DNA of 64,000 nt, from positions 992,001 to 1,056,000 of the forward strand of contig NZ_FTPP01000001.1 in assembly GCF_900156345.1 (NCBI RefSeq). Reading direction: 5' to 3'. Position numbers and translations under genes: made by a program. The stretch comes from Pontibacter indicus (lineage in GTDB: Bacteria > Bacteroidota > Bacteroidia > Cytophagales > Hymenobacteraceae). The notes beneath the pieces were generated by a model. The model made no database searches. It was not told the DNA's origin and saw only the letters and a list, made by a program, of their open reading frames with translations. Below, one piece after another: positions 1 to 64,000 of the stretch (its first letter is position 1; the number at the start of each line of letters is the position of its first letter).

Positions 1-513
1 GCCGAAAGACAGAAACAAGTGGAGCAATCGCGTCTGCTACCAGACTTTACGGTCGGTTACTTCAACCAAACCTTTATGGGTGAAGCACCCCGTGATAACC
101 CCAACCGCGTGTATGGCTCCGGCGACCGCTTTACGGGCTATGAAGTAGGCATAGCCCTCCCGCTTTGGTTCGGGGCGCAGCGCTCGCGCATCAAGGCGGC
201 CAGAATGAATGAGGAAGCCGTGAAAAGCCAGGTACGCTATCAGCAGCAGCAGCTCATGACAGAGTTGCAAAACCTGGCGCAGGAGTTGCAGAAGCACGCT
301 AACACTTTGGCTTTCTTTGAGCAGGGCGCCCTGCGGCAGGCCGAGCAAATGAACAAGGCGGCCGAACTCAGTTTCCAGACCGGCGACATCGACTACGTGG
401 AGTATGTGCAGGCCTTGGACCAGGCTTACCAGCTACGCACCAATTACCTCAACGCCCTCCGGGAGTACAACCAAACCATCATTAGTTTAGAATTCACTGC
501 AGGACTCGAATAA
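1..513 (+). CDS. TolC/CusC-family outer membrane efflux protein, C-terminal part (cut by left window edge)
   Basis: The reading frame is open from base 1, so this is the last ~170 residues of a longer protein. It shows the long amphipathic, Gln-rich helices of an outer membrane efflux protein, followed by the typical second hairpin (SFQTGDIDYVEYVQALDQAY). The next gene is a heavy-metal-type RND adaptor beginning one base after the stop, so the two form one operon for tripartite metal or drug export. In many Bacteroidota the CusA/CzcA pump carries a fused C-terminal TolC domain; whether this is such a fusion cannot be told from the fragment. Confidence 0.85.
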   Translation, partial: AERQKQVEQSRLLPDFTVGYFNQTFMGEAPRDNPNRVYGSGDRFTGYEVGIALPLWFGAQRSRIKAARMNEEAVKSQVRYQQQQLMTELQNLAQELQKHANTLAFFEQGALRQAEQMNKAAELSFQTGDIDYVEYVQALDQAYQLRTNYLNALREYNQTIISLEFTAGLE

Positions 514-514
514 C

Positions 515-1687
515 ATGACAGCATATAAAATCAAAATCATCACCCTTTGCGGACTTATCGCGCTGGCCTCATGCTCCAAGCAGGCGCCTGCCGAAGAGCC
601 GGAAGCCGCTACAACAGAAACCACTACCAGCACATCGCCGTTTGTTGTCACCTTTTCGGAACAACAGCAAAAAATGGGTAACCTGGAACTGGGCACCATC
701 GAAAACAGGCCTTTGTCGGCCCGTATTACAGCTAACGGACAGCTTCAACTGCCACCACAAAACAAGGCCAGCATTAACCCATTAATGGGCGGTGTGGTGC
801 GCAGCATACCTGTCAAAGAAGGAGAGTACGTGAAAAAGGGCAAGGTGCTGGCCACTATCCAGAACCCGGAGCTGATCAAGCTGCAGGAGGAGTACCTGAC
901 CACGCGCAACCAGCTGCGTTTTGCCGAGCAGGACTACGAACGCCAGCGCACCCTCAGCGAGGAGCAGGTAGGCTCGCGCAAGCGTTTTGAGCAGGCCGAG
1001 TCGGATGTGCAGGTACAGCGCGCCCGTATGAAGGCGCTGGCGACCCACCTTTCTGCCATGGGTGTTTCGCCAAAGAGCGTAGAAGCAGGTCAGATCACGT
1101 CCACCATGGCCATCACTGCCCCGATTGACGGCTATGTGCGCGTGATTGACGTGAACATGGGCTCTTACGCACAACCAGGCCAACAAATGTTCGAGATCGT
1201 GAACAACCGGCACTTGCATCTGGAGCTCAATGTGTTTGAGCGCGACTTCAGCAAAATGAAAGAAGGACAGAAGGTGTTGTTTACCATGCCGAATGTGGCC
1301 GGTGAGCCCCTGGAAGCCGAGATTTTCGCATTGGGTAGAGCTTTTGAGGGCGATTCGCGCATGGTAACGGTGCACGCCGAACTCGAGAATGAGAAAAATG
1401 CCAATCTGTTGCCAGGCATGTATGTGAACGCGCAAATACTGGCCGGAAAACAGGAGATGCCCACACTGCCTGAAGAGTCGGTGGTGCGCTACAAGGGCAA
1501 GCACTACGTGTTTGTGAAGGAAGGCCCCACCACGTTCCGCATGCAGGAAGTGGAGACAGGTGTAGCCGAGGGCGGTTTTACGGAAGTGAAGCCTAAGGCC
1601 AAGTTGCCCGAAGCAGCGCAGGTGGTAACCATAGGTGCTTACTACGTACTAGCCGAGAAGATGAAATCGGAAGTGGCTGAAGACTAA
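515..1687 (+). CDS. RND efflux periplasmic adaptor (CusB/CzcB-like lipoprotein)
   Basis: This 390-residue membrane-fusion protein would bridge an RND pump and the TolC-like protein encoded just upstream. The N-terminus has a lipoprotein signal with lipobox LASC, acylated Cys about residue 20. It is followed by the barrel-sandwich lipoyl-like half-motif (GVVRSIPVKEGEYVKKG), an alpha-helical hairpin (about 110-185) and the second lipoyl half (ITAPIDGYVRVIDVNMGSYA). The ATG lies one base after the preceding stop. The family points to heavy-metal export, but the substrate is not visible. A strong hairpin terminator follows. Confidence 0.9.
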   Translation: MTAYKIKIITLCGLIALASCSKQAPAEEPEAATTETTTSTSPFVVTFSEQQQKMGNLELGTIENRPLSARITANGQLQLPPQNKASINPLMGGVVRSIPVKEGEYVKKGKVLATIQNPELIKLQEEYLTTRNQLRFAEQDYERQRTLSEEQVGSRKRFEQAESDVQVQRARMKALATHLSAMGVSPKSVEAGQITSTMAITAPIDGYVRVIDVNMGSYAQPGQQMFEIVNNRHLHLELNVFERDFSKMKEGQKVLFTMPNVAGEPLEAEIFALGRAFEGDSRMVTVHAELENEKNANLLPGMYVNAQILAGKQEMPTLPEESVVRYKGKHYVFVKEGPTTFRMQEVETGVAEGGFTEVKPKAKLPEAAQVVTIGAYYVLAEKMKSEVAED

Positions 1688-1714
1688 CAGGTATAAGACC
1701 AATGTAAAAAAATA

Positions 1715-1755
1715 CAGCGCCGGCTCCAATGAAGGGACCGGCGCTGTTATTTTTT
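1715..1755 (+). terminator. Rho-independent terminator
   Basis: A 9-bp perfect GC-rich stem (CAGCGCCGG at 1715-1723 with CCGGCGCTG at 1738-1746) is followed by a T-rich run. It lies 28 bases after the stop of the RND adaptor gene and closes that operon. Confidence 0.85.
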
Positions 1756-1870
1756 GAAAGGATTAATTATTAATTAAACTTTCAACTTTTAGCCATGCTT
1801 TTATACGTGGCAATGGTTGTGTTTGGTTACAAATCTTTGAAAATAATTTAAAAATTTTTCAAAAAGTGGT

Positions 1871-2590
1871 TTAGGAGGCTCTATTCGCAATTAAAATTGG
1901 CTCCAGCACCGTCCACACATTGTCCGCCAGGATGCGCTGCCCCTCAATCGTCGGGTGTATGCCATCGCCCTGGTTCAATGCCCGGTCGCCTGCCACACCT
2001 TCCAGCAGGAAAGGTATAAGCGTCACATCCTTGTCCTCAGCCAATCGCGTGAAGACCTGTTGGAACTCCTGGGTATAGCGCTGACCCATGCTCGGCGGCA
2101 TCTGCATACCTGCCAGAATGATGGCTGCCTCCGGATTTTGCTCCCGTACCTTGTCGATGATCGTACCGAGGTTATCGTAGGTCGAAGCCGGGTCTATACC
2201 TCTCAGACCGTCATTGGCACCCAGTTCCAGCACAAACACGTCAATGGGCTGTTTCAGGAGCCAGTCGATACGACTTTTGCCACCTGCAGAGGTTTCACCA
2301 CTTAGTCCGGCATTCACGGCTTTGTAAGGGAGACCCAACGAATCAATGCGCTCCTGAAGTAGGGCAGGGAACGCCTGGTCAGGCTCCAGTCCATACCCGG
2401 CCGTCAGGCTGTTTCCGAAAAAGACGATTGTCTTGACTCGCTCGTTTTTAGGGGCTTCGGCAGGAGTGGTGGTGTCGTTTTGTACCTGCTGCTCTGTTGT
2501 CACCTGTTCGGTAGTCCCCGCCTGATCACAGCTGGAAAAAGTAAGGGAGAGGGCTATAAATAGGGAGATATACTTGCTCTTATTGTTCAT
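1871..2590 (-). CDS. tesA: SGNH/GDSL-type arylesterase/lysophospholipase lipoprotein (TesA-like)
   Basis: This 239-residue protein is a TesA-type SGNH hydrolase that would cleave acyl or aryl esters in the periplasm. Block I is FFGNSLTAGYG with nucleophile Ser about residue 61, block III is GANDG, and block V is GDGIHPT with the catalytic Asp and His. A lipoprotein signal (lipobox FSSC, Cys about 21) and a Thr/Gln-rich linker precede the domain. It is transcribed divergently from an ABC ATPase and permease, the same arrangement as E. coli tesA-ybbA-ybbP. The symbol is by family and synteny; the natural substrate is unknown. Confidence 0.85.
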   Translation of the reverse strand: MNNKSKYISLFIALSLTFSSCDQAGTTEQVTTEQQVQNDTTTPAEAPKNERVKTIVFFGNSLTAGYGLEPDQAFPALLQERIDSLGLPYKAVNAGLSGETSAGGKSRIDWLLKQPIDVFVLELGANDGLRGIDPASTYDNLGTIIDKVREQNPEAAIILAGMQMPPSMGQRYTQEFQQVFTRLAEDKDVTLIPFLLEGVAGDRALNQGDGIHPTIEGQRILADNVWTVLEPILIANRAS

Positions 2591-2733
2591 GTAGCTGATT
2601 TTTTCCTAAATTTAGTTTTATCAATCTTAAAACCTATAACGACCTGTAGAAGTTATTAGGTTCGGGAATAGCTCAGCGTTTTCCTATACCTGTTGTGCTA
2701 TACCTGTCGTTCCATTTCAAAAAACACAAAAAC

Positions 2734-3450
2734 GTGTCTACTATACTAGAAATCAATAACCTGAAAAAAACCTACAACAGCGGCGACCGTCACCTCACCG
2801 TGCTCGAAGGCATCAACTTTACACTGCAAGCCGGTGACACCTGCTCGATTGTGGGACCATCTGGCAGCGGTAAAACCACGCTACTGGGACTTTGCGCCGG
2901 ACTTGATCGTGCCAGTAGCGGCTCCGTTATCCTGAACGGTGTGCGCCTCGATAATCTGAGCGAAGACGCTAGGGCGCAGGTGCGCAACCAATATGTGGGT
3001 TTTATCTTTCAAAACTTTCAGCTTATACCAACTCTTACGGCGCTTGAAAACGTGATGGTGCCGCTCGAGCTACGCGGCGAACGCAACGTACAGCGCGAAG
3101 CCATGGACCTGCTGGCCCGTGTGGGCTTGGCCGAACGCCATGACCACTACCCGACACAATTGTCAGGTGGGGAACAGCAGCGGGTTTCACTGGCAAGGGC
3201 TTTCTCCAACCGGCCTACCATTCTGTTTGCTGATGAGCCCACCGGCAACCTCGACGAGGAAACCGGCGAGAAGGTAGAGAAGTTGCTGTTTGACCTGAAC
3301 CGCGAGGCCGGCACCACGCTCGTGCTTGTCACCCACGACCTCGAACTGGCTGAGAAGACACAACGCATTATTCGCATCAAGGGCGGTCATGTAGTCTCCG
3401 ATACAGGGGCTCCCGAGCGGGTTCAGCAACCGGAGGGCTCCAATTTCTGA
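2734..3450 (+). CDS. ybbA: ABC transporter ATP-binding protein, YbbA/LolD-like
   Basis: About 238 residues. Walker A is GPSGSGKTT, the signature is LSGGEQQRVSLARA, and Walker B is ILFADEPTGNLDEE, the TGNLDE form typical of the MacB/LolD/YbbA group. GTG at 2734 is chosen because homology begins at once (STILEINNLKKTYNSG); an upstream GTG at 2695 would add an unlikely 13 residues. It pairs with the FtsX-type permease 160 bases downstream and is divergent from the TesA-like esterase. YbbAP-type transporters are thought to act on lipids or envelope molecules rather than to power simple import. Confidence 0.9.
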   Translation: MSTILEINNLKKTYNSGDRHLTVLEGINFTLQAGDTCSIVGPSGSGKTTLLGLCAGLDRASSGSVILNGVRLDNLSEDARAQVRNQYVGFIFQNFQLIPTLTALENVMVPLELRGERNVQREAMDLLARVGLAERHDHYPTQLSGGEQQRVSLARAFSNRPTILFADEPTGNLDEETGEKVEKLLFDLNREAGTTLVLVTHDLELAEKTQRIIRIKGGHVVSDTGAPERVQQPEGSNF

Positions 3451-3613
3451 AGTGGCACTTGGCAAAAGAACTTTTTGACAAAGGACAAAAGAGGCCAAAG
3501 CTTACATAAAGTGCAGGTTAGATACTCCTTAAGCACATTGTCTAACGATTCTTTTGTTTGAGAAATAAACAGCAGTACAACAATAACTTACTTCACCAAA
3601 CATAAAGTATACC

Positions 3614-6184
3614 TTGTCTAACAACAAGCCAAATCCAGATAAACCCAGGCTGAACATACCCTGGCTTCTCAAAATGGCCTGGCGCGATACGCGTCGCAGT
3701 AGGGGAAGGCTGTTGCTGTTCCTTTCATCCATCGTGCTGGGTATAGCCGCTTTGGTGGCCATCAACTCGTTCCGTGACAGTCTGCAACTGGCTATCGACG
3801 AAAAAGCTAGAAGCCTGATTGGCGCTGATCTGGTGATGGGCATGAACAAAGAGCCTGACTCCCTATCCTTAGCCATCATCGACTCGGTGAGTACGTTGGG
3901 CGAGCGCTCGGACGAGAACCGCATGATGTCAATGGTTTACTTTGTAAAGAGTAACGATACCCGCCTGGTACAGGTACGGGCGCTGGAAGGCGGTTTCCCT
4001 TACTTCGGTGCTATCGAGACCAATCCGGTTGAAGCCAGCCTCAGCTTTCGGGAAGGCAAACGGGCGCTCGTAGACTATAACCTGATGCTGCAGTATGAGG
4101 CTCAGATCGGAGACTCGATCCGGGTGGGTGCCGTAACCTTTGCCATCGAAGGTGCCCTGCACCGTATACCTGGGCAGACGGCCATGACGGCTGCCGTAGC
4201 CCCCGTAGTGTACATTCCACGTCAATACCTACCCGAGACCGGACTGATCCAGCGCGGCAGCCGGGTTTCCTTTTACTATTACTATGATCTGAACGAATCT
4301 GTGCAGCCGGATACGCTAGCCAACAAGTTGGACCCACGCTTTGAGGAGTACGGCATGTTCTACGACACCGTAGAAACCCGAAAAGCGAGCATGGGCCGTT
4401 CTTACGACGAGCTAGCCCGTTTCCTGGCATTGGTGGGCTTTGTGGCCTTGCTGTTGGGATGCGTAGGCGTGGCCAGCGCGGTACACGTGTACATGCGCGA
4501 TAAACTGGCTACTATCGGAATACTGCGTTGCCTGGGTATGAGCGGCAAGCAGGCCTTTTTGGTATACCTGTTTCAGGTGATGGGCATGGGCTTGATCGGA
4601 GGTATAGCCGGTGCGGCTCTGGGCAGTGTGGTGCAGTTGATTCTACCGGAGTTGTTCAAAACATTCCTGCCCGTTTCGGTGGATGCGTACTTTTCTGTGA
4701 CTGCTGCTACCCAGGGCGTGCTGCTAGGGGTGATCGTATCGGTTTTGTTTGCACTACTACCTTTATTGAGCATCCGGCAAGTATCGCCACTGATTACGCT
4801 GCGCGCCACCGTTGAGCACCTGACGAACCAGAAGGATCCGCTGCGGTGGGCGGTATACGGTTTGCTCTTAGGCTTTATCGTGGTCTTCTCGCGCTGGCAA
4901 CTGGGTACCTGGTGGCAGGCGCTCTACTTTACGGGTGGCGTTATCGCGGCCTTCCTGGTGCTCGCACTACTCGCCAAAGGGCTTTCCTGGACCGTCAAAC
5001 GTTTCTTCCCGGCACACTGGGGTTACGTATGGCGGCAGGGACTGGCAAACCTCTACCGACCCAACAATCAGACCCTGTTGCTGATGGTGTCAATTGGTTT
5101 GGGCACGGCGCTGATTGGTACACTTTTCATGGTACAGCGCACTTTGCTGAGCGAGGTGTCCCTTTCTGGCACCGAGAACCAGCCCAACCTGGTGCTTTTC
5201 GATATCCAGAACAGCCAGCGGGAACAAGTAGCCGACCTGACCAAAGCGGAGGGACTGCCGATCCTGTACTTTGACCCGATCGTGACCGTCAGGCTGGAGC
5301 AGATCAACAACCTGACGCTGGCCGATGTGCGCAAAGACACGACGCTGGAGATCAGGCCACGAAATTTCACGCGTGAATACCGGGTAACGTACCGCGACCA
5401 TTTAAGTGATTCGGAGAAAACGGAAGCAGGAGAATGGAGCGAGGGGCAGTACAAGGGCGCTGACAGGGTACCTGTATCGCTGGAAGAAGGGTATGCAGAG
5501 CGTATCAAAGTAAAGGTAGGAGACTCGCTGGTGTACAATGTGCAAGGTGCGACTATACCTGCACGTGTGGCGCATCTGCGCCGTGTGGATTGGAACCGGG
5601 TGCAGACCAACTTTCAGGTGCTTTTCCCGGAAGGTGTGCTGGAAGAGGCACCACAGTTCCATGTACTGATGACGCGTAGCGACAACGAGCAGCAGGCAGC
5701 GCAGTTCCAGCGCCGCATGGTCGAAACCTTCCCGAACGTATCGGCCATCGGGCTCGACCTAATCCTTCGTACGCTGGAGGAAGTGGTGAGCCAGATCTCT
5801 TTTGTGATTCAGTTTATGGCGCTCTTCAGCATATTCACGGGTTTGCTGGTGCTGGTGGGCTCTGTCAATGTCAGCAAATTTCAGCGGGTGCAGGAGAGTG
5901 TGCTGCTACGAACACTGGGCTCTAACAAGAAACAAATATTAGGTATAACGCTGATGGAGTACCTGATGCTAGGCATCCTGGCCGCCGCGGTGGGCTGTGT
6001 GATCGCTTTTGGCGCCGCCTGGGCCTTGGCAGTATTTAGCTTCGAGATGGAATTCGTACCAGTACTCTGGCCATTGCTCATCATCTTTGTGCTCGTGACT
6101 TTGCTGACGGTGGTGGTAGGCCTACTCAACAGCCGGGGTGTTTTGAACAGGCCGCCATTGGAAGTGCTGCGGCGGGAGGCATAA
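3614..6184 (+). CDS. ybbP: FtsX-family ABC permease, YbbP-like
   Basis: An 856-residue permease close in size and plan to E. coli YbbP. It has an N-terminal membrane segment (about residues 32-55), a MacB-like periplasmic region, an FtsX module (about 265-400), a central hydrophobic region (about 410-470), a second soluble region, and a C-terminal FtsX module (about 730-850). The conserved FtsX feature of a TM helix followed by a short loop (VQESVLLRTLGSNKKQIL) is clear near residue 760. The start is TTG at 3614. It would work with the YbbA-like ATPase upstream. The 160-base gap between the two is unusual for such a pair. Confidence 0.88.
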   Translation: MSNNKPNPDKPRLNIPWLLKMAWRDTRRSRGRLLLFLSSIVLGIAALVAINSFRDSLQLAIDEKARSLIGADLVMGMNKEPDSLSLAIIDSVSTLGERSDENRMMSMVYFVKSNDTRLVQVRALEGGFPYFGAIETNPVEASLSFREGKRALVDYNLMLQYEAQIGDSIRVGAVTFAIEGALHRIPGQTAMTAAVAPVVYIPRQYLPETGLIQRGSRVSFYYYYDLNESVQPDTLANKLDPRFEEYGMFYDTVETRKASMGRSYDELARFLALVGFVALLLGCVGVASAVHVYMRDKLATIGILRCLGMSGKQAFLVYLFQVMGMGLIGGIAGAALGSVVQLILPELFKTFLPVSVDAYFSVTAATQGVLLGVIVSVLFALLPLLSIRQVSPLITLRATVEHLTNQKDPLRWAVYGLLLGFIVVFSRWQLGTWWQALYFTGGVIAAFLVLALLAKGLSWTVKRFFPAHWGYVWRQGLANLYRPNNQTLLLMVSIGLGTALIGTLFMVQRTLLSEVSLSGTENQPNLVLFDIQNSQREQVADLTKAEGLPILYFDPIVTVRLEQINNLTLADVRKDTTLEIRPRNFTREYRVTYRDHLSDSEKTEAGEWSEGQYKGADRVPVSLEEGYAERIKVKVGDSLVYNVQGATIPARVAHLRRVDWNRVQTNFQVLFPEGVLEEAPQFHVLMTRSDNEQQAAQFQRRMVETFPNVSAIGLDLILRTLEEVVSQISFVIQFMALFSIFTGLLVLVGSVNVSKFQRVQESVLLRTLGSNKKQILGITLMEYLMLGILAAAVGCVIAFGAAWALAVFSFEMEFVPVLWPLLIIFVLVTLLTVVVGLLNSRGVLNRPPLEVLRREA

Positions 6185-6189
6185 AAACA

Positions 6190-6220
6190 AAAAAGGGATC
6201 TCTTGAAAGATCCCTTTTTC
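6190..6220 (+). terminator. Rho-independent terminator after ybbP-like gene
   Basis: The stem AAAGGGATCT / AGATCCCTTT is followed by a short T run, within 10 bases of the stop of the permease gene. The flanking A run on the other side makes it potentially bidirectional, serving also the convergent gene ending at 6327. Confidence 0.8.
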
Positions 6221-6326
6221 TAAAATTCGCATAGACAACAAATGCCATCTGCAAACTTTGATTATATTGGATTATACGCCCACCTTCTGCAGAGGTTACA
6301 GCTTCCGATTAAAAATACCGGAAAAA

Positions 6327-6689
6327 TTAATAAGTACTGGAGGCCAGCATAACGAGCGTGCAGTGGTGCATGGTTTCTATACCTGCATCCTCAGCCATTT
6401 GCTCCAGTTCACGGTTCTCTGTACCCGGATTGAAAATGATGCGCTTAGGCCTTAATGTGAGGATATAGTCATACCAGCTCGGCTGGTTTTGCGGTCCCAC
6501 ATAAAGCGTGACCGTATCAATCCCTTCTATTTTCTGTTCTTTATCGGTGATGATGGGCTGTCCGCCGACTTCTCCTTTGCGAATGCCCACCGGCACCACT
6601 TCGTGGCCGTGCTGCTGCAGCCGGTGAATGGCCTTGTAGGCAAAGCGGGATGGATTATCGGTAGCACCCAATACAAGTGTCTTTTTCAT
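6327..6689 (-). CDS. CoA-binding protein (YccU/CoA_binding_2 family)
   Basis: A 120-residue single-domain Rossmann-fold protein. The N-terminal nucleotide-binding loop (TLVLGATDNPSRFAYKAI) and the later VGPQNQPSWYDYIL and IIFNPGTEN segments match the CoA_binding_2 family. The fold binds CoA-like ligands, but the physiological role of the stand-alone protein is unknown. It starts at ATG 6689, about 90 bases from the end of the neighbouring FAD oxidoreductase gene, and may be co-transcribed with it. Confidence 0.85.
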   Translation of the reverse strand: MKKTLVLGATDNPSRFAYKAIHRLQQHGHEVVPVGIRKGEVGGQPIITDKEQKIEGIDTVTLYVGPQNQPSWYDYILTLRPKRIIFNPGTENRELEQMAEDAGIETMHHCTLVMLASSTY

Positions 6690-6780
6690 AGTTCAGCTTT
6701 TGTTGATCCCTCTATTTAACCGCAATGAGACCTGAAACGTTACAGCGCAATAAGGTATAAACCAGATGCAATACTGCACG

Positions 6781-8358
6781 CTATACCTGTTGCAGCACTT
6801 TAGCCGCAATTCTCTCTGCGCAGCGCTCCCCATCCATTGCCGCCGACGCGATACCGCCCGCATAGCCGGCGCCTTCTGCGCACGGGTATAAGTTCTTGAT
6901 CTGCACATGTTCCAACGTTTCCCGGTCGCGGGGAATGCGCACAGGGGAGGAGGTACGGCTTTCTACCCCGACGATCTGGGCATTGTTGCTTAGGTAACCG
7001 CGCATTTTGTTACCAAATGCCTTGAAACCTTCGCGAAGACGATAGGCCATCTCGGGCGAGAACAACTGGTTCATATCCACTGGCGTGAGGCCGGGTTGGT
7101 AGGAAGTTTCCAGTAAGGCGCCACCAGTTTTCTGAAGTGTGAAGTCGAGGAGGAGCTGGGCAGGGGCTTTCTGCGTCCCTCCGGCCATTTCGCAGGCTTT
7201 TCGTTCAAGGGCTTCCTGCATGCGCAGGCCTGCCAGCGGGCCATACTTATCCAACTCCATGTCTTCGAGTTCAATGGCCACCACTATACCTGAGTTGGCA
7301 AATTTAGAGTCACGGCGACTGGGCGACATGCCATTCACTACCACTTCGCCGGGCGCTGTAGCCGATGGCACGATGAACCCACCGGGGCACATGCAGAAGG
7401 AGAAAATGCCGCGCTGTTTGTTGTCATAAACCGTCTGGTGTACCAGCGCATAAGAAGAGGCTGGCAACCAGCAACCGCGGTCTTCACACTTGTACTGGAT
7501 GCTGTCGATCAGTTTTTGCTGATGCTCTACGCGAACGCCCATCGCAAAAGGCTTTGCTTCGATGGTAATGCCTTTGTGGTGCAGCAATTCAAAGATATCG
7601 CGCGCGCTGTGGCCAGTAGCCAGGATGACGGCCTCGCCTAGGTATTCCTGGCCATCCTGCGTCACGACACCCTTCATATCGTCCTGCTCCAGTATAAAGT
7701 CAGTCACGCGCTTGTCGAACAGCACCTCGCCACCTGCAGCTTCGATGCTTTCGCGGATGGCAGAAATGATGCGGGGCAGTTTGTTTGTGCCGATATGCGG
7801 ATGGGCGTCGAACAGGATGTCGCGGGTAGCGCCATGCTGCACAAAAATTTCGAAAATGCGTTGCAGATCGCCGCGTTTTTTAGAACGGGTATAGAGCTTG
7901 CCATCTGAATAAGTACCGGCACCGCCCTCCCCAAAACAGTAGTTCGAGTCCGGATTCACGATGTGCTCTTTGTTGATGGCAGCCAGGTCACGACGGCGGG
8001 AGCGCACATCTTTGCCACGCTCAAGCACTATTGGCTTCAAACCAAGTTCTATACAGCGCAATGCCGCAAACAGCCCGGCAGGACCGGCCCCGACAATGAT
8101 CACTTTCCTGGCATTACCGACATCGGAGTAAATATACTTAGCTGATATAATCTCAGCAGGAGGGGTGTCCAGGTATAAGTCAGCTCTTACACGGAGCAAC
8201 ACCTGACGACCGCGCGCATCGATGGAGCGCTTGATGCGGTGGATGTGCTTTACCTGCTCTGCTTTGAGACCAGCACTTAAAATGAGCTCACGCTCCAACA
8301 ATTCGTCGTTGTACGCCACCTCAGGCGACAACACAACTTCAACTTCTTTCTTCTTCAT
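6781..8358 (-). CDS. FAD/NAD(P)-dependent oxidoreductase (COG2509-type)
   Basis: A 525-residue flavoprotein. An N-terminal alpha/beta extension of about 85 residues precedes the dinucleotide-binding motif (IIVGAGPAGLFAALR). Downstream are the family-typical stretches GEGGAGTYSDGKLYTR, VILATGHSARDIFELL and CPGGFIVPSAT, and a C-terminal EGAGYAGGI block closing the FAD site. It belongs to the group of predicted dehydrogenases without a known substrate. Homologues are soluble and cytoplasmic. The start at 8358 (MKKKEVEVVL) fits the family. Confidence 0.88.
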   Translation of the reverse strand: MKKKEVEVVLSPEVAYNDELLERELILSAGLKAEQVKHIHRIKRSIDARGRQVLLRVRADLYLDTPPAEIISAKYIYSDVGNARKVIIVGAGPAGLFAALRCIELGLKPIVLERGKDVRSRRRDLAAINKEHIVNPDSNYCFGEGGAGTYSDGKLYTRSKKRGDLQRIFEIFVQHGATRDILFDAHPHIGTNKLPRIISAIRESIEAAGGEVLFDKRVTDFILEQDDMKGVVTQDGQEYLGEAVILATGHSARDIFELLHHKGITIEAKPFAMGVRVEHQQKLIDSIQYKCEDRGCWLPASSYALVHQTVYDNKQRGIFSFCMCPGGFIVPSATAPGEVVVNGMSPSRRDSKFANSGIVVAIELEDMELDKYGPLAGLRMQEALERKACEMAGGTQKAPAQLLLDFTLQKTGGALLETSYQPGLTPVDMNQLFSPEMAYRLREGFKAFGNKMRGYLSNNAQIVGVESRTSSPVRIPRDRETLEHVQIKNLYPCAEGAGYAGGIASAAMDGERCAERIAAKVLQQV

Positions 8359-8395
8359 TTACAGTTTGTAAGGTATTTATCCTTAAAGTTTTTAT

Positions 8396-8595
8396 TGAGT
8401 GATTGAGTGTGTTAGTGAATGAGTGATTTATTGTTTTATTTGATTAAGTGGTTGAGTGAGTGATTCATTTATATCTTGATAATTATTGACACTCAACGTT
8501 TGCGAAAAGCTCTAAGAAAGAGATAATCATCCATCAAAGCATGCAAGGTATAACCACTCTTAAAATCACTCGTTCACTAACTCACTCAATCACTA
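8396..8595. repeat. Long-spaced inverted repeat of the GAGTGA family
   Basis: The arm at 8396-8430 (begins TGAGTGATTGAGTGTGTTAG) and the arm at 8561-8595 are near-perfect reverse complements of about 35 bases, separated by about 130 bases. Both arms are built from a short degenerate unit around GAGTGA/TTAGTG. The pair fills most of the gap between the FAD oxidoreductase and tryptophan dioxygenase genes. A third related arm lies at 48081-48121. Confidence 0.75.
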
Positions 8596-8599
8596 ACTT

Positions 8600-9568
8600 C
8601 TAAATCTCTCCGTTCAGCACTTTCTCAACCCAGCCTTTACCCCAGTTGTTCAGTTCTTCTTCGTTCCAAAGTTCTGGGTAGAAGATGCGCTTCTGGAATT
8701 TAGGAGGCAGGTATTTTTGCCAGTTGGTGCCACCAGTAGCAGCGATCACTTCCGGATCGCGCTGTAAATAGCGCACGGCCGATTTATAGTGCATCAGTGG
8801 CCAGTTCACGTTCACGTTGCTGTCCAGTTCACGCAATTGACGGATCAACCGGGGATTTTGCTGTTCCTCCTCAGACAAACGCTTGTAGGCGGACCAAACG
8901 TTCATATGCTCGTACTGCTTTGCAAACTGTATCAACTGAACAGTGTACTTTTCCTCAAATCGGATCAATGTAAGTGTTTTAGCGCCAGACGAAACTTCGG
9001 TAGCGCCTTCCTTCCAGTAGATGCAGCCCATCAGTTCTTCGTGTGTGCTCTGCAACCCTAGCGCCTTGCGTTTCTCTTTATCAGTCAGGTTGCGCAATTC
9101 CGTAGAGGCGATCTCGATCATGCGGTACTGCACCGACTGGAAACCACTGGCCGGCATGAGCGCCATCCGGAACTGCAGGAACTGCTTCGGATCCATGCCG
9201 TCTACCATCACATCAAAGGAGTCGATCAGGTTTTCGAAATAGCGGTTGATTCGCTTCAAGCGTTTCAAGAGTACATCACCTGTAAGCTGCTTGTCTTCAC
9301 CAATTTGCCTGTACTCTTCCAGACACAGCTTGAAATAGAGCTCCGTGATCTGGTGATACATAATGAAGATCTTTTCATCAGGAATAGAAGTGCGTGGATT
9401 CTGCAGACTCAACAGGGTATCGAGGTGGATGTAATCCCAGTAGTTGAGGTAATCCGTATAGTAAAGTCCTTCCAGATAGGCAGCCAGGTCCTGGCCGAGC
9501 GGCACGTACTTAGCTTCCAGTCTTCTGAGCTGCTCCAGCACTTCCGGCTTAAAAGGTTGTTGCTCCAT
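8600..9568 (-). CDS. kynA: Tryptophan 2,3-dioxygenase family protein
   Basis: About 322 residues. A heme dioxygenase of this family opens the indole ring of L-tryptophan to N-formylkynurenine. Visible hallmarks are YWDYIHLDTLLSLQ, the DEKIFIMYHQITELYFKL block holding the distal-pocket His and substrate contacts, WPLMHYKSAVRYL with the presumed proximal heme His, TGGTNWQKYL, and FYPELW near the C-terminus. ATG 9568 is preferred; a GTG at 9607 would add 13 residues. No other kynurenine gene is nearby, so a pathway role here is inference. Confidence 0.88.
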   Translation of the reverse strand: MEQQPFKPEVLEQLRRLEAKYVPLGQDLAAYLEGLYYTDYLNYWDYIHLDTLLSLQNPRTSIPDEKIFIMYHQITELYFKLCLEEYRQIGEDKQLTGDVLLKRLKRINRYFENLIDSFDVMVDGMDPKQFLQFRMALMPASGFQSVQYRMIEIASTELRNLTDKEKRKALGLQSTHEELMGCIYWKEGATEVSSGAKTLTLIRFEEKYTVQLIQFAKQYEHMNVWSAYKRLSEEEQQNPRLIRQLRELDSNVNVNWPLMHYKSAVRYLQRDPEVIAATGGTNWQKYLPPKFQKRIFYPELWNEEELNNWGKGWVEKVLNGEI

Positions 9569-9914
9569 GGTATGCAGATGGGGGTTGGTGAATCGCCATT
9601 CTTCCACAAATAAAGTAAAACAATCGCACAGAATTCGGCTGCATGCTCATATTTATCGCACGCTATCTTTAAAACACGCTGGAGTTGAAATAAATCCAAA
9701 TCTTGCAGGCAACCTTTTATACAAAAAGCACATCCTGTGTACGGGCAGCGTCAAATTCAAGCTGATGTGGCTGGTGGTTAATGGTTCTATTGACTATATT
9801 GATAGAGTAAATTCGACTGTTGGTAGAAATCCAAAGAATATAACAGTGAAAAAATGTTATCATTAGCCTAATTTGTTAAATTTGGGTTTTACGATATTTA
9901 CCCGCTCCAGCTCC
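9569..9914. other. Intergenic region between divergent genes
   Basis: About 345 bases between the divergent dioxygenase and serine dehydratase genes. It must hold both promoters. An AT-rich part near 9860-9900 with TTTG-like elements lies upstream of the serine dehydratase. An open frame of 99 codons crosses the region but has no family-like features, so I do not call it a gene. Confidence 0.5.
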
Positions 9915-10592
9915 ATGGCAGAAAAAAGCAGTGTTTTTGATATGATCGGCCCTATCATGATCGGTCCTTCCAGCTCGCATACCGCTGGCGTTGTGCGCAT
10001 TGCGCGCGCTGCCATCCGCGTGTTAGGGGCTGCTCCCGAAGAAGCCATCATCACCTTTTATAATTCCTTTGCACAAACTTACGAGGGCCATGGCTCCGAT
10101 CGTGCCATCATAGCGGGTCTACTGGACTTCAAAACAGATGACAAACGCATCAAAGAGGCTTTCGATCATGCCAAAGAGCGAGGCCTGAAGTATACCTTCC
10201 GCTCGGTTGGAAACGCTTCTACTATGCACCCCAACACGATCAAGCTAAACCTGAAGGCAGGTGACCGCCAGGTAGAGGTGATCGGACAGAGCCGCGGAGG
10301 CGGAGTGATTAATATTGTGGAGGTAGACGGTTTTACGGCCAGCTTTTCTGCCAACCTGCACACCCTCATCATTGACGCAGACGACGTGAAGGGCAGTATC
10401 GCTTTTATCGCCACCGTCATCGCGCACGATGACTGCAACATTGCCACCATGAACGTGTCCCGCAAGGGCAAAAACGAAATGGCCCGCCAGTTCATTGAGA
10501 TGGATTCCGGCATCAAGCCCATCACGTTGGAGTACCTGAAGCAGTTGAGCTGGGTGAAGCACGTGATTTACATTCCAAACATCGATCTTTAA
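9915..10592 (+). CDS. sdaAB: L-serine dehydratase, iron-sulfur type, beta subunit
   Basis: About 225 residues. The N-terminal block SVFDMIGPIMIGPSSSHTAG is the hallmark of the SDH beta domain, and the C-terminus (from about residue 150) is an ACT domain (IAFIATVIAHDDCNIATMNV). With an alpha subunit it deaminates L-serine to pyruvate and ammonia using a [4Fe-4S] cluster. The alpha subunit is not in this window. ATG 9915 is chosen since the family begins there. A TolC gene starts 14 bases after the stop. Confidence 0.9.
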   Translation: MAEKSSVFDMIGPIMIGPSSSHTAGVVRIARAAIRVLGAAPEEAIITFYNSFAQTYEGHGSDRAIIAGLLDFKTDDKRIKEAFDHAKERGLKYTFRSVGNASTMHPNTIKLNLKAGDRQVEVIGQSRGGGVINIVEVDGFTASFSANLHTLIIDADDVKGSIAFIATVIAHDDCNIATMNVSRKGKNEMARQFIEMDSGIKPITLEYLKQLSWVKHVIYIPNIDL

Positions 10593-10606
10593 GAAGAAGA
10601 TACACT

Positions 10607-12085
10607 ATGAAAAAAATGTCAAACAAAGTGCTTTTACTGGCTCTTGGCCTCACTGTGGGCGGTTTTGGCTCCGCGATGGCGCAGCAACAGGGTGCTGGCG
10701 GCGATGGCATCTGGTCGTTGCAGGAAGCCGTTGAGTATGCTAAAGCGAACAACCTGAACGTGCGCCAAAGCAGCCTGAACCGCGATTTAACCAGAGCTGA
10801 CCTTAATCAGTCGAAGGCGGCCAGACTACCGAGCATCAATGCCAACGGCAATTACAGCTTTAACACAGGTTCGTTCCAGGACCCGGTAAGCTTTAACCTG
10901 CAAACACAAAACGCACGGACTTCCAATGTTTCGATCAATGCGTCGTTGCCTTTGTTTGCAGGTTTTCAACAGGTTAACCAGATCAAGCAAAACGAATTGA
11001 GCCTGGAGGCAAGCGAGCAGGAATTTCTCTCTGCACAAAATGATGTCACCATCCAGATCGTAACGGCTTATCTGAACATCCTGTTTGCCAACGAGCAAAT
11101 GGCTGTTTCAGAATCGCAGCGCAACCTGACCAATGAGCAATTGAGACGTACTCAGGCGCTTTTCAAGGCAGGCAGCGTAGCTGAAAACGCGGTATTGGAT
11201 CTGGAGTCGCAGCTCGCGACAGATGACCTAAACTATATCACAGCGCAGAACCAGCGCGATATATCCAGGTTGACCCTGATGCAGTTGCTAAACATCCCGA
11301 CAACTGAGGAGTTTCAGGTGGAGATACCTAATATACCAGATCCCGAAGAAAATCCGGTGATTGTGGACGGAAGTCAGGTATACGACGTGGCTTTGCAAAC
11401 ATTGCCAGCGATAAAGGCTGCGGATTTACGACTGCGAAGTGCTGAAACAGGTTTGAGTGTTGCCAAGGGAGCTTATTATCCCCGCCTGAGCCTGTTCGCT
11501 GGTGCAGGTAGCCGTTATGCTAGCACTAGCCGAAGACTTATCGATGTGGAACAGGTGGTCGTGGGTCGATTTCCACAAGTTGTATACAGCAGCAAAGATG
11601 GCCCCGCAACTCAAACCCTTTGGTTTGACAATGTGGAGACACGGCGCATTGACGAATATTACGGCATGTTCCGTCAGTGGGACGACAACCTGAACACACA
11701 GGTAGGCTTGTCGCTCCAAGTGCCTATCTTGAACGGTTTCCAGGTACGCACCAACGTGCAGCGCGCGAAGCTGCAACAGCAAAATGCGCAGCTGAATGCC
11801 GACATTGCTAAAAACAACCTGCGCCAGACCATCGAGCAGGCTTATGTAGATGCTGTTGCCGCGCAGCGACGTTATGCGTCGGCCCGCCAGCAGGTGAACG
11901 CCTCTGAAAAGAACTTCCGCAATGCTGAACTAAGACTTCAGGGTGGTGTGATCAACACCGTAGATTTCAATGTGGTAGCGAACACTTACCGCTCTGCCCA
12001 GTCTAGTTTGATACAGGCAAAATACGACTATACCTTTAAACTAAAAGTTCTGGACTTCTACCAGGGCAAAGACCTTTCTTTCTAA
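10607..12085 (+). CDS. TolC family outer membrane efflux protein
   Basis: A 492-residue outer membrane channel with a signal peptide cut after about residue 26 (GSAMAQ). Two OEP repeats are visible: the helical hairpins around residues 50-240 and 280-480, each with long Gln/Asn-rich coiled-coil segments. The following gene, nine bases on, is a MacA/HlyD-type adaptor, so the two make the outer half of a tripartite exporter. No inner-membrane pump follows; the next gene is gpsA. Confidence 0.92.
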   Translation: MKKMSNKVLLLALGLTVGGFGSAMAQQQGAGGDGIWSLQEAVEYAKANNLNVRQSSLNRDLTRADLNQSKAARLPSINANGNYSFNTGSFQDPVSFNLQTQNARTSNVSINASLPLFAGFQQVNQIKQNELSLEASEQEFLSAQNDVTIQIVTAYLNILFANEQMAVSESQRNLTNEQLRRTQALFKAGSVAENAVLDLESQLATDDLNYITAQNQRDISRLTLMQLLNIPTTEEFQVEIPNIPDPEENPVIVDGSQVYDVALQTLPAIKAADLRLRSAETGLSVAKGAYYPRLSLFAGAGSRYASTSRRLIDVEQVVVGRFPQVVYSSKDGPATQTLWFDNVETRRIDEYYGMFRQWDDNLNTQVGLSLQVPILNGFQVRTNVQRAKLQQQNAQLNADIAKNNLRQTIEQAYVDAVAAQRRYASARQQVNASEKNFRNAELRLQGGVINTVDFNVVANTYRSAQSSLIQAKYDYTFKLKVLDFYQGKDLSF

Positions 12086-12094
12086 CATAAAATT

Positions 12095-13486
12095 ATGGCT
12101 GCAAAAAAATCGAATAAGCTTATCTACACCCTGATAGGCGGACTGGTTCTGATTCTGATACTGGCGCTGGGAGCTAAAAAGGCTGGCTGGATCGGTAAAG
12201 AAGAAGGAACAGAAGTTGTATTGTCAGAAGTCAAACGTACCGAGATCGTTGAAAAGGTAAGTGCCTCTGGAAAGGTACAGCCTGAGACAGAAGTAAAGAT
12301 CAGCCCGGACGTGTCTGGTGAGATCATCGAGCTGACCGTGCAGGAAGGCGACTCTGTTGTAAAAGGACAGTTGTTGGTGCGCATTCGCCCTGATAACTAC
12401 AAGTCATTGGTAGACATGCAGACGGCTGGTGTAAACCAGGCCCGTGCCAACCTGTCACAGTCGAAGGCGCGTTTGGCACAATCGCGTGCTAATTTTGCGC
12501 AGGTAGAGCAGAACTTTAAGCGTAACAAGAGCCTTTTCGATCAGAAGGTAATCTCTGAGGCTGAGTTTCAGCAGATCAAAGCGCAGTACGAAGCCGGTAA
12601 GCAGGAGATTGAGTCTTTGGCGCAAAGCGTGCGTGCAGCTGAGTTCGGCATTCAGAATGCGCAGGCCTCTCTGAATGACGCCCGCGAGAACCTGAACAAA
12701 ACCACTATCTATGCACCTGTAAGTGGCACCGTGTCAAAACTTAATGTAGAGCGTGGCGAGCGTGTGGTAGGTACATCGCAAATGGCTGGTACCGAAATTA
12801 TGCGCATTGCCAACCTCAACAACATGGAGGTGCGCGTGAACGTGAACGAGAACGACATCATCCGGGTAGGTATGGGTGACTCGGTAATTGTAGAAGTGGA
12901 CTCCTATACCAGCCGCGACGAGAAGTTCAAAGGCATCGTGACGTCTATCGCCAATACGGCAAAAGACGCTGCTTCTTTGGAGGCTGTAACCGAGTTTGAG
13001 GTGCGCATCCGTTTGCTCAACGACTCCTACAGCCACCTGGCCGATAAGAATGCACGTCCTTTCCGCCCGGGTATGACCGCCTCGGTAGATATCATCACAG
13101 AGCGCAAAAACAATGTTTTATCTGTACCTTTGTCGGCAGTGACGACTCGTTCGAACAAGCCAGCCAAGGCAACGGGCGAAAATGCTGAGGAGAAAGAAGC
13201 TGATAAGAACGCGGAGGAAGCTCCTGTAGCCCCTGCAGGTCCGGTAGAAGAAGTAGTGTTCGTACACGATGCTAACAATACCGTTAAATCGGTGAAGGTA
13301 AAAACAGGCATCAGCGACTTCGACAACATCGAGATCCTGAGCGGTCTGGAGGAAGGCCAGAAGGTAGTTTCCGGTCCGTTCAGAGCTGTATCGAAAACGC
13401 TGAAGGACGGTGCCAAAGTGGCTGTGAAGGACGAGAAATCACTGAACAAATCAGCTTTGGCTGATGCGAATGGTGAAGAAAAATAA
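12095..13486 (+). CDS. Periplasmic adaptor subunit of efflux transporter (MacA/HlyD-like)
   Basis: 463 residues: an N-terminal membrane anchor (about 9-28), the lipoyl half-motif (GEIIELTVQEGDSVVKGQLL), a long coiled-coil hairpin rich in Gln, Ala and Arg (about 105-205), the second lipoyl half (TIYAPVSGTVSKLNVERGE), beta-barrel and membrane-proximal domains. A charged Glu/Lys/Ala insertion near residues 355-385 is low in complexity. It would connect the TolC protein upstream to an ABC or RND pump encoded elsewhere. Confidence 0.9.
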   Translation: MAAKKSNKLIYTLIGGLVLILILALGAKKAGWIGKEEGTEVVLSEVKRTEIVEKVSASGKVQPETEVKISPDVSGEIIELTVQEGDSVVKGQLLVRIRPDNYKSLVDMQTAGVNQARANLSQSKARLAQSRANFAQVEQNFKRNKSLFDQKVISEAEFQQIKAQYEAGKQEIESLAQSVRAAEFGIQNAQASLNDARENLNKTTIYAPVSGTVSKLNVERGERVVGTSQMAGTEIMRIANLNNMEVRVNVNENDIIRVGMGDSVIVEVDSYTSRDEKFKGIVTSIANTAKDAASLEAVTEFEVRIRLLNDSYSHLADKNARPFRPGMTASVDIITERKNNVLSVPLSAVTTRSNKPAKATGENAEEKEADKNAEEAPVAPAGPVEEVVFVHDANNTVKSVKVKTGISDFDNIEILSGLEEGQKVVSGPFRAVSKTLKDGAKVAVKDEKSLNKSALADANGEEK

Positions 13487-13495
13487 ACATCCGAT

Positions 13496-14485
13496 TTGGA
13501 AAAAATTGCTGTAATAGGAGGGGGAAGCTGGGCTTCGGCTCTGGTGAAGATACTCTCAGAGAACAAATCACAGGTACACTGGTGGATGCGCAACGAAAAC
13601 GACGTGCAGCACCTGATCAATTACCGCCACAATCCGCGCTACCTGAGTGGCGTGACCTATGACCTGAACTACGTAAAGCCCTCAACGGACCTGCGCAATG
13701 TCGTAGCCGTGGCGGACTGGGTGATATTGGCAGTCCCGGCTGCTTTTATCCAATCGGCTCTGAGCGGACTGGAACAGAACGCCCTGAAGGACAAAGTGCT
13801 GATTTCTGCCATCAAGGGCATGATCCCGAAGCAGAACATCCTGATCACGGATTACCTGGGTCAGCAGTACGGTGTCCCGAACAGTCACCAACTGGTGGTT
13901 GCCGGCCCTTGCCATGCTGAGGAAGTAGCCATGGAAAAACAGTCGTACCTGACCATTGGCTCCTACGATTTGCCTACGGCAGAACGCTTCTGCGAACTGC
14001 TTCGCAACCGCTACGTCAAAGCCAATCCGCTTGAGGACCTGGACGGGGTTGAATACTGCGCTGTGATCAAGAACATCATTGCGTTGGCCTGCGGTATAGC
14101 CCGAGGCCTGAACTACGGCGACAACTTCCAGGCAGTTCTGGTATCGAACGCCATGCAGGAGATCGAGCGCTTTCTGCATGCCGTTATGCCGATCCACCGC
14201 GACCTGAGCGGGTCGGCCTACCTCGGTGACTTGCTGGTGACAGCTTACTCGCAGTTCAGCCGCAACCGTACATTCGGTAACATGATCGGCCATGGCTATA
14301 CCGTGAAATCGGCCCAGATCGAGATGAACATGGTGGCGGAAGGATACTACGCCGTGCAAAGCATTTACGAGCTCAACAAAAAGCTGAAGGTGAACATGCC
14401 AATCACAAAGGCGGTATATCTGATCCTGTACGAGCGCATCGCACCGGCAGTGGAATTCGAAATATTGAAGGAAAAGCTTACGTAG
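13496..14485 (+). CDS. gpsA: NAD(P)H-dependent glycerol-3-phosphate dehydrogenase
   Basis: 329 residues. The enzyme reduces dihydroxyacetone phosphate to sn-glycerol-3-phosphate for phospholipid synthesis. The Rossmann loop (IAVIGGGSWASALVKIL) is at the N-terminus, the catalytic Lys lies in the ALKDKVLISAIKGM / CAVIKNIIALACGIARGLNYGDN region, and NRTFGNMIGHGY matches the family. The start is TTG at 13496, ten bases after the adaptor stop. A hairpin follows the gene. Confidence 0.92.
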   Translation: MEKIAVIGGGSWASALVKILSENKSQVHWWMRNENDVQHLINYRHNPRYLSGVTYDLNYVKPSTDLRNVVAVADWVILAVPAAFIQSALSGLEQNALKDKVLISAIKGMIPKQNILITDYLGQQYGVPNSHQLVVAGPCHAEEVAMEKQSYLTIGSYDLPTAERFCELLRNRYVKANPLEDLDGVEYCAVIKNIIALACGIARGLNYGDNFQAVLVSNAMQEIERFLHAVMPIHRDLSGSAYLGDLLVTAYSQFSRNRTFGNMIGHGYTVKSAQIEMNMVAEGYYAVQSIYELNKKLKVNMPITKAVYLILYERIAPAVEFEILKEKLT

Positions 14486-14500
14486 GCTAAGCGACCAAAG

Positions 14501-14536
14501 ACGCGAAAGGCATACCCGGTGGTGTGCCTTTCGCGT
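14501..14536 (+). terminator. Hairpin after gpsA
   Basis: A perfect 12-bp stem (ACGCGAAAGGCA at 14501-14512 with its complement at 14525-14536) with a 12-base loop lies 15 bases after the gpsA stop. The T tail is short (TTT then A-rich), so it may be a weak terminator or an mRNA-stabilising hairpin. Confidence 0.6.
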
Positions 14537-14569
14537 TTAAAGCCCTGACCCAACGGCTGGGCCTGACAC

Positions 14570-15559
14570 ATGAAACAGCACTTCCAGCAAATTGATATAT
14601 TAAAGGGACTGGCTATTGTGGCCGTGCTACTACTGCACTCGCTTTCGCGTGGGCAGTTGGTGGATAGTTACGCGATTTACCACATCTGGCAGGCTGTTCC
14701 GGTTTTTATGGTGCTGATGGGCCTGAACCTAGGCATGTCCTACGGCAGCAAAACCCTGCACTTCAAGCAGCTCTATACCCGACACTACTTCCAGAAGAAG
14801 GCGCTGCGCATTATTTTCCCGCTCCTTCTAATCTATGCCATCGCTCTGGTACTGGGTTTTGTTTGGGAACAGGTATACGGAAGGGAGGTCTATACCTTAG
14901 ATTGGAAAAACCTGATCGGGGTGCTGCCTGTTTCAGGCAAGGGAAATTACTTTATCACACTTTTACTTCAGTCCCTGCTCGCGCTTCCGCTGATTGGTTA
15001 TACCTTCCATCGCTGGCCAATACTTACTACGCTGGTGCTGGTACTCCTCGAAATCGCCTTTCAGGCGCTAGCGTTCCAGATCAGCTATTTCAATCAGGAC
15101 CGTTATCTCTACGATGCCGCCTTGTTCCGTTACTTTTCAGCCATTGCCTTGGGCCTGTGGCTTTCCCGCTTGATCACAGCATCAAACAGCAGGTATGGCT
15201 GGCTCTTGCTGCTCGCCGGTCTTGCCAGTGGCGTATACCTGTACTTCCATATTTACCAGCAAGTCAGGCTGCCTTACATCCGGCCGGAGTGGCAAGCGCA
15301 ACTGTTCCTCACGTTCCCTTTTGCCACTTTGCTCTGCTATTGGGGTATACTGGCTTTCCCGCAGCAATCAAATGTTCCGGTTCTCAAAGGTATGGCCACG
15401 GTTGGGAAGGCGTCTTACCATATATTCCTGGTGCAGGTGCTTTACTTTGGCCTGGTGGTAGATGACTCTAATATTGCCCTTAATTTAACGGTGTGTCTGG
15501 TAACAGGTATGATCTTCTACTGGGTCGAATCGTTTTTAAGCAAAAAAATATCGAGATAA
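14570..15559 (+). CDS. Acyltransferase family 3 integral membrane protein
   Basis: A 329-residue protein with about ten hydrophobic segments. The N-terminal QIDILKGLAIVAVLLLHSLS block is the Acyltransferase_3/OafA type, with the conserved His in the first TM helix, and a Arg/Lys-rich cytoplasmic loop (YFQKKALRIIFPLLLIYAI) follows TM2. Such proteins O-acylate surface sugars or lipids. It stands alone after gpsA, so the acceptor is unknown. Confidence 0.82.
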   Translation: MKQHFQQIDILKGLAIVAVLLLHSLSRGQLVDSYAIYHIWQAVPVFMVLMGLNLGMSYGSKTLHFKQLYTRHYFQKKALRIIFPLLLIYAIALVLGFVWEQVYGREVYTLDWKNLIGVLPVSGKGNYFITLLLQSLLALPLIGYTFHRWPILTTLVLVLLEIAFQALAFQISYFNQDRYLYDAALFRYFSAIALGLWLSRLITASNSRYGWLLLLAGLASGVYLYFHIYQQVRLPYIRPEWQAQLFLTFPFATLLCYWGILAFPQQSNVPVLKGMATVGKASYHIFLVQVLYFGLVVDDSNIALNLTVCLVTGMIFYWVESFLSKKISR

Positions 15560-15594
15560 AAGTATAACTTCGTTCTATTTGAGTAACTTAAGGT

Positions 15595-16005
15595 ATGATT
15601 ACTAAAGTAACTTGTGCCCTTATTGAACAGTACGGTCGTGTGCTCATCACCCAGCGCAGCGAAACCATGCCGCAAGCTATGCTGTGGGAATTTCCGGGCG
15701 GGAAAATAGAAGAGGGAGAAACAGAAGAAGCCTGCCTGGTGCGGGAAATACAGGAAGAACTGAACCTTAGCATCACCCCGCTGCAGCGCCTGACACCCGT
15801 TCTCCAAACATACGGTGACAAAACCATCGAGCTGATACCTTATTTGTGCCAATATAACAGCGGCGCCATCAGGTTGGCAGAACACCGGTCTTACCATTGG
15901 GTTCAGCCGCATGACATGACTAGTTATAACTGGTGCCAAGCCGACATTCCGATCGTACAGGAATATTTGGCAATGGCCGCTGAGCAATTTTTAGGTAACA
16001 AGTAA
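15595..16005 (+). CDS. mutT: MutT-type Nudix (deoxy)nucleoside triphosphate pyrophosphohydrolase
   Basis: 136 residues. The complete Nudix box GX5EX7REUXEE starts at GGKIEEGETE (about residue 37) and is followed by a typical short MutT C-terminus (YHWVQPHDM). The predicted role is removal of oxidised or noncanonical nucleoside triphosphates. ATG 15595 is used. The symbol is by family only; related enzymes act on other nucleotides. Confidence 0.88.
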   Translation: MITKVTCALIEQYGRVLITQRSETMPQAMLWEFPGGKIEEGETEEACLVREIQEELNLSITPLQRLTPVLQTYGDKTIELIPYLCQYNSGAIRLAEHRSYHWVQPHDMTSYNWCQADIPIVQEYLAMAAEQFLGNK

Positions 16006-16013
16006 AGCCAACC

Positions 16014-16045
16014 TTTTCCCGAAAAGGTCAAATTGCCGTACCTTT
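16014..16045 (+). promoter_or_regulatory. Bacteroidota-type promoter directly abutting the methyltransferase start
   Basis: TACCTTTG at 16038-16045 matches the Bacteroidota -7 element TAnnTTTG exactly; a TTTT at 16014-16017, 20 bases upstream, is one base off the -33 TTTG. The -7 element ends four bases before the ATG at 16050, so a transcript from it would have almost no leader. Confidence 0.5.
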
Positions 16046-16049
16046 GGGT

Positions 16050-17453
16050 ATGGAATTACCACAATCATTTGTCCAGCGCATGAGGGGGCAGCTGGGTGCG
16101 GACTACATCCGTTTCGAGCAAGCACTGCAAAAACCTGCGCCAATTAGCATACGCCTGAACAAAAGCAAGCTGCCAGGCCAACCAAACCTGCCGCGCGTGC
16201 CCTGGACTGAAACCGGCTATTACCTGCCGGAGCGTCCGCAATTTACGCTCGATCCACGTCTTCACGCAGGGGCTTACTACGTGCAAGAGGCCAGTTCCAT
16301 GTTTTTAGAGCAGGCCCTGCGTCAACACCTCGACCTCAGCCAATCCCTCCGGATACTCGACCTTTGCGGCGCGCCCGGCGGCAAGTCCACCCACATTGCC
16401 AGCCTGATCTCACCCGACAGCCTGTTAGTTGCCAACGAAGTGATCCGTAGCCGCGCCGGCATTCTGGCTGAGAACGGGACCAAGTGGGGGAGCGGCAATG
16501 TAGTAGTGACCAACAACGACCCGCGTGATTTTAACCGGCTACCCGAGTTTTTTGATGTGATGGTGGTAGACGCACCCTGCAGCGGTGAAGGTATGTTCCG
16601 CAAAGACCCACAGGCCATGAACGAATGGTCAGACGAAAATGTGAACCTCTGCGCCCAACGCCAGCAGCGTATCTTAATGGACGTGTGGAATGCCCTGCGA
16701 CCAGGCGGACTACTTATCTATAGTACCTGTACCTGGAATTTGGCTGAAAATGAACAGAACATTGCCTGGCTGGCCCAACAGGAAAACGCTCAGCCGCTCT
16801 CCCTTAAACTGGATCCGGCCTGGGGAGTAGAGGCTACTTCTCTCGATGGGGTGTCTGGCTATCGTTTCTATCCGCATCAGGTACGGGGGGAGGGTTTCTT
16901 TTTATCCGTTATCCGAAAGGCGGGGGAGTATGAAGCACCGCAGCGATCCTCTAAAAAGAAAAAATATAAGCTGACGCACGCCGGTAAGAAGGAAAAGGCT
17001 CTGGTAAACGACTGGTTGTTGGAGCCGGAGCGTTTTGCCTGGGTGCAGTATGGGGAGGTGATTTCGGCTATACCTGAGAATCTGTTCGAGGAAGTGGATG
17101 AACTCTACCAGAACATGCACGTGATCTACGCTGGCACTGAGATAGCCGAAGTGAATGGCAAAAAACTGAAACCACTGCAAGCACTGGCGCTCTCGCAGTA
17201 CCTCAACCAAGAAGCTTTCCGCACCGAAGATCTTGACCTAGAATCGGCGTTGCGCTACCTCCGCAAAGAAGACATCGGCATCAGCGGCAACAGCAACGAC
17301 TGGATCCTACTTCAGTTCGAAAACCAGTCCCTCGGCTGGGCCAAACAAGTCGGCAATCGACTAAATAATTATTATCCGAAAGAATGGCGGATCCGAATGG
17401 AATTGCCAGATAAATTAGCTGAAAGTTTAGAGTTATGCGTTAAGAGCGATTAG
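16050..17453 (+). CDS. rRNA (cytosine-C5-)-methyltransferase, RsmF/NOL1-NOP2-sun family
   Basis: 467 residues. SAM motif I is LDLCGAPGGKSTHIASL. Motif IV VVDAPCSGEGMFRKDP holds one catalytic Cys and motif VI YSTCTWN the other, so this is an active C5-cytosine RNA methyltransferase. The C-terminal part (from about 300) resembles the RsmF PUA-like extension. ATG 16050 is chosen over TTG 16044. The last ten codons form one arm of a large inverted repeat. Confidence 0.9.
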   Translation: MELPQSFVQRMRGQLGADYIRFEQALQKPAPISIRLNKSKLPGQPNLPRVPWTETGYYLPERPQFTLDPRLHAGAYYVQEASSMFLEQALRQHLDLSQSLRILDLCGAPGGKSTHIASLISPDSLLVANEVIRSRAGILAENGTKWGSGNVVVTNNDPRDFNRLPEFFDVMVVDAPCSGEGMFRKDPQAMNEWSDENVNLCAQRQQRILMDVWNALRPGGLLIYSTCTWNLAENEQNIAWLAQQENAQPLSLKLDPAWGVEATSLDGVSGYRFYPHQVRGEGFFLSVIRKAGEYEAPQRSSKKKKYKLTHAGKKEKALVNDWLLEPERFAWVQYGEVISAIPENLFEEVDELYQNMHVIYAGTEIAEVNGKKLKPLQALALSQYLNQEAFRTEDLDLESALRYLRKEDIGISGNSNDWILLQFENQSLGWAKQVGNRLNNYYPKEWRIRMELPDKLAESLELCVKSD

Positions 17454-17490
17454 CGATCACATACCTTCTTAACTCATAACTCTAAACTTT
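17422..17490. repeat. Inverted repeat spanning the 3' end of the RsmF-like gene
   Basis: Arms at 17422-17445 and 17467-17490 match as reverse complements at 23 of 24 positions, with a 21-base loop. The left arm lies inside the coding sequence and contains three related steps (AAGTTTAGAGTTATGCGTTAAG). It sits between convergent genes and could act as a bidirectional terminator, although it lacks a long T run. Confidence 0.8.
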
Positions 17491-17502
17491 TAACTAGCAA
17501 AC

Positions 17503-18690
17503 CTATTCCACCATCAACACCAGCCCTTTCAAGTACTCGCCTTCGGGGTGGAAGATGGAAATGGGGTGATCTGCAGGCTGAGTGAGGTGGTGCATGATCT
17601 TGATGTTGCGACCGGCCTCAATGGCAGCTGCCATCACCGTGTTGTTGAACAGGTACTTGTCTACCACTTGTGAGCAGGAGAACGTGAAGAGTATGCCGCC
17701 TGGCTTGATGCGCTTCATGGCCTCGGCATTCAGGCGCTTGTAGCCCATCACGGCATTGTGGCGCACTTTCTGGCTTTTGGCGAAGGCAGGCGGGTCTAGC
17801 ACGATCACATCATAACGGTCTTCTTTGCCTTTCAGGAAATCAAAAGTATCTATTGCAAAGGCTTCGTGGCGCTCAGGTGCCTGACTCAGTTCGCCGTTTT
17901 TGATCGTTAGTTCGATCGCCTTTTTCGACACGTCCACTGAGTGTACTTCTTTGGCTCCGGCGTTGAGGGCGTATACCGAGAAACCTCCGGTATAGCAAAA
18001 CGTGTTCAGCACCGATTTGTCTTTCACATAGCGGGCCAGCAATTCGCGGTTTTCGCGCTGGTCTATAAAGAAGCCCGTCTTCTGGCCGCTTTCCCAGTCC
18101 ACAAAAAACTGGTGCTCGTTCTCGGTCACCACCACGCCACCGCTCGACTCGCCGAAGAGATAGCCATTCTGGGCCTGTACCGGCATCTTTGCCGGGAGTG
18201 ACTCCGCGCTTTTGTCGTACACCGCTTTCAGTTTTGTACCGTAGATTTCCTGCAGTGCTTTGGCAATGTGCTCGCGAACCGAATACATGCCCACAGAATG
18301 CGTCTGGATCACAGCTGTGTCTTTGTAGATGTCCACAATCAGGCCGGGCACGCCATCACCCTCGGCGTACACCAGGCGGTAAACGTCAGTATGTGGATTA
18401 TCGATCAGGCCCAACCGCTTGCGGTAGTCGTAGGCTTGCTGCACCTTGCGTTTCCAGAAAGTATAGTCCGGCTCCACTTGCTCAAAAGAGAACACGCGCA
18501 CCGCAATAGAGCCCGGTGCCCAATGGCCCATGCCCAGAAACTCACGCTGGTTGGAGTAAACCTCCACAGTGTCGCCTTCTTCAGGCTCCGATCCTTCAAT
18601 TCTTTTAATAGCGCCAGAGAAAACCCATGGGTGAAAGCGTTTCAGGGAGTGTTCTTTCCCTTTGGCCAGGTATAGTTTGGTTAATGACAT
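17503..18690 (-). CDS. SAM-dependent rRNA large subunit methyltransferase, RlmI-like (PUA domain)
   Basis: 395 residues. An N-terminal PUA domain (HPWVFSGAIKRIEG) is followed by a EEHE-type linker and a Rossmann methyltransferase with motif I (NTFCYTGGFSVYALNAGA), acidic loop VDVSKKA and motif IV VIVLDPPAFAKS. This is the plan of RlmI/YccW-type 23S rRNA m5C methyltransferases. It is convergent with another rRNA methyltransferase gene. Target base inferred from family only. Confidence 0.9.
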   Translation of the reverse strand: MSLTKLYLAKGKEHSLKRFHPWVFSGAIKRIEGSEPEEGDTVEVYSNQREFLGMGHWAPGSIAVRVFSFEQVEPDYTFWKRKVQQAYDYRKRLGLIDNPHTDVYRLVYAEGDGVPGLIVDIYKDTAVIQTHSVGMYSVREHIAKALQEIYGTKLKAVYDKSAESLPAKMPVQAQNGYLFGESSGGVVVTENEHQFFVDWESGQKTGFFIDQRENRELLARYVKDKSVLNTFCYTGGFSVYALNAGAKEVHSVDVSKKAIELTIKNGELSQAPERHEAFAIDTFDFLKGKEDRYDVIVLDPPAFAKSQKVRHNAVMGYKRLNAEAMKRIKPGGILFTFSCSQVVDKYLFNNTVMAAAIEAGRNIKIMHHLTQPADHPISIFHPEGEYLKGLVLMVE

Positions 18691-18979
18691 TTATGGAATG
18701 TGCTGATTTTTGAAAATGCCGATTTTGCTCAGATTAGTCTGCAAAAGCGGTACGAAAAAGATAAAGCTGTAAATGGAAAATATCGTTCCGTGCCCGGTGA
18801 AGAAAATTAGCTGGGGCTATACCTACAACACAGCAAAGTAGTGCGATTTAGCCGCGCGGGAGGAAATTATTCAAAGAAAGGGTCTTGGCAAACCTTGCGG
18901 TAAGCAGTTGATGTTTAAAAGTTGTATGATCATCCAGTTAGCCTTTGGCTAAAATTATCCAGTTCTTTTTTACAGTAAA

Positions 18980-19561
18980 TTAAAGGCCAATCACCTGAAG
19001 ATCCCGGAGGTGAGTGTAAAGTTTCTGTACGGGCAGGCCGACCACATTAAAATAGGAACCCTCGATCTTTTCGATCCCAATCTTACCGATCCACTCCTGT
19101 ATACCATAGGCGCCTGCTTTGTCGAAGGGTTGGTAGTGAGCGATGTAATAGTGGATCTCTTCGTCAGTCAGTTCCTTAAAGTATACCTTGGTCACATCGT
19201 GGAAAACGGTCTTCGACTCCCTGGTCAGGATGCAAACGCCGGTAATCACCTCGTGATGGGTACCGGACAAAGCGCGCAACATGGCAAAGGCTTCCGCAGC
19301 ATCGGCGGGTTTGTTGAGAATGCGCTCACCCAGGCAGACGATCGTATCGGCTGTGATCAGCACCTCGTTTTGCAGATCGGCGGTATAGGCATCGGCTTTG
19401 TGTGAGGCCAGAAACTCGGCTACCTCTTCGCGCTGCAAGTGCTCCGGAAAATCCTCGTGCACTTCTTTTACCCGCACCTCAAATTGGATGCCAAGGCCTG
19501 CCAAGAGCTCTTTGCGGCGCGGCGAGTTAGAGGCAAGCAGTATCGGACGAGATAAATTCAT
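18980..19561 (-). CDS. maf: Maf-family nucleoside triphosphate pyrophosphatase
   Basis: 193 residues. ILLASNSPRRKELL is the signature N-terminal motif, and ITADTIVCLGERILNKP the second. Maf proteins hydrolyse dTTP/UTP or modified nucleotides. The start codon lies within the end of the upstream DUF1015 gene, so the two reading frames overlap by 35 bases and are likely translationally coupled. Confidence 0.92.
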   Translation of the reverse strand: MNLSRPILLASNSPRRKELLAGLGIQFEVRVKEVHEDFPEHLQREEVAEFLASHKADAYTADLQNEVLITADTIVCLGERILNKPADAAEAFAMLRALSGTHHEVITGVCILTRESKTVFHDVTKVYFKELTDEEIHYYIAHYQPFDKAGAYGIQEWIGKIGIEKIEGSYFNVVGLPVQKLYTHLRDLQVIGL

Positions 19562-20825
19562 TTTCTTTGATTGAACTGAATAAGAATCCGCAGATTGTTT
19601 TAGGATAAAAGAAAGTAGATTTCTGTGGCATGATGGCCCCGCTATGGCATACCTTCTTCACCTGTTCCATCGACACATCGTTTGTGATCAGTGCCAGACG
19701 GGCTTTGCCAGAGTCTACCTGGCTGACGCAGGCAGTGAAGTTGCGTACATAACTAAGGCCGGGGTAATCGCGCTGTGCCTCGCGGTCTATACCTAACACC
19801 TTCTCAAAAATGAAATAGTGCATCACGGTCAGGTCGAGGTCCTTCACTTCCTGTGGCACTGCCCAGTCGATTAAAGAATGTGCTTCCGGCTTCAGGCGCA
19901 GCTTGTAGGCGTTGCCTGACAGGTAGAGCCCGAAAGCCCAATTCTTGCCCACAATCACCTCATTCAGTTCGTAGGCATCTTCCTTAGGCGTCACCACAAA
20001 GTATTCCCGCAAGCGCTCCAGAAACTCCTCGTCGCTCAGGTCAATTTTCTCCAGCACGCGGTGCGTTGGCAGAATGCGCAGGTCGTCGGCCTCGGTGTTG
20101 GTCAAGTACATCAGGTGGTAGTTGTAAGCCTCCTCACCGGTGTGGTTTGGATTAGCGACCATGCGCTTCTTGCGGTACTCCAGCGAACCTTCGTAGCGGT
20201 GGTGCCCGTCCGCCAACAGCACCTGTCTTGATTCGAGTACCTCTAGAAAGTGCCTGATCACATCGTGGTCGTGGATCACGGAAAGCACGTCACGTACGCC
20301 CTGATAATCCTCGGTCACATAAAGAGGCGACTGAATGCTCTCATCCATGTAGCGCTCCAGCACAAACTCAGGATCGGTGTAGAGGCCGTGGGTGGCACTG
20401 GTGTTCAGGAGCGTTTTGTCTAGCAAGTCGATGCGATCGTTCACCGCGCTCGGAATCGTGTTTTCGTGTCGCAGCAGGACACCTTCATTCCAATCGTAGG
20501 CTTTGATGTGACAGATGAAGCCTTTACGGCAGTACTCGCGGTCGCTACCGGGCAGCCTGAAGTATTGATAATACACATAAATACCGGGAAGCGGATCCTG
20601 TACAAGCGTGCCGGCCGCTTTCCATTCCTGCAACAGATCTGCCGCCGTGTCAGCTGGTTTTTCGCCGCGTGGCACGGAGAGGTGGATGCTGTTGATCGGG
20701 TTCTGGTACAGCGCCTCCCGCTGCTTTGCCGACACCACATCAAAAAGGGGAGAGGTCAGTTCTTCAATCGACTGGCTAAGCTCTTCTTTGTAACGCCAGG
20801 CTTTAATCGGTAATATTTCGGCCAT
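19527..20825 (-). CDS. DUF1015 domain-containing protein
   Basis: 432 residues spanning the whole DUF1015 family, with the hallmark LLADGHHRYEGSLEYR (about residue 195) and PHFDVV-like start (SPLFDVVSAKQREAL). Its function is unknown; the His-rich GHHRY motif suggests a catalytic or nucleotide-binding role. In many Bacteroidota it lies near serine biosynthesis genes, which is not the case here. It overlaps the start of maf. Confidence 0.88.
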   Translation of the reverse strand: MAEILPIKAWRYKEELSQSIEELTSPLFDVVSAKQREALYQNPINSIHLSVPRGEKPADTAADLLQEWKAAGTLVQDPLPGIYVYYQYFRLPGSDREYCRKGFICHIKAYDWNEGVLLRHENTIPSAVNDRIDLLDKTLLNTSATHGLYTDPEFVLERYMDESIQSPLYVTEDYQGVRDVLSVIHDHDVIRHFLEVLESRQVLLADGHHRYEGSLEYRKKRMVANPNHTGEEAYNYHLMYLTNTEADDLRILPTHRVLEKIDLSDEEFLERLREYFVVTPKEDAYELNEVIVGKNWAFGLYLSGNAYKLRLKPEAHSLIDWAVPQEVKDLDLTVMHYFIFEKVLGIDREAQRDYPGLSYVRNFTACVSQVDSGKARLALITNDVSMEQVKKVCHSGAIMPQKSTFFYPKTICGFLFSSIKENEFISSDTACL

Positions 20826-20837
20826 CAGGAATGCTTA

Positions 20838-20997
20838 CAGGTATAGGTAATGAGTAATGGTTAATGAATAATGAGTAATGCACCAGGTCTTAACACCTCC
20901 AGGTATAGGCGTGATTAAAGCGCTAGGTGAACCAGGTATAGATATAAGCATACTTAAAGCTATAAACGAAGCAAGTATAGGTATAGCGCTCAAGGTA
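20838..20997. repeat. Cluster of AGGTATA motifs with AATGAGTAATG-type repeat
   Basis: Five AGGTATA copies on the plus strand lie in about 160 bases between pdxH and the DUF1015 gene (near 20838, 20902, 20934, 20981 and 20993). The start of the region also contains a degenerate run of TAATGAGTAATGGTTAATG (about 20845-20880). No gene is visible. Confidence 0.75.
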
Positions 20998-21004
20998 TAG
21001 CCGA

Positions 21005-21655
21005 TCAGGGAGCCAGTCGTTTGCGGGTCCATTGGCTATCTGCCCTTTCAAACACGATGCGGTCGTGCAGGCGGTTGGGACGACCCTGCCAGAACTCGAT
21101 TCGTTCCGGCTTCAGCACATAGCCACCCCAATGTTGCGGACGGGGCACCACATCCAAAGCGGCAAAATCCTGCTCGTACTTCGCCTCTGCCTGTTCTAGT
21201 TCCTGGCGGCTTTGTATCTCCTGGCTTTGCGGCGAGGCCCATGCCCCAATCTGGCTGCCACGCGGACGGCTGTGGAAGTAGGCATCCGACACCTCCGCCG
21301 ACACTTTCTCTATTGCTCCTTCAACTCGTACCTGGCGCTCCAATTCTGCCCAGAAAAAGGTCATGGCACCCAGTGGTCGTTCGGCCAATTGATGCCCTTT
21401 GCGGCTGTCGTAGTTGGTGAAGAACACGAAGCCATCAGAAGAAACCTCTTTCAGAAGCACAACCCTTGCAGAAGGGTGACCGTCAGCGGACACGGTGGAC
21501 AATACCAGTGCCGTCGGTTCCAGCACCTCCGAGAGGATGGCCTCGTTCAGCCATACCTTAAACTGGTCTAAGGGGTCTTGTGAAACGGATTCTTCTGAAA
21601 GCGCCTGCCGGGAGTAGTTCTTCCGGATAGAGGCAATGTCGTGTTGTAGCGCCAT
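21005..21655 (-). CDS. pdxH: Pyridoxamine 5'-phosphate oxidase
   Basis: 216 residues, full length. The FMN-dependent enzyme oxidises PNP or PMP to pyridoxal 5'-phosphate. RVVLLKEVSSDGFVFFTNYD and HSRPRGSQIGAWASPQS are the substrate and FMN blocks, and the C-terminus carries the WGGYVLKPERIEFWQGRPNR signature with RLHDR. It is a single gene divergent from yqgE. Confidence 0.95.
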   Translation of the reverse strand: MALQHDIASIRKNYSRQALSEESVSQDPLDQFKVWLNEAILSEVLEPTALVLSTVSADGHPSARVVLLKEVSSDGFVFFTNYDSRKGHQLAERPLGAMTFFWAELERQVRVEGAIEKVSAEVSDAYFHSRPRGSQIGAWASPQSQEIQSRQELEQAEAKYEQDFAALDVVPRPQHWGGYVLKPERIEFWQGRPNRLHDRIVFERADSQWTRKRLAP

Positions 21656-21931
21656 GGCATAAGCAATGATTTGCCCAAAATTATAAAATAATCGGCTGTA
21701 GGTTAAATTTTAATTAATATTGCAATAATTTAAAAATATTTTATAAAATTAGAAGACTTATTTCTCTGTGTTGACAGGCGTTAGACTGCCTGTAGCTGTT
21801 TTTGCAAGGCTTCGGCGCATAACAGGATTGTACCCTAATGTGTTGTTTTCGTAAGAAGGTATAAACAGCGATTACCGGGCCTGCGAGGTCAGAAGTTTAC
21901 GTAAGGTAAAGCAATTAAACCCTGGATTATA

Positions 21932-22501
21932 ATGGAGGAAGAAAGCGAAAATAAACCACAGAACGGCAGCATTCTGATATCGGAGCCATACCTGGGCGAC
22001 CCTAATTTTGAACGCACGGTGGTTTTGATTTGCAGCCACGTGGAGGACGAGGGAACGTTCGGGCTGGTACTGAACCGCCTGTCAAACCTAAAGCTGTCTG
22101 ATGTGGTTGATATATATAATGATAGCTTTGAGGCCGAGCTCGGTATAGGAGGACCTGTGCAGTACAACACCCTGCACTACGTACACCAAATAGCCAGCTT
22201 GCCTCAGGCTGTGCAGCTAAACGATAACCTGTACTGGGGCGGTGATTTTGAGTCGCTCCGCACCCTGATCGGAACCGGCGAAGTGACACCGGCAGACATC
22301 CGGTTTTTTCTTGGCTACTCCGGATGGACACCCGGCCAGTTGCAGGAGGAGATCGACAAAAATGTTTGGATCGTGAACAACAATGCTGCAAATAAATTAT
22401 TTAATTTGGAGGCAGATACGCTTTGGCGAAACATACTGCGCCAAATGGGCGGAAAATACAAGGTACTTTCAAACTACCCGGTAGACCCCCGCCTGAATTG
22501 A
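21932..22501 (+). CDS. YqgE/AlgH family protein
   Basis: 189 residues. NGSILISEPYLGDPNFERTV and FGLVLNR match the YqgE family N-terminus, and FFLGYSGWTPGQLQEEI the conserved C-terminal block. The family is widespread and of unsettled function (proposed regulatory roles in Pseudomonas). The DUF349 gene starts 27 bases after the stop. Confidence 0.9.
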   Translation: MEEESENKPQNGSILISEPYLGDPNFERTVVLICSHVEDEGTFGLVLNRLSNLKLSDVVDIYNDSFEAELGIGGPVQYNTLHYVHQIASLPQAVQLNDNLYWGGDFESLRTLIGTGEVTPADIRFFLGYSGWTPGQLQEEIDKNVWIVNNNAANKLFNLEADTLWRNILRQMGGKYKVLSNYPVDPRLN

Positions 22502-22527
22502 CAAAACGTGGACTAAAACCTCAAGTC

Positions 22528-24681
22528 ATGACAACTGATAAACAGCACACCGACGCAACCGGAGCTGAGGCCAACAAGCCCCGGCCACAAGACGAAGCAC
22601 AAGCCAACGGGCAGCAGGCCTCGTCGCCGATGGACATTGTAGAACAGCGCCTCGCCGAGATCAACGCACAGAAAGAAAGCGCACAGGACAAGCCATCCGA
22701 TGCCGGTGTGCCCAAAGAAGACCAGCCTGAGATAAAACCAGAACTGGCTTCAGAGGCAGAGACGTCAGAAACAGAAAAAATAACAGAGGCCTTTGCAGAA
22801 GCAAACCTACCGGAGTCCGAAGCTGAAACAACACCTGCTGAAGCTGCTCCTGTAGCTGAAACAGTTGAAGCAACTGCAACTGCTGAAGTACAGTCTGACA
22901 CCGCCGCCCAAGCGCCTATGGCTTCAGCTGAAGAGCATCACGACGAGGAGGAGTTCGATGAGGACGACCACGCAGATTACAGCCAGATGCCTTTGGAAGA
23001 ACTCCGTCAGCATCTGACGCAGCTCCTGAAGGTGCCGGACGCCAAGCGCAAGTACAAAAAGATTCAGGAAATTCATCGCCAGTATGAGGAGAAGTTCCAG
23101 GTAGAAAAGGGCCAGGCACTGGACCGTTTCCGGCAGGAGGGAGGCACCGAAGAAGATTTTGATTACCATGCCCCCGTCGCCCACACCGAACTTGAGCAGC
23201 TTTATGCCGCCTACCGTGAGGCCCGTCACCAGGACCGTCAGCTCAGCGAAGAGCAGCGCGGCCGCAACCTGGAGCGTAAGCGCGAGCTGTTGCAGCAACT
23301 GCGCACCTTGGTAGAGTCCGCTGAAACCAAAAACAGCAGCGATGAGCTGAAGAAGCTGCAAGCGGAGTGGAAGAGTATCGGTCCGGTGCCACCGGGTGAG
23401 GCCCAGGAGCTATGGGATTCCTATCATGCCCTGCTCGACATCTTCTACAACAACCGCAGCATGTTCTTCGAAATGAAGGAGCTGGACAGGCGCCGTAACC
23501 TGGATGCCAAAATGCAGTTGATAGAACGTGCCGAGGCACTGCAGAACGAAACCTCCATCAACAAAGCCTTGCAAGAGCTGCGCCACCTGCACGAAGAATG
23601 GAAGAACATTGGACCGGTGCCAAACGAACAACGTGACTCCATCTGGGAGCGCTTTATACAGGCTTCTGAAAAGGTGCACGAACAACGCCGTTCCTACATG
23701 GAAGAGCGCAAAACCGTTGAAATGGCCAACCTGGAAAAGAAACGCGGACTGCTGGCCCGTTTACAGGAGTTCCAAAGCTTCAACACAGATCGCATCAACG
23801 AGTGGCGTGACAAGACGGACGAGATCCAGAAACTGAAAGAAGAATGGGACAACGCCGGTCTGGTGCCGAAAGAATATGCCGAAGAAGTGAACAAAAGCTT
23901 CTGGAGCAACTACAAGGCTTTTTTCCAGCACAAAAATCAGTTTTTCAAAGGTCTGGATGAGCAGAAGATGCAAAATCTTCGCCTAAAGACGGAGTTGTGC
24001 GAGCAGGCCGAGAGCCTGAAAGAAAGCACGGACTGGAACGCCACTAAGGAGAAGATGATTCAGCTTCAGAAGAAGTGGAAAACGATAGGCCGTGTGCCCG
24101 ATAAACATTCGGACAAGATCTGGCAGCGCTTCCGTTCGGCCTGCAACGAGTTCTTCGACCGCAAGCAGGCGCAGGAGCAACAGAAAGGTGCGGAAATAGA
24201 GAAGCTTTCTTCCGAAAAACTGGCCCTTTGCGACCGTCTGACAGAGGAACTGGCGCAGCCCAACACCACCACTTCCATTGAAGACTTCAACCGGATCGTG
24301 GCAGAGTGGGACAGCATGGATGCCGGCAATAAACGTGTGAGCACCCGGGTAGAGGAGCGCTTCCTATCCCTGATGGAGCGGTATTTGGAGCGAGTACCGG
24401 ACCTACACTACGACGACCGTACTACCATACTTGCGCAACTGCAGGTTGATCGTCTGAAAAACAGCCCGGACGCCTCGCAGAAGCTATATCAGAAGGAACA
24501 GACGATCCGCCGTGAGATTGCGCAACTGCAGAACGACATACAGACCTTACGCACCAACCTCGACTTCTTTGCGCGTTCCAAAAACGCCGACAAGCTGCGC
24601 GAGGAGTATGAAGGACGTATAGACGACACGGAGAAACGCATCGACATCCTGCAGCGGCAGCTGGCCGCTTTCAGAAGTTAA
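22528..24681 (+). CDS. DUF349 repeat coiled-coil protein
   Basis: About 717 residues. A disordered, Glu/Ala/Thr-rich N-terminus of about 150 residues precedes at least four DUF349 repeats, recognisable by W-x3-G-x-V-P (WKSIGPVPPGE, WKNIGPVPNEQ, WDNAGLVPKE, WKTIGRVPDKH). The rest is strongly alpha-helical with a C-terminal coiled coil. ATG 22528 is chosen over an upstream frame inside yqgE. Function unknown; cytoplasmic location is implied by the lack of a signal peptide. Confidence 0.88.
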   Translation: MTTDKQHTDATGAEANKPRPQDEAQANGQQASSPMDIVEQRLAEINAQKESAQDKPSDAGVPKEDQPEIKPELASEAETSETEKITEAFAEANLPESEAETTPAEAAPVAETVEATATAEVQSDTAAQAPMASAEEHHDEEEFDEDDHADYSQMPLEELRQHLTQLLKVPDAKRKYKKIQEIHRQYEEKFQVEKGQALDRFRQEGGTEEDFDYHAPVAHTELEQLYAAYREARHQDRQLSEEQRGRNLERKRELLQQLRTLVESAETKNSSDELKKLQAEWKSIGPVPPGEAQELWDSYHALLDIFYNNRSMFFEMKELDRRRNLDAKMQLIERAEALQNETSINKALQELRHLHEEWKNIGPVPNEQRDSIWERFIQASEKVHEQRRSYMEERKTVEMANLEKKRGLLARLQEFQSFNTDRINEWRDKTDEIQKLKEEWDNAGLVPKEYAEEVNKSFWSNYKAFFQHKNQFFKGLDEQKMQNLRLKTELCEQAESLKESTDWNATKEKMIQLQKKWKTIGRVPDKHSDKIWQRFRSACNEFFDRKQAQEQQKGAEIEKLSSEKLALCDRLTEELAQPNTTTSIEDFNRIVAEWDSMDAGNKRVSTRVEERFLSLMERYLERVPDLHYDDRTTILAQLQVDRLKNSPDASQKLYQKEQTIRREIAQLQNDIQTLRTNLDFFARSKNADKLREEYEGRIDDTEKRIDILQRQLAAFRS

Positions 24682-24741
24682 AAATTTCTGTTTGATACTC
24701 AAAACCTTATCCTGAAACGGCAAAAAATCCTGCAGCGGGTA

Positions 24742-24773
24742 TTTGTATATTAAAAAACCTTATTATACCTTTG
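24742..24773 (+). promoter_or_regulatory. Consensus Bacteroidota promoter of the tRNA-Thr pair
   Basis: TTTG at 24742-24745, 20 bases, then TACCTTTG at 24766-24773: both elements match the TTTG / TAnnTTTG consensus perfectly. It lies about 40 bases before the first tRNA. The -7 element overlaps a TATACCT copy of the window-wide motif. Confidence 0.75.
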
Positions 24774-24812
24774 CAACGCTTTAGAACGATAGGGCAACAC
24801 AAATAAAGTATC

Positions 24813-24885
<73 letters not shown>

Positions 24886-24907
24886 CAGCTTTATTTGTTC
24901 TTTTTCC

Positions 24908-24980
<73 letters not shown>

Positions 24981-24983
24981 CTT

Positions 24984-25021
24984 AAAAGGCTTCAGAGAAA
25001 TCTGAAGCCTTTTTTGTTTTT
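24984..25021 (+). terminator. Rho-independent terminator of the tRNA-Thr transcript
   Basis: A 12-bp stem (AAAAGGCTTCAG with CTGAAGCCTTTT), six-base loop and long T run starting at 25010, three bases after the second tRNA. Confidence 0.92.
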
Positions 25022-25148
25022 ACACCTCCCCCAATTCTGACGTTGGCACCCCCCGTCAGGCTTTTAGACCAAAGCAACCGCAGCTATATAGGCTTTTTCA
25101 AGTTTTATGGCTTATTTTGGGAATTCACCCAAGCACAGAATACAGCGT

Positions 25149-26315
25149 ATGCAACTGATAGAAGTAAACACCCCGGAACTGGCTGAAGAGTTTATAAAAA
25201 TGCAGGTCAAGCTTTATCGCAGAGACCCCAACTACATCCGCCCGCTCGACAAAGATGTGCACCAGGTGTTCGACCCCAAGAAAAACAAACTGCTGCGAGA
25301 CGGCGAAGCGATCCGCTGGATTCTGCAGGACGAAGATGGTGAGACCATCGGTCGGGTAGCTGCATTCATCAATAAGCGAACAGCCAACACCTTTGAACAG
25401 CCGACTGGCGGAATGGGCTTCTTTGATTGCATCAACGATCAGCAAGCGGCTAATATGCTCTTCGACGCCTGCAGCAATTGGCTGCAGGAGCGGGGCATGG
25501 AAGCCATGGATGGGCCTATTAACTTCGGTGAGCGCGATAAGTGGTGGGGACTTCTGGTAGATGGCTTCTACGAGCCTACCTATTGCATGAACTACAACCA
25601 TGCGTACTATCAGAAACTGTTCGAAAACTATGGCTTTAAGCTGTACTTTAACCAGTATGTGTACTACCGCACGGTAGATGATCCCTTTCCGCCTGAGTAC
25701 TACGAGAAGGCACAACGCGTGCTGGCAGACCCGGATTACGAGTTCCGTCATCTGGACAAGAATAATCTGGACAAGTATGCTGAGGACTTCCGGATCATCT
25801 ATAACAAAGGCTGGGTGAAACACGAAGGAGTAAAAGCCATGGGAGAGGCGCAAGCCAAAAGCATTATGAAGTCTCTGAAGCCGGTGCTGGACGAGAAGAT
25901 CATCTGGTTCACCTACCACAAAGGAGAGCCCGCCGGATTCTTCATTGCTATACCTGAAATGAACCAGCTTTTCAAGCACGTGAACGGCAAGCTGGACTTG
26001 TGGGGTAAGATTAAGTTTATCTACCACCGCTGGAGAGGCTCTTGCAAGACCATGTACGGCATTGTGTTCGGCATCATACCCGAGTGCCAGGGCAAAGGCG
26101 TAGAGGCGGCCATGGTGGTGGCAGCCGCCAGAGTGGTACAGGGGAATCCCAACATCCCGTACTACGACCTGCAAATGAACTGGATCGGTGACTTTAACCC
26201 GAAAATGATGAAGGTGGTAGAGCAGATTGGAGGCCGTATCCTGAAAACGTATACGACTTATCGCTTCCTGTTCGACCGCGAAAAAGAGTTTAAGCGCGCC
26301 ACGATCATCAAGTAG
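25149..26315 (+). CDS. GNAT-like N-acetyltransferase family protein
   Basis: About 388 residues. The N-terminus (LYRRDPNYIRPLDKDV) and the block DGPINFGERDKWWGLLVDGF match a family of large GNAT-fold proteins of unknown substrate. The C-terminal half (residues about 230-380) has the GNAT-like IVFGIIPECQGKGVEAAMV acetyl-CoA loop. ATG 25149 is preferred (MQLIEVNTPE); an in-frame ATG at 25107 is possible. The hydrolase gene starts two bases after the stop. Confidence 0.8.
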   Translation: MQLIEVNTPELAEEFIKMQVKLYRRDPNYIRPLDKDVHQVFDPKKNKLLRDGEAIRWILQDEDGETIGRVAAFINKRTANTFEQPTGGMGFFDCINDQQAANMLFDACSNWLQERGMEAMDGPINFGERDKWWGLLVDGFYEPTYCMNYNHAYYQKLFENYGFKLYFNQYVYYRTVDDPFPPEYYEKAQRVLADPDYEFRHLDKNNLDKYAEDFRIIYNKGWVKHEGVKAMGEAQAKSIMKSLKPVLDEKIIWFTYHKGEPAGFFIAIPEMNQLFKHVNGKLDLWGKIKFIYHRWRGSCKTMYGIVFGIIPECQGKGVEAAMVVAAARVVQGNPNIPYYDLQMNWIGDFNPKMMKVVEQIGGRILKTYTTYRFLFDREKEFKRATIIK

Positions 26316-26317
26316 GT

Positions 26318-27337
26318 ATGGACTCGTTAACACAGATTGTATTAGGAGCCGCGGTTGGCGAAGCAGTAGCCGGACGCAAGCTGGGTAACAAGGCCCTGCT
26401 GTGGGGCGCCATTGCCGGCACTATACCTGATCTGGATGTATTGGCCAATCCGCTGCTGGATATGGTGGGACAGCTGAGTTTTCACCGCTCCGTTACACAT
26501 TCTTTTTTCTTTGCGATAATTGCTTCGCCCTTGCTGGGCTGGGCACTCTGGCGGCTTTACAAAAATGAGCACGCCTCGTTCCGGGACTGGACGCTGCTGT
26601 TTTTTCTGGGGTTCACAACGCACGCCATTCTCGACAGCTTTACGACCTGGGGCACCCAGCTTTTCTGGCCCTTCACCAATTATGGGGTAGCCTTCTACAA
26701 CATCTTCGTCATCGATCCATTCTACACTGTTCCTTTCCTCATCTGCGTGATTGCCGTGCTGTTCTACGACAGACGCAACCCGAAACGAAAGCGCTGGAAC
26801 AACGCCGGCTTGATCATCAGCTCGCTATACCTTGTTTTCTCCCTTGTAGCGCAGGCCTATGCGAAAGGTGTTTTCAAAAAAAGTCTGGATGCACAAGGTA
26901 TAGCGTACGAGTCAGAAATCGTGAAAGCCACCCCCATGAATACCCTGCTTTGGTCTGTCACAGCAGCGACTGAGGATGGCTTTTACAACGGTTTTTACTC
27001 CTTGCTGGACGATGACCAGAACATCAGGTATAACTTTGAGCCAAGGCAAGAACACCTGCTGGAAGGCTACCGAGGCAAACCGAAAATAGAGCGGCTGCTC
27101 CAGATCACGAAAGGCTACCACGCAGTAGAGGAGGCAGCAGAGGGCATCAACATCAAGGACCTCCGCTTCGGTCAGTTCGATGGCTGGCAGGAAGGCAAGG
27201 GGCAGTATGTGTTCGTATACCATGTCTGGTACGAACAGGACGGCTCATTGAAATTTGAGGAAGTGAACAACCGTCCGAAAATAGACGGTGATTACCTCAA
27301 AGCATACCTACACCGTATTCTCGGAAATAAAGACTAG
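26318..27337 (+). CDS. YdjM/DUF457-family membrane-bound metal-dependent hydrolase
   Basis: 339 residues with 4-5 hydrophobic segments in the first 190 residues and a soluble C-terminus. The conserved His/Asp positions of the family are present: [36 protein letters not shown] and [13 protein letters not shown]. The family is homologous to E. coli YdjM (LexA-regulated), and its substrate is unknown. It is co-directional with and adjacent to the GNAT-like gene. Confidence 0.85.
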
Positions 27338-27341
27338 ACAC

Positions 27342-28118
27342 ATGCACACGATAGCAGCAAGGTGGCAGCTGAACGGCAAAAAAGCCGTTGTTACAGGCGG
27401 GTCCAAAGGGATAGGAGCCGCCATTGTAGAAGAGTTTATCGGGCTGGGCGCCGAGGTGTTGGCGGTAGCCCGCAAGGCAGAGGACCTACAACAGTTGCAG
27501 GCAAGATTTCCGAAAGGATTGCAAGTGCTGGTAGCTGATGTCAGTACGGCTGAAGGACGAAAAACGCTGCTGGATCAAGTACAGACACGTTGGGCCGCGC
27601 TCGACATCCTGGTCAACAACGTAGGCACCAACATCCGGAAGCCGACCACCGATTATACGCCGGAGGAATACGATTTTGTGATGAGCACGAATCTGCGCTC
27701 CGCCTTTGAGTTGAGCCGTAGTTTTTACCCGCTGCTCAAGGCTTCTAGCCAGGGTAACATCATTCAGGTGACTTCTGTGGCGGGCCTTACCCATGTACGA
27801 ACAGGTGCCATCTATGGCATGACGAAAGCCGCGCTGGTGCAGCTCACCAAAAACCTGGCAGGGGAGTGGGCCGCAGATGGGATTCGCGTAAACGCTGTCG
27901 CTCCCTGGTACATCAGCACACCCCTTGCCCAGACCGTGCTGCAGAACGAGCAGTACCTCCATGAGGTGCTGGTCAGAACGCCCATGCGCGTGATCGGCAA
28001 ACCAGAGGATGTGGCCGGTGCCGTTGCCTTTTTGTGCATGCCGGCGGCCGCTTATATCACCGGTCAGACGCTGGCTGTTGACGGTGGTTTTACGATCAAT
28101 GGATTTCACCCCGCCTGA
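27342..28118 (+). CDS. SDR family oxidoreductase (tropinone-reductase-like)
   Basis: 258 residues. Classical short-chain dehydrogenase: cofactor loop [15 protein letters not shown] strand motif, catalytic Ser (VTSVAG), YGMTK with Tyr and Lys, and VDGGFTI at the end. The spacing matches tropinone reductase-like enzymes using NADP(H). ATG 27342 lies four bases after the previous stop, so it is in one operon with the two upstream genes. Substrate unknown. Confidence 0.9.
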
Positions 28119-28178
28119 ACCGCAAAACAGCTATAAAACCGTAGTTTCAGACCAGTAAAGTATACCCCGAAAAGCTGG

Positions 28179-28206
28179 TTTATTAATGCAAATTTCACTA
28201 CTTTTG
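28179..28206 (+). promoter_or_regulatory. Putative promoter upstream of small lipoprotein and gyrA
   Basis: TACTTTTG at 28199-28206 is an exact TAnnTTTG; TTTA at 28179-28182 is a poor -33 element with a short 16-base spacing. It lies about 60 bases before the lipoprotein ATG. Confidence 0.4.
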
Positions 28207-28264
28207 TATGATAAGGATACAAGAGCAAAACACCTGTTTTAGCGCTCTTCATAACCCGACATGC

Positions 28265-28507
28265 ATGGCAAAAATCCGATTGCTCTTACTCTTTAGCGCC
28301 GCTCTGCTGCTTCTGACTGTTTCATCCTGCAAGCCGATGTGTCCGATCACTTCCTGCCAGGTGCGCATGGAACACCTGCATGGTGAGCAGGAGTTCCGAG
28401 GCCAGCCCATTTACAAAAAGCAAAACCCTAAGATTGGTGAAAAGCTGCCCAAGCAAACAGGAGAGGTGCGCAAGCGCAACAACGACAAGAGCCAGCGAAA
28501 GAACTAA
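28265..28507 (+). CDS. Small conserved-type lipoprotein, function unknown
   Basis: 80 residues. A lipoprotein signal (LLLLFSAALLLLTVSSC) ends in lipobox VSSC, followed by a Cys-containing CKPMCPITSCQVRMEH stretch and a basic tail (GEVRKRNNDKSQRKN). ATG 28265 is chosen because it gives a proper signal peptide. It is just upstream of gyrA (68 bases). I do not recognise the family beyond similar small lipoproteins in Bacteroidota. Confidence 0.7.
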   Translation: MAKIRLLLLFSAALLLLTVSSCKPMCPITSCQVRMEHLHGEQEFRGQPIYKKQNPKIGEKLPKQTGEVRKRNNDKSQRKN

Positions 28508-28574
28508 CGAATGTTACGGGCTTTTGCCCGATGAGTATATTATCCAACACAAAACTATTATTTAGACCTTGAAC

Positions 28575-31127
28575 ATGAACGAAGGCGAACGAATAATACC
28601 GATCAACATTGAAGACGAGATGCGCGGTGCATACATCGACTACTCAATGTCTGTTATCATTTCCAGAGCCTTACCTGACGTGAGAGACGGCCTGAAGCCA
28701 GTACACCGCCGTGTGCTGTACGGTATGTCCGAACTGGGGGTATCTTATAACAAAGCCTATAAGAAGTCAGCCCGTATCGTAGGAGAGGTGCTGGGTAAGT
28801 ACCACCCGCACGGCGACTCCTCGGTATACGAAACCATGGTGCGTATGGCCCAGGAATGGTCATTGCGTTACCCACTGGTAGACGGTCAGGGTAACTACGG
28901 CTCGATTGACGGTGACTCGCCGGCTGCGATGCGTTACACGGAGGCCCGCCTCAAGCGCATCGCCGACGAAATACTGGCCGATCTGGATAAAAACACGGTG
29001 GACTTTGTGCCCAACTTTGACGATTCCCTCAAGGAGCCGTCGGTGATGCCGGCTAAGTTCCCGAACCTGCTCGTGAACGGCACATCCGGTATCGCGGTAG
29101 GTATGGCCACTAACATGGCGCCGCATAACCTGACAGAGGTCATCAACGGCACGATCGCTTATATCGACAACAGAGATATTACGGTAGCAGAGTTGATGCA
29201 TTACATCACAGCTCCCGACTTCCCGACCGGTGGCATCATCCACGGTTACGATGGTGTGAAGGCTGCTTTCGAGACAGGCCGTGGCCGCGTGCTGATGCGC
29301 GGGCGTGCTAACTTCGAAACCACGTCAACAGGCAAAGAGCAGATCATTGTAACGGAAATTCCTTACATGGTCAACAAGGCTTCCCTGATCGAGAAGACCG
29401 CTGCCCTGATTAACGACAAGAAAATAGAAGGTATATCGGACCTGCGCGACGAGTCAGACCGCGACGGCATGCGCATCGTCTACGACTTGAAGCGCGATGC
29501 TATACCTAATGTAGTACTCAACAACTTATACAAGTACACAGCACTGCAATCTTCGTTCGGCGTGAACAACGTGGCCCTGGTAAAAGGGCGCCCGATGACG
29601 CTGAACCTGAAAGAGCTTATCCATTACTTCGTAGAGCACAGACACGAGGTGGTGATCCGCAGAACGCAGTTCGAACTGGACGAAGCGAAGAAGCGTGCCC
29701 ACATACTCGAAGGCTTGCTCATCGCCCTGGACAACCTGGACGAAGTGATCAACCTGATCCGTTCGTCGCGTGACCCGGAGATTGCCCGAAACGGCTTGAT
29801 GGAGCGCTTCGCCCTGACCGAGATCCAGGCACGTGCTATACTGGACATGCGTCTGCAGCGTTTGACAGGTCTGGAGCGCGACAAGATTCAGGCAGAGTAC
29901 GCCGAGATCATGAAACTGATCGATTACCTGACTTCTGTGCTGAACGATGAAGGCCTGCGCATGCAGATCATCAAAGACGAGTTAACCGAAATAAAAGAGC
30001 GCTACGGCGACGGGCGCCGCACCAGCATCGAGGCCTCTACTGGCGACATCTCCTATGAGGACATGATTCCGGAAGAGAACATGGTGATCACCATTTCGCA
30101 TGAAGGCTATATCAAACGTACTTCGCTGAGCGAATATCGCAGCCAGAGCCGCGGTGGTGTTGGTTCACGTGGCGTTGCTGCTTCTAAGGAGAGCGACTTT
30201 ACAGAGCACTTGTTCATTGCCAGCACGCACCACCACATGCTGTTCTTCACCGAGTTTGGTCGCGTGTTCTGGATGAAGGTATACGAGATTCCGGAAGGAG
30301 GGAAGACCACCAAAGGACGCGCCATTCAGAATTTGATCAACATCGAGAAAGACGATAAGATACGGGCAGTGATTAATGTGCGCGACCTGAAGAACCAGGA
30401 TTTTGTACTCAACCACAACCTGGTATTCTGTACAGAACAAGGCACGATCAAGAAGACCGTACTGGAGGCTTACTCAAGACCGCGCACCAACGGCATTAAT
30501 GCCATCACGATCAACGAAGGCGACCGTCTGCTGGATGTACAGCTGACGACAGGTAACAGCGAGATCATCATCGCGCTGAGCTCTGGCCGTGCCATCCGCT
30601 TTAACGAAAGCCAGGTTCGCCCGATGGGTCGCAACGCAACAGGTGTGCGTGCCGTAACACTAGCCGGACCGGAAGACAAGGTAGTTGGTATGGTTTGTGT
30701 AGAAAACGCAGATACAGAACTGCTGGTAGTCTCTGAAAACGGCTTCGGAAAACGCTCATTGCTGGAAGAGTACCGTATAACGAACCGTGGCGGAAAAGGA
30801 GTGAAGACCCTGAACGTAACGGAAAAAACCGGTAAACTCGTGGCAATTAAAGGCGTGGTGGATACCGACGATTTGATGATTATTAACCGTTCGGGTATTA
30901 CGATCCGTCTTCGTGTAGCCGACATCCGTGTGATTGGCCGTGCCACACAGGGTGTGCGCCTGATCAAGCTAACAGAAGGTGACCAGATTTCGTCGGTAGC
31001 GAAGGTGGAAATGGAGAACGAGGAAGAGGTAGCAGAGGCGCTGATGGAACAGTCCGAACTGAAGCCAGAGGATTCTTTACAACCTGATACTCAAATAGAT
31101 CCTGAAGTAGCAGAGGATGAAGTTTAA
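28575..31127 (+). CDS. gyrA: DNA gyrase subunit A
   Basis: About 850 residues. GyrA forms the DNA breakage-reunion subunit of gyrase. The N-terminus ([20 protein letters not shown]), the catalytic-Tyr block [10 protein letters not shown] and the QRDR ([20 protein letters not shown]) are clear. The QRDR has Ser at E. coli position 83 and Glu at position 87. The C-terminal pinwheel begins about residue 505. The GyrA-box reads QSRGGVG rather than Q(R/K)RGG(R/K)G. ATG 28575 is preferred over TTG 28569. An acidic tail ends the protein. Confidence 0.97.
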
Positions 31128-31195
31128 TCTGTAAATGGAATTATATTTTTTTATTAATCGTCTAACATACAAACAAAAACCAATCTCTGAATAGT

Positions 31196-32329
31196 ATGAA
31201 AAAAATACTGATGACAGCTATGGCAGCCGTAAGCGTTCAGGTTGCTGTCGCTCAGAACTCGGCCGTGAACAGCGCCGTGCTGAACCACAAGAACGGCACG
31301 CTGGATAAGGCGCTAGAAGACATCAATAAAGCAACTCAGCACAAAAAAACGCAGGATAAAGCGAAGACATGGTTCTACCATGGTGTGATCAACCAGGACC
31401 TGATCGGCAACCCGATTTATGGTAAACTGGCTACTGAGCAAACACCAGAAGTGGTGCTTTCGTCATTCAACAAAACGCTTGAAATTGACGGTAAAGATGG
31501 TCAGTTCGGCAAAATGGTGCCTGAGCGTATGGAGATGCTTTATGGCCAGGTTTTGAACCAAGCCGTTGAGTTCCACAACAACCAGGACTGGGACAACGCC
31601 ATCGCCAAGTATGACATGGCTTCTCAGATCAACCCAACTGACACTACTGCTGTGCTTTATGCTGCCTATGCATCCACTGCCAAGCAGGACTATGCCTCAG
31701 CGGTTAAATATTATGATAAGTTGATCAGCATCGGTCACACAACCGAAGATGTTTACAAAAACAAAATTCAGCTGCAGCAGGCTATTGAAGCAAGCGATGA
31801 CGTGGTAATGGCTTCGATTGCTGCTGGTCTGGAGAAGCACCCGAACAGCGTATACCTGATGCAGGAAGAGCTGCGTTACTACCTGAAGAACGACCGTGCC
31901 GACGAGGCTATGGCGAAACTGGACAAAGCGATTGAAGCTGACCCGAAAAACGCCAGTTTGTATGCCGTTCGTGGTAACCTGGAGGAGCGCAAAGGCAACA
32001 TTGATGCTGCTTACAAGAACTACAAGAAAGCAGTAGAGGTAGACCCGAACAACTTCGACGGTTTCTTTAACCTGGGTGTGTTGGAGTACAACAAAGGCAG
32101 CGAGTTTAACAACAAAGCCGCTAAGATGGACTACGCAACTTATAAAAAGCAAGGTGCAGGGCTGGAGAAGCAAGCTATCAAGCACTATGAGGCTTCACTG
32201 CCATACTTCGAGAAAGCTCTTGAAATTCAGCCAGATGACCAGGCAACGCTTGCCAACCTGCAGCGTGTTTACACCCGCCTGAAGCGTACTGCTGATGCTG
32301 AGAGAATCGGTAAGAAACTGAAAAACTAA
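31196..32329 (+). CDS. Tetratricopeptide repeat protein, exported
   Basis: 377 residues with a signal peptide (MKKILMTAMAAVSVQVAVAQ). TPR units are visible at about residues 120-190 (DWDNAIAKYDMASQINPTDT), 215-280 (DEAMAKLDKAIEADPKNASL) and 295-350. It is likely a periplasmic scaffold. It lies 68 bases after gyrA but has its own upstream AT-rich region and its own terminator. Confidence 0.88.
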   Translation: MKKILMTAMAAVSVQVAVAQNSAVNSAVLNHKNGTLDKALEDINKATQHKKTQDKAKTWFYHGVINQDLIGNPIYGKLATEQTPEVVLSSFNKTLEIDGKDGQFGKMVPERMEMLYGQVLNQAVEFHNNQDWDNAIAKYDMASQINPTDTTAVLYAAYASTAKQDYASAVKYYDKLISIGHTTEDVYKNKIQLQQAIEASDDVVMASIAAGLEKHPNSVYLMQEELRYYLKNDRADEAMAKLDKAIEADPKNASLYAVRGNLEERKGNIDAAYKNYKKAVEVDPNNFDGFFNLGVLEYNKGSEFNNKAAKMDYATYKKQGAGLEKQAIKHYEASLPYFEKALEIQPDDQATLANLQRVYTRLKRTADAERIGKKLKN

Positions 32330-32353
32330 TTTCTGAGTAGATCAGATATTATG

Positions 32354-32386
32354 AAAAGGGAGCCTAGTATAGTCTCCCTTTTTTAA
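32354..32386 (+). terminator. Rho-independent terminator after TPR gene
   Basis: Stem AAAAGGGA / TCCCTTTT with a T run, starting 25 bases after the stop of the TPR gene. Confidence 0.85.
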
Positions 32387-32697
32387 TTTATGGCTTTTGC
32401 TCGAGTAGGCTTAAACTTAAGATCTACATCTACCGAGCACAGTAATGTAGTGAATTAAAGAATACCAAAGCAGGTGAGAAGCAATAAAGGTATAGCATGA
32501 CAATTCTACATTAATTCTATACCTGATGAAAAGTGAAGGAGTAGAAACGGAATAAAACACGGGACATTATAAACATTACTTAACATAATATAAATTATAA
32601 GACTGATTATATACGAGTAAATATACTCTATAATAAGTGTCACTGATAATATACTTTATGTTAAGTAAGTGCATCTTCATTTCTATGCTTCTATCTC
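32387..32697. other. AT-rich intergenic region with nested inverted repeat
   Basis: No gene is visible. Near 32489 and 32520 lie copies of the AGGTATA motif. A 13-bp perfect inverted repeat (TTACTTAACATAA at 32576-32588 with its complement at 32656-32668) encloses a smaller hairpin (GAGTA-AATA-TACTC, from 32615). It lies at the 3' side of two convergent genes. Confidence 0.6.
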
Positions 32698-34086
32698 TTA
32701 TAAATCTCTAGACTTGATTTTGCGCAGCGTTTCCTGCAGCCAGTCTGTCGATGCGTTGTGCTGTTTAGCGAGTTTGATGGCAGACTTTATGTTTTCCTCA
32801 GCCCCTTTGAAGTTTTCGAGTTTGTAGAGCAGCACCGCATAGGTATGGAAATAAGCCACTGTCGGATCCAGCTCTACCGTACGTTTACTCCAATCTGCCG
32901 CCGTCCTTAGAGTTAGTTTACTCGTTGTACCGGTCTGGTATATGTGGTATGCAGCGTTGTTCAGCTCCATGGTATAGGAACTTGGCGCTGGTTCAAAGCG
33001 TGTCATCACTATAGTCTCTGTCTGCTGACCAGCTTGCTTCATATTCTCAGTCATCGCTGGTCCGGCAGCTGTCTGGGCTTGTTGCATTCGCTTTTCATTC
33101 GCGACAATTTTCGCAGCCGAATCCTGCGGTATAGCCATGAAGTAGCGGTTATAGTAACCCAGGGCGCTCGGTATGTAATTGGCAGTGTCTTTGGTACCTC
33201 TGAAGAAACTTAACATATTACTGAGGTATACCCGTTGTCCGCGTGGCCGATCATTGTTCCAGGTGCTGCGGGCAAATCCGGCGCCGCGCTCGGCCATACC
33301 TTTATCTTTCGTTTCAATGGCCGTCCGCATTGTATTGACAATGATCTTGTTATTGATCTCCACGCGCTTGGCATACGGCAAGGTTCTGTATAAACTATCC
33401 ACCAGGCGCTGGTCCTGTCGTGCGTACTGAAAAGCCTGGCTACCTACCAGAGGGCCAAACTCATGGATAAAGATCACTTCCGAAAAAGAAGCTATACCTG
33501 CCTCAGACAAACTGCCAGTATAGGCGTCCAGCAATTCTGGCGCAGGCTCCACTCCCATTTCTTTGTGCAGCTGCAGGTATTGCCTTAAAAAATCAGCATC
33601 TCTCCTGCCCTTTTCAAACTCCTTACTGAAATAAGCCAGGTTATGTGTGCTGTTCAACTTATCCTGAAAGGCTTTAACATCGTCAATGTAACGCTTTGGG
33701 GTTGAATAATTTCCGTGATTGCGGTGGATCAGTATACCTTCCGGACTCAGGTATAGGAAAGTAGGAAAAGCGCGAATATTATACCTCGTACTCAGTCGAA
33801 GCCCCGCAGTAGACCGGTAAGGTGCTTTGAAGTTGATAAACTGACTGTTATAAGCCGCTGTTACGTCCGGGTGGTCCATCCCCGACCCCGTCATCTGCTC
33901 GCGCATTTGCTTGGGTACATCTTTAGAGATCGCAGGTCCGGAAACGAGTATAAAGACTGGTTTGCCTAACTGCTTCGCCTTAACTAAAACCGCTTCCAGA
34001 GAATCCTGCTCAAAATTGATCTGCTGGCTAAAAGCGCTATGACAGATCAGGATAGTGAAAATGAAGGCAATGATGTTTTTTTTCAT
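32698..34086 (-). CDS. Exported thioredoxin-fold protein lacking the CxxC motif
   Basis: 462 residues. A signal peptide (ending about SAFSQ) is followed by a thioredoxin-like domain (about 25-145): GKPVFILV, then the position of the redox motif, here SGPAISKD with no Cys, and a conserved cis-Pro region RAFPTFLYLSPEG. The remainder is helical with TPR-like character at the C-terminus (TYAVLLYKLENFKGAEENI). Without CxxC it cannot be an ordinary disulfide reductase. ATG 34086 gives the signal peptide. Confidence 0.8.
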   Translation of the reverse strand: MKKNIIAFIFTILICHSAFSQQINFEQDSLEAVLVKAKQLGKPVFILVSGPAISKDVPKQMREQMTGSGMDHPDVTAAYNSQFINFKAPYRSTAGLRLSTRYNIRAFPTFLYLSPEGILIHRNHGNYSTPKRYIDDVKAFQDKLNSTHNLAYFSKEFEKGRRDADFLRQYLQLHKEMGVEPAPELLDAYTGSLSEAGIASFSEVIFIHEFGPLVGSQAFQYARQDQRLVDSLYRTLPYAKRVEINNKIIVNTMRTAIETKDKGMAERGAGFARSTWNNDRPRGQRVYLSNMLSFFRGTKDTANYIPSALGYYNRYFMAIPQDSAAKIVANEKRMQQAQTAAGPAMTENMKQAGQQTETIVMTRFEPAPSSYTMELNNAAYHIYQTGTTSKLTLRTAADWSKRTVELDPTVAYFHTYAVLLYKLENFKGAEENIKSAIKLAKQHNASTDWLQETLRKIKSRDL

Positions 34087-34170
34087 GCTATACGGAAGAG
34101 GGTGTTACTCCCTTAAATATAGATAAAACAATATAAATTAGAGATTCAAATAGATTATTTATCTCTTAAC

Positions 34171-34206
34171 ATAAAAAGGCAGCCAGAATCGGATTCCAGC
34201 TGCCTT
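34171..34206 (-). terminator. Rho-independent terminator for the holin-like gene
   Basis: Stem AAGGCAGC / GCTGCCTT, read on the minus strand with a following T run (complement of 34171-34176), 22 bases beyond the stop of the 34228-34662 gene. Confidence 0.8.
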
Positions 34207-34227
34207 AACTATACCTGGTTTTAGCAA

Positions 34228-34662
34228 TTAGATTAGTTGAACTGCATTTGCCTCGTTTATCTCAATCTTTGCGAAATACTGCTCAATCTTTGGTTCATTT
34301 TCTAATCTGGCCATGTCATCGTCGCCACCTCTCGCCCAACCAACCAGCACCAGCGCAATGGCAGTTGCAATGGCAATCACAAAGGCTGGCCACCAACCGT
34401 CTACCTTAAAATTGCCTACCAGCTTGTCAACCAGCTTGATCATCAGAGCTGTCACGATCAGACCGACAATTGCTTCGAGTAGAAAGAACGACACGAGATT
34501 GAGCACACCTCGTAGCAGCCAGCCAATTGTTGCATTGAGCAGACCGACCAGAAAAGCCACCCAAAGGGCTGTTAAAAAGCTCTTGACATGCACTTGCGGC
34601 AATGCGTAGGCCAGCAGCACGATGACGCCAGCGCTTACTAATAAGTTGAGTATAAAGTCCAT
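34228..34662 (-). CDS. Phage holin family 4 (four-TM) membrane protein
   Basis: 144 residues with three to four hydrophobic segments in the first 110 residues: FILNLLVSAGVIVLLAYALP, then segments about 30-50, 55-75 and 88-108. The VKSFLTALWVAFLVGLLNAT block is typical of the widespread holin-4 superfamily proteins of bacterial chromosomes. No phage genes are nearby, so lysis is unlikely. Function unknown. The C-terminal tail of about 35 residues is acidic. Confidence 0.82.
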   Translation of the reverse strand: MDFILNLLVSAGVIVLLAYALPQVHVKSFLTALWVAFLVGLLNATIGWLLRGVLNLVSFFLLEAIVGLIVTALMIKLVDKLVGNFKVDGWWPAFVIAIATAIALVLVGWARGGDDDMARLENEPKIEQYFAKIEINEANAVQLI

Positions 34663-34756
34663 AGTTTGTTTGGTTTAGTAACATTTTTGTCCTAATACGC
34701 ATACAAACTTTTATGGATGATCGTTAAGCTGATTTTCTGTAAGATCATGCCAAAGG

Positions 34757-35437
34757 TTACTGATTCAAATAATTGTCTTTCAGTTTGCTACGGAAAGAGT
34801 CTTCAAACTTTAAAACCTTGGGTTTGGCAATGGAAATGACATAAGGATCGTCGGGATTATTACGGTAATAATCCTGATGGTAGTCTTCCGCAATCCAAAA
34901 CTTGCCAGCTGGTTTGAGCTCGGTTACAATTTTGTTGCGGAACGTGCCGGCGTCCTCGAGCGAACGCATGTAATTACTAGCCTGTTTCCGTTGCTGTTCG
35001 TCGTGATAGTAAATGGCGGAACGATACTGCTTACCAACATCTGGGCCCTGCCGGTTTAGGGTAGTCGGGTCATGCGTGGCAAAAAACACTTCCAGCAATT
35101 CCCGGTAAGAGATCACGTTTGGCCTGTACCAGATGCGCACAGCCTCCGCATGGCTCGTCTCACCGCTGCTAACCTGTTCATAGGTGGGGCGCTCCTCTCT
35201 CCCACCCGTATAGCCTGATTCGACCCGCTCAACTCCTTTGAGCCTTTCAAAATAAGCTTCCGTGCACCAGAAACAGCCGCCGGCAAAGGTAGCTTTGCTA
35301 AGCCCGAGGGTATCCGGACTGTCGCCATAACTGTAGGCGCTCTGCTGCAACAGCATGCGCTGCTCACCTCCGGATTCTGTGCAACTCCAGAGCAGTAACA
35401 AAAGGGGGAACAAAAGATAGGTATATTTCCGAACCAT
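34757..35437 (-). CDS. msrA: Peptide-methionine (S)-S-oxide reductase, lipoprotein
   Basis: 226 residues. MsrA reduces methionine-S-sulfoxide in proteins. The catalytic motif GGCFWCTEAYF and the later GYTGG and EDYHQDYY blocks are present. The N-terminus is a lipoprotein signal with lipobox LWSC, so this copy is probably anchored in the envelope. ATG 35437 (MVRKYTYLLF) gives a better signal than GTG 35446. Confidence 0.93.
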   Translation of the reverse strand: MVRKYTYLLFPLLLLLWSCTESGGEQRMLLQQSAYSYGDSPDTLGLSKATFAGGCFWCTEAYFERLKGVERVESGYTGGREERPTYEQVSSGETSHAEAVRIWYRPNVISYRELLEVFFATHDPTTLNRQGPDVGKQYRSAIYYHDEQQRKQASNYMRSLEDAGTFRNKIVTELKPAGKFWIAEDYHQDYYRNNPDDPYVISIAKPKVLKFEDSFRSKLKDNYLNQ

Positions 35438-35518
35438 ACGCCACAAGCCTTAATATTGGCTACGCTAATTTAACCCTTGGGGATGGCTTTTTGTTAAAAG
35501 AATCCACACTTCTTGAAA

Positions 35519-36544
35519 CTACCCATTCTTCTCCACGCTGTCTGGCGTATAAATGGCGTGTTTTTTATCGGCAATCACTTCGTCCAGGTCCCACTCCACC
35601 CGTTTCCGGAGCGGGGCCCGTCGCACATCACAGTCAGTTTTGGTGCAAATGGAGCACGATACTTCCACGCAAGGGTCGGTGTGAATAAAGAGTTCGATAT
35701 CCGGGTCGATCTGTTCCCTTACCAGCGCTCCAACGGCTTCGACCTCCTCGTGCGCCTCCAGCACGGTGAGGTACCATGGCACGGTCAGATGGCAGTCTAT
35801 GTGAAGCGTGTTGCCGTATTTGATCACGCGCAGGTTATGGATATCAATCCAGTTTTCTCGCCGGTTATCGTTCAGCACCCGCACAATGCGCTTCAGTAGC
35901 TCATAGTCCGCCTCATCCATAATACCGGCCAACGAGGCACGCAGAATCCGGTAACCAGTGTAGCAGATAAAGGCACCAAACAGGATGGCCACCGCACTGT
36001 CCAGCCATACTTGTCCGGTTAGGTATAGCAGCAAGAGGCCAACCAAGATACCTGCTGTTGAATAGGCGTCGGTCTTCAGATGCTTGCCCCCGGCTACCAG
36101 CACCATGGAATTGGCATTGTTTCCCCGCCGTTCTGTCAAATAACCTACAACATAATTGATGATGCCCGATACGGCAATCAGGTATATACCGGCGTCGAGC
36201 CGCGATATGACCTGCGGTTCGAAGAGGTTATAAAAGGACTTAAAGATAATAGCCCCTCCTGCCACCAGAATCAGGGAGCCCTCCAGCGTAGCGGCTACGA
36301 ATTCTATCTTTCCATGGCCATAGGGGTGGTTATGGTCTTTTGGCCGGGCAGAAAGGACCAGACTGTAAAGTGAGAAACCACCGGCCACTACGTTAATGAT
36401 TGACTCCAGGGCGTCAGTGAGTATGGCGTTGGAGTTCGTCAGATAATAGGCCAGAAACTTGGTAAGCAGCAACAGCACTCCTACCGCCAGCACCAGTAGT
36501 TGCATGCGTATGTTCTCGCTTTGCTGCGACAGCATTTTTTTCAT
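35519..36544 (-). CDS. Cation diffusion facilitator family metal transporter
   Basis: 341 residues with six TM segments in the first 210. NSNAILTDALESIINV and LDSAVAILFGAFICYTG carry the Asp positions of TM2 and TM5, and the HPYGHGKIEF motif sits between TM2 and TM3. The C-terminal cytoplasmic domain ends with a Cys/His-rich segment (CVEVSCSICTKTDCDV), unusual and possibly metal-binding. It would export Zn, Co, Fe or Mn; the metal cannot be told. Confidence 0.92.
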   Translation of the reverse strand: MKKMLSQQSENIRMQLLVLAVGVLLLLTKFLAYYLTNSNAILTDALESIINVVAGGFSLYSLVLSARPKDHNHPYGHGKIEFVAATLEGSLILVAGGAIIFKSFYNLFEPQVISRLDAGIYLIAVSGIINYVVGYLTERRGNNANSMVLVAGGKHLKTDAYSTAGILVGLLLLYLTGQVWLDSAVAILFGAFICYTGYRILRASLAGIMDEADYELLKRIVRVLNDNRRENWIDIHNLRVIKYGNTLHIDCHLTVPWYLTVLEAHEEVEAVGALVREQIDPDIELFIHTDPCVEVSCSICTKTDCDVRRAPLRKRVEWDLDEVIADKKHAIYTPDSVEKNG

Positions 36545-36662
36545 GGCGATGGGTAGGTTCCGGCTGGTGCACAGCGCTCAGCCCTATGCCTTACAAGGTA
36601 CAAGGATCAGCGGCGAAAGGCAAGTCTAACGAAAATAGTGAATAGAAAACCGGATTATTGTG

Positions 36663-36944
36663 CTAGCTGAGTGTATCGGCCAGATCGAGCCAGTTAGGAT
36701 TCATCGACTCTACAAGACGGAGGTGATCTTCGGGCCCTGCCGACTTAATACGGCTTTCGCGCACCCGGGCTACCTCTTCCAGTTCATAATGCTCGTAATA
36801 CACCAGTTTGGTCTGTCCGGCTTGGCCATCCCTGCCAGCCAGTTGTTGAAGGAGGTCTTCAGAAACGCCAATGCTTAGCTGTGGCTCGGACTGATCGCCC
36901 ATAATGTAAACGTAGAAGTGATTTGCGTGCTGATCTGGCTGCAT
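36663..36944 (-). CDS. GIY-YIG superfamily protein with degenerate motif
   Basis: 93 residues. FYVYIM and SIGVSED occupy the positions of GIY and YIG, then KLVYYEHYE, VRESRIK and NPNWLDL match the UhpA/YhbQ-like single-domain GIY-YIG proteins. The second motif is SIG, so the Tyr is lost. Nuclease activity is therefore uncertain. Confidence 0.72.
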   Translation of the reverse strand: MQPDQHANHFYVYIMGDQSEPQLSIGVSEDLLQQLAGRDGQAGQTKLVYYEHYELEEVARVRESRIKSAGPEDHLRLVESMNPNWLDLADTLS

Positions 36945-36991
36945 AGCATAGGTGAGTTTGTAACAAGGTATACGAAAGAAAAACTACCTGG

Positions 36992-37402
36992 TTAAAATTG
37001 CTGCAGCCATTGGCGGGCATCCTCCTGAATGAAAAAGGTGCGCATGGCTATACCTGTGCTTCTGTCGATGGTGTTGTCGATTTCGAGTTGCGTGAAGAAT
37101 TCATAGGAATAGACCCACGCAAAATACTGCACGCCTGCTTCGCGCAAACCGGGTGTCCATACCTTGGCCATCCAGGTAGTATCTCCGGAGTGGCCTGTTA
37201 CTTTCGAGTTGTCGTTTAGAATTTTTGTAATCTTAAACTCATTTACTAATTCCAGTATTTTAGTACAGCCTGAATGCCCTTTTGTAGTGTCAAGCCAACC
37301 CTGCCAATCCGAAATCAACACCCTGTCTTTTACATTCACCTTTATTTCCAGGTAATCACTGCTATGAACCAATTGTTCCTGATTTTTATGCACTGATAAC
37401 AT
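36992..37402 (-). CDS. STAS/SpoIIAA-like protein
   Basis: 136 residues, no signal peptide. The secondary structure pattern and the C-terminal block YSYEFFTQLEIDNTIDRST ... FFIQEDARQWLQ resemble the SpoIIAA-like (STAS/SEC14-type) family common in Bacteroidota. The gene transcribed divergently from 37586 has the same plan (WVADNS, DVFQELVTNSI, DPKDAQAW), so the two are probably distant paralogues. Confidence 0.65.
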   Translation of the reverse strand: MLSVHKNQEQLVHSSDYLEIKVNVKDRVLISDWQGWLDTTKGHSGCTKILELVNEFKITKILNDNSKVTGHSGDTTWMAKVWTPGLREAGVQYFAWVYSYEFFTQLEIDNTIDRSTGIAMRTFFIQEDARQWLQQF

Positions 37403-37585
37403 ATTTCTGATAACACACGACTTGGTCTTTCTTGTATTTTTTACCTAACCACTTTCCTTAAAGTTGCTTATTCCTAGATAATCATTGAACTATCCTAACA
37501 ATACATCATTTAATGTAACGATAATTGAACTATATACTACCTAAATAGTATTGTTAATATACTGCCCATCTACCTCAAAGCATAC

Positions 37586-38005
37586 ATGAAGCAATACAAG
37601 GACAGTTACTGTCAGATCAGCTACAACTCTGCCACCCACCAGGTATACATGAAATGGCTTCTTCCTCCAGATGAAACAGCGCTTCTGTGCGGTTACAGCA
37701 AGGGGTTTGAAATGGCTATCTCGAATCAGGCTTCAAGTTGGGTGGCCGATAACAGCATAGGCTTTCAGGTCAATGTCTCGATGCAGCGTGCACTGGCGCA
37801 ACTGGCTGCCAGTCGGCTAAAGCAAACTTCCCTAAAGCGGTTCGCGCGCGTCACACCCATTGATGTATTCCAGGAGTTGGTTACAAACAGTATCTTCAGC
37901 CAAATTCGCGCCCTGAGCAGAAACTGCATCGAGTTCGAGGTTTTTCATGATCCCAAAGATGCCCAAGCCTGGTGTACCCAAGCCGGTCACTTATCAGTTA
38001 ATTGA
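37586..38005 (+). CDS. STAS/SpoIIAA-like protein (divergent paralogue)
   Basis: 139 residues. The blocks SWVADNS, TPIDVFQELVTNSIFSQI and HDPKDAQAW align with ILNDNS, SYEFFTQLEIDNTI and QEDARQW of the protein encoded at 36992-37402. Function unknown; a role in protein-protein regulation is only suggested by the fold. The next frame overlaps its stop codon. Confidence 0.65.
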   Translation: MKQYKDSYCQISYNSATHQVYMKWLLPPDETALLCGYSKGFEMAISNQASSWVADNSIGFQVNVSMQRALAQLAASRLKQTSLKRFARVTPIDVFQELVTNSIFSQIRALSRNCIEFEVFHDPKDAQAWCTQAGHLSVN

Positions 38006-38301
38006 ATTTCGGAACGAAAGCAGATTATCCTGTCCCTATGGCACTTGGACCGAAACTACTCGAGAAACTCGACAAACTGTACGCCCCCGACAGCAAACTG
38101 GACCAGCACTACAATGGCAAGGACCTGACCTTCATCACGAATGAAAACGGGGAACCAGTCACTTTGTTCATTGGCAAGCGGCTGGAGGACGGCGCGATCT
38201 CAGGGGAGCGCTATGTGCGCAAGATTGTGCGCGACAACAAAACCGGCAAAGTGCTGCGCAGCCACTGGGACCTGAAAGGCAAAGTCACGCGCGGCGCCTA
38301 A
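38002..38301 (+). CDS. Conserved-type hypothetical protein
   Basis: 99 residues from TTG 38002, overlapping the previous stop; an ATG at 38038 gives 87 residues (MALGPKLLEKLDKLY). The conserved-looking core is HYNGKDLTFITNENGEPVTL with a C-terminal basic tail (HWDLKGKVTRGA). Small, charged and soluble. I do not assign a function. Confidence 0.6.
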   Translation: MNFGTKADYPVPMALGPKLLEKLDKLYAPDSKLDQHYNGKDLTFITNENGEPVTLFIGKRLEDGAISGERYVRKIVRDNKTGKVLRSHWDLKGKVTRGA

Positions 38302-38303
38302 GG

Positions 38304-38504
38304 CTATAGTTCCTGCATGTCGAAGTCTTTGCCACGGCCATAGCGGAACAGGTCGTTCAGCAGGAACACATCCAGCGTATGCAGGTCTTTTACCAAATAG
38401 CTTCCCTCCTCTGGCATGTCCACCACCTGAAACTCGTAGCGTTCACCGTGGTTCTCCATCACATACTTTTTCCCTTTCCTCAGGTTGTCAAACGATATGG
38501 CCAT
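38304..38504 (-). CDS. Small hypothetical protein
   Basis: 66 residues from ATG 38504 (MAISFDNLRKGKKYVMEN), beta-rich, ending RYGRGKDFDMQEL. The longer frame to 38612 adds a poor upstream extension. It is convergent with the gene ending at 38301, two bases away. Function unknown. Confidence 0.6.
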   Translation of the reverse strand: MAISFDNLRKGKKYVMENHGERYEFQVVDMPEEGSYLVKDLHTLDVFLLNDLFRYGRGKDFDMQEL

Positions 38505-38598
38505 GCTGTTTGTTCTTTCTGTAAATTTTAAGCAAGTATAGGCAGCTTTCCGTTCAGTTCTTACCAGATAGGCTATCTTTACCGAAAAATAAGTGCAA

Positions 38599-39333
38599 AT
38601 GTTAGAGATCATATACGAGGACGAGCGCTACGTAGCGGTGAACAAACCGAACGGCTTACTGGTACACCGCACCCGCATAGCAGAGGAGAAAAAAGAGTTC
38701 GCCCTCCAGATGCTGCGCGACCAGTTAGGCTACCCTGTCTACACTGCGCACCGGCTCGACCGCGGTACCTCTGGCGTACTGCTCTTTGGCAAAGATCCGG
38801 AAGCGGTAAGTCCGATTGTGAAAGCATTTGAAGAAAAGCAGGTAGACAAGGTATATTATGCCATCGTGCGTGGCTATACTCCTGAAAAAGACACCATCGA
38901 CAGTCCCATTCGGCCTGACAAGGATCATAGGCACAAGGCGCCGCAAGAGGCCGTGACGCATTACGAGCGCCTGGCTACTGTAGAGTTGCCTATACCTGTC
39001 GGCCGCTACAGCACGGCCCGTTATTCGCTGGTGAAGGTGATGCCTGAAACGGGGCGCATGCACCAGATCCGGAAGCACTTTGCCCACATCCGCCACTACA
39101 TTGTGGGCGACAAACGGCACGGCGACTGGCGACACAACCAGATGTTTCGGGAGCAGCTGGAGTCCCCAATCATGCTACTACATGCAGCCGCACTGTCATT
39201 TACGCACCCTTTTCAAGAAAATAGTATTGAAATAAAGGCGCCGCTGCCCGCACATTTCGAGCGCCTGTGTTTTCAGTTTGGATGGGAGGAGGTGCTGCAG
39301 CAGGAGAGCTTGGCGCAGGAAACATTGCGCTGA
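38599..39333 (+). CDS. RluA-family pseudouridine synthase (TruC-like)
   Basis: 244 residues without an S4 domain. The catalytic block HRLDRGTSGVLLFGK holds the essential Asp, and GRMHQIRKHFAHIRHYIVGD is the RNA-binding end motif. The size and the early domain start (EDERYVAVNKPNGLLVHRT) resemble TruC, which modifies tRNA U65. Target by family only. ATG 38599 is used. Its stop abuts the stop of the convergent gene. Confidence 0.9.
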   Translation: MLEIIYEDERYVAVNKPNGLLVHRTRIAEEKKEFALQMLRDQLGYPVYTAHRLDRGTSGVLLFGKDPEAVSPIVKAFEEKQVDKVYYAIVRGYTPEKDTIDSPIRPDKDHRHKAPQEAVTHYERLATVELPIPVGRYSTARYSLVKVMPETGRMHQIRKHFAHIRHYIVGDKRHGDWRHNQMFREQLESPIMLLHAAALSFTHPFQENSIEIKAPLPAHFERLCFQFGWEEVLQQESLAQETLR

Positions 39334-39690
39334 TTAGGCAGAGCGGAGCATATGGCTCACCATTTCGAGTTGTAGCTGGGCGACAAAGGCATTGCGGGAG
39401 TCGGCGTTGAGGGCCGTGAGCAGGTAGGCCATCCGCGACAGGCGCCAGTCCTGTACCACCTCTCCATTTACGGAGCGAAACACCACTTTAAAGTTCTCTT
39501 GAAGCGGCACATGCATACAATTGCACACTTCTGTGGCCCGCTTTACCGCTTCGCTCAACTCCTTTAGGCTCTGGCAGCCTTGCTGCTCCAACAAATCGCT
39601 GGCGTAACAAGTCAGGTTGCTGTCGGTCAGGCTGTCAACAAAGCTATCGATCGGACCGTGGATATTGATGTGGTCGATGGTCATTAACAT
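39334..39690 (-). CDS. Small protein resembling the DinD/BRO-type N-terminal domain
   Basis: 118 residues. The segment DWRLSRMAYLLTALNADSRN (81-100) with the following AFVAQLQLEM resembles the LSRYACYLVVQNGDP...AGQ signature of E. coli DinD. The preceding segment ELSEAVKRATEVCNCMHVPL also fits the DinD helical region. The protein is much shorter than DinD (about 275 residues). The match was made by eye and needs a profile search. Alternative start ATG 39684. Confidence 0.45.
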   Translation of the reverse strand: MLMTIDHINIHGPIDSFVDSLTDSNLTCYASDLLEQQGCQSLKELSEAVKRATEVCNCMHVPLQENFKVVFRSVNGEVVQDWRLSRMAYLLTALNADSRNAFVAQLQLEMVSHMLRSA

Positions 39691-39720
39691 GGCATTCGGC
39701 TTAAAATTCCACTCTATTTC

Positions 39721-40647
39721 TTATACGCTGGCTGTCTTGCGCTGATGCAGTTCCCGGAGCCTTTCCATCAGGCCCCGCTCCTCTTCAGAGAGATGCACCG
39801 GTAGCTGCACTTCTATCCTTACGTACAAATCGCCGTGCTGGTCTGCTTTGCCGTACACGGGCATCCCTTTTCCGCGCAGCCGCAGGGTCTTGCCGTTCTG
39901 GGTGCCGGCTGGTATTTTGAGTTTGATCCGGCCGGTAAGCGTGCTCACCTGTACCTCGCCTCCCAATATGGCGGTATACATGTCGAGATTCAGTTTGGTG
40001 TGCAAATCATCGCCCTGCCGCTCAAAGCCGGGAAGGGGTTGCACCTGCACGCGTATGTACAGGTCTCCGGCGGTGCCACCGGCCGTAGCAGGCCCTCCTT
40101 TGCCTTTGATGCGGAGCACCTGGCCATCTGTCACGCCGGGCTTGGTGGTGATGCGCAGCTGCTGGCCATTAACGGTTAGCAGGCGAGAGGTGCCGCTATA
40201 TGCCTCCTGCAGCGTGATGAGCATCTCTGCTTCGTAGTCCTGGCCTTTGGGAGCGCGTCTGCCAGAGCGGAAGCCGCCACCCTGCTGCGAAAAGCCACCC
40301 CCGAAGAACTGCTCGAAGAAATCAGAAAAACCACTGCCTCCCCCGCCGAACATATCCCCCATGTCGCCTTCGTAATAGGTGCCGCCGGGCCTTCCCTGGC
40401 TTGGTCCCCCCTGCTGCTGGAAATGTCGCCAGTTGGCGCCCAATTCATCGTACTGCTTGCGCTTTTGCTCATCTCCCAACACCTCATAGGCCTCGCTGAT
40501 GTCCTTAAACTTTTCTTCGGCTGCTTTGTCGCCTTTTGTTTTATCCGGGTGGTACTTCTTGGCTAAAGCACGGTAGGCCTTTTTGATTTCGGTCTGGGAG
40601 GCAGACTTCGTGAGGCCAAGAATCTTGTAATAATCTTTATAGTCCAT
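39721..40647 (-). CDS. cbpA: DnaJ-class co-chaperone, CbpA-like
   Basis: 309 residues. J domain with HPD ([11 protein letters not shown]), a Gly/Phe-rich linker with [19 protein letters not shown], and the C-terminal peptide-binding domain ([40 protein letters not shown]). No CxxCxGxG zinc motif is present, which makes it CbpA-like rather than DnaJ. It would stimulate DnaK. ATG 40647 is the family start. Confidence 0.92.
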
Positions 40648-40656
40648 GCTTATAAA

Positions 40657-40720
40657 GGTATAAAAGTCAGTTACAGGTATAAAACGCAAACCTGCACGAG
40701 GGGTTAAGCAGGTATAAACC
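40657..40720. repeat. Cluster of AGGTATA motifs
   Basis: Three AGGTATA copies in about 65 bases (near 40657, 40675 and 40711), all on the plus strand, between the CbpA-like gene and the Pmp3-domain lipoprotein gene. Confidence 0.7.
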
Positions 40721-40753
40721 AAAAAGCACCACCCCTGGAGGCAGTGCTTTTGG
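40719..40753 (-). terminator. Hairpin terminator after the Pmp3-domain lipoprotein gene
   Basis: CCAAAAAGCAC pairs with GTGCTTTTGG around a 12-base loop. On the minus strand the stem ends in a TTTTTGG run. It lies about 22 bases beyond the stop of the gene at 40775. Confidence 0.65.
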
Positions 40754-40774
40754 TAAGTTAATTAGATACTGTCA

Positions 40775-41377
40775 TTAGATGGTGTCGGTCACCACTAGCA
40801 GAGCATAAATTACACCCGGAATCCAGAAGAGCAGCGTCAGGATAAGGCTGATCCAGAAAGTAGTACCGATGCCATCGTGCAGGAACACGGCCAGTGGCGG
40901 AAGCAGTACGGCCAGAATAATCTTGATGATGCTCAGATCACCTCCACGGTCCTGCTTCAGGGCTTCGCGCACTTCTCTCTTGAACTCCTTCTTCTCAGCC
41001 TTCGTCATGTTGGCGATGCGTTCCTTTGCCATGGCAAGGGCCTCAGCTTCCGTCATTGTCACCTCTTCTGCAGCTGCTGGCGCAATAGGAGCAACTTTTG
41101 GAGCTGGAGCAACAGCAGGGGCTGGCTTAGCAGCGCTTGCCTCCAATACCGGTTCTGCTACTGCTTTCTCTGTGGCTTTTTCTTCGGCAGCTGCCAGGGC
41201 TACTTCACTCAGAGAAATTTCCGGGGCTACTTCCTGCTTTGGGACAGGTTTTTTCATGTCGTTGTAAGGTGCCTGCTTGTGGCCGGCAAACTCATAGTAC
41301 TTGGCTGAGCTACAGGCGAACATCAGTTGCGCGGCTACTAACACAAATACCAGGTTAAGTAAACTTTTGATCTTCAT
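40775..41377 (-). CDS. Lipoprotein with C-terminal Pmp3/YqaE-type membrane domain
   Basis: 200 residues. A lipoprotein signal with lipobox MFAC (Cys about 22) precedes an Ala/Pro/Glu-rich linker (about 45-110), a charged helix and a C-terminal domain of about 50 residues (IIKIILAVLLPPLAVFLHDG) with two TM helices typical of Pmp3 (stress-induced hydrophobic peptides). This is a fusion, since YqaE/Pmp3 is normally a 50-60 residue protein. Function unknown. Confidence 0.82.
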   Translation of the reverse strand: MKIKSLLNLVFVLVAAQLMFACSSAKYYEFAGHKQAPYNDMKKPVPKQEVAPEISLSEVALAAAEEKATEKAVAEPVLEASAAKPAPAVAPAPKVAPIAPAAAEEVTMTEAEALAMAKERIANMTKAEKKEFKREVREALKQDRGGDLSIIKIILAVLLPPLAVFLHDGIGTTFWISLILTLLFWIPGVIYALLVVTDTI

Positions 41378-41518
41378 AGTTTTAGGTTTTAAAGGTATTT
41401 AAATAAAAAGATTGTTTCCTGATTAAGGATTGATGCTACATGGAGAATAGTGCTAAAGTTATATGCAAAACTCTTCATATATACCATACAGTACTGCATA
41501 AACGCGTATTTTGTTCTC

Positions 41519-42244
41519 CTAAATGGTGTCCTCGGATTGCGAAGCCTTGTTGCGGTCCACGACTTCCTGGAGTGTGAGCGCCAACAGCTTCTGTATTTCC
41601 TGCCAGCGGCCCCCACCCTGCTGCGGGAATTTCTGGTTTACTTCGAGCTCGATGCCTATGTACTCGTCAGCCTTAAACTTGCGACGCAGGTAGGTCGGGA
41701 AACCGTCGGCTATACCTAGGTATGGATAATTGAAGCGAATCAGCAAATCTTTGTCGGCTTTGTTTAGAGCGGTTTTCCATGCCTTGCTGTAAGCCTGTTC
41801 GTTTTTCCGTTTCGGGTCGTACAGGAGGCCGATGTCTGCCTGCCGCTCCTCACCGTTCAGGACGGGTGTGAAGGTATGCACAGCCACATGCAACACGCTT
41901 CTGCCTGCCGACACAAAATCTGACACCATTTGCTCCACTTGCTCCCGGTAAGGCTTGTAGTGTTTTTTCAGCAGGCGCTCCTTTTCAGTAGGCGGCAGCA
42001 ACTGGGTATAAGCAGAGAATAGTTTGGCATGATGGAGGGATCGGTTCAGCTCTACCAAAAGCCGGCTCGTCTCTGAAAAAAAGCCTACATCCGCTATAGA
42101 TCTCAGGGTATGATAAATTTCCAAAGCCCCGATATCGTAGCCCTGGTGTGTTTTAAGTATTTCTTCCTGCCCCTGAAAGAGTGGTGCATAGGCAGCGGGA
42201 ATCTGGTTACCTCCGTGTTCGCAGGTCAGCAGTAGTCTCAGCAT
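41519..42244 (-). CDS. N-formylglutamate amidohydrolase family protein
   Basis: 241 residues. TCEHGGNQIPAAY with the metal-binding His/Asp/Glu set, LVELNRSLHH and LHVAVHTFTPVL match the FGase family, which hydrolyses N-formyl or other N-acyl-glutamates. Its start overlaps the end of the GCS2 ligase gene by seven bases. As the last gene of a tight four-gene unit, it probably trims or recycles the product of the two ligases. Confidence 0.88.
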   Translation of the reverse strand: MLRLLLTCEHGGNQIPAAYAPLFQGQEEILKTHQGYDIGALEIYHTLRSIADVGFFSETSRLLVELNRSLHHAKLFSAYTQLLPPTEKERLLKKHYKPYREQVEQMVSDFVSAGRSVLHVAVHTFTPVLNGEERQADIGLLYDPKRKNEQAYSKAWKTALNKADKDLLIRFNYPYLGIADGFPTYLRRKFKADEYIGIELEVNQKFPQQGGGRWQEIQKLLALTLQEVVDRNKASQSEDTI

Positions 42245-43494
42245 GGTTTTTCAGGTATAAATACGTCGCCATTTTGCAGGCAACGGGAAAGGCTCAGGTA
42301 TACACGCTTTATGTCCTGCTCAGTTGGGTTCTCACCCATTGCTTCTACAATGCGCTTGGACAGGCAGCCGCGCGATAGGATGACGTTGAGGGCGTGGGCC
42401 ACATGTGGCTGTTCTTCGAGGTTGAGCGTCTCGGCTACCAGGTGCTTCCAAAGCTCGCCTACGGTGCAGTTATCCTTGCAATCGAAACCAAAGCAATCGA
42501 TAAAGTCACGGTCGTTGATCACGACTTCCTGGCCGCTGCGCACCACCTGCAAAAATAAATCCGACAAGCGGTTTTCGTCCCACTGCTTCAATTTGTCTAT
42601 ACCTACCCAACGCTCCGCTATCAGTGCCTGTATGGCCGCTACCACTGCTTGCAGCACGGCCAGGTCGGCCACCGGACTTTCCTGAATGTCGATGATGCGG
42701 ATTTCGATGGCACTGCGGTCGAAGCGGGCGATGGCACCGCGTGAGTTCAGGAATTCCTCCTGCAGCACGCCCTCCGGATCGTGTGGCGCCACAGCTTCAT
42801 ACATGCGATTCAGGATCTGCTCCTCGTAATCCTTTTGCGTGAAAACCGGCTCGGGCACCACCTTGCCGGCAATGGCCGGAATTCGGCCCTGGTTTTTACG
42901 GTATACCTCCAGGCGCGTGTCCAGCAAACCCGAAGCCTTGCCGTCCAGCACAGGCGAGGACGCAGCCAACGCAGGTATAAGGGGCAGCACCATCCGGATG
43001 GCCGCATGCAGCTTTCCGAACTCCTCATCATCACCAAAAGGCAGGTTCAGGTGCGTGCTTTGCAGGTTGGCCCAGCCGTGCCCGCGACAATCGAAGATAC
43101 GGTTATAGGCTTCGTACACGGCGTTGTGCTCGTGCGGCCAAAGTTTGGTCTCTTTGAAAGGATCCATCAAGGGGTGCGCTCCGGTCGGCAGCAGCATGGC
43201 GTTGTGCTTCTCGAGCAGCTGGTTGATCTTCCGGACGTGTTCCTGAAAATCGTTTTCCAAGCCGAGCAAGGTATGGGCAGGCGACTGCGTTTTGAGCTCT
43301 ACCACATGCAGCACCAACTCGTTGGACCAGGCCATTTTGCCGAACTCCACATCCGACACATAGGCGCCCACCTCGTCGTAGATCAACTGGTCTGTGATGG
43401 GCCGCACCTGCAGGGTGTCCCGGTCCACGATCATATACTCCATTTCCACGCCATAGCCTTCAAACAGGTGCAGCGTCACGGGTTTAGTACTCAT
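42238..43494 (-). CDS. GCS2-type carboxylate-amine ligase (glutamate-cysteine ligase family)
   Basis: About 418 residues. FEGYGVEMEYMIVD, HVVELKTQSPA, GTHLN-like STHLNLPFGDD and ARFDRSAIEIRIIDIQESPV match the GCS2 ligase superfamily, which joins an amino group to a glutamyl carboxylate using ATP. The start is ATG 43494 (MSTKPVTLHL); the frame overlaps the ATP-grasp gene end by 11 bases. It is not a canonical gshA, and its partner genes differ from glutathione synthesis. Confidence 0.88.
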   Translation of the reverse strand: MSTKPVTLHLFEGYGVEMEYMIVDRDTLQVRPITDQLIYDEVGAYVSDVEFGKMAWSNELVLHVVELKTQSPAHTLLGLENDFQEHVRKINQLLEKHNAMLLPTGAHPLMDPFKETKLWPHEHNAVYEAYNRIFDCRGHGWANLQSTHLNLPFGDDEEFGKLHAAIRMVLPLIPALAASSPVLDGKASGLLDTRLEVYRKNQGRIPAIAGKVVPEPVFTQKDYEEQILNRMYEAVAPHDPEGVLQEEFLNSRGAIARFDRSAIEIRIIDIQESPVADLAVLQAVVAAIQALIAERWVGIDKLKQWDENRLSDLFLQVVRSGQEVVINDRDFIDCFGFDCKDNCTVGELWKHLVAETLNLEEQPHVAHALNVILSRGCLSKRIVEAMGENPTEQDIKRVYLSLSRCLQNGDVFIPEKPC

Positions 43495-44959
43495 CTGTTT
43501 TAACGTTCTTGTTGTCATCTATGCGTTTCTTTATGGATTTAAGGATAGCGGTGTAAAGCTCTTTTTTGAGTATCTGGTCCTCGCAGCCGGCGTCGATGCT
43601 CGGGTTGTCATTTACCTCAATCACGTAGGCTTTGCCGTCTATCTCCTTAATATCCACTCCATACAGCCCGTTGCCGATCAGGTTCGCCGCTTTAATGGCC
43701 GTGTGCAGCACCACGAAGGGTACCTCTTCAAACGGCACCGTTTCATGATCCCCCTCTGTGTCGTTCTTCTTGCCGTTCCAGTTATAGATCTGCCAGTGTC
43801 CTTTGGCCATGAAGTACTTGCAGGCGTAGAGCGGTTGTTTGTCCAGAATGCCGATGCGCCAGTCAAAGTCCGTCGGGGTAAACTCTTGCCCGATGATCAA
43901 CTCAGAATCAGCCAGCATTTCGTCCAACTCACGCTGCAGACCTTCGCTATCCTTGGCCTTTACGACACCTTGCGAAAAAGAGCTGTCCGGTTTTTTGAGC
44001 ACGCACGGTATACCTAGCTCCTGCTCCACCAGCTCGCGGTTGTCTTTGTGGATGATCATGGTCTTGGGGATGGGCACTTTGGCTTTGGCAAGCAATTCGG
44101 CCAGGTATACCTTGTTGGTGCAACGCAGGATCGAGATCGGGTCGTCGATCACCACCAGGCCATCGGCATAGGCTTTGCGCGCGAACTTGTAGGTATGGTG
44201 ATTCACCGAAGTGGTCTCGCGTATGAAGAGAGCATCAAACTCGGCCAGCCTGCGGTAATCGTCTTTCGTGATCATCTCCACATAAAAACCCATGCCCTCA
44301 CCGGCCTCGACAAAGTGCTGCAGGGCCTTCTTATTAGAGGGCGGTTCTTTCTCGTTCGGATCGTGCAGAATGGCCAAGTCGTAGATTTTATTCCGGCCGA
44401 TCTTAGCACCCGAAAAGCGGTGTCGGGCAAAGTAAGATTTGGCAAAGCGCACCAGGTAGCGCCAGTGATGCTCCGGCACATCGTTGATCGGTATGGCCGA
44501 AATGCTCTGCAGCACCCACTCATCTTTGTAGACGAACTGGGCCCGCAGGAGCGGTGCCTGGAACAGGTCATGCAATTGCTTACAAAGCTTCTCGTACTTC
44601 TGAGCCACATTCTGACCAAAGTAAATGCTAAGCGTGAAGGACTTGGACCGCAGACTTCCCAGCGTTTTGTGGATCAGGTCGTTGAGCTCCACCGTGATGG
44701 CCCGCACGATGGTGGGACTTTTGAGGTCCTGCATGGTGGCCACGCTAGGTATAGGTTTGTGCCCGCGCGCCTCGGCCAACAGCGACACGTAGTAGCCGGC
44801 ACTCTGGTATTTATAGGAACGGCACAGGTTAAATATGCGGGCATTCTTGATGTCAGTATAAGTGGTATCGGTCAGATAAGTCTGCACATCCACTACTTCC
44901 ACGTCTTCAATCGCCACATCCCAGTCTTTGGGATTATCCACTACAACTATTTTTCGCAT
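43484..44959 (-). CDS. RLAN-domain RimK-like ATP-grasp ligase
   Basis: 491 residues. An N-terminal RLAN-type domain (about 1-180) precedes a RimK-like ATP-grasp domain: PKTMIIHKDNRELVEQELGI, the KKPDSSFSQGVVKAK glycine-rich loop, DFDWRIGILD, and the metal-binding end VIEVNDNPSIDAGCED. Such enzymes add amino acids to peptides or small molecules. It starts three bases after the C39-like gene ends. Confidence 0.9.
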   Translation of the reverse strand: MRKIVVVDNPKDWDVAIEDVEVVDVQTYLTDTTYTDIKNARIFNLCRSYKYQSAGYYVSLLAEARGHKPIPSVATMQDLKSPTIVRAITVELNDLIHKTLGSLRSKSFTLSIYFGQNVAQKYEKLCKQLHDLFQAPLLRAQFVYKDEWVLQSISAIPINDVPEHHWRYLVRFAKSYFARHRFSGAKIGRNKIYDLAILHDPNEKEPPSNKKALQHFVEAGEGMGFYVEMITKDDYRRLAEFDALFIRETTSVNHHTYKFARKAYADGLVVIDDPISILRCTNKVYLAELLAKAKVPIPKTMIIHKDNRELVEQELGIPCVLKKPDSSFSQGVVKAKDSEGLQRELDEMLADSELIIGQEFTPTDFDWRIGILDKQPLYACKYFMAKGHWQIYNWNGKKNDTEGDHETVPFEEVPFVVLHTAIKAANLIGNGLYGVDIKEIDGKAYVIEVNDNPSIDAGCEDQILKKELYTAILKSIKKRIDDNKNVKTDEY

Positions 44960-44962
44960 GAT

Positions 44963-45685
44963 TTATTCGTCGATGGGTTCAGCGTCCACTGGCTTTATGG
45001 CAAGCAGGTTGGCATCAAAAGTGGCCATGCCCAGCATAATGGAATTGAGCAGGTGCGATGCTTTCACCTCGTAGTAATTGTTTTTAAAGTAAGGGTTTTC
45101 TTTATAGGGGTCTGCCACCACAATCTGCTTCTGGTCGTCGGCAAAGCCACAGAGCACCACAAAATGCCCCATTGGGTAGCCGCGCACATCGTCGTAAATG
45201 GAGTTGCCCGCCTCGTCGCTCGTCTCGCGGGAGCTTTGGTACAAATAGGTGGCGCTGAGGCCGGTGAGCAGGGGAATGCCTTTCTCGAAATACTCGCGCA
45301 GCAGCCCTTTGGTCAGGTCCGTGCAGCGCAGCTCGCCTCCTCTTTGCAGAAAATCGATATAGGCCATGGTGGCCCGCCTGAACTTGGCGCCTTTCTTGAA
45401 CTCCAGTTGATTCTCCAGTTTTTCAATGATCTCGTCGTTGCTGAGTTGGAACCAGGTTGGATCAAAAATATGCAGATTGTAGGTATAGATGCGGGCTTTA
45501 TAACCTCGTTCCAGGGCATGACAAGCCAGTAGCACCTCCAGCGTACCGCCCTCGTCCAGATACGGTACTTCTTTGATTACCTCGCTCAGGGAGATGGAAT
45601 CGTTGAAATAACGGTATACCGCGTGCAGACTAGTGGGTCCGCAAGTGGAATCGTCGGGTTGCGTATGGATCTTGATCGGAATCAC
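44963..45685 (-). CDS. C39-like papain-fold peptidase
   Basis: 240 residues. The catalytic Cys about residue 15 lies in QPDDSTCGPTSLHAVYRYF, the His in GYPMGHFVVLCGF (about 174) and the Asp in VVADPYKENP (about 192), so the triad is complete. It has no TM export domain, unlike bacteriocin-processing C39 transporters. It heads the operon with the two ligases and the N-formylglutamate amidohydrolase. It may cleave a peptide precursor or the ligated product. Confidence 0.88.
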   Translation of the reverse strand: MIPIKIHTQPDDSTCGPTSLHAVYRYFNDSISLSEVIKEVPYLDEGGTLEVLLACHALERGYKARIYTYNLHIFDPTWFQLSNDEIIEKLENQLEFKKGAKFRRATMAYIDFLQRGGELRCTDLTKGLLREYFEKGIPLLTGLSATYLYQSSRETSDEAGNSIYDDVRGYPMGHFVVLCGFADDQKQIVVADPYKENPYFKNNYYEVKASHLLNSIMLGMATFDANLLAIKPVDAEPIDE

Positions 45686-45881
45686 AGGCAGCTTTTTTGT
45701 GTTGCACTTAAAACAGTGTGCCTGTTATACGCGGACCAGGAAAGAAGTTATCTGTATTTTAGAAAGAAGAAGTATGAGTATCTGGTAGGGCCGGCACCCT
45801 ATTTGCGTTCAAAAAAAGGTAGCTTATGTTGGGTAATATGAGCTGAAAACGTATCTTGTCTTATATTAAATCCTGTTGATT

Positions 45882-46568
45882 ATGAACTGGGCCTATCGAA
45901 TTACAAAACGTGATAAAGTGGCATTTGCGCTAGGTTCAGTGTTTGCTATCATCATTCTGGCTAACTGGTTTGCCAGCTACAGCATTGGGCGGGTGAGTAA
46001 CCAGTTCAGCGAAGTGTACCACGACCGACTGGTGCCCTCGCTGGTAATCTCGGATGTGATGGAACGCTCCTACCAAAACCGTCTGACGCTGGAAGACCAC
46101 ATCCTTTCCAGCGCTGCATCCGAGCACGATAGTCTGCACCAGTTGGTTACTGCCAATACAAAGGAGATTGAATCGCTTATCAACCAGTTCGCCAGAACAT
46201 ACCTAATTGAGCGCGAGAGTGTCGGTCTGGCAACCTATCAAAAAGAGTTTGCGAAACTCGTGGCTGTGCAGGACCGCATTCTGAAACTAAGCAGCGCGGG
46301 TGCGAAAGAAGAAGCGGAAAACCTGTACCGCACCGAAGGGCATCAGGCCTTCCTGCATTTGCTGGAGCCGCTGCATGAACTGATTAAGTTGCAGGGTGAG
46401 GTTGGTCAGGAATTGTACCAGTCAGCTGACCGACAGGTTAAAACGCTGAAAATACTCTCTTACTTGGTGATCGGCATGTCGGTGTTCATCGCCCTGCTGG
46501 TTGCCACGCTTCTGCAAGCCACCCGTAAGCTGAACAACATAAAACCACAGAATTTCGGATTGAATTAA
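45882..46568 (+). CDS. Stand-alone MCP four-helix-bundle sensor protein
   Basis: 228 residues. TM1 (about 12-32) and TM2 (about 190-212) frame a periplasmic helical domain with a PSLVISDVMERSYQNRLTLE block, the plan of MCP 4HB sensor domains. No HAMP or signalling domain follows: only about ten residues remain after TM2. ATG 45882 is preferred over TTG 45876. Partner unknown. Confidence 0.78.
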   Translation: MNWAYRITKRDKVAFALGSVFAIIILANWFASYSIGRVSNQFSEVYHDRLVPSLVISDVMERSYQNRLTLEDHILSSAASEHDSLHQLVTANTKEIESLINQFARTYLIERESVGLATYQKEFAKLVAVQDRILKLSSAGAKEEAENLYRTEGHQAFLHLLEPLHELIKLQGEVGQELYQSADRQVKTLKILSYLVIGMSVFIALLVATLLQATRKLNNIKPQNFGLN

Positions 46569-46750
46569 GTTGGGGAGTTTAAGAGTTTGAGAGTTTAGGA
46601 GTTTAAAATTTTGATCCTTTATTTAAACACTAAAGGCCTGCTGGTGCAGGCCTTTAGTGTTTTCGAGGTATAGCGACGATTATAATTTAAGAGAAAAGGT
46701 TGATAAGATTCAAACTCACAACTTCCCAAACTCTCTAACTCCTAAACTTA
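46567..46750. repeat. Inverted low-complexity repeat flanking a terminator
   Basis: The left part (GGGAGTTTAAGAGTTTGAGA from about 46572) and the right part (CCCAAACTCTCTAACTCC, about 46726-46743) are rough reverse complements around the perfect terminator at 46625-46662. The unit (AGTTTRRGAG) recurs three to four times per arm. The right arm reaches into the last codons of argH. Confidence 0.6.
46625..46665. terminator. Bidirectional terminator between MCP-like gene and argH
   Basis: A perfect 17-bp stem (AAACACTAAAGGCCTGC at 46625-46641, complement at 46646-46662) with the four-base loop TGGT and a T run on the plus side and A run on the minus side. It lies between convergent genes. Confidence 0.9.
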
Positions 46751-48079
46751 ACTCACTAACTCTTTCAGCGCCTTCTCTGCACGTTCAAAGTTAAACTCAG
46801 CGATGGCTTGCTGCATCAGAGTAGTGATCTGCTCGTTACACAGGTTGCCGAGGCTACCTTCGTGGGTGTGTTCTACCGAGTCAGGTATAGCAAAGGTACC
46901 CTGCTCAATGCTTTCTCCTACTTTTTTGTAGGCATCACGGAAGGGCAGTCCACCCAGCACTTCGGCATTCACCGCGTCTACGCTGAAGGCGTACTTGTAC
47001 AGCTCATCTTCCATGATGCGGTCGCGCACTTTCAGCTGCGGCAGCATAAAGGCCATCATCTGCAGACAATCCTTCAGTGTGCTGATCGCCGGGAATAGGG
47101 ATTCTTTGAGCAGCTGCAGTTCGCGGTGATACCCAGAAGGTAAGTTGATCAGGAGCATGGAGATCTCCGTTGGCAGAGCCTGTAGCCTGTTGCACTTACC
47201 GCGCATGATCTCGAACACGTCCGGATTCTTTTTATGCGGCATGATGCTGGAGCCGGTCGTCAGGTTATCCGGCAAAGTCACAAAAGCAAAGTTCTGGCTC
47301 ATGTATAGGCACAGGTCCATGGACATACGCGCCAGTGTAGCCGCCACAGAAGCAATAGCCGTGCTTACCACCCGTTCTGTTTTGCCCCGTCCCATCTGCG
47401 CATACACCACATTGTAGTTCATCGTGCCGAAGCCAAGCAAGTCAGTGGTTAGTTGGCGGTTGAGCGGGAACGAAGAACCGTAACCGGCAGCTGAGCCCAG
47501 CGGGTTTTTGTCAACAATCTTGTAGGCCGACTGCAGTAGCAGCACATCATCTACTAGGCTCTCGGCATAGGCGCCAAACCAAAGTCCAAAAGAAGATGGC
47601 ATGGCCACTTGCAGGTGGGTGTACCCAGGCAGTAATTTGTCTTTGTGTCGCTCACTCAGCTCCTGCAGCACATCAAAAAGCGCCTTCACCTCCTGCACCA
47701 CTTGTTGCAGTTCATGGCGCAGGTATAGCTTCAGGTCCACTAGCACCTGGTCGTTGCGCGAGCGGCCGCTGTGAATTTTCTTGCCGGCTTCCCCCAGTTT
47801 GCGCGTTAGCTCCAGCTCAACCTGCGAGTGAATGTCCTCCACACCTGGCTCGATTGTAAAATCACCTGCCACAATGCGGTGGTAAATAGCCTTCATCTCC
47901 TGCTGCAACGCGTCCAGGTCTTCTTTACCGAGCAAGCCCACCTGCTCCAGCATGCGTGTGTGCGCCAGCGAACCCAGCACGTCAAAAGCAGCCAGCTGCA
48001 TGTCAAATTCAGGGTCACGACCCACTGTAAATTCCTCTATCTCTTTTTTGACGTCGGTGTTCTTTTGCCAGAGTTTCAT
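46748..48079 (-). CDS. argH: Argininosuccinate lyase
   Basis: 443 residues. The enzyme splits argininosuccinate to arginine and fumarate. GSSIMPHKKNPDVFEIMRG is the signature GSSxMPxKxN loop with the catalytic Ser and Lys, and LDVHSQVE-like (VEDIHSQVELELTRKLGEAG) and HSGRSRNDQV are the other conserved blocks. It is the last gene of the arginine operon. Confidence 0.96.
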   Translation of the reverse strand: MKLWQKNTDVKKEIEEFTVGRDPEFDMQLAAFDVLGSLAHTRMLEQVGLLGKEDLDALQQEMKAIYHRIVAGDFTIEPGVEDIHSQVELELTRKLGEAGKKIHSGRSRNDQVLVDLKLYLRHELQQVVQEVKALFDVLQELSERHKDKLLPGYTHLQVAMPSSFGLWFGAYAESLVDDVLLLQSAYKIVDKNPLGSAAGYGSSFPLNRQLTTDLLGFGTMNYNVVYAQMGRGKTERVVSTAIASVAATLARMSMDLCLYMSQNFAFVTLPDNLTTGSSIMPHKKNPDVFEIMRGKCNRLQALPTEISMLLINLPSGYHRELQLLKESLFPAISTLKDCLQMMAFMLPQLKVRDRIMEDELYKYAFSVDAVNAEVLGGLPFRDAYKKVGESIEQGTFAIPDSVEHTHEGSLGNLCNEQITTLMQQAIAEFNFERAEKALKELVS

Positions 48080-48080
48080 G

Positions 48081-48121
48081 ATTTGATTGAGTGAGTTAGT
48101 GTTTGAGTGAATGAGTGATTT
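48081..48121. repeat. Single GAGTGA-family repeat arm
   Basis: GATTTGATTGAGTGAGTTAG and the following bases match the arms of the inverted repeat at 8396-8595. The arm begins one base after the argH start codon on the plus strand, between argH and argE. Confidence 0.65.
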
Positions 48122-48149
48122 TTTTCTTTCTATCGTTTCGGACCCTAGT

Positions 48150-48197
48150 GAGAAATCTGAGATACTCGTCAGAACCGTGAACCAATCCAGATTTCTC
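48150..48197. repeat. Short inverted repeat (GAGAAATCTG) between argH and argE
   Basis: GAGAAATCTG at 48150-48159 and CAGATTTCTC at 48188-48197 are perfect 10-base reverse complements. The flank CGTCGAGATGACA continues the right side. It resembles REP-like elements. Confidence 0.6.
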
Positions 48198-48228
48198 CTA
48201 TCGTCGAGATGACACTGAAGCGAAAAAG

Positions 48229-49293
48229 TTATTTAACTACCCTTTCTAAGATATCAATGTAAAGCGCTATACCTTCTTCGATCTCCTGCAGGTAAATAAA
48301 CTCGTCTGCCATATGCGAACGAGCAGAATCACCGGGACCCAGCTTGAGCGAAGGTATGGAAAGCAGGGCTTGGTCAGAGGTTGTCGGGGAGCCGTAGGTA
48401 GTACGGCCCAATGCTATACCTGCCTGCACCAACGGATGCTCCATCGGGATAGACGATGGCTTCAGGCGCATGGAACGAGGCGTAACCTCGGCCTTCACAT
48501 GCTGCCGTATCACCTCCAGCACTTCCTCCATGGAATAAGCATCCGTCAGGCGAACATCCACCGTGAATTTACATTTGTCCGGCACCACATTATGCTGTGA
48601 GCCAGCCTCTATCATGGTCACCGACATTTTCACAGGTCCCAGGTGCTCCGACACGTTCGGGAAACGGTAGGTCTGGAACCAGGTAATGTCCGGCAAGGCT
48701 TCGTAAATCGCATTCAAGCCTTCCTCCCGGGCGGCATGGCCTGAGCGACCCTTTGCAACACAGTCCAGTACCAGCAGGCCTTTCTCAGCCACTGCCAAAT
48801 GCATCAACGTGGGTTCCCCGACAATAGCCGCTTCCAACTCACCCAATTCCGGCAAGATCAGCTCCAGTCCGTTTCTGCCGGATATTTCTTCCTCTGCCGT
48901 TGCGGCATACACCAGATTATACTTTAAATCCTGTTCTTCATAGAAATACAGGAAAGTAGCTAATAGCGATACCAGGCAACCGCCGGCATCATTGCTGCCT
49001 AAACCATACAGTTTCCCATCTTCAACAGTAGCTGCAAACGGGTTGCGGGTATAGCCGGTGTTGGGTTTTACCGTGTCGTGGTGCGAGTTGAGCAGCAGCG
49101 TAGGCAGTGACGGATCAAAGTGCTTGTTGAAGGCCCAGACATTGTTGAACTTACGGTTTACCGCTACTCCTTTTGATTGCAGAAAGGCGGCAATTACGTC
49201 CGCCGTTTTATCTTCTTCTCTACTGAAAGAAGGTATGGCGATCAGTCGCTGCAAGAGGTCCAGCGCCTGTGGGTATAGACTGTTTTTATCCAT
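48229..49293 (-). CDS. argE: M20-family N-acylornithine deacylase (ArgE-like)
   Basis: 354 residues. LLLNSHHDTVKP, GSNDAGGCLVSLLA and AATAEEEISG are M20 motifs with zinc ligands and the catalytic Asp/Glu. It removes the acetyl or succinyl group from acylornithine. The stop side overlaps the argB frame: its start lies eight bases into the end of argB. The acyl group is not visible; operon context suggests succinyl (see argF'). Confidence 0.9.
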   Translation of the reverse strand: MDKNSLYPQALDLLQRLIAIPSFSREEDKTADVIAAFLQSKGVAVNRKFNNVWAFNKHFDPSLPTLLLNSHHDTVKPNTGYTRNPFAATVEDGKLYGLGSNDAGGCLVSLLATFLYFYEEQDLKYNLVYAATAEEEISGRNGLELILPELGELEAAIVGEPTLMHLAVAEKGLLVLDCVAKGRSGHAAREEGLNAIYEALPDITWFQTYRFPNVSEHLGPVKMSVTMIEAGSQHNVVPDKCKFTVDVRLTDAYSMEEVLEVIRQHVKAEVTPRSMRLKPSSIPMEHPLVQAGIALGRTTYGSPTTSDQALLSIPSLKLGPGDSARSHMADEFIYLQEIEEGIALYIDILERVVK

Positions 49294-50083
49294 GCTTCAG
49301 CGAAATGGTGGTGCCTGTAAAACCTGAACCGGTGGCCAGCGATGGAAGCGCTTCAGCCTCTCCAATCAGCACTGCACTGACGCCATTCTGCAAAGCAGCA
49401 AAGGCGTTGTCGAGTTTCGGGATCATCCCGTCTTTCACCACGCCTTCAGTTTTCAAAGCGCTATACCGGTCTAGGTCAATGTGCGCAATCACAGAATCAT
49501 CATTATCTGCATCGGCCAGTACGCCTTTCTTCTCGAAACAGTACACCAGCTTCACCGCAAAATGCGGCGCCAGTGCCGTTGCCAGCACTGAGGCAATGGT
49601 ATCGGCATTGGTGTTCAATAGGCCGCCCTGACCGTCGTGTGTGAGTGGTGCAAATACCGGTGTTAGCCCTGCCTGTACCAGGGCATGTATGGCGGCAGCA
49701 TTGATCGTTTCTGGACCAGCCACATCTCCCACAAAACCATAGTCAATGGTTTTGACAGGACGCTTAGTCGCAGGTATAGCATTGGCGTCGGCACCCGTCA
49801 TGCCGATAGCGTTGCAGCCAAGTGCCTGCAGCTGCGCCACCACGTTCTTGTTGATCAGCCCAGCGTAAACCATGGTTACCAACTTGAGTGTTTCAGCGTC
49901 GGTCAGGCGTCGGCCCTCCACGTATTGTGGCTCTATCCCGAGCTGCAGCCCGATGGTAGAGGCGATTTTGCCACCGCCGTGCACCAGTATTTTCGGCCCG
50001 GGCAGCTGCGCGAAATCAATCAAAAAACGCTGCAGCCGCACCGGGTTGTCCAAAACATTGCCGCCGATTTTAATGATGTACAT
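49286..50083 (-). CDS. argB: N-acetylglutamate kinase (or succinylglutamate kinase)
   Basis: 265 residues. YIIKIGGNVLDN at the N-terminus, KILVHGGGKIAS for the gamma-phosphate loop, and GMTGADANAI and GMIPKLDNAF match ArgB. It phosphorylates N-acylglutamate. In this lineage, as in Bacteroides, the acyl group may be succinyl. It overlaps the argE start by eight bases, indicating tight coupling. Confidence 0.93.
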   Translation of the reverse strand: MYIIKIGGNVLDNPVRLQRFLIDFAQLPGPKILVHGGGKIASTIGLQLGIEPQYVEGRRLTDAETLKLVTMVYAGLINKNVVAQLQALGCNAIGMTGADANAIPATKRPVKTIDYGFVGDVAGPETINAAAIHALVQAGLTPVFAPLTHDGQGGLLNTNADTIASVLATALAPHFAVKLVYCFEKKGVLADADNDDSVIAHIDLDRYSALKTEGVVKDGMIPKLDNAFAALQNGVSAVLIGEAEALPSLATGSGFTGTTISLKHG

Positions 50084-50440
50084 ATGTTAAATAATGTGCT
50101 AATGTATAATGTGCAGATGGGTTAATGCTGTTTATCTGACTGTTACATTCTTTCTAATTGTCATCCTGAAAGGATCTTGGTAGCAAGTTGCAACGGCTTA
50201 ACCTCCCTTCACATAAGATTCTTTCAGAATGACAATTAGTAGTGAACTTGTCTTTTTAGACTGACACATTTCCTTTTTAAGGGGAACTACTGGCTATTCG
50301 CTCCGCAGGTATAGATGCTGTAGTAACGCCTCAATCTATACCCTCAAGAGCAGCCAGAGTCTGCCCGATAGCTCACACTCACCAGAGACAAGCGAGGAAG
50401 AAACGAGTTCCTATAACGAATAACGATCAACGAAAAACGA
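50084..50440. other. 357-base intergenic region with a MITE-like inverted repeat
   Basis: No gene. It holds the 25-base inverted repeat described separately (50154-50239), one AGGTATA copy near 50308, and a repeating AACGATYAACGA-type run (about 50411-50449) that overlaps the last codon of the downstream-transcribed argF'. Such a long gap within an operon is unusual. Confidence 0.6.
50154..50239. repeat. MITE/REP-like palindromic element
   Basis: Arms at 50154-50178 (CTAATTGTCATCCTGAAAGG...) and 50215-50239 match as reverse complements with two mismatches over 25 bases. The element is about 86 bases, carries no gene, and lies between argB and argF'. Confidence 0.75.
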
Positions 50441-51397
50441 TTAACGATCAACCGCCTCCAACATACGCTTGAGTACAGCCTGAGCCGCATACAAGCGGTT
50501 GTTGGCCTGCTCGATCACCAGGGAGTTTGGTCCGTCCAGTACTTCATGGCTGAGCTCCAGACCGCGGCGCACCGGGAGGCAGTGCATTACTTTCGCATTA
50601 TTAGTCAGTGCCAGCTTTTCGTTGGTAATCATCCAGCCCTGGCCGTCAGTCAGCACTTTGCCGTATTGCTCGTAGCTCGACCAGTTTTTGACGTACACAA
50701 AGTCGGCATTTTTTAGCGCCTCGTCCTGGTTGTGCAGCACCTGGGCGCCTTGGGTGAACTCCTCGGCCAGGTCGTAGTCCTCCGGATTGGTGATCACCAG
50801 TTCTACATCGGCCTGCTGCATCCACTCGGCAAAAGAGTTGGCCACGCAGTGCGGGATCGGCTTGATGTGCGGTGCCCAGCTTAGGACTACCTTCGGCTTC
50901 TTTCCAGCCGCAGCCTGTTCTTTGATCGTGATCAGGTCGGCCAGGCTCTGCAGTGGGTGGCGTGTCGCTGACTCCAGGCTCACGATCGGCACGCCGGTCA
51001 GTTCAATGAACTTCTTGAGCAAATCCTCGCTGTAGTCCTCTTCTCTGTCTTGCAGCTTCGGGAAAGAGCGGATGCCGATGATGTCGCAGTACTGGCCCAT
51101 CACAGCGGCCGCCTCCCGGATGTGCTCCACCGTGGAGCCGTCCATGATCACGCCGTCCTGCGTTTCCAGTGCCCAGCCCTCTTTATCCAGGTTCATCACC
51201 ATCACGTTCATGCCCAGGTTCATACCTGCCTTCTGCGTGCTCAGGCGGGTGCGCAGGCTGGGATTCATGAAGATCAGGCCAAGGGTTTTGTCCTGTCCGA
51301 GGGTTTTATTGGCGTATGGTGCTTTCTTTAGTTCAAGTGCTTCGTTCACCAGTGCGGCTACATCCTGCACATCTTTTACGGAAGTGAATTGCTTCAT
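50441..51397 (-). CDS. argF': N-succinyl/acetylornithine carbamoyltransferase
   Basis: 318 residues. MNPSLRTRLSTQKAG is the carbamoyl phosphate loop of this subgroup, TRHPLQSLADLI the HPxQ-type motif, and MHCLPVRR the end motif. The residue aligned with Glu92 of the acetylornithine enzyme of Xanthomonas and Pro90 of the succinylornithine enzyme of Bacteroides is Val90 here (DGSTVEHIREA). ATG 51397 overlaps the argD stop by one base, so the longer upstream frame is rejected. Confidence 0.93.
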   Translation of the reverse strand: MKQFTSVKDVQDVAALVNEALELKKAPYANKTLGQDKTLGLIFMNPSLRTRLSTQKAGMNLGMNVMVMNLDKEGWALETQDGVIMDGSTVEHIREAAAVMGQYCDIIGIRSFPKLQDREEDYSEDLLKKFIELTGVPIVSLESATRHPLQSLADLITIKEQAAAGKKPKVVLSWAPHIKPIPHCVANSFAEWMQQADVELVITNPEDYDLAEEFTQGAQVLHNQDEALKNADFVYVKNWSSYEQYGKVLTDGQGWMITNEKLALTNNAKVMHCLPVRRGLELSHEVLDGPNSLVIEQANNRLYAAQAVLKRMLEAVDR

Positions 51398-52545
51398 TAG
51401 GCGACTACTTTTTTGGCGAGAATAGAAGAGAATGCTTTGATAAACTGGTCTGCTTCGGCTTTGGAGATGGTCAGGGCCGGGAGCAGACGCAGCGTGTTTT
51501 TGTTGGAGGAGCTGCCCGTGAAGATGCAGTGCTGATTCAGCAGTTCTTTGCGTATGCCTGCACAAGGCTCGTGCAGCTCAATGCCGATCATCAGGCCCTG
51601 GCCTCGTACGGCCTTCACACCTGGCATACCTTCCAGCTTCTCTTTCAGGTAATGGCCCATGATAGTGGCGTTTTCCAGCAACTCTTCTTTCTCGATCACC
51701 TCCAACACCGCAATGGATGCCGCGCAGGCCAGGTAGTTACCGCCGAAGGTAGTTCCCAGCATCCCATGGCGTGCCTCAATCTCGGGGCTGATAAGCACAC
51801 CGCCAACCGGGAAGCCATTGCCCATACCTTTGGCCACCGTAATCAGATCCGGCTTGATGCCGGCATGCTGGTGCGCGAAGAATTTGCCTGAACGTCCGTA
51901 ACCCGACTGCACCTCATCCAGAATCAGGAGAGCGCCCACTTTTTTACAGCCCGAATCTAACGCTTTCAGGAAATCAGTTGTCGGAATGTTTACCCCTCCT
52001 ACACCCTGTATCCCTTCCACAATCACCGCAGCCAGTTCCTGTCCGTGCTGTTGCAACGTCTCATCAAAAGCCACTACATCGTTGAAAGGCACAAAGATGA
52101 TATTCTCGGTCTGGTTGATCGGTGCCACGATAGACGGGTCATCGGTAGCTGCTACAGCGGCTGAGGTTCGACCATGGAAAGAGGCGGAGAAAGAGATGAC
52201 TTTCTTGCGGCCTGTCTGGAAAGAAGCCAGTTTCAGGGCGTTTTCGTTTGCCTCGGCGCCGGAGTTGCACAAAAACAGGCTATATTCTTTGTAGCCACTG
52301 AGTCTGCCCAGTTTCTCGGCAAGTTCCTGCTGCAGCGGCATCTGCACGGCGTTGGAATAAAAGCCGATGTCGTATAGCTGGCGCGCGATGCGCTTCACGT
52401 AGTGTGGGTGAGAGTGACCGATCGAGATCACGGCGTGGCCGCCATAAAGGTCAAGGTATTTTTTGCCTTCCTTATCCCATACGGTCAGTCCGGCGGCTCT
52501 TACTGGCTCGATATTAAAGAGCGGGTATACATCAAAGAGGTTCAT
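51397..52545 (-). CDS. argD: Acetylornithine/succinylornithine aminotransferase
   Basis: 382 residues. PLP-dependent class III aminotransferase: GHSHPHYVKRIARQL, SGAEANENALK, LLILDEVQSGYGRSGKF and the Schiff-base Lys in LITVAKGMGNGFPVGG. It converts N-acylglutamate semialdehyde to N-acylornithine. It overlaps argF' by one base (TAATG). Confidence 0.95.
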   Translation of the reverse strand: MNLFDVYPLFNIEPVRAAGLTVWDKEGKKYLDLYGGHAVISIGHSHPHYVKRIARQLYDIGFYSNAVQMPLQQELAEKLGRLSGYKEYSLFLCNSGAEANENALKLASFQTGRKKVISFSASFHGRTSAAVAATDDPSIVAPINQTENIIFVPFNDVVAFDETLQQHGQELAAVIVEGIQGVGGVNIPTTDFLKALDSGCKKVGALLILDEVQSGYGRSGKFFAHQHAGIKPDLITVAKGMGNGFPVGGVLISPEIEARHGMLGTTFGGNYLACAASIAVLEVIEKEELLENATIMGHYLKEKLEGMPGVKAVRGQGLMIGIELHEPCAGIRKELLNQHCIFTGSSSNKNTLRLLPALTISKAEADQFIKAFSSILAKKVVA

Positions 52546-52663
52546 GGCTATAGAATTAGATGTAGGAGGTGAGAAAATAGATGTAGAAAAGTGTTCTGGG
52601 GTACTGTAGCATATTGCTAAATTGTTAATTGCTGATTGTTAATTGTTTAATCCTGCATGTATG

Positions 52664-52785
52664 GCGCGAGCGTCCTCGCTCGTGATTTGCTATCGTGGTG
52701 CCTCTGGCCCGTTGTGCTAAACTGCGAAAACAAACAACTGGGCCAGAGCCCCCTTCATATTAAACACGAGCGAGGACGCTTGCGC
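52664..52785. repeat. Nested palindromic element between argD and argC
   Basis: Outer arms 52664-52684 (GCGCGAGCGTCCTCGCTCGTG) and 52765-52785 pair at 20 of 21 positions. Inner arms (CTCTGGCCCGTT at 52702-52713 and AACTGGGCCAGAG at 52736-52748) pair inside. The 122-base element carries no gene and could fold into a long stem-loop. Confidence 0.8.
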
Positions 52786-52794
52786 TATTCAGAC

Positions 52795-53796
52795 TTAAAA
52801 CGCTGTCGCTTTCAACTTCAGCCCGGTAGTTTCCTCAAGACCGAACACCAAATTCATGTTCTGCACGGCCTGGCCGGCGGCACCTTTCAGCAGGTTGTCA
52901 ATCAAGCTGGTGATCACGAGCATCTGACCGTGCTTCTGCAGGTGGAGCACGCATTTGTTGGTGTTCACCACTTGCTTCAGGTCCGCATGCTGGTCAGTCA
53001 CGATGGTGAAAGGGTGACCTTCGTAGTAGCCTTTGTACAGCGCCTGCGCCTCTTCCAGCGATAAGTCCGTCTGCAAGTAAGCTGTGATGAAAATGCCTCT
53101 GGCAAAGGGCCCGCGGTAAGGTATAAAGTGGATGTTCGGCTGGTTCTCCGGCTGCAAGCTCAGCAGGCTGCGCTTGATCTCGCGCATGTGCTGGTGCTCC
53201 ATCACTTTGTAAGTCGAGATGTTTTCGGTGCGCCAGCTGAAATGCGAGGTCGCGCTCAGACTTTGTCCAGCCCCTGTCGAACCGGTGATACCGCTTACAT
53301 GCACTTCCGAGGTCAACAGGTTTTGATCTGCAAGCGGTAACAACGCCAGCTGTATACCTGTCGCAAAGCAACCCGGGTTGGCGACGAACTGCGCCTCTTT
53401 GATGCGCGCACGCTGCAGCTCCGGCAAGCCGTAGACAAAGCTCCGGCCGTCGGCCTCTACATTGGCAGTGGCCGTGCATTCGTTCCAGCGAAAATCCTGG
53501 CTCAGGTCTATGATTTTTGTCCCGTCTGCTACCTCATTTTCAGCCAGATATTTAGCTGCTTCCCCGTGACCAGCGCAAAGGAAAAGTACATCCACCGAAG
53601 CACTCGCCCCGGCAGAAAATACCAGCTCCGTCTCGCCCAGGAGATCTGGGTGCGAAGAAGAGACCGGCTTGCCGGTCTGGCTGCGGCTTTGCACAAAGGC
53701 CAGCTCTACATTGGGGTGCAGCAGCAGTAAGCGCAGCAGCTCGCCTCCGGCATACCCTGCTCCGCCTACTATACCTGCTTTAATGGATTGCGCCAT
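52795..53796 (-). CDS. argC: N-acetyl-gamma-glutamyl-phosphate reductase
   Basis: 333 residues. The NADP loop IVGGAGYAGGELLRLLLLHP, the catalytic Cys in FVANPGCFATGIQLALL and the catalytic His in LHLQKHGQ region fit ArgC. It reduces the N-acylglutamyl phosphate. Its start overlaps the argG stop by one base. The acyl group could be acetyl or succinyl. Confidence 0.95.
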   Translation of the reverse strand: MAQSIKAGIVGGAGYAGGELLRLLLLHPNVELAFVQSRSQTGKPVSSSHPDLLGETELVFSAGASASVDVLFLCAGHGEAAKYLAENEVADGTKIIDLSQDFRWNECTATANVEADGRSFVYGLPELQRARIKEAQFVANPGCFATGIQLALLPLADQNLLTSEVHVSGITGSTGAGQSLSATSHFSWRTENISTYKVMEHQHMREIKRSLLSLQPENQPNIHFIPYRGPFARGIFITAYLQTDLSLEEAQALYKGYYEGHPFTIVTDQHADLKQVVNTNKCVLHLQKHGQMLVITSLIDNLLKGAAGQAVQNMNLVFGLEETTGLKLKATAF

Positions 53797-54992
53797 TAGA
53801 ATTCAGTGTTATTGATCTTGTGATACATCATGGCCTGGTTGCCGAATATCTTGGAGAAGCCTTTCACATCCTCTCCGGACCAGGCATTGTTCATCTCACC
53901 GTAGCTGCCGAATTTCGACGACATCAGGTCATAGTCCGATTCGATGCCTTCTACCTGGAAACGGTATGGCGCCAGCAAAACGTGTACTTTGCCGGTCACA
54001 TTCTCCTGCGTTTCCTGCAGGAAAGCCTCGATATTGCGCATGGTCGGGTCGATGAACTGTCCTTCGTGCAGCCAGTTGCCATACCAGGTCGACAATTGGT
54101 CTTTCCAGTAGAGCTGCCACTTAGTGAGCACGTGCTTCTCCAGGGTATGGTGCGCTTTGATGATTACCATCGGAGCTGCTGCTTCAAAACCAACACGGCC
54201 TTTGATGCCGATGATGGTATCCCCTACGTGGATATCACGGCCAATGGCAAAAGCACCGGCTATACCTTGCAGCGCCTGGATGGCCTGCACCGGGCTTTCA
54301 TATGTTTTGTCGTTTATACCTACTAGCTCGCCTTTCACGAAGTGCAGGGTTATGCGCTCCGGCTGCTCTTTGGTGAGCTGCGTCGGATAGGCCGATTCTG
54401 GCAGTGGCTGGTGCGAGGTCAGGGTTTCTTTGCCGCCTACGGAGGTACCCCAGATGCCTTTGTTGATGGAGTACTGTGCTTTCACGAAGTCATACTCCAC
54501 GCCATGCCGCTTCAGGTACTCGATCTCCTCTTCACGCGAAAGCTTCATGTCGCGGATCGGGGTGATGATCTCAATATTTGGGATCATGATGTGAAAGATC
54601 ATGTCGAAGCGCACCTGGTCGTTGCCGGCGCCGGTGCTGCCGTGTGCCACGTAATCGGCACCAAGGGCTTTGGCGTGGCGGGCAATGGCCATGGCCTGCG
54701 TCACGCGCTCGGCGCTAACCGACAGCGGATAGGTGTTGTTCTTGAGCACGTTCCCGAAAACCAGGTACTTGATGCAGCTCTGGTAGTAGTACTCGGTCTC
54801 GTCGAGGTTGGTGTGCTGCGCCACGCCCAGGACATAGGCGCGCTGCTCGGTCTGTTGCAGTTCATCCTCAGAAAATCCGCCGGTGTTCACTAATACCGAA
54901 TGTACTTCCAGTCCTTTTTCTTCTTTCAGGTACTTTACACAGTAAGAGGTGTCAAGGCCGCCGCTGAAGGCTAAAACAACTTTCTTCTTCAT
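53796..54992 (-). CDS. argG: Argininosuccinate synthase
   Basis: 398 residues from ATG 54992 (MKKKVVLAFSGGLDTSYCVK), the PP-loop SGGLDTS. It joins citrulline and aspartate. ADYVAHGSTGAGNDQVRFD and GIWGTSVGG are conserved. The longer frame to 55061 adds an unlikely N-terminus that overlaps the GNAT gene, so it is rejected. Confidence 0.94.
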   Translation of the reverse strand: MKKKVVLAFSGGLDTSYCVKYLKEEKGLEVHSVLVNTGGFSEDELQQTEQRAYVLGVAQHTNLDETEYYYQSCIKYLVFGNVLKNNTYPLSVSAERVTQAMAIARHAKALGADYVAHGSTGAGNDQVRFDMIFHIMIPNIEIITPIRDMKLSREEEIEYLKRHGVEYDFVKAQYSINKGIWGTSVGGKETLTSHQPLPESAYPTQLTKEQPERITLHFVKGELVGINDKTYESPVQAIQALQGIAGAFAIGRDIHVGDTIIGIKGRVGFEAAAPMVIIKAHHTLEKHVLTKWQLYWKDQLSTWYGNWLHEGQFIDPTMRNIEAFLQETQENVTGKVHVLLAPYRFQVEGIESDYDLMSSKFGSYGEMNNAWSGEDVKGFSKIFGNQAMMYHKINNTEF

Positions 54993-54999
54993 GTCTTTT

Positions 55000-55668
55000 T
55001 TAGATGCTTGTAGGGTTCGTGTTTTGGTTTCCGTGGCTTTGTGCAAAGGTGCCATAGCCAACAGGTATAGACGGCTCTTCCACAGGTGTCAGAATCTGCA
55101 CCTGCTCGCGCGCAATGGGTTTCTGCTCACGGGCCGGATCGTACAGCATGGCCGTGCAAAGACAGTTGCTGCGATTCTTCATCGTCAGGATCTCGTAGTT
55201 CACGCAGCTCTTGCAGCCCTCCCAGAAAGCGTCATCATCCGTCAGCTCCGAGTAAGTCACCGGACGGTAGCCCAGGTCGGAGTTGATCTTCATTACAGCC
55301 AAACCGGTGGTCAGTCCGAAAATCTTGGCGTCCGGGTATTTAGTGCGCGAGAGCTCGAAAATCTTCATCTTGATCAGCTTGGCCAGTCCGCTTTTGCGCA
55401 GCTCAGGCGACACGATCAGGCCCGAGTTGGCCACATACTTGCCGTGGCTCCAGGTCTCGATGTAGCAGAAGCCGGCCCACACACCGTTTACGTCCAGTGC
55501 GATCACGGCCTTTCCCTCCAGCATTTTCTGGGCGATGTATTCCGGCGTGCGCTTGGCTATACCTGTGCCCCTGGCCTTGGCCGACGACTCCATTTCGTCG
55601 CAGATCTGTGCAGCGTATGAAGTGTGTTGCGCTGTGGCAACCGTAATGATAAAAGGAGATGGCGTCAT
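55000..55668 (-). CDS. GNAT-family N-acyltransferase heading the arg operon
   Basis: 222 residues. A GNAT fold is suggested by NSGLIVSPELRKSGLAKLIKM (acetyl-CoA loop V-x-P-x-x-R-x-x-G-x-A/G). It is the first structural gene, seven bases before argG. No argA or argJ is in the window, so by position it may make N-acetyl- or N-succinylglutamate. The acyl donor is not visible. Confidence 0.78.
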   Translation of the reverse strand: MTPSPFIITVATAQHTSYAAQICDEMESSAKARGTGIAKRTPEYIAQKMLEGKAVIALDVNGVWAGFCYIETWSHGKYVANSGLIVSPELRKSGLAKLIKMKIFELSRTKYPDAKIFGLTTGLAVMKINSDLGYRPVTYSELTDDDAFWEGCKSCVNYEILTMKNRSNCLCTAMLYDPAREQKPIAREQVQILTPVEEPSIPVGYGTFAQSHGNQNTNPTSI

Positions 55669-55743
55669 TTTAAAAATAATATACCGGGGCCATGCCTGTG
55701 CATAACCTGCTGATACAGAATTAAAAATACTAGAAACATTGTC

Positions 55744-55769
55744 GTGAAAAAGTTATGCGGGTGCGCATA
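55744..55769 (-). terminator. Putative attenuator hairpin upstream of the arg operon
   Basis: TATGCG (55754-55759) and CGCATA (55764-55769) form a 6-bp stem with a four-base loop; on the minus strand ACTTTTTCAC follows. The stem is short. It sits between the putative Arg-rich leader peptide and the first structural gene. Confidence 0.4.
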
Positions 55770-55848
55770 CCTTCGTCAGGCAACATCAAAAACATACATC
55801 GTATTGGGAAGATTGACTACTGCGTAGGTAGTCCGGAAGCACGTCGGC

Positions 55849-55977
55849 CTAGGGCCTGTAGCGGACCACGGCGTTAATGGCCCTCAAAACTACCCTGGCA
55901 GACAGGATAGAAAAAGACGCACCCTTCAGAGAAAGGTGATTTACCATCACAGATGATAAAGTCGACTTTTTTTTCAT
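55849..55977 (-). CDS. Putative arginine-rich leader peptide
   Basis: 42 codons. The ATG at 55977 gives a peptide starting MKKKSTLSSVMVNH; the last 16 residues (ARVVLRAINAVVRYRP) contain four Arg, encoded AGG, AGG, CGC and AGG. It ends 181 bases before the first arg structural gene, and a weak hairpin with a T run lies between. These are the features expected of an attenuation leader peptide. It could also be chance in a short frame; conservation in related genomes is untested. Confidence 0.4.
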   Translation of the reverse strand: MKKKSTLSSVMVNHLSLKGASFSILSARVVLRAINAVVRYRP

Positions 55978-56055
55978 TTCAATTTGTTGGTTCAAATTTT
56001 TTAAAAACAGGTCTTTGCCTGTTTCGGAAAGCAAAGATTTGCAATTAATATCGGT

Positions 56056-56078
56056 ATCTACAACAAATAGTTGTAGAT
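56056..56078. promoter_or_regulatory. Perfect palindrome upstream of the arg leader
   Basis: ATCTACAAC (56056-56064) and GTTGTAGAT (56070-56078) are perfect 9-base reverse complements around a 5-base centre (AAATA). It lies about 80 bases upstream of the leader ATG and is a candidate operator for a dimeric repressor. It matches no ARG box I know. Confidence 0.45.
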
Positions 56079-56223
56079 TATGCTAAAAATTACACCTTAC
56101 TACAAAATGTTACAACATAAAGTTTAAAAGCACTCCTATTTCTTATGGCTGGCAGGCAAAAACTGAGTTGGTGACAAGTAAGCTTGCCGGAAATTTTGGC
56201 TGCTTTGCGTATCTTGCAGTGCA

Positions 56224-56496
56224 ATGAAGAATTTATCCCTGACCGTTATCATCGGCATTCTTTTTTCTGCCATCGGCACAGCCTCCCTGTTCATAACCCA
56301 GAATCCGCTTATGGCCGCCGTCTGGCTCAGTTTTGGCAACGGCCTTATTCTATCCAATCTGCGCTTTTCCAGACCCGATGCAGCAGGCAATATGGTGGCC
56401 GCTCCTATACCGAAGGTAAGAATCTATGTCGGTGTTGCCCTTATTGCGATGGCTGTTATATTATTGGGCGTGCAGGTATACTCCGATTTGCAGTAA
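56224..56496 (+). CDS. Small two-TM membrane protein
   Basis: 90 residues. Hydrophobic segments at about 5-24 (SLTVIIGILFSAIGTASLFI) and 66-85 flank a short loop with Arg, Asn and Pro. ATG 56224. Its downstream neighbour is convergent, seven bases away. No family recognised. Confidence 0.7.
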   Translation: MKNLSLTVIIGILFSAIGTASLFITQNPLMAAVWLSFGNGLILSNLRFSRPDAAGNMVAAPIPKVRIYVGVALIAMAVILLGVQVYSDLQ

Positions 56497-56503
56497 GCTT
56501 GCG

Positions 56504-57751
56504 TTAGATCCTGCTCTGCAGCACCATCTCAACGTTTACCAGTTTGGAGTCCCGCTTCAGCTTCAGTCTCACCTTGCGGCCTGGCTTACTTTCGAAAAGC
56601 TCCAGCAGCTCGTCCAGCGCCAGTTCAGTGCAATCGCGACCGTTGATGTTGATGAGTTGATCGCCGGGCAGTAGTCCGCTCGCTTTGGCGGGCGAATCGT
56701 CTATCACATGCGACACGATGTAGAAGTTGGCTCCGGGCAGCGGCGTGCTGATCTCAAAGCCCGTCATGTTGTAATAAAACGGTTCGCTGTACTTGCTGTT
56801 AGGCACCAGCATCATGCGCTGGTTCGGATAGTCGAAGATCACCGTGAAGCGCTTCAGTATATCAGACCCCAGGTTGCCGTTGCGGTTCGCCAGATTGAGT
56901 GCCGCCTTGATCGACTCTTCATCAGGATAAGAGGCCGGTAGGTTGAGGAGCTCGTATTTGCCCAGCGAAAAACTGTTGATGCGACCAATCTTGCCTTTGA
57001 TGTCACCGCTCAGCCCCCGGCCCAGGTAGGCTTCCATCACTTTAGGCGGCAGTTGCAAGCGCTCGTCTGTGGGCAGGTATAGCGATATGGAATGACTGGC
57101 CCCTGTGTCGATCACTAGTTTCACTTTAATGTCATCCCCGTTGTGCTGCCGTACTCCCGCTTCTACATAGGCCTTGGTGTTTTCGATATGCAGTGGGTAT
57201 ACTTCCCCTTTTTTCGGGATCTTGAGATTAATGTCCGGCCGGTAGAGCGTCAGGGTTTTGTTGCTGTAATTGATCTTGACAATGAAATTCCGGAAGATGT
57301 CGTATCCGATGATGCCGTGAATGGCCATGCCCATGCGCATCGATAGGTTGAAAATGTCTTCCATCAGCACATAAACCTGGTGATTGACACCCACGATGCC
57401 CGGCATGCGCATTAAGTTTCCCTTAGAGTAGATCGCCTCCAGTTCGTGCCCGGTGCCCAGACCTTGTAAAGAAATGCGTCCGGCCTCGTTCAGGCTCAAT
57501 GAATCGGAGTAATGCAGGCGGGTAATCAGGGTGTTTTTGACGCCGGAATCGAGTATGAAATTGAGCTGTTTAGAATCGTTGATCTGCACCGGAATGATGA
57601 TCAGGTTATGCACCAGTTTGAAAGGAAGGGTAACGCTTTTGCGCTTGGAGGTAAAGTAGACAGTATCAGAGGCAAAATCCTGCGCCTTTGCTTCAGAAAA
57701 CAACAGACAGAAGCAGAGACAAAGCAGAAAGAAAGGAGAAAACCTTGCCAT
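56504..57751 (-). CDS. Exported retropepsin-like aspartyl protease with PDZ domain
   Basis: 415 residues with a signal peptide (ending about SEAKA). Two aspartyl-protease-like modules are seen: FILDSGVKNTLITR (Asp-Ser-Gly) and LVIDTGASHSISL (Asp-Thr-Gly). The C-terminus (about 330-405) is a PDZ domain (KASGLLPGDQLININGRD). The first module has DSG instead of DTG. It probably acts on periplasmic or outer-membrane peptides. Confidence 0.85.
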   Translation of the reverse strand: MARFSPFFLLCLCFCLLFSEAKAQDFASDTVYFTSKRKSVTLPFKLVHNLIIIPVQINDSKQLNFILDSGVKNTLITRLHYSDSLSLNEAGRISLQGLGTGHELEAIYSKGNLMRMPGIVGVNHQVYVLMEDIFNLSMRMGMAIHGIIGYDIFRNFIVKINYSNKTLTLYRPDINLKIPKKGEVYPLHIENTKAYVEAGVRQHNGDDIKVKLVIDTGASHSISLYLPTDERLQLPPKVMEAYLGRGLSGDIKGKIGRINSFSLGKYELLNLPASYPDEESIKAALNLANRNGNLGSDILKRFTVIFDYPNQRMMLVPNSKYSEPFYYNMTGFEISTPLPGANFYIVSHVIDDSPAKASGLLPGDQLININGRDCTELALDELLELFESKPGRKVRLKLKRDSKLVNVEMVLQSRI

Positions 57752-58065
57752 GACAAAACCTACATAAGATACAGATAATCAGCCTGATTAGTATACGTAG
57801 ATTCCAGCATAAAATGGTATGTTTACTTAAACTCATTGTTTAAATACCATACCTGCGCCAACCTTGATCAGAAAGGACTCTTACTTTTATTGATTGAATC
57901 GCCGTTTGGGCACTGTTATAAAAGGCATCGCTATACCTGTCGGATTACCTAATAGTACTCCATCACCTTTAAATTCCAAACTATACCTGTTCTAAATTAT
58001 AAAAAGGCTGTTTCCACTGATCGTATACCTGATCAGCAGAAACAGCCTTTGCTATACCTTTGCTT
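57752..58065. other. Intergenic region with a cluster of TATACCT motifs
   Basis: No gene. It contains four TATACCT copies (near 57932, 57982, 58025 and 58053); a fifth follows at 58098 just inside the next gene. The 58001-58050 terminator lies inside this region. Confidence 0.65.
58001..58050 (-). terminator. Terminator of the DUF5686 gene with the motif in its loop
   Basis: Stem AAAGGCTGTTTC (58003-58014) with GAAACAGCCTTT (58039-58050), inner stem CTGATC/GATCAG, and loop GTATACCT. It is read on the minus strand, ending in T-rich DNA, 16 bases beyond the stop of the gene at 58066. Confidence 0.85.
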
Positions 58066-60687
58066 TTAGTTCTGGTTAAACTTCAGCAGCGTGGCTATAC
58101 CTATCCTGAAACCGATCTCCTGAAATTTTCTGTCATTAAACGAAGCGGCCGTTTCGATGCGGAACACACGGAACACGTTGTCGAGCGAGTAGCCTACTTC
58201 GTAATAGTGCGGCGAGTGCTCGGTTTTGAGGTAGTTGAAGAAAATGTTCTCCTTTATACCCGTGAAGCGCACCTCAGGTATCTGGGTGAGCAGGAACTTG
58301 CGGAACTGGTAATGCGTGTGCGCCGAAAAATAGGCTCCATTCGTGCTGTACTGGTAATAGTCGAGCAGGCGGAATGAGCCGGCCGGCTTGAGGCTGCTCA
58401 GGATGGTGCGGTTGCCGTCGAAATGGTTGTAGTCCATGAAGTACATGCTCCTGTTGTTGAGGAAAGTGCCGCCACGAAGTTCGAACTCCAGTTTGCCCCG
58501 CACCCCAAAGGCCAGCGCATGGTTGACGCCCAGCTGCACCTGGTCGAAGTTCACGTCGCTGCCCAGCACACCTGCTATACCTTTGCGGTACATGAATAAC
58601 AGTTCCGGCGAGCGCTCCATGATCGGAATTTTCCGGCCATTATACATCCGGTAGCGCTGCACCGGACGGTAACTCACATTAGCCTGCAACACCAGCGATT
58701 CGTGCTTCGGAAATTCGGTGGTCTCCAGTTCCACATTATCCGGCGTGCTGGGGGTAAAGGTTCTGTCTTCGTCGGTATAGAAGAAACTGCGGTCGGTGTT
58801 GTTGTAGAGTTGGTTGCGCTGCGACCACTCCACGTTGCCACTCACCTTCAGCCACACCGAAGGCTTATACTCGAAGCCTGTCTCGACAAAGCTCTTTTCG
58901 TAGATCTTCATGTAATTGCGGCGGAAGAGCAGCGTGCTGAGCGTGTTGATGTGCGGGTGGATCGGGTTGTCGCTGTTGAACTGCTCCACAAACTGGCCGC
59001 CCTCCAGGTATAGGGAATGCGACTTGCCCTTGCTCCGGACAGCATGCGACACGCGGGCCTTGGCGTAGAACTCCTCACTGTCGAAGCCATACCGGAAAGT
59101 GGGCGCTACCTCAAACGTCCGGCGCAAGCTGTCGTACTGGTGGCGCAGTTTGCCGCTCAGGTTCACGTTCCAGCCTTCCACGGTGTTGTAGTACACATTG
59201 GCAAAAGTCGGGTCGATGTTGATACGGGTTCTAGGCGATAGACGGTAGCCTCCACCCATTAACAGGTCCTGAGGCTTGAATTTCTTCTTCTTGATCACCT
59301 TGGTCGAGTCTTTGCCCGTCAGCTCGGCCGATTTGATCTGTGCCAATGAATCGTCGCGCTGATAGCCCCTGATCTCCTTCTCGCTCAGCGGCACAGGGCG
59401 TATGGACTCCCAGTAAGCAGAGTCACGCTTGGTGGCCAGTTTGTCGACGGTATAGCTGCGCTCCGACACCACTTCCGGGTCCTTACGTTCCTTGAGCGCC
59501 TCCTTCTCCTGCTCCAAAATCAGTTGCCGGAACTGCTTGCGCGTGAGCTTGTCCTGGTTGGCCAGCGCCTCCAGGTTGGGGTTCTTGTTGCTCGATTTGA
59601 TGGCGGCAATCGCCTCCGGTACATCTTCCACCTTCTCGTCGATGATCTCTTTAGGCGCCACGAGCTTTTTATTCAGTACCACTTTGTAATCAGAGCTGGA
59701 GGCCAGGTAGCGGAATTCGCCGCCAAAACCCATCACCTTGCCCGAGAAATGAAACTGGTGCGTGGTCGGCATCCAGACAGTCGGGGCCACTTCCGCATAG
59801 TTCTGCTTCACCCGGATTGGGAAGCCCATCATGCTGGTTTTGAGGTCGAGGCTGTGAATGGCCCAATAGCCTTCGATGATGTAGATGTAGCCCTCAAACA
59901 CATTGTCGCCGCGAGAGCGTGGGGTCACCTTGATCTTGTTCACGTCGATGTTTCCTTCCTGAAAACTGCCTTCGTACTGGAACTTGTAGTAGGCGAAGGC
60001 AGAGCGCGAAAGCGGTGAGACCATCTCCGCCACTTTGTCGTTGTAGAAACTCGCACTGACAAACATCATCGGCGAAATGGTGCCTTTGTTGTCGCCGGAC
60101 GTGCGGATGGAGATGACCTTCTCCTCAAACTTGTTGGGCTGCGCAAACTTGATCTCGCTCACCGACTCCACGGTATAGGCCTCGTTCAGCTTCACGCCTT
60201 CCTCTTTGAGTTTGTTCTTCAGGAAGAAGGGCGCGTTGGTCAGCTCCCCAGTGCCCTTCACGTATACCTTCATCTGATAGCTGTCGTACTGCAGCAGGTG
60301 GTATTTCTTTTTGGCGATGGCCTTGCGCATGATGGTGTAGGCCGGGTCCTCTCCTTTCCCTTTCACCTGCACTTCCTTCAACGCAAAGGACTGCTCACCT
60401 AACCTAAAGTCGCGCTGCACCCACTTGTCCGTTATCTCTACCTCCACCTGCTGCGCTTCGTAGCCAATGTATTTTACCACTACCGTGTGCTTACCGGCTG
60501 GCAGCTTGATTTCATAATCGCCGTTTGCGTTGCTCGACGAGCCGTTGTTTAGGTTGGTGATGTAGACCGAGGCAAAGGGCAGCGCCTCGCCTTTCTGGTT
60601 TTTGATGCTGCCGCGTATACCTTGGGCAGAAAGTGAAAGCTGTGACAGAACCAGCAAAAAGGTAAGAAAAGAAGCTAAAAAACGCAT
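58066..60687 (-). CDS. CarboxypepD_reg-like plus DUF5686 outer-membrane protein
   Basis: 873 residues. Signal peptide (ending about SAQG), a CarboxypepD_reg-like domain (about 22-105; GEALPFASVYITNLNNGSSS), then a long DUF5686 beta-rich region. The final residues (GIATLLKFNQN) end in a beta-strand ending in an aromatic Phe before a short polar tail, consistent with an outer membrane barrel. Function unknown; related proteins are common in Bacteroidota and not TonB receptors. Confidence 0.85.
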   Translation of the reverse strand: MRFLASFLTFLLVLSQLSLSAQGIRGSIKNQKGEALPFASVYITNLNNGSSSNANGDYEIKLPAGKHTVVVKYIGYEAQQVEVEITDKWVQRDFRLGEQSFALKEVQVKGKGEDPAYTIMRKAIAKKKYHLLQYDSYQMKVYVKGTGELTNAPFFLKNKLKEEGVKLNEAYTVESVSEIKFAQPNKFEEKVISIRTSGDNKGTISPMMFVSASFYNDKVAEMVSPLSRSAFAYYKFQYEGSFQEGNIDVNKIKVTPRSRGDNVFEGYIYIIEGYWAIHSLDLKTSMMGFPIRVKQNYAEVAPTVWMPTTHQFHFSGKVMGFGGEFRYLASSSDYKVVLNKKLVAPKEIIDEKVEDVPEAIAAIKSSNKNPNLEALANQDKLTRKQFRQLILEQEKEALKERKDPEVVSERSYTVDKLATKRDSAYWESIRPVPLSEKEIRGYQRDDSLAQIKSAELTGKDSTKVIKKKKFKPQDLLMGGGYRLSPRTRINIDPTFANVYYNTVEGWNVNLSGKLRHQYDSLRRTFEVAPTFRYGFDSEEFYAKARVSHAVRSKGKSHSLYLEGGQFVEQFNSDNPIHPHINTLSTLLFRRNYMKIYEKSFVETGFEYKPSVWLKVSGNVEWSQRNQLYNNTDRSFFYTDEDRTFTPSTPDNVELETTEFPKHESLVLQANVSYRPVQRYRMYNGRKIPIMERSPELLFMYRKGIAGVLGSDVNFDQVQLGVNHALAFGVRGKLEFELRGGTFLNNRSMYFMDYNHFDGNRTILSSLKPAGSFRLLDYYQYSTNGAYFSAHTHYQFRKFLLTQIPEVRFTGIKENIFFNYLKTEHSPHYYEVGYSLDNVFRVFRIETAASFNDRKFQEIGFRIGIATLLKFNQN

Positions 60688-61002
60688 TGTAAGAAAGGTA
60701 TAGAAAGCTTAAAAGATAAGTAAAAAGGGCCTAGCACATCAGGCATATCGGAAGGGAGCAAATCGGGGAAGGCGGGTGCCTGAAACACCGGAGTAGCGGA
60801 GTGTTAGTTTTCATAAACAGGTATAAGTAGGTAAATGAGCACAATTATATTCTTACTGCAATATATAGTTAAGATGCAATTTAACCTCAATCAGTTGCAT
60901 TCAATTTTGAAATTTATCTAAAAAAAACAGCTGCTATACCTGGCGGGCGGTGCCAGGTATAGCAGCTGTTAAGAAGGCCCCTATGAATGAAGGCTGTGTG
61001 CC
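60688..61002. other. Intergenic region with motif copies and a long perfect hairpin
   Basis: No gene. AGGTATA copies lie near 60698 and 60820, and the terminator hairpin with the motif in both arms lies at 60926-60970. The middle part is AT-rich and probably holds the promoter for the DUF5686 gene. Confidence 0.6.
60926..60970 (-). terminator. Perfect 19-bp terminator hairpin carrying the motif in both arms
   Basis: AACAGCTGCTATACCTGGC and its exact reverse complement pair around a short G-rich loop; on the minus strand a run of seven T follows the stem. It lies about 33 bases beyond the stop of the ALDC-like gene. Confidence 0.85.
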
Positions 61003-61737
61003 TTACTCTTTCGGCAAATAAAGCGTCAGGCTGCCGGGCTTAAAGACGACCTCATCCAGATGACCCATTTTGGATCGGTCCTTCGTGAGCAGGTGCAGGT
61101 GCATGAAGGTATCGTGATGCGTGAAGACGGCTTTGTGCTCCGTGGAGAAGAAACCTGCTACCTCCACCTCCTCCTGTTCCAGTTCATAATTGACCTGCCC
61201 CTGATGCGCTTCGTCGGGGTTGCTCACGGTAGAGCCTGCCGGCAGGTTCACGATATGGATGGTAGCTGTCTCTACTTCGCCACTCAACTTAAAGGGGAAG
61301 GGCCGTTTGCTGTTTTTAGTCTCCGCGTCCAGGTATAGCTCCAGTTGCTGCAGGTTTTGGACAGAATCCGGCACGGCGCGCTCCTGCCACTCAGGTACCT
61401 GCGCATAAACGAAAAAGGGCGCTTTGGCCGCAAAGGTTTCCTCCACCCGCATGGTCGAGTCGCTGGTCACGACCGATTTATAGCTCTTGCCATCCACGAT
61501 CATCATTTCACCGGCCAGGTACTCCACCGGACCCAGCCCGATCAGGTGCTTTTTAGCAGAAAGCGTATCCAGGTCGATGGTGCCGCCCAATTCGCCCTTC
61601 CACATCACGTTGCGCATCGCGCCAACCACATGCACTTCACCTGAAGCGATGTCAGTGTTTTCGGTGGTATTGGTGGCGCAACTGCCCAGCAAAATAACAG
61701 ATGTCAGAGTAAGAGCGGAAAAGGTTAAATGCTTCAT
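61003..61737 (-). CDS. Acetolactate-decarboxylase-family lipoprotein
   Basis: 244 residues. Lipobox LGSC (Cys 20) is followed by a domain resembling alpha-acetolactate decarboxylase: VGLGPVEYLAGEMMIVDG-like (GLGPVEYLAGEMMIVDGKSY) with Glu 77, and the metal site HLH at 213-215 with GH at 226. The His spacing (2 then 11) equals that of the known Zn ligands. As an exported lipoprotein it is unlikely to serve butanediol fermentation. Substrate unknown. ATG 61737 gives the signal peptide. Confidence 0.75.
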   Translation of the reverse strand: MKHLTFSALTLTSVILLGSCATNTTENTDIASGEVHVVGAMRNVMWKGELGGTIDLDTLSAKKHLIGLGPVEYLAGEMMIVDGKSYKSVVTSDSTMRVEETFAAKAPFFVYAQVPEWQERAVPDSVQNLQQLELYLDAETKNSKRPFPFKLSGEVETATIHIVNLPAGSTVSNPDEAHQGQVNYELEQEEVEVAGFFSTEHKAVFTHHDTFMHLHLLTKDRSKMGHLDEVVFKPGSLTLYLPKE

Positions 61738-61784
61738 GATTGTTTCCGAATAGGTTGGTATTTGGTGAAGCGGCAAGGTATAAA

Positions 61785-62852
61785 TTAGTTTACGATTTTG
61801 GCTTCGTCCTCTACCTTTTTGAGGTAGGCGATGGCTTCGTCAGAGAAGATAAAAGGCTTCGATTTGTCTTTTTTGGCGGCTTTGTTGTAGAGGTGGATGA
61901 TCTGGAAGGGGTTGTCCATACCTGCCACCAGTTTCTTTTTCAGCCCGTTGCGCTCAATTACGTCGGCCATATAGAAACCGGGCACGTGACCGCTCATCCC
62001 GATGACCTGGTTCCTGATCTCCTTGCTGGAATATTGTTTTTCGCCGGAGGCCGTTTCCCGGATGGCGGCGTCGACTCGCGGCAGGTTTTGCTTGCCCAGA
62101 TCCAATAAATAGGTCCCCCACTGCATGTCGCCCGGCACGTGTGGTGCCACGGCGTATTTCTTGTCGATCAGATCCGGTACGCCCTCGTTCGTCAGCAATT
62201 GCAGCATCAGCAGGAGGCTCTTGTCTTTTTCAGCCACTTCGTAGCGCTTCGGCTTGAAGAGCAGATGGTGCAGTTCGTGACCGCCCACAGCGCCGGGCAT
62301 CACCTGGTTAAATTTGTATTCGGCCCACAGGTTCAGCACCATGTTTCCATTCTGCGCCACCGCGTCATTGCCTAGTGCGATCAGGTAGACCCCGGTCTCT
62401 TTGTTCCTGCCTTGCATGCGTTTGGGCAACACGGTATAGCAGCTCTGGTACATGGTGCTCACATAGCTCTCCTTATCGGCCGCCAGCTGCGCCAGGTACT
62501 GCCGCAGTTCCGCTTCATGCGCTTTGTACACATGAATGCTGTAGGTCAGGTAGTTTGCCTGATTGTCCTGCAAGCGGACTTGCAGGAGGCTATCATGCTC
62601 AGGCAGGTAGACCACTTCCATCGTTTTTCGGAAAGTGTTCAGGTATGCGTCCTTGTAGTTCTGGTTTTCGATGTACTGGCGGTTGCCTTCCATGGCCAAA
62701 AACTGCTGCCAGGTATGGTCGTGCAGCCGCTTGCCGGACTTCAGGGTATCCACCAATTGAAAGTAGCGTTCGGCTGACGCCACGTCCACGAACTGCGCCT
62801 GGGCTGTGTAGCCGGAAACTGCCAGCAGCAATAGGGTAAAAAGTTTTTTCAT
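61785..62852 (-). CDS. Exported DUF5700-like putative zinc metallopeptidase
   Basis: 355 residues with a signal peptide (ending about YTAQA). The HELHH motif (GGHELHHLLF) with the downstream NEGVPDL Glu is the gluzincin layout. Sequence resembles DUF5700. No known substrate. It lies 48 bases from the ALDC-like lipoprotein gene and is probably co-transcribed with it. Confidence 0.75.
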   Translation of the reverse strand: MKKLFTLLLLAVSGYTAQAQFVDVASAERYFQLVDTLKSGKRLHDHTWQQFLAMEGNRQYIENQNYKDAYLNTFRKTMEVVYLPEHDSLLQVRLQDNQANYLTYSIHVYKAHEAELRQYLAQLAADKESYVSTMYQSCYTVLPKRMQGRNKETGVYLIALGNDAVAQNGNMVLNLWAEYKFNQVMPGAVGGHELHHLLFKPKRYEVAEKDKSLLLMLQLLTNEGVPDLIDKKYAVAPHVPGDMQWGTYLLDLGKQNLPRVDAAIRETASGEKQYSSKEIRNQVIGMSGHVPGFYMADVIERNGLKKKLVAGMDNPFQIIHLYNKAAKKDKSKPFIFSDEAIAYLKKVEDEAKIVN

Positions 62853-62929
62853 GCAGGTATAAGTTTGTTTTAAGTGAGTTATTTGCGTTTGTGCAAGCCC
62901 TACAGGTATAGCTGAACGACTGGAATTAA

Positions 62930-63493
62930 TCAGACCCTTAAGGCGCCACGAAATGCCCGGGCGGCATAGTAAGATTGCGCCCCGTTGTGGTACACGAACA
63001 CATGATCGTAGCGGCGATCGCAGAAAAGTGCGCCACCTAGTTTTCTGATCTCAGCCGGCGTCTGAATCCAGCTCGACGTTTTCAGATCGAACTCACCCAA
63101 TAGCTGCAATTCCCGGTATTGCGCTTCCGTCAATAATGCAATGCCCATGGTCGTGGCCATATCGACAGCAGTGTTCTCGGGTCGGTGCTCTTTCCGGGAC
63201 TCGAGTCCTTCTCGGTCGTAACAGACGCTGCGTCGCCCTTTGGGACTTTCGGCTGCGCAATCGAAGAAGATTATTTCATTCGTATCTGGGTCCTGCCCTA
63301 CCACATCCGGCTCCCCTCCCGTGCGCTCCATTTCGTGCAGCGACCACAGCTTGGTGGGGTTTGCCTCCAGCCGCGACTGCACAGCTGACCAGGCTATACC
63401 TGCGTGGCGGTGCTTATTCTTCTCAAAACGGGTTTTTAAAGTATGGAGGAGCTCCTCGGCTTGTTCCGGAGAAAGATTATTCGTCTTTTTCAT
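62930..63493 (-). CDS. DUF4256 domain-containing protein
   Basis: 187 residues. RFEKNKHRHAGIAWSAVQSR, GGEPDVVGQD and LGGALFCDRRYDHVFVYHNG match the DUF4256 family. Soluble; function unknown. ATG 63493 (MKKTNNLSPEQ). Confidence 0.85.
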   Translation of the reverse strand: MKKTNNLSPEQAEELLHTLKTRFEKNKHRHAGIAWSAVQSRLEANPTKLWSLHEMERTGGEPDVVGQDPDTNEIIFFDCAAESPKGRRSVCYDREGLESRKEHRPENTAVDMATTMGIALLTEAQYRELQLLGEFDLKTSSWIQTPAEIRKLGGALFCDRRYDHVFVYHNGAQSYYAARAFRGALRV

Positions 63494-63517
63494 TGTCATC
63501 TTTTGTTTTTTATAAAG

Positions 63518-64000
63518 CTACTCAACGCTGATGCTAAACTTATCCTGCGTGCCATATTTTTCAGGTTTGCCCAGAGAAACCATCCACCGGTCGTAGGTTG
63601 CTTTGGCCAGCCATTGCACCACGTAGTCATCTTTTAATTCGCTTACAGCCGCCGCTTCACCGGCCAGTTTCTGTGCTATTTCAAACAGATCGCTCTTCCG
63701 GCTGTGATGAAACACAAAAGCCGCATAGAATTTATCTTTCGGCAGGCTGATCTGATTATCGTGGTAGAGTTGGCTAACCTGCGCGAGCCGGATACTGTCA
63801 CGCATTGCCAGGCTGTTTTCGTATAATCCCGTGTAAGCGCCGATCGTCATGCGGTCGGCCTGGTCGGTTTTGTAGGCATAGGCCAACTGCTCACTCACAT
63901 CACCTGCGCCCAGGATCGCAGGTGCTAAAGGACGCAACAAGCCAATCAGAACGCCCATGGCACAAACAGACATTAGCAGCAAAGGTCGTTTCCACCACTT
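63518..64000 (-). CDS. Membrane-anchored hypothetical protein, N-terminus cut by the right window edge
   Basis: The frame is open through base 64000. The visible part reads KWWKRPLLLMSVCAMGVLIG, a TM anchor, then about 130 soluble residues rich in charged helices (EQLAYAYKTDQADRMTIGAY). No family recognised. An ATG at 63973 or TTG at 63982 would cut the anchor, so the true start lies outside. Confidence 0.65.
   Translation of the reverse strand, partial: KWWKRPLLLMSVCAMGVLIGLLRPLAPAILGAGDVSEQLAYAYKTDQADRMTIGAYTGLYENSLAMRDSIRLAQVSQLYHDNQISLPKDKFYAAFVFHHSRKSDLFEIAQKLAGEAAAVSELKDDYVVQWLAKATYDRWMVSLGKPEKYGTQDKFSISVE

Follow-up and report, generated by a model that had tools for sequence, protein, structure and literature searches.

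What might be made, and unmade, by two ligases and two hydrolases that are encoded together? The question is raised by a four-gene operon in a 64,000-nucleotide stretch of Pontibacter indicus DNA (referred to here as the window). Iyer et al. in 2009 reportedly predicted that such RimK/GCS2-type amidoligase associations make unusual peptides. The window operon has the same kinds of families and falls under the same general prediction. Counts of gene linkage, an alternation of GCS2 with GNAT, and viral pairs in which GNAT accompanies an RLAN-less ATP-grasp gene come from the present analysis. We propose, with a probability of about 0.4, that the operon's product is a small N-capped peptide or amino-acid conjugate of the cytosol, which the encoded enzymes can also trim.

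Gene layout and protein families

All four genes (Table 1) are co-directional with a spacing of -35 to +3 bases, as expected from the packed unit in the preliminary description, and every product matches its Pfam family above the cut-off. The gap between the C39 and RLAN genes is 3 bases, GCS2 and FGase overlap by 7 bases, and RLAN and GCS2 overlap by 35 bases, or by 11 if GCS2 begins at its codon-9 methionine, a start that agrees with several homologues. A consensus promoter scan of the putative promoter region gave fewer sites than in shuffled sequences. None of the four proteins matched a PADLOC anti-phage defence model at E 0.01.

Table 1. Features of the operon (positions within the window)
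Feature	Positions	Strand	Remarks
C39-like (papain-fold) cysteine peptidase or transpeptidase	44963-45685	-	240 aa, GTG start; Q9/C15/H174/D192 kept
RLAN (~residues 1-190) + complete LysX/ArgX/RimK-like ATP-grasp ligase (193-481)	43484-44959	-	491 aa
GCS2-family carboxylate-amine ligase, separate subfamily	42238-43518	-	426 aa; alternative start 43494
FGase-family (N-formylglutamate amidohydrolase-like) hydrolase	41519-42244	-	241 aa
Putative promoter region	45686-45875		190-base gap to divergent 4HB_MCP gene

The two ligases belong to different ATP-dependent carboxylate-amine ligase families, RLAN/RimK and GCS2, as had been described. In the first of them, RLAN (PF14401) scores 164.3 bits (cut-off 25) and lies N-terminal to the ATP-grasp part, where RimK scores 45.6 bits (21); the NCBIfam models rimK_fam (TIGR00768; 61.3 vs 143.4) and LysX_arch (61.6 vs 275.6) both stay under their cut-offs. 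Structure comparison of residues 193-481 found the fold of ArgX, LysX and RimK at Z 27-28, with RimK and LysX tied, and the fold match list of the ligase was filled by this ATP-grasp part. The window ligase differs from these enzymes by its extra RLAN domain, and no carrier-protein gene was recognised beside it among neighbour clusters and small ORFs. Among phage families, the ATP-grasp proteins encoded in the window and at locus L243 had a weak match to a ribosomal protein S6 modification family.

The predicted structure of the GCS2 protein (pLDDT 90.3) shows the fold of glutamate-cysteine ligases. Its nearest structures are 1tt4 (Z 36.4, rmsd 3.0, 348 aligned) and the YbdK entry 1r8g (Z 35.7), followed by the plant GCL 2gwc at Z 33.1; glutamine synthetase reaches 14.5 at best. 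An identity as Pup ligase or Dop was rejected on the lack of a Pfam match and on a Z of about 20 at best for Dop/PafA, against 36 for YbdK. Pfam gave GCS2 (PF04107) at 99.4 bits (cut-off 21) and otherwise a sub-cut-off DUF483 match only. The core motif residues E25, E27, E67, E74, H115, N151, H156, R202, E272, R274 and D277 of the GCS2 protein recur in other PF04107 proteins of the phylum draw (390 genomes), of which the 30 with the best scores were compared, and the protein shares its fold with YbdK-type ligases (Z 36). It is set apart by 14% identity to YbdK, by an extra block at 252-266 and by columns in which it differs, K76, W149 and Q153 among them, and forms a separate subfamily that was seen only at RLAN loci in the phylum draw. 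The preliminary description would have fallen had this protein proved an ordinary glutamate-cysteine ligase; all nine GCL or YbdK NCBIfam models listed are under their cut-offs (best 56.5 vs 371, also 53.9 vs 176.4).

Both hydrolases are recognised by Pfam. The C39 protein matches Peptidase_C39_2 at 37.2 bits (cut-off 24) and Peptidase_C39 at 24.2 (22), and Q9, C15, H174 and D192 are invariant across 13/13 aligned rows, which confirms the intact Cys/His/Asp triad claimed earlier. The C39 peptidases of bacteriocin exporters are fused to ABC transporters, whereas the window protein, at 240 aa, has no transporter domain match. For the last protein, labelled an N-acylglutamate hydrolase in the preliminary description, membership of the FGase family (PF05013) stands at 76.2 bits (cut-off 28.9), but the HutG equivalog model (TIGR02017) gives 12.7 bits vs a cut-off of 278.75.

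Linkage of the genes and alternation of GCS2 with GNAT

Over-cut-off RLAN matches were present in 43 of the 390 phylum-draw genomes; a sub-cut-off match in G517, a fragment with stops, was left out of the RLAN counts. The GCS2 subfamily of the window occurs in 30/390 genomes, every time adjoining RLAN. Among 135 classified loci, which are biased to near relatives because the contig profile search supplied the best 80 of 134 matches, RLAN adjoins this GCS2 at 117, with a gap of 20 bases or less at 109 of the 117. This adjacency is far beyond chance, and the operon is an inherited module. The neighbours are thus conserved together in other genomes, without which the preliminary reading could not have stood. 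Within the locus, RLAN/ATP-grasp and GCS2 are the genes that vary least. The operon was seen in Bacteroidota, Fibrobacterota, one Nitrospinota metagenome genome and one Legionella record. Of the 69 genomes over the cut-off in the family-level search, 30 were viewed as short loci and 8 over a length of 13 kb, and the Pseudomonadota sample consisted of 5 of 15 plasmid records.

The hydrolases are less constant. Operon-type FGase is linked at 20/29 GCS2-type loci other than the window's own and at 0/13 GNAT-type loci. The FGase profile A2, which covers operon-type FGase only and overlooked a second FGase of the own genome, found none in the nine GCS2 genomes without linked FGase nor in the 13 GNAT genomes (3/3 controls positive). 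All 27 full-length C39 profile matches, from a search that had positives, lie at RLAN loci; two of them (G437 and G350) have an internal stop within the match, and one additional weak partial match was found in genome G341 (E 9.6e-7). In a profile search run without a positive control, window-type C39 was found in 0/21 Flavobacterial or GNAT-type genomes; this absence covers the window type only, because one of the 21, G303, has a DUF3335-type C39 domain (L193) which the profile overlooked.

When the 43 RLAN genomes were sorted by locus content, 30 had the GCS2 subfamily, 13 had a GNAT, either as a neighbour of the ATP-grasp gene or fused to it, and none had both. Matches to the five rows from which the GNAT model was built (L138, L144-L146 and L148) are so by construction. 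This GCS2/GNAT swap at the RLAN locus appears to be new here. Not every GNAT obeys the alternation: a GNAT-nitrilase fusion gene, overlooked by the GNAT model, accompanies GCS2 at 8 Flavobacteriaceae loci, where it lies upstream on the same strand (350 bases or less in 7/8). An ordinary GCS2 gene with a high score is present away from the locus in the GNAT-type genome G370, and several other GNAT-type genomes have weak PF04107 matches. Two loci, L147 and L052 (the latter on a 6.5-kb contig), have neither GCS2 nor GNAT beside RLAN, and the GNAT gene of L149 is divergent.

Tree analysis suggests that GCS2/GNAT swapping may have been repeated. In a tree of the 43 GCS2- or GNAT-labelled rows (an earlier 47-row tree minus three rows with neither label and the very long branch L193), the two GNAT groups join in 0/200 bootstrap trees and the best tree needs two changes; the starred branches force one change only, and a single GNAT clade has a p-AU of 0.052. 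A count of at least two forced changes from the 47-row tree was dropped, as it may come from the three unlabelled rows. At 4/8 viral loci (L245-L248) the ATP-grasp gene belongs to this family but lacks RLAN, and a GNAT gene overlaps it; the GNAT of L246 matched acetyltransferase families among the phage families. No GCS2 was confirmed in the viral contigs. A search for further viral relatives returned seven loci, six on contigs already in the set and one weak (25%).

Neighbouring genes and small ORFs

Small ORFs of 20-89 aa were collected up to 1.2 kb from the loci, 3779 in all; their clustering gave 63 clusters with at least five loci, 52 of them mostly inside larger genes. Examples of the other 11 come from Pontibacter loci, where they lie on the strand opposite the operon and occur in no more than 10 loci, and from Anaerophaga/Marinilabilia-type loci, with 5 loci each; some of the latter are presumably ribosomal proteins. 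The co-conserved substrate peptides envisaged earlier did not emerge: the clusters held no convincing conserved ORF within this distance, a weak negative which nonetheless weakens the peptide-precursor version. On the whole, conserved linkage and a non-ordinary GCS2 hold from the earlier interpretation, its substrate-peptide version has lost ground, and its N-acylglutamate hydrolase label applies at the family level.

No conserved outside partner was found among the 45 largest neighbour clusters, which reflect lineage synteny only. DnaJ, Pmp3, ArgH-like and other genes recur in Pontibacter relatives, and neighbours of the GNAT-RLAN fusions are common to a few related genomes only. Other clusters are the GNAT-nitrilase gene at 8 Flavobacteriaceae loci and an unannotated 577-aa protein at 12 loci. 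Two examples of the 577-aa protein had no Pfam match, and an HxxE motif read by eye leads us to guess that it may be a zinc peptidase.

Proposed product and competing explanations

For the capped peptide or conjugate proposed above, the ATP-grasp enzyme would form an amide at a substrate carboxylate, in keeping with its LysX/ArgX/RimK-like fold, and the RLAN domain probably helps to hold the substrate. The GCS2 enzyme would cap an amine, most likely with gamma-glutamate, as its fold and conserved motif residues suggest. Lineages that have a GNAT acetyltransferase instead of GCS2 would make an acetyl cap. In our reading, the amino end of one and the same ligase product is capped by GCS2 or else by GNAT. 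The FGase, which was seen together with GCS2 only, would probably cleave the N-acyl bond in what GCS2 has made, and C39 would trim or transfer peptide bonds. A wider version is offered tentatively: widespread non-ribosomal capped-peptide pathways may combine an RLAN/ATP-grasp ligase with a GCS2 capper, reversible by FGase, or with a GNAT capper, viruses also carrying a minimal GNAT and ligase, and the window product may be a gamma-glutamyl, glutathione-like metabolite. If true, this would supply the type of reaction that had been missing for an orphan operon and make its product testable; a new bacterial glutathione-like peptide would be of interest for redox, osmotic stress and peptide natural products.

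The genes could instead serve protein or peptide tagging, with RLAN recognising a carboxyl end, ATP-grasp and GCS2 adding amino acids, and C39 and FGase removing them. Two ligases beside two hydrolases suit such writer/eraser logic, the ATP-grasp part stands equally near LysX and RimK, the latter a modifier of ribosomal protein S6, and the GNAT at the related locus L148 is RimI-like (87.4 bits, cut-off 86.4). We nevertheless hold tagging to be doubtful, with neither a conserved carrier gene nor a convincing small ORF beside the locus, a sporadic unit (30/390 genomes) and lineage-bound neighbours of the GNAT-RLAN fusions. It is unlikely, too, that the genes make and turn over a storage peptide or a polymer akin to oligo- or polyglutamate, with FGase and C39 as depolymerases. 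The title of entry 5zct calls RimK a poly-alpha-glutamate peptide synthetase, and both hydrolase families could conceivably cut such bonds, but outside single lineages the recurrent neighbours include no transporter, anchor or polymer gene, and a GNAT cap enzyme as the alternative to GCS2 suits chain ends more than chain growth.

There is little to recommend catabolism or salvage, in which C39 and FGase would degrade N-acyl-glutamate or peptides, leaving pieces for the ligases to detoxify or recycle. HutG belongs to the FGase family and arginine-pathway-like genes adjoin the operon in Pontibacter relatives; against this, the FGase is under the HutG cut-off, those neighbours recur in Pontibacter-type loci only, and it is the ligase pair that is most constant. 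Slighter still is the chance of an ordinary glutathione-type pathway, where GCS2 would give gamma-glutamylcysteine and a glutathione synthetase encoded elsewhere would complete it. The fold would suit, GCS2 is the sole PF04107 gene of the own genome, and contig C7 carries a GSH-S-type ATP-grasp gene; yet GCS2 is far under every listed NCBIfam ligase cut-off, which makes such synthesis unlikely, and the C7 gene sits in a separate MATCAP/FGase cluster. GSH-S matches exceed 170 bits in 3/43 RLAN genomes (own, G358 and G318), the best among the remainder being 82.4 bits and seven having none.

Glutathione synthesis, in which a GCS-type ligase is followed by an ATP-grasp ligase, resembles the window operon in that a gamma-glutamyl ligase of glutamine-synthetase fold works alongside an amide ligase of the ATP-grasp type. 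The window operon differs by its other GCS2 subfamily, a LysX/RimK-type rather than GshB-type ATP-grasp, RLAN and two hydrolases, and has no general link to GSH-S genes. Our literature search, with most subscription journals outside it, found no paper on this operon, and excerpts of PMC5867869, PMC4431377 and PMC8939145 contain nothing on it beyond a reference to Iyer 2009. A precedent for capping comes from the osmolyte NAGGN: according to excerpts of PMC8070244, Ngg both acetylates one glutamine and links it to a second, and synthesis involves Ngg, AsnO and an operon-borne peptidase gene. As far as these excerpts go, acetylation and ATP-dependent joining on one dipeptide are similar in plan to the GNAT-RLAN-ATP-grasp fusions, whereas the window operon has GCS2, not GNAT. 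Among families with an E value no higher than 0.1, none of the four window proteins has NAGGN synthetase (TIGR03103), and the GNAT-C39 protein of L148 scores 36 bits against its cut-off of 569.

Conservation and linkage of the operon

The four genes listed first in the table, spaced by +3, -35 (or -11) and -7 bases, constitute an inherited module. Of the 150 family-draw genomes, 69 have a PF14401 match above its cut-off (4 of 6 genera at E 0.001), as do 43 of the 395 in the phylum draw, own genome included. The genome lies nearest to Pontibacter: among the best 80 of 134 matches, the RLAN/ATP-grasp protein is 97% identical to counterparts that include those of P. ramchanderi, P. amylolyticus and P. 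virosus. We fetched 8-13 kb around each of the 42 non-own RLAN loci of the phylum draw. A GCS2 gene was found in 29 and a GNAT acetyltransferase gene in 13, never both at one locus (0/42); the C39 gene was linked in 26 of the 29 GCS2 loci and the FGase gene in 20. When the phylum was searched with an operon-GCS2 profile (390 genomes, vs 395 for PF14401), all 30 matching genomes, own genome included, had the match at an RLAN locus. Since any PF04107 match occurs far more widely (217/390), the linkage is specific to the operon-type GCS2 subfamily. The C39 profile gave 27 full-length matches, all at RLAN loci, plus a weak partial match in one genome (G341). Junctions of 20 bases or fewer prevail for C39-RLAN (77/86), RLAN-GCS2 (109/117) and GCS2-FGase (88/93).

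Iyer et al. reportedly predicted these families and their association in 2009. A literature search, with most subscription journals outside its reach, found no paper on this four-gene operon; added here are counts for the linkage, the alternation of GCS2 with GNAT, and the pairs of GNAT and ligase genes on viral contigs.

Locations of the operon, its neighbors and related loci (L, fetched locus; C7 and C8, contigs of the window's genome)
Feature	Location	Strand or arrangement
C39-like peptidase, RLAN + ATP-grasp ligase, GCS2 ligase, FGase-family hydrolase	window 41519-45685	minus
4HB_MCP gene	upstream of operon	divergent
Pmp3-domain gene	downstream of operon	141-base gap
Arginine-pathway-like genes (a lyase, an M20 peptidase, a 265-aa ORF)	window 46748-50083, upstream	operon strand
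GNAT-type arrangement 1	L138, L144	GNAT-RLAN-ATP-grasp fusion
GNAT-type arrangement 2	Azospirillum L148, Tistrella L150	GNAT-C39 fusion gene, then RLAN/ATP-grasp gene
GNAT-type arrangement 3	L193	separate RLAN (207 aa), ATP-grasp (298 aa), GNAT-C39 (373 aa)
GNAT-type arrangement 4	Aeromonas L149	GNAT gene divergent
Viral GNAT + RLAN-less ATP-grasp pairs	L245:3496-4903, L246:3555-4867, L247:3523-4891, L248:3573-4834	
Unannotated protein, ~577 aa	L061:4179-5912 and 11 other loci	same strand, upstream of RLAN
GNAT-nitrilase fusion gene	L075:4367-5893 and 7 other loci	upstream of Flavobacteriaceae RLAN-GCS2 set
Split GCS2 frames	L152:4270-6989, L081:7449-8616	
GSH-S-type ATP-grasp (349 aa), MATCAP-family protein (PF08014), second FGase (271 aa)	L205:5685-9428 (C7, about 325.7-329.4 kb)	adjacent, one strand
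Open frames of 882 and 897 aa	C8:153000, C8:428824	

The arginine-pathway-like genes recur near the operon in Pontibacter-type loci; the 265-aa ORF presumably resembles an N-acetylglutamate kinase.

Alternation of GCS2 and GNAT

The 135 classified loci, many of them near relatives, comprise 117 GCS2-type, 15 GNAT-type and 3 classed as neither (L147, L052 and L149, the last with a divergent GNAT neighbor). GCS2-type loci occur in many Bacteroidota, Fibrobacter, Chitinispirillaceae, one Nitrospinota MAG and one Legionella adelaidensis record, annotated there as RimK family protein, glutamate-cysteine ligase family protein and N-formylglutamate amidohydrolase. Flavobacteriaceae loci keep RLAN-GCS2-FGase and lack C39. 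GNAT-type loci take four arrangements. An hhalign comparison relates the two C39 groups to each other (probability 92.8, E 4.1e-7), with the Cys and the His/Asp regions aligned. The ~577-aa protein has a possible zinc-peptidase HxxE motif. The split frames, which in L152 also affect RLAN/ATP-grasp, may reflect sequencing error or decay.

Six of eight viral loci carry a related ATP-grasp gene without RLAN (38-45% identity), and in four of the six the GNAT gene overlaps its start. No GNAT gene lies beside the ATP-grasp gene in L243 and L244, which appear to be one region; L249 is truncated where its contig ends, and in L250, which retains part of RLAN, neither GCS2 nor GNAT is present. Against an annotated phage collection, the L246 ligase found weak relatives only (3 records, 23-27% identity).

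Because GCS2 and GNAT alternate, they are suggested to do comparable work, each acylating an amine. The alternation has limits. In a tree of 43 GCS2- or GNAT-labelled rows, excluding L193 (long branch), the best tree requires two changes and 0/200 bootstrap trees need only one, but no more than one change is forced by well-supported branches, and testing for a single GNAT clade gives p-AU 0.052. If there was just one swap, the exclusion contrasts two old lineages and is less telling on function. The exclusion is also limited to the GNAT type modelled, since eight GCS2-bearing Flavobacteriaceae loci have GNAT-nitrilase upstream of RLAN. In addition, genome G370, of the GNAT type, carries an ordinary GCS2 gene at another site.

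Folds and a putative N-capped peptide

The GCS2 model (pLDDT 90.3) best matches YbdK (1tt4, Z 36.4, rmsd 3.0, 348 aligned; 1r8g, Z 35.7), with plant GCL 2gwc also close (Z 33.1). Its core motif residues recur in the 30 other PF04107 proteins of the phylum that score best, while these proteins mostly have a gap opposite an extra block, at about residues 252-266, that contains invariant residues. In the RLAN/ATP-grasp model (pLDDT 84.6, pTM 0.71), residues 193-481 form a complete ArgX/LysX/RimK-like enzyme (3vpb, Z 28.1, rmsd 2.4, 267 aligned); RLAN is therefore an added domain outside the ligase fold. The single PDB relative of the FGase by sequence is 2odf (Atu2144, E 2e-15), with CEH, H33, D37 and HSFTP-type positions conserved.

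Glutathione synthesis uses a glutamine-synthetase-fold gamma-glutamyl ligase and an ATP-grasp ligase. The operon is alike in this pairing, but neither enzyme has the scores or fold of the glutathione type proper, and a strong GSH-S match occurs in just 3 of 43 RLAN genomes, own genome included. GCS2, or GNAT elsewhere, would acylate the amine of a putative small peptide, and the FGase, judging from its family, would act on an N-acyl bond on glutamate. Among the loci and genomes examined, the operon-type FGase was found only with GCS2; the GCS2 product, whole or in part, is therefore its probable substrate. For acetylation paired with amide joining, a studied precedent is NAGGN, where one protein both acetylates a glutamine and joins it to another glutamine (PMC8070244). 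The alternation, this precedent and the FGase-GCS2 tie therefore lead us to favor a small N-capped peptide as the operon product (probability about 0.4) over a protein-tagging system, which we consider rather unlikely.

Other putative ligase genes in the genome

The C7 cluster is a second ligase/hydrolase cluster, so FGase occurs beside ATP-grasp ligases in two distinct contexts; its PF08014 member belongs to the microtubule-associated tyrosine carboxypeptidase family. The two C8 frames have RimK-type ATP-grasp matches and are possibly cyanophycin-synthetase-like, a guess from their length.
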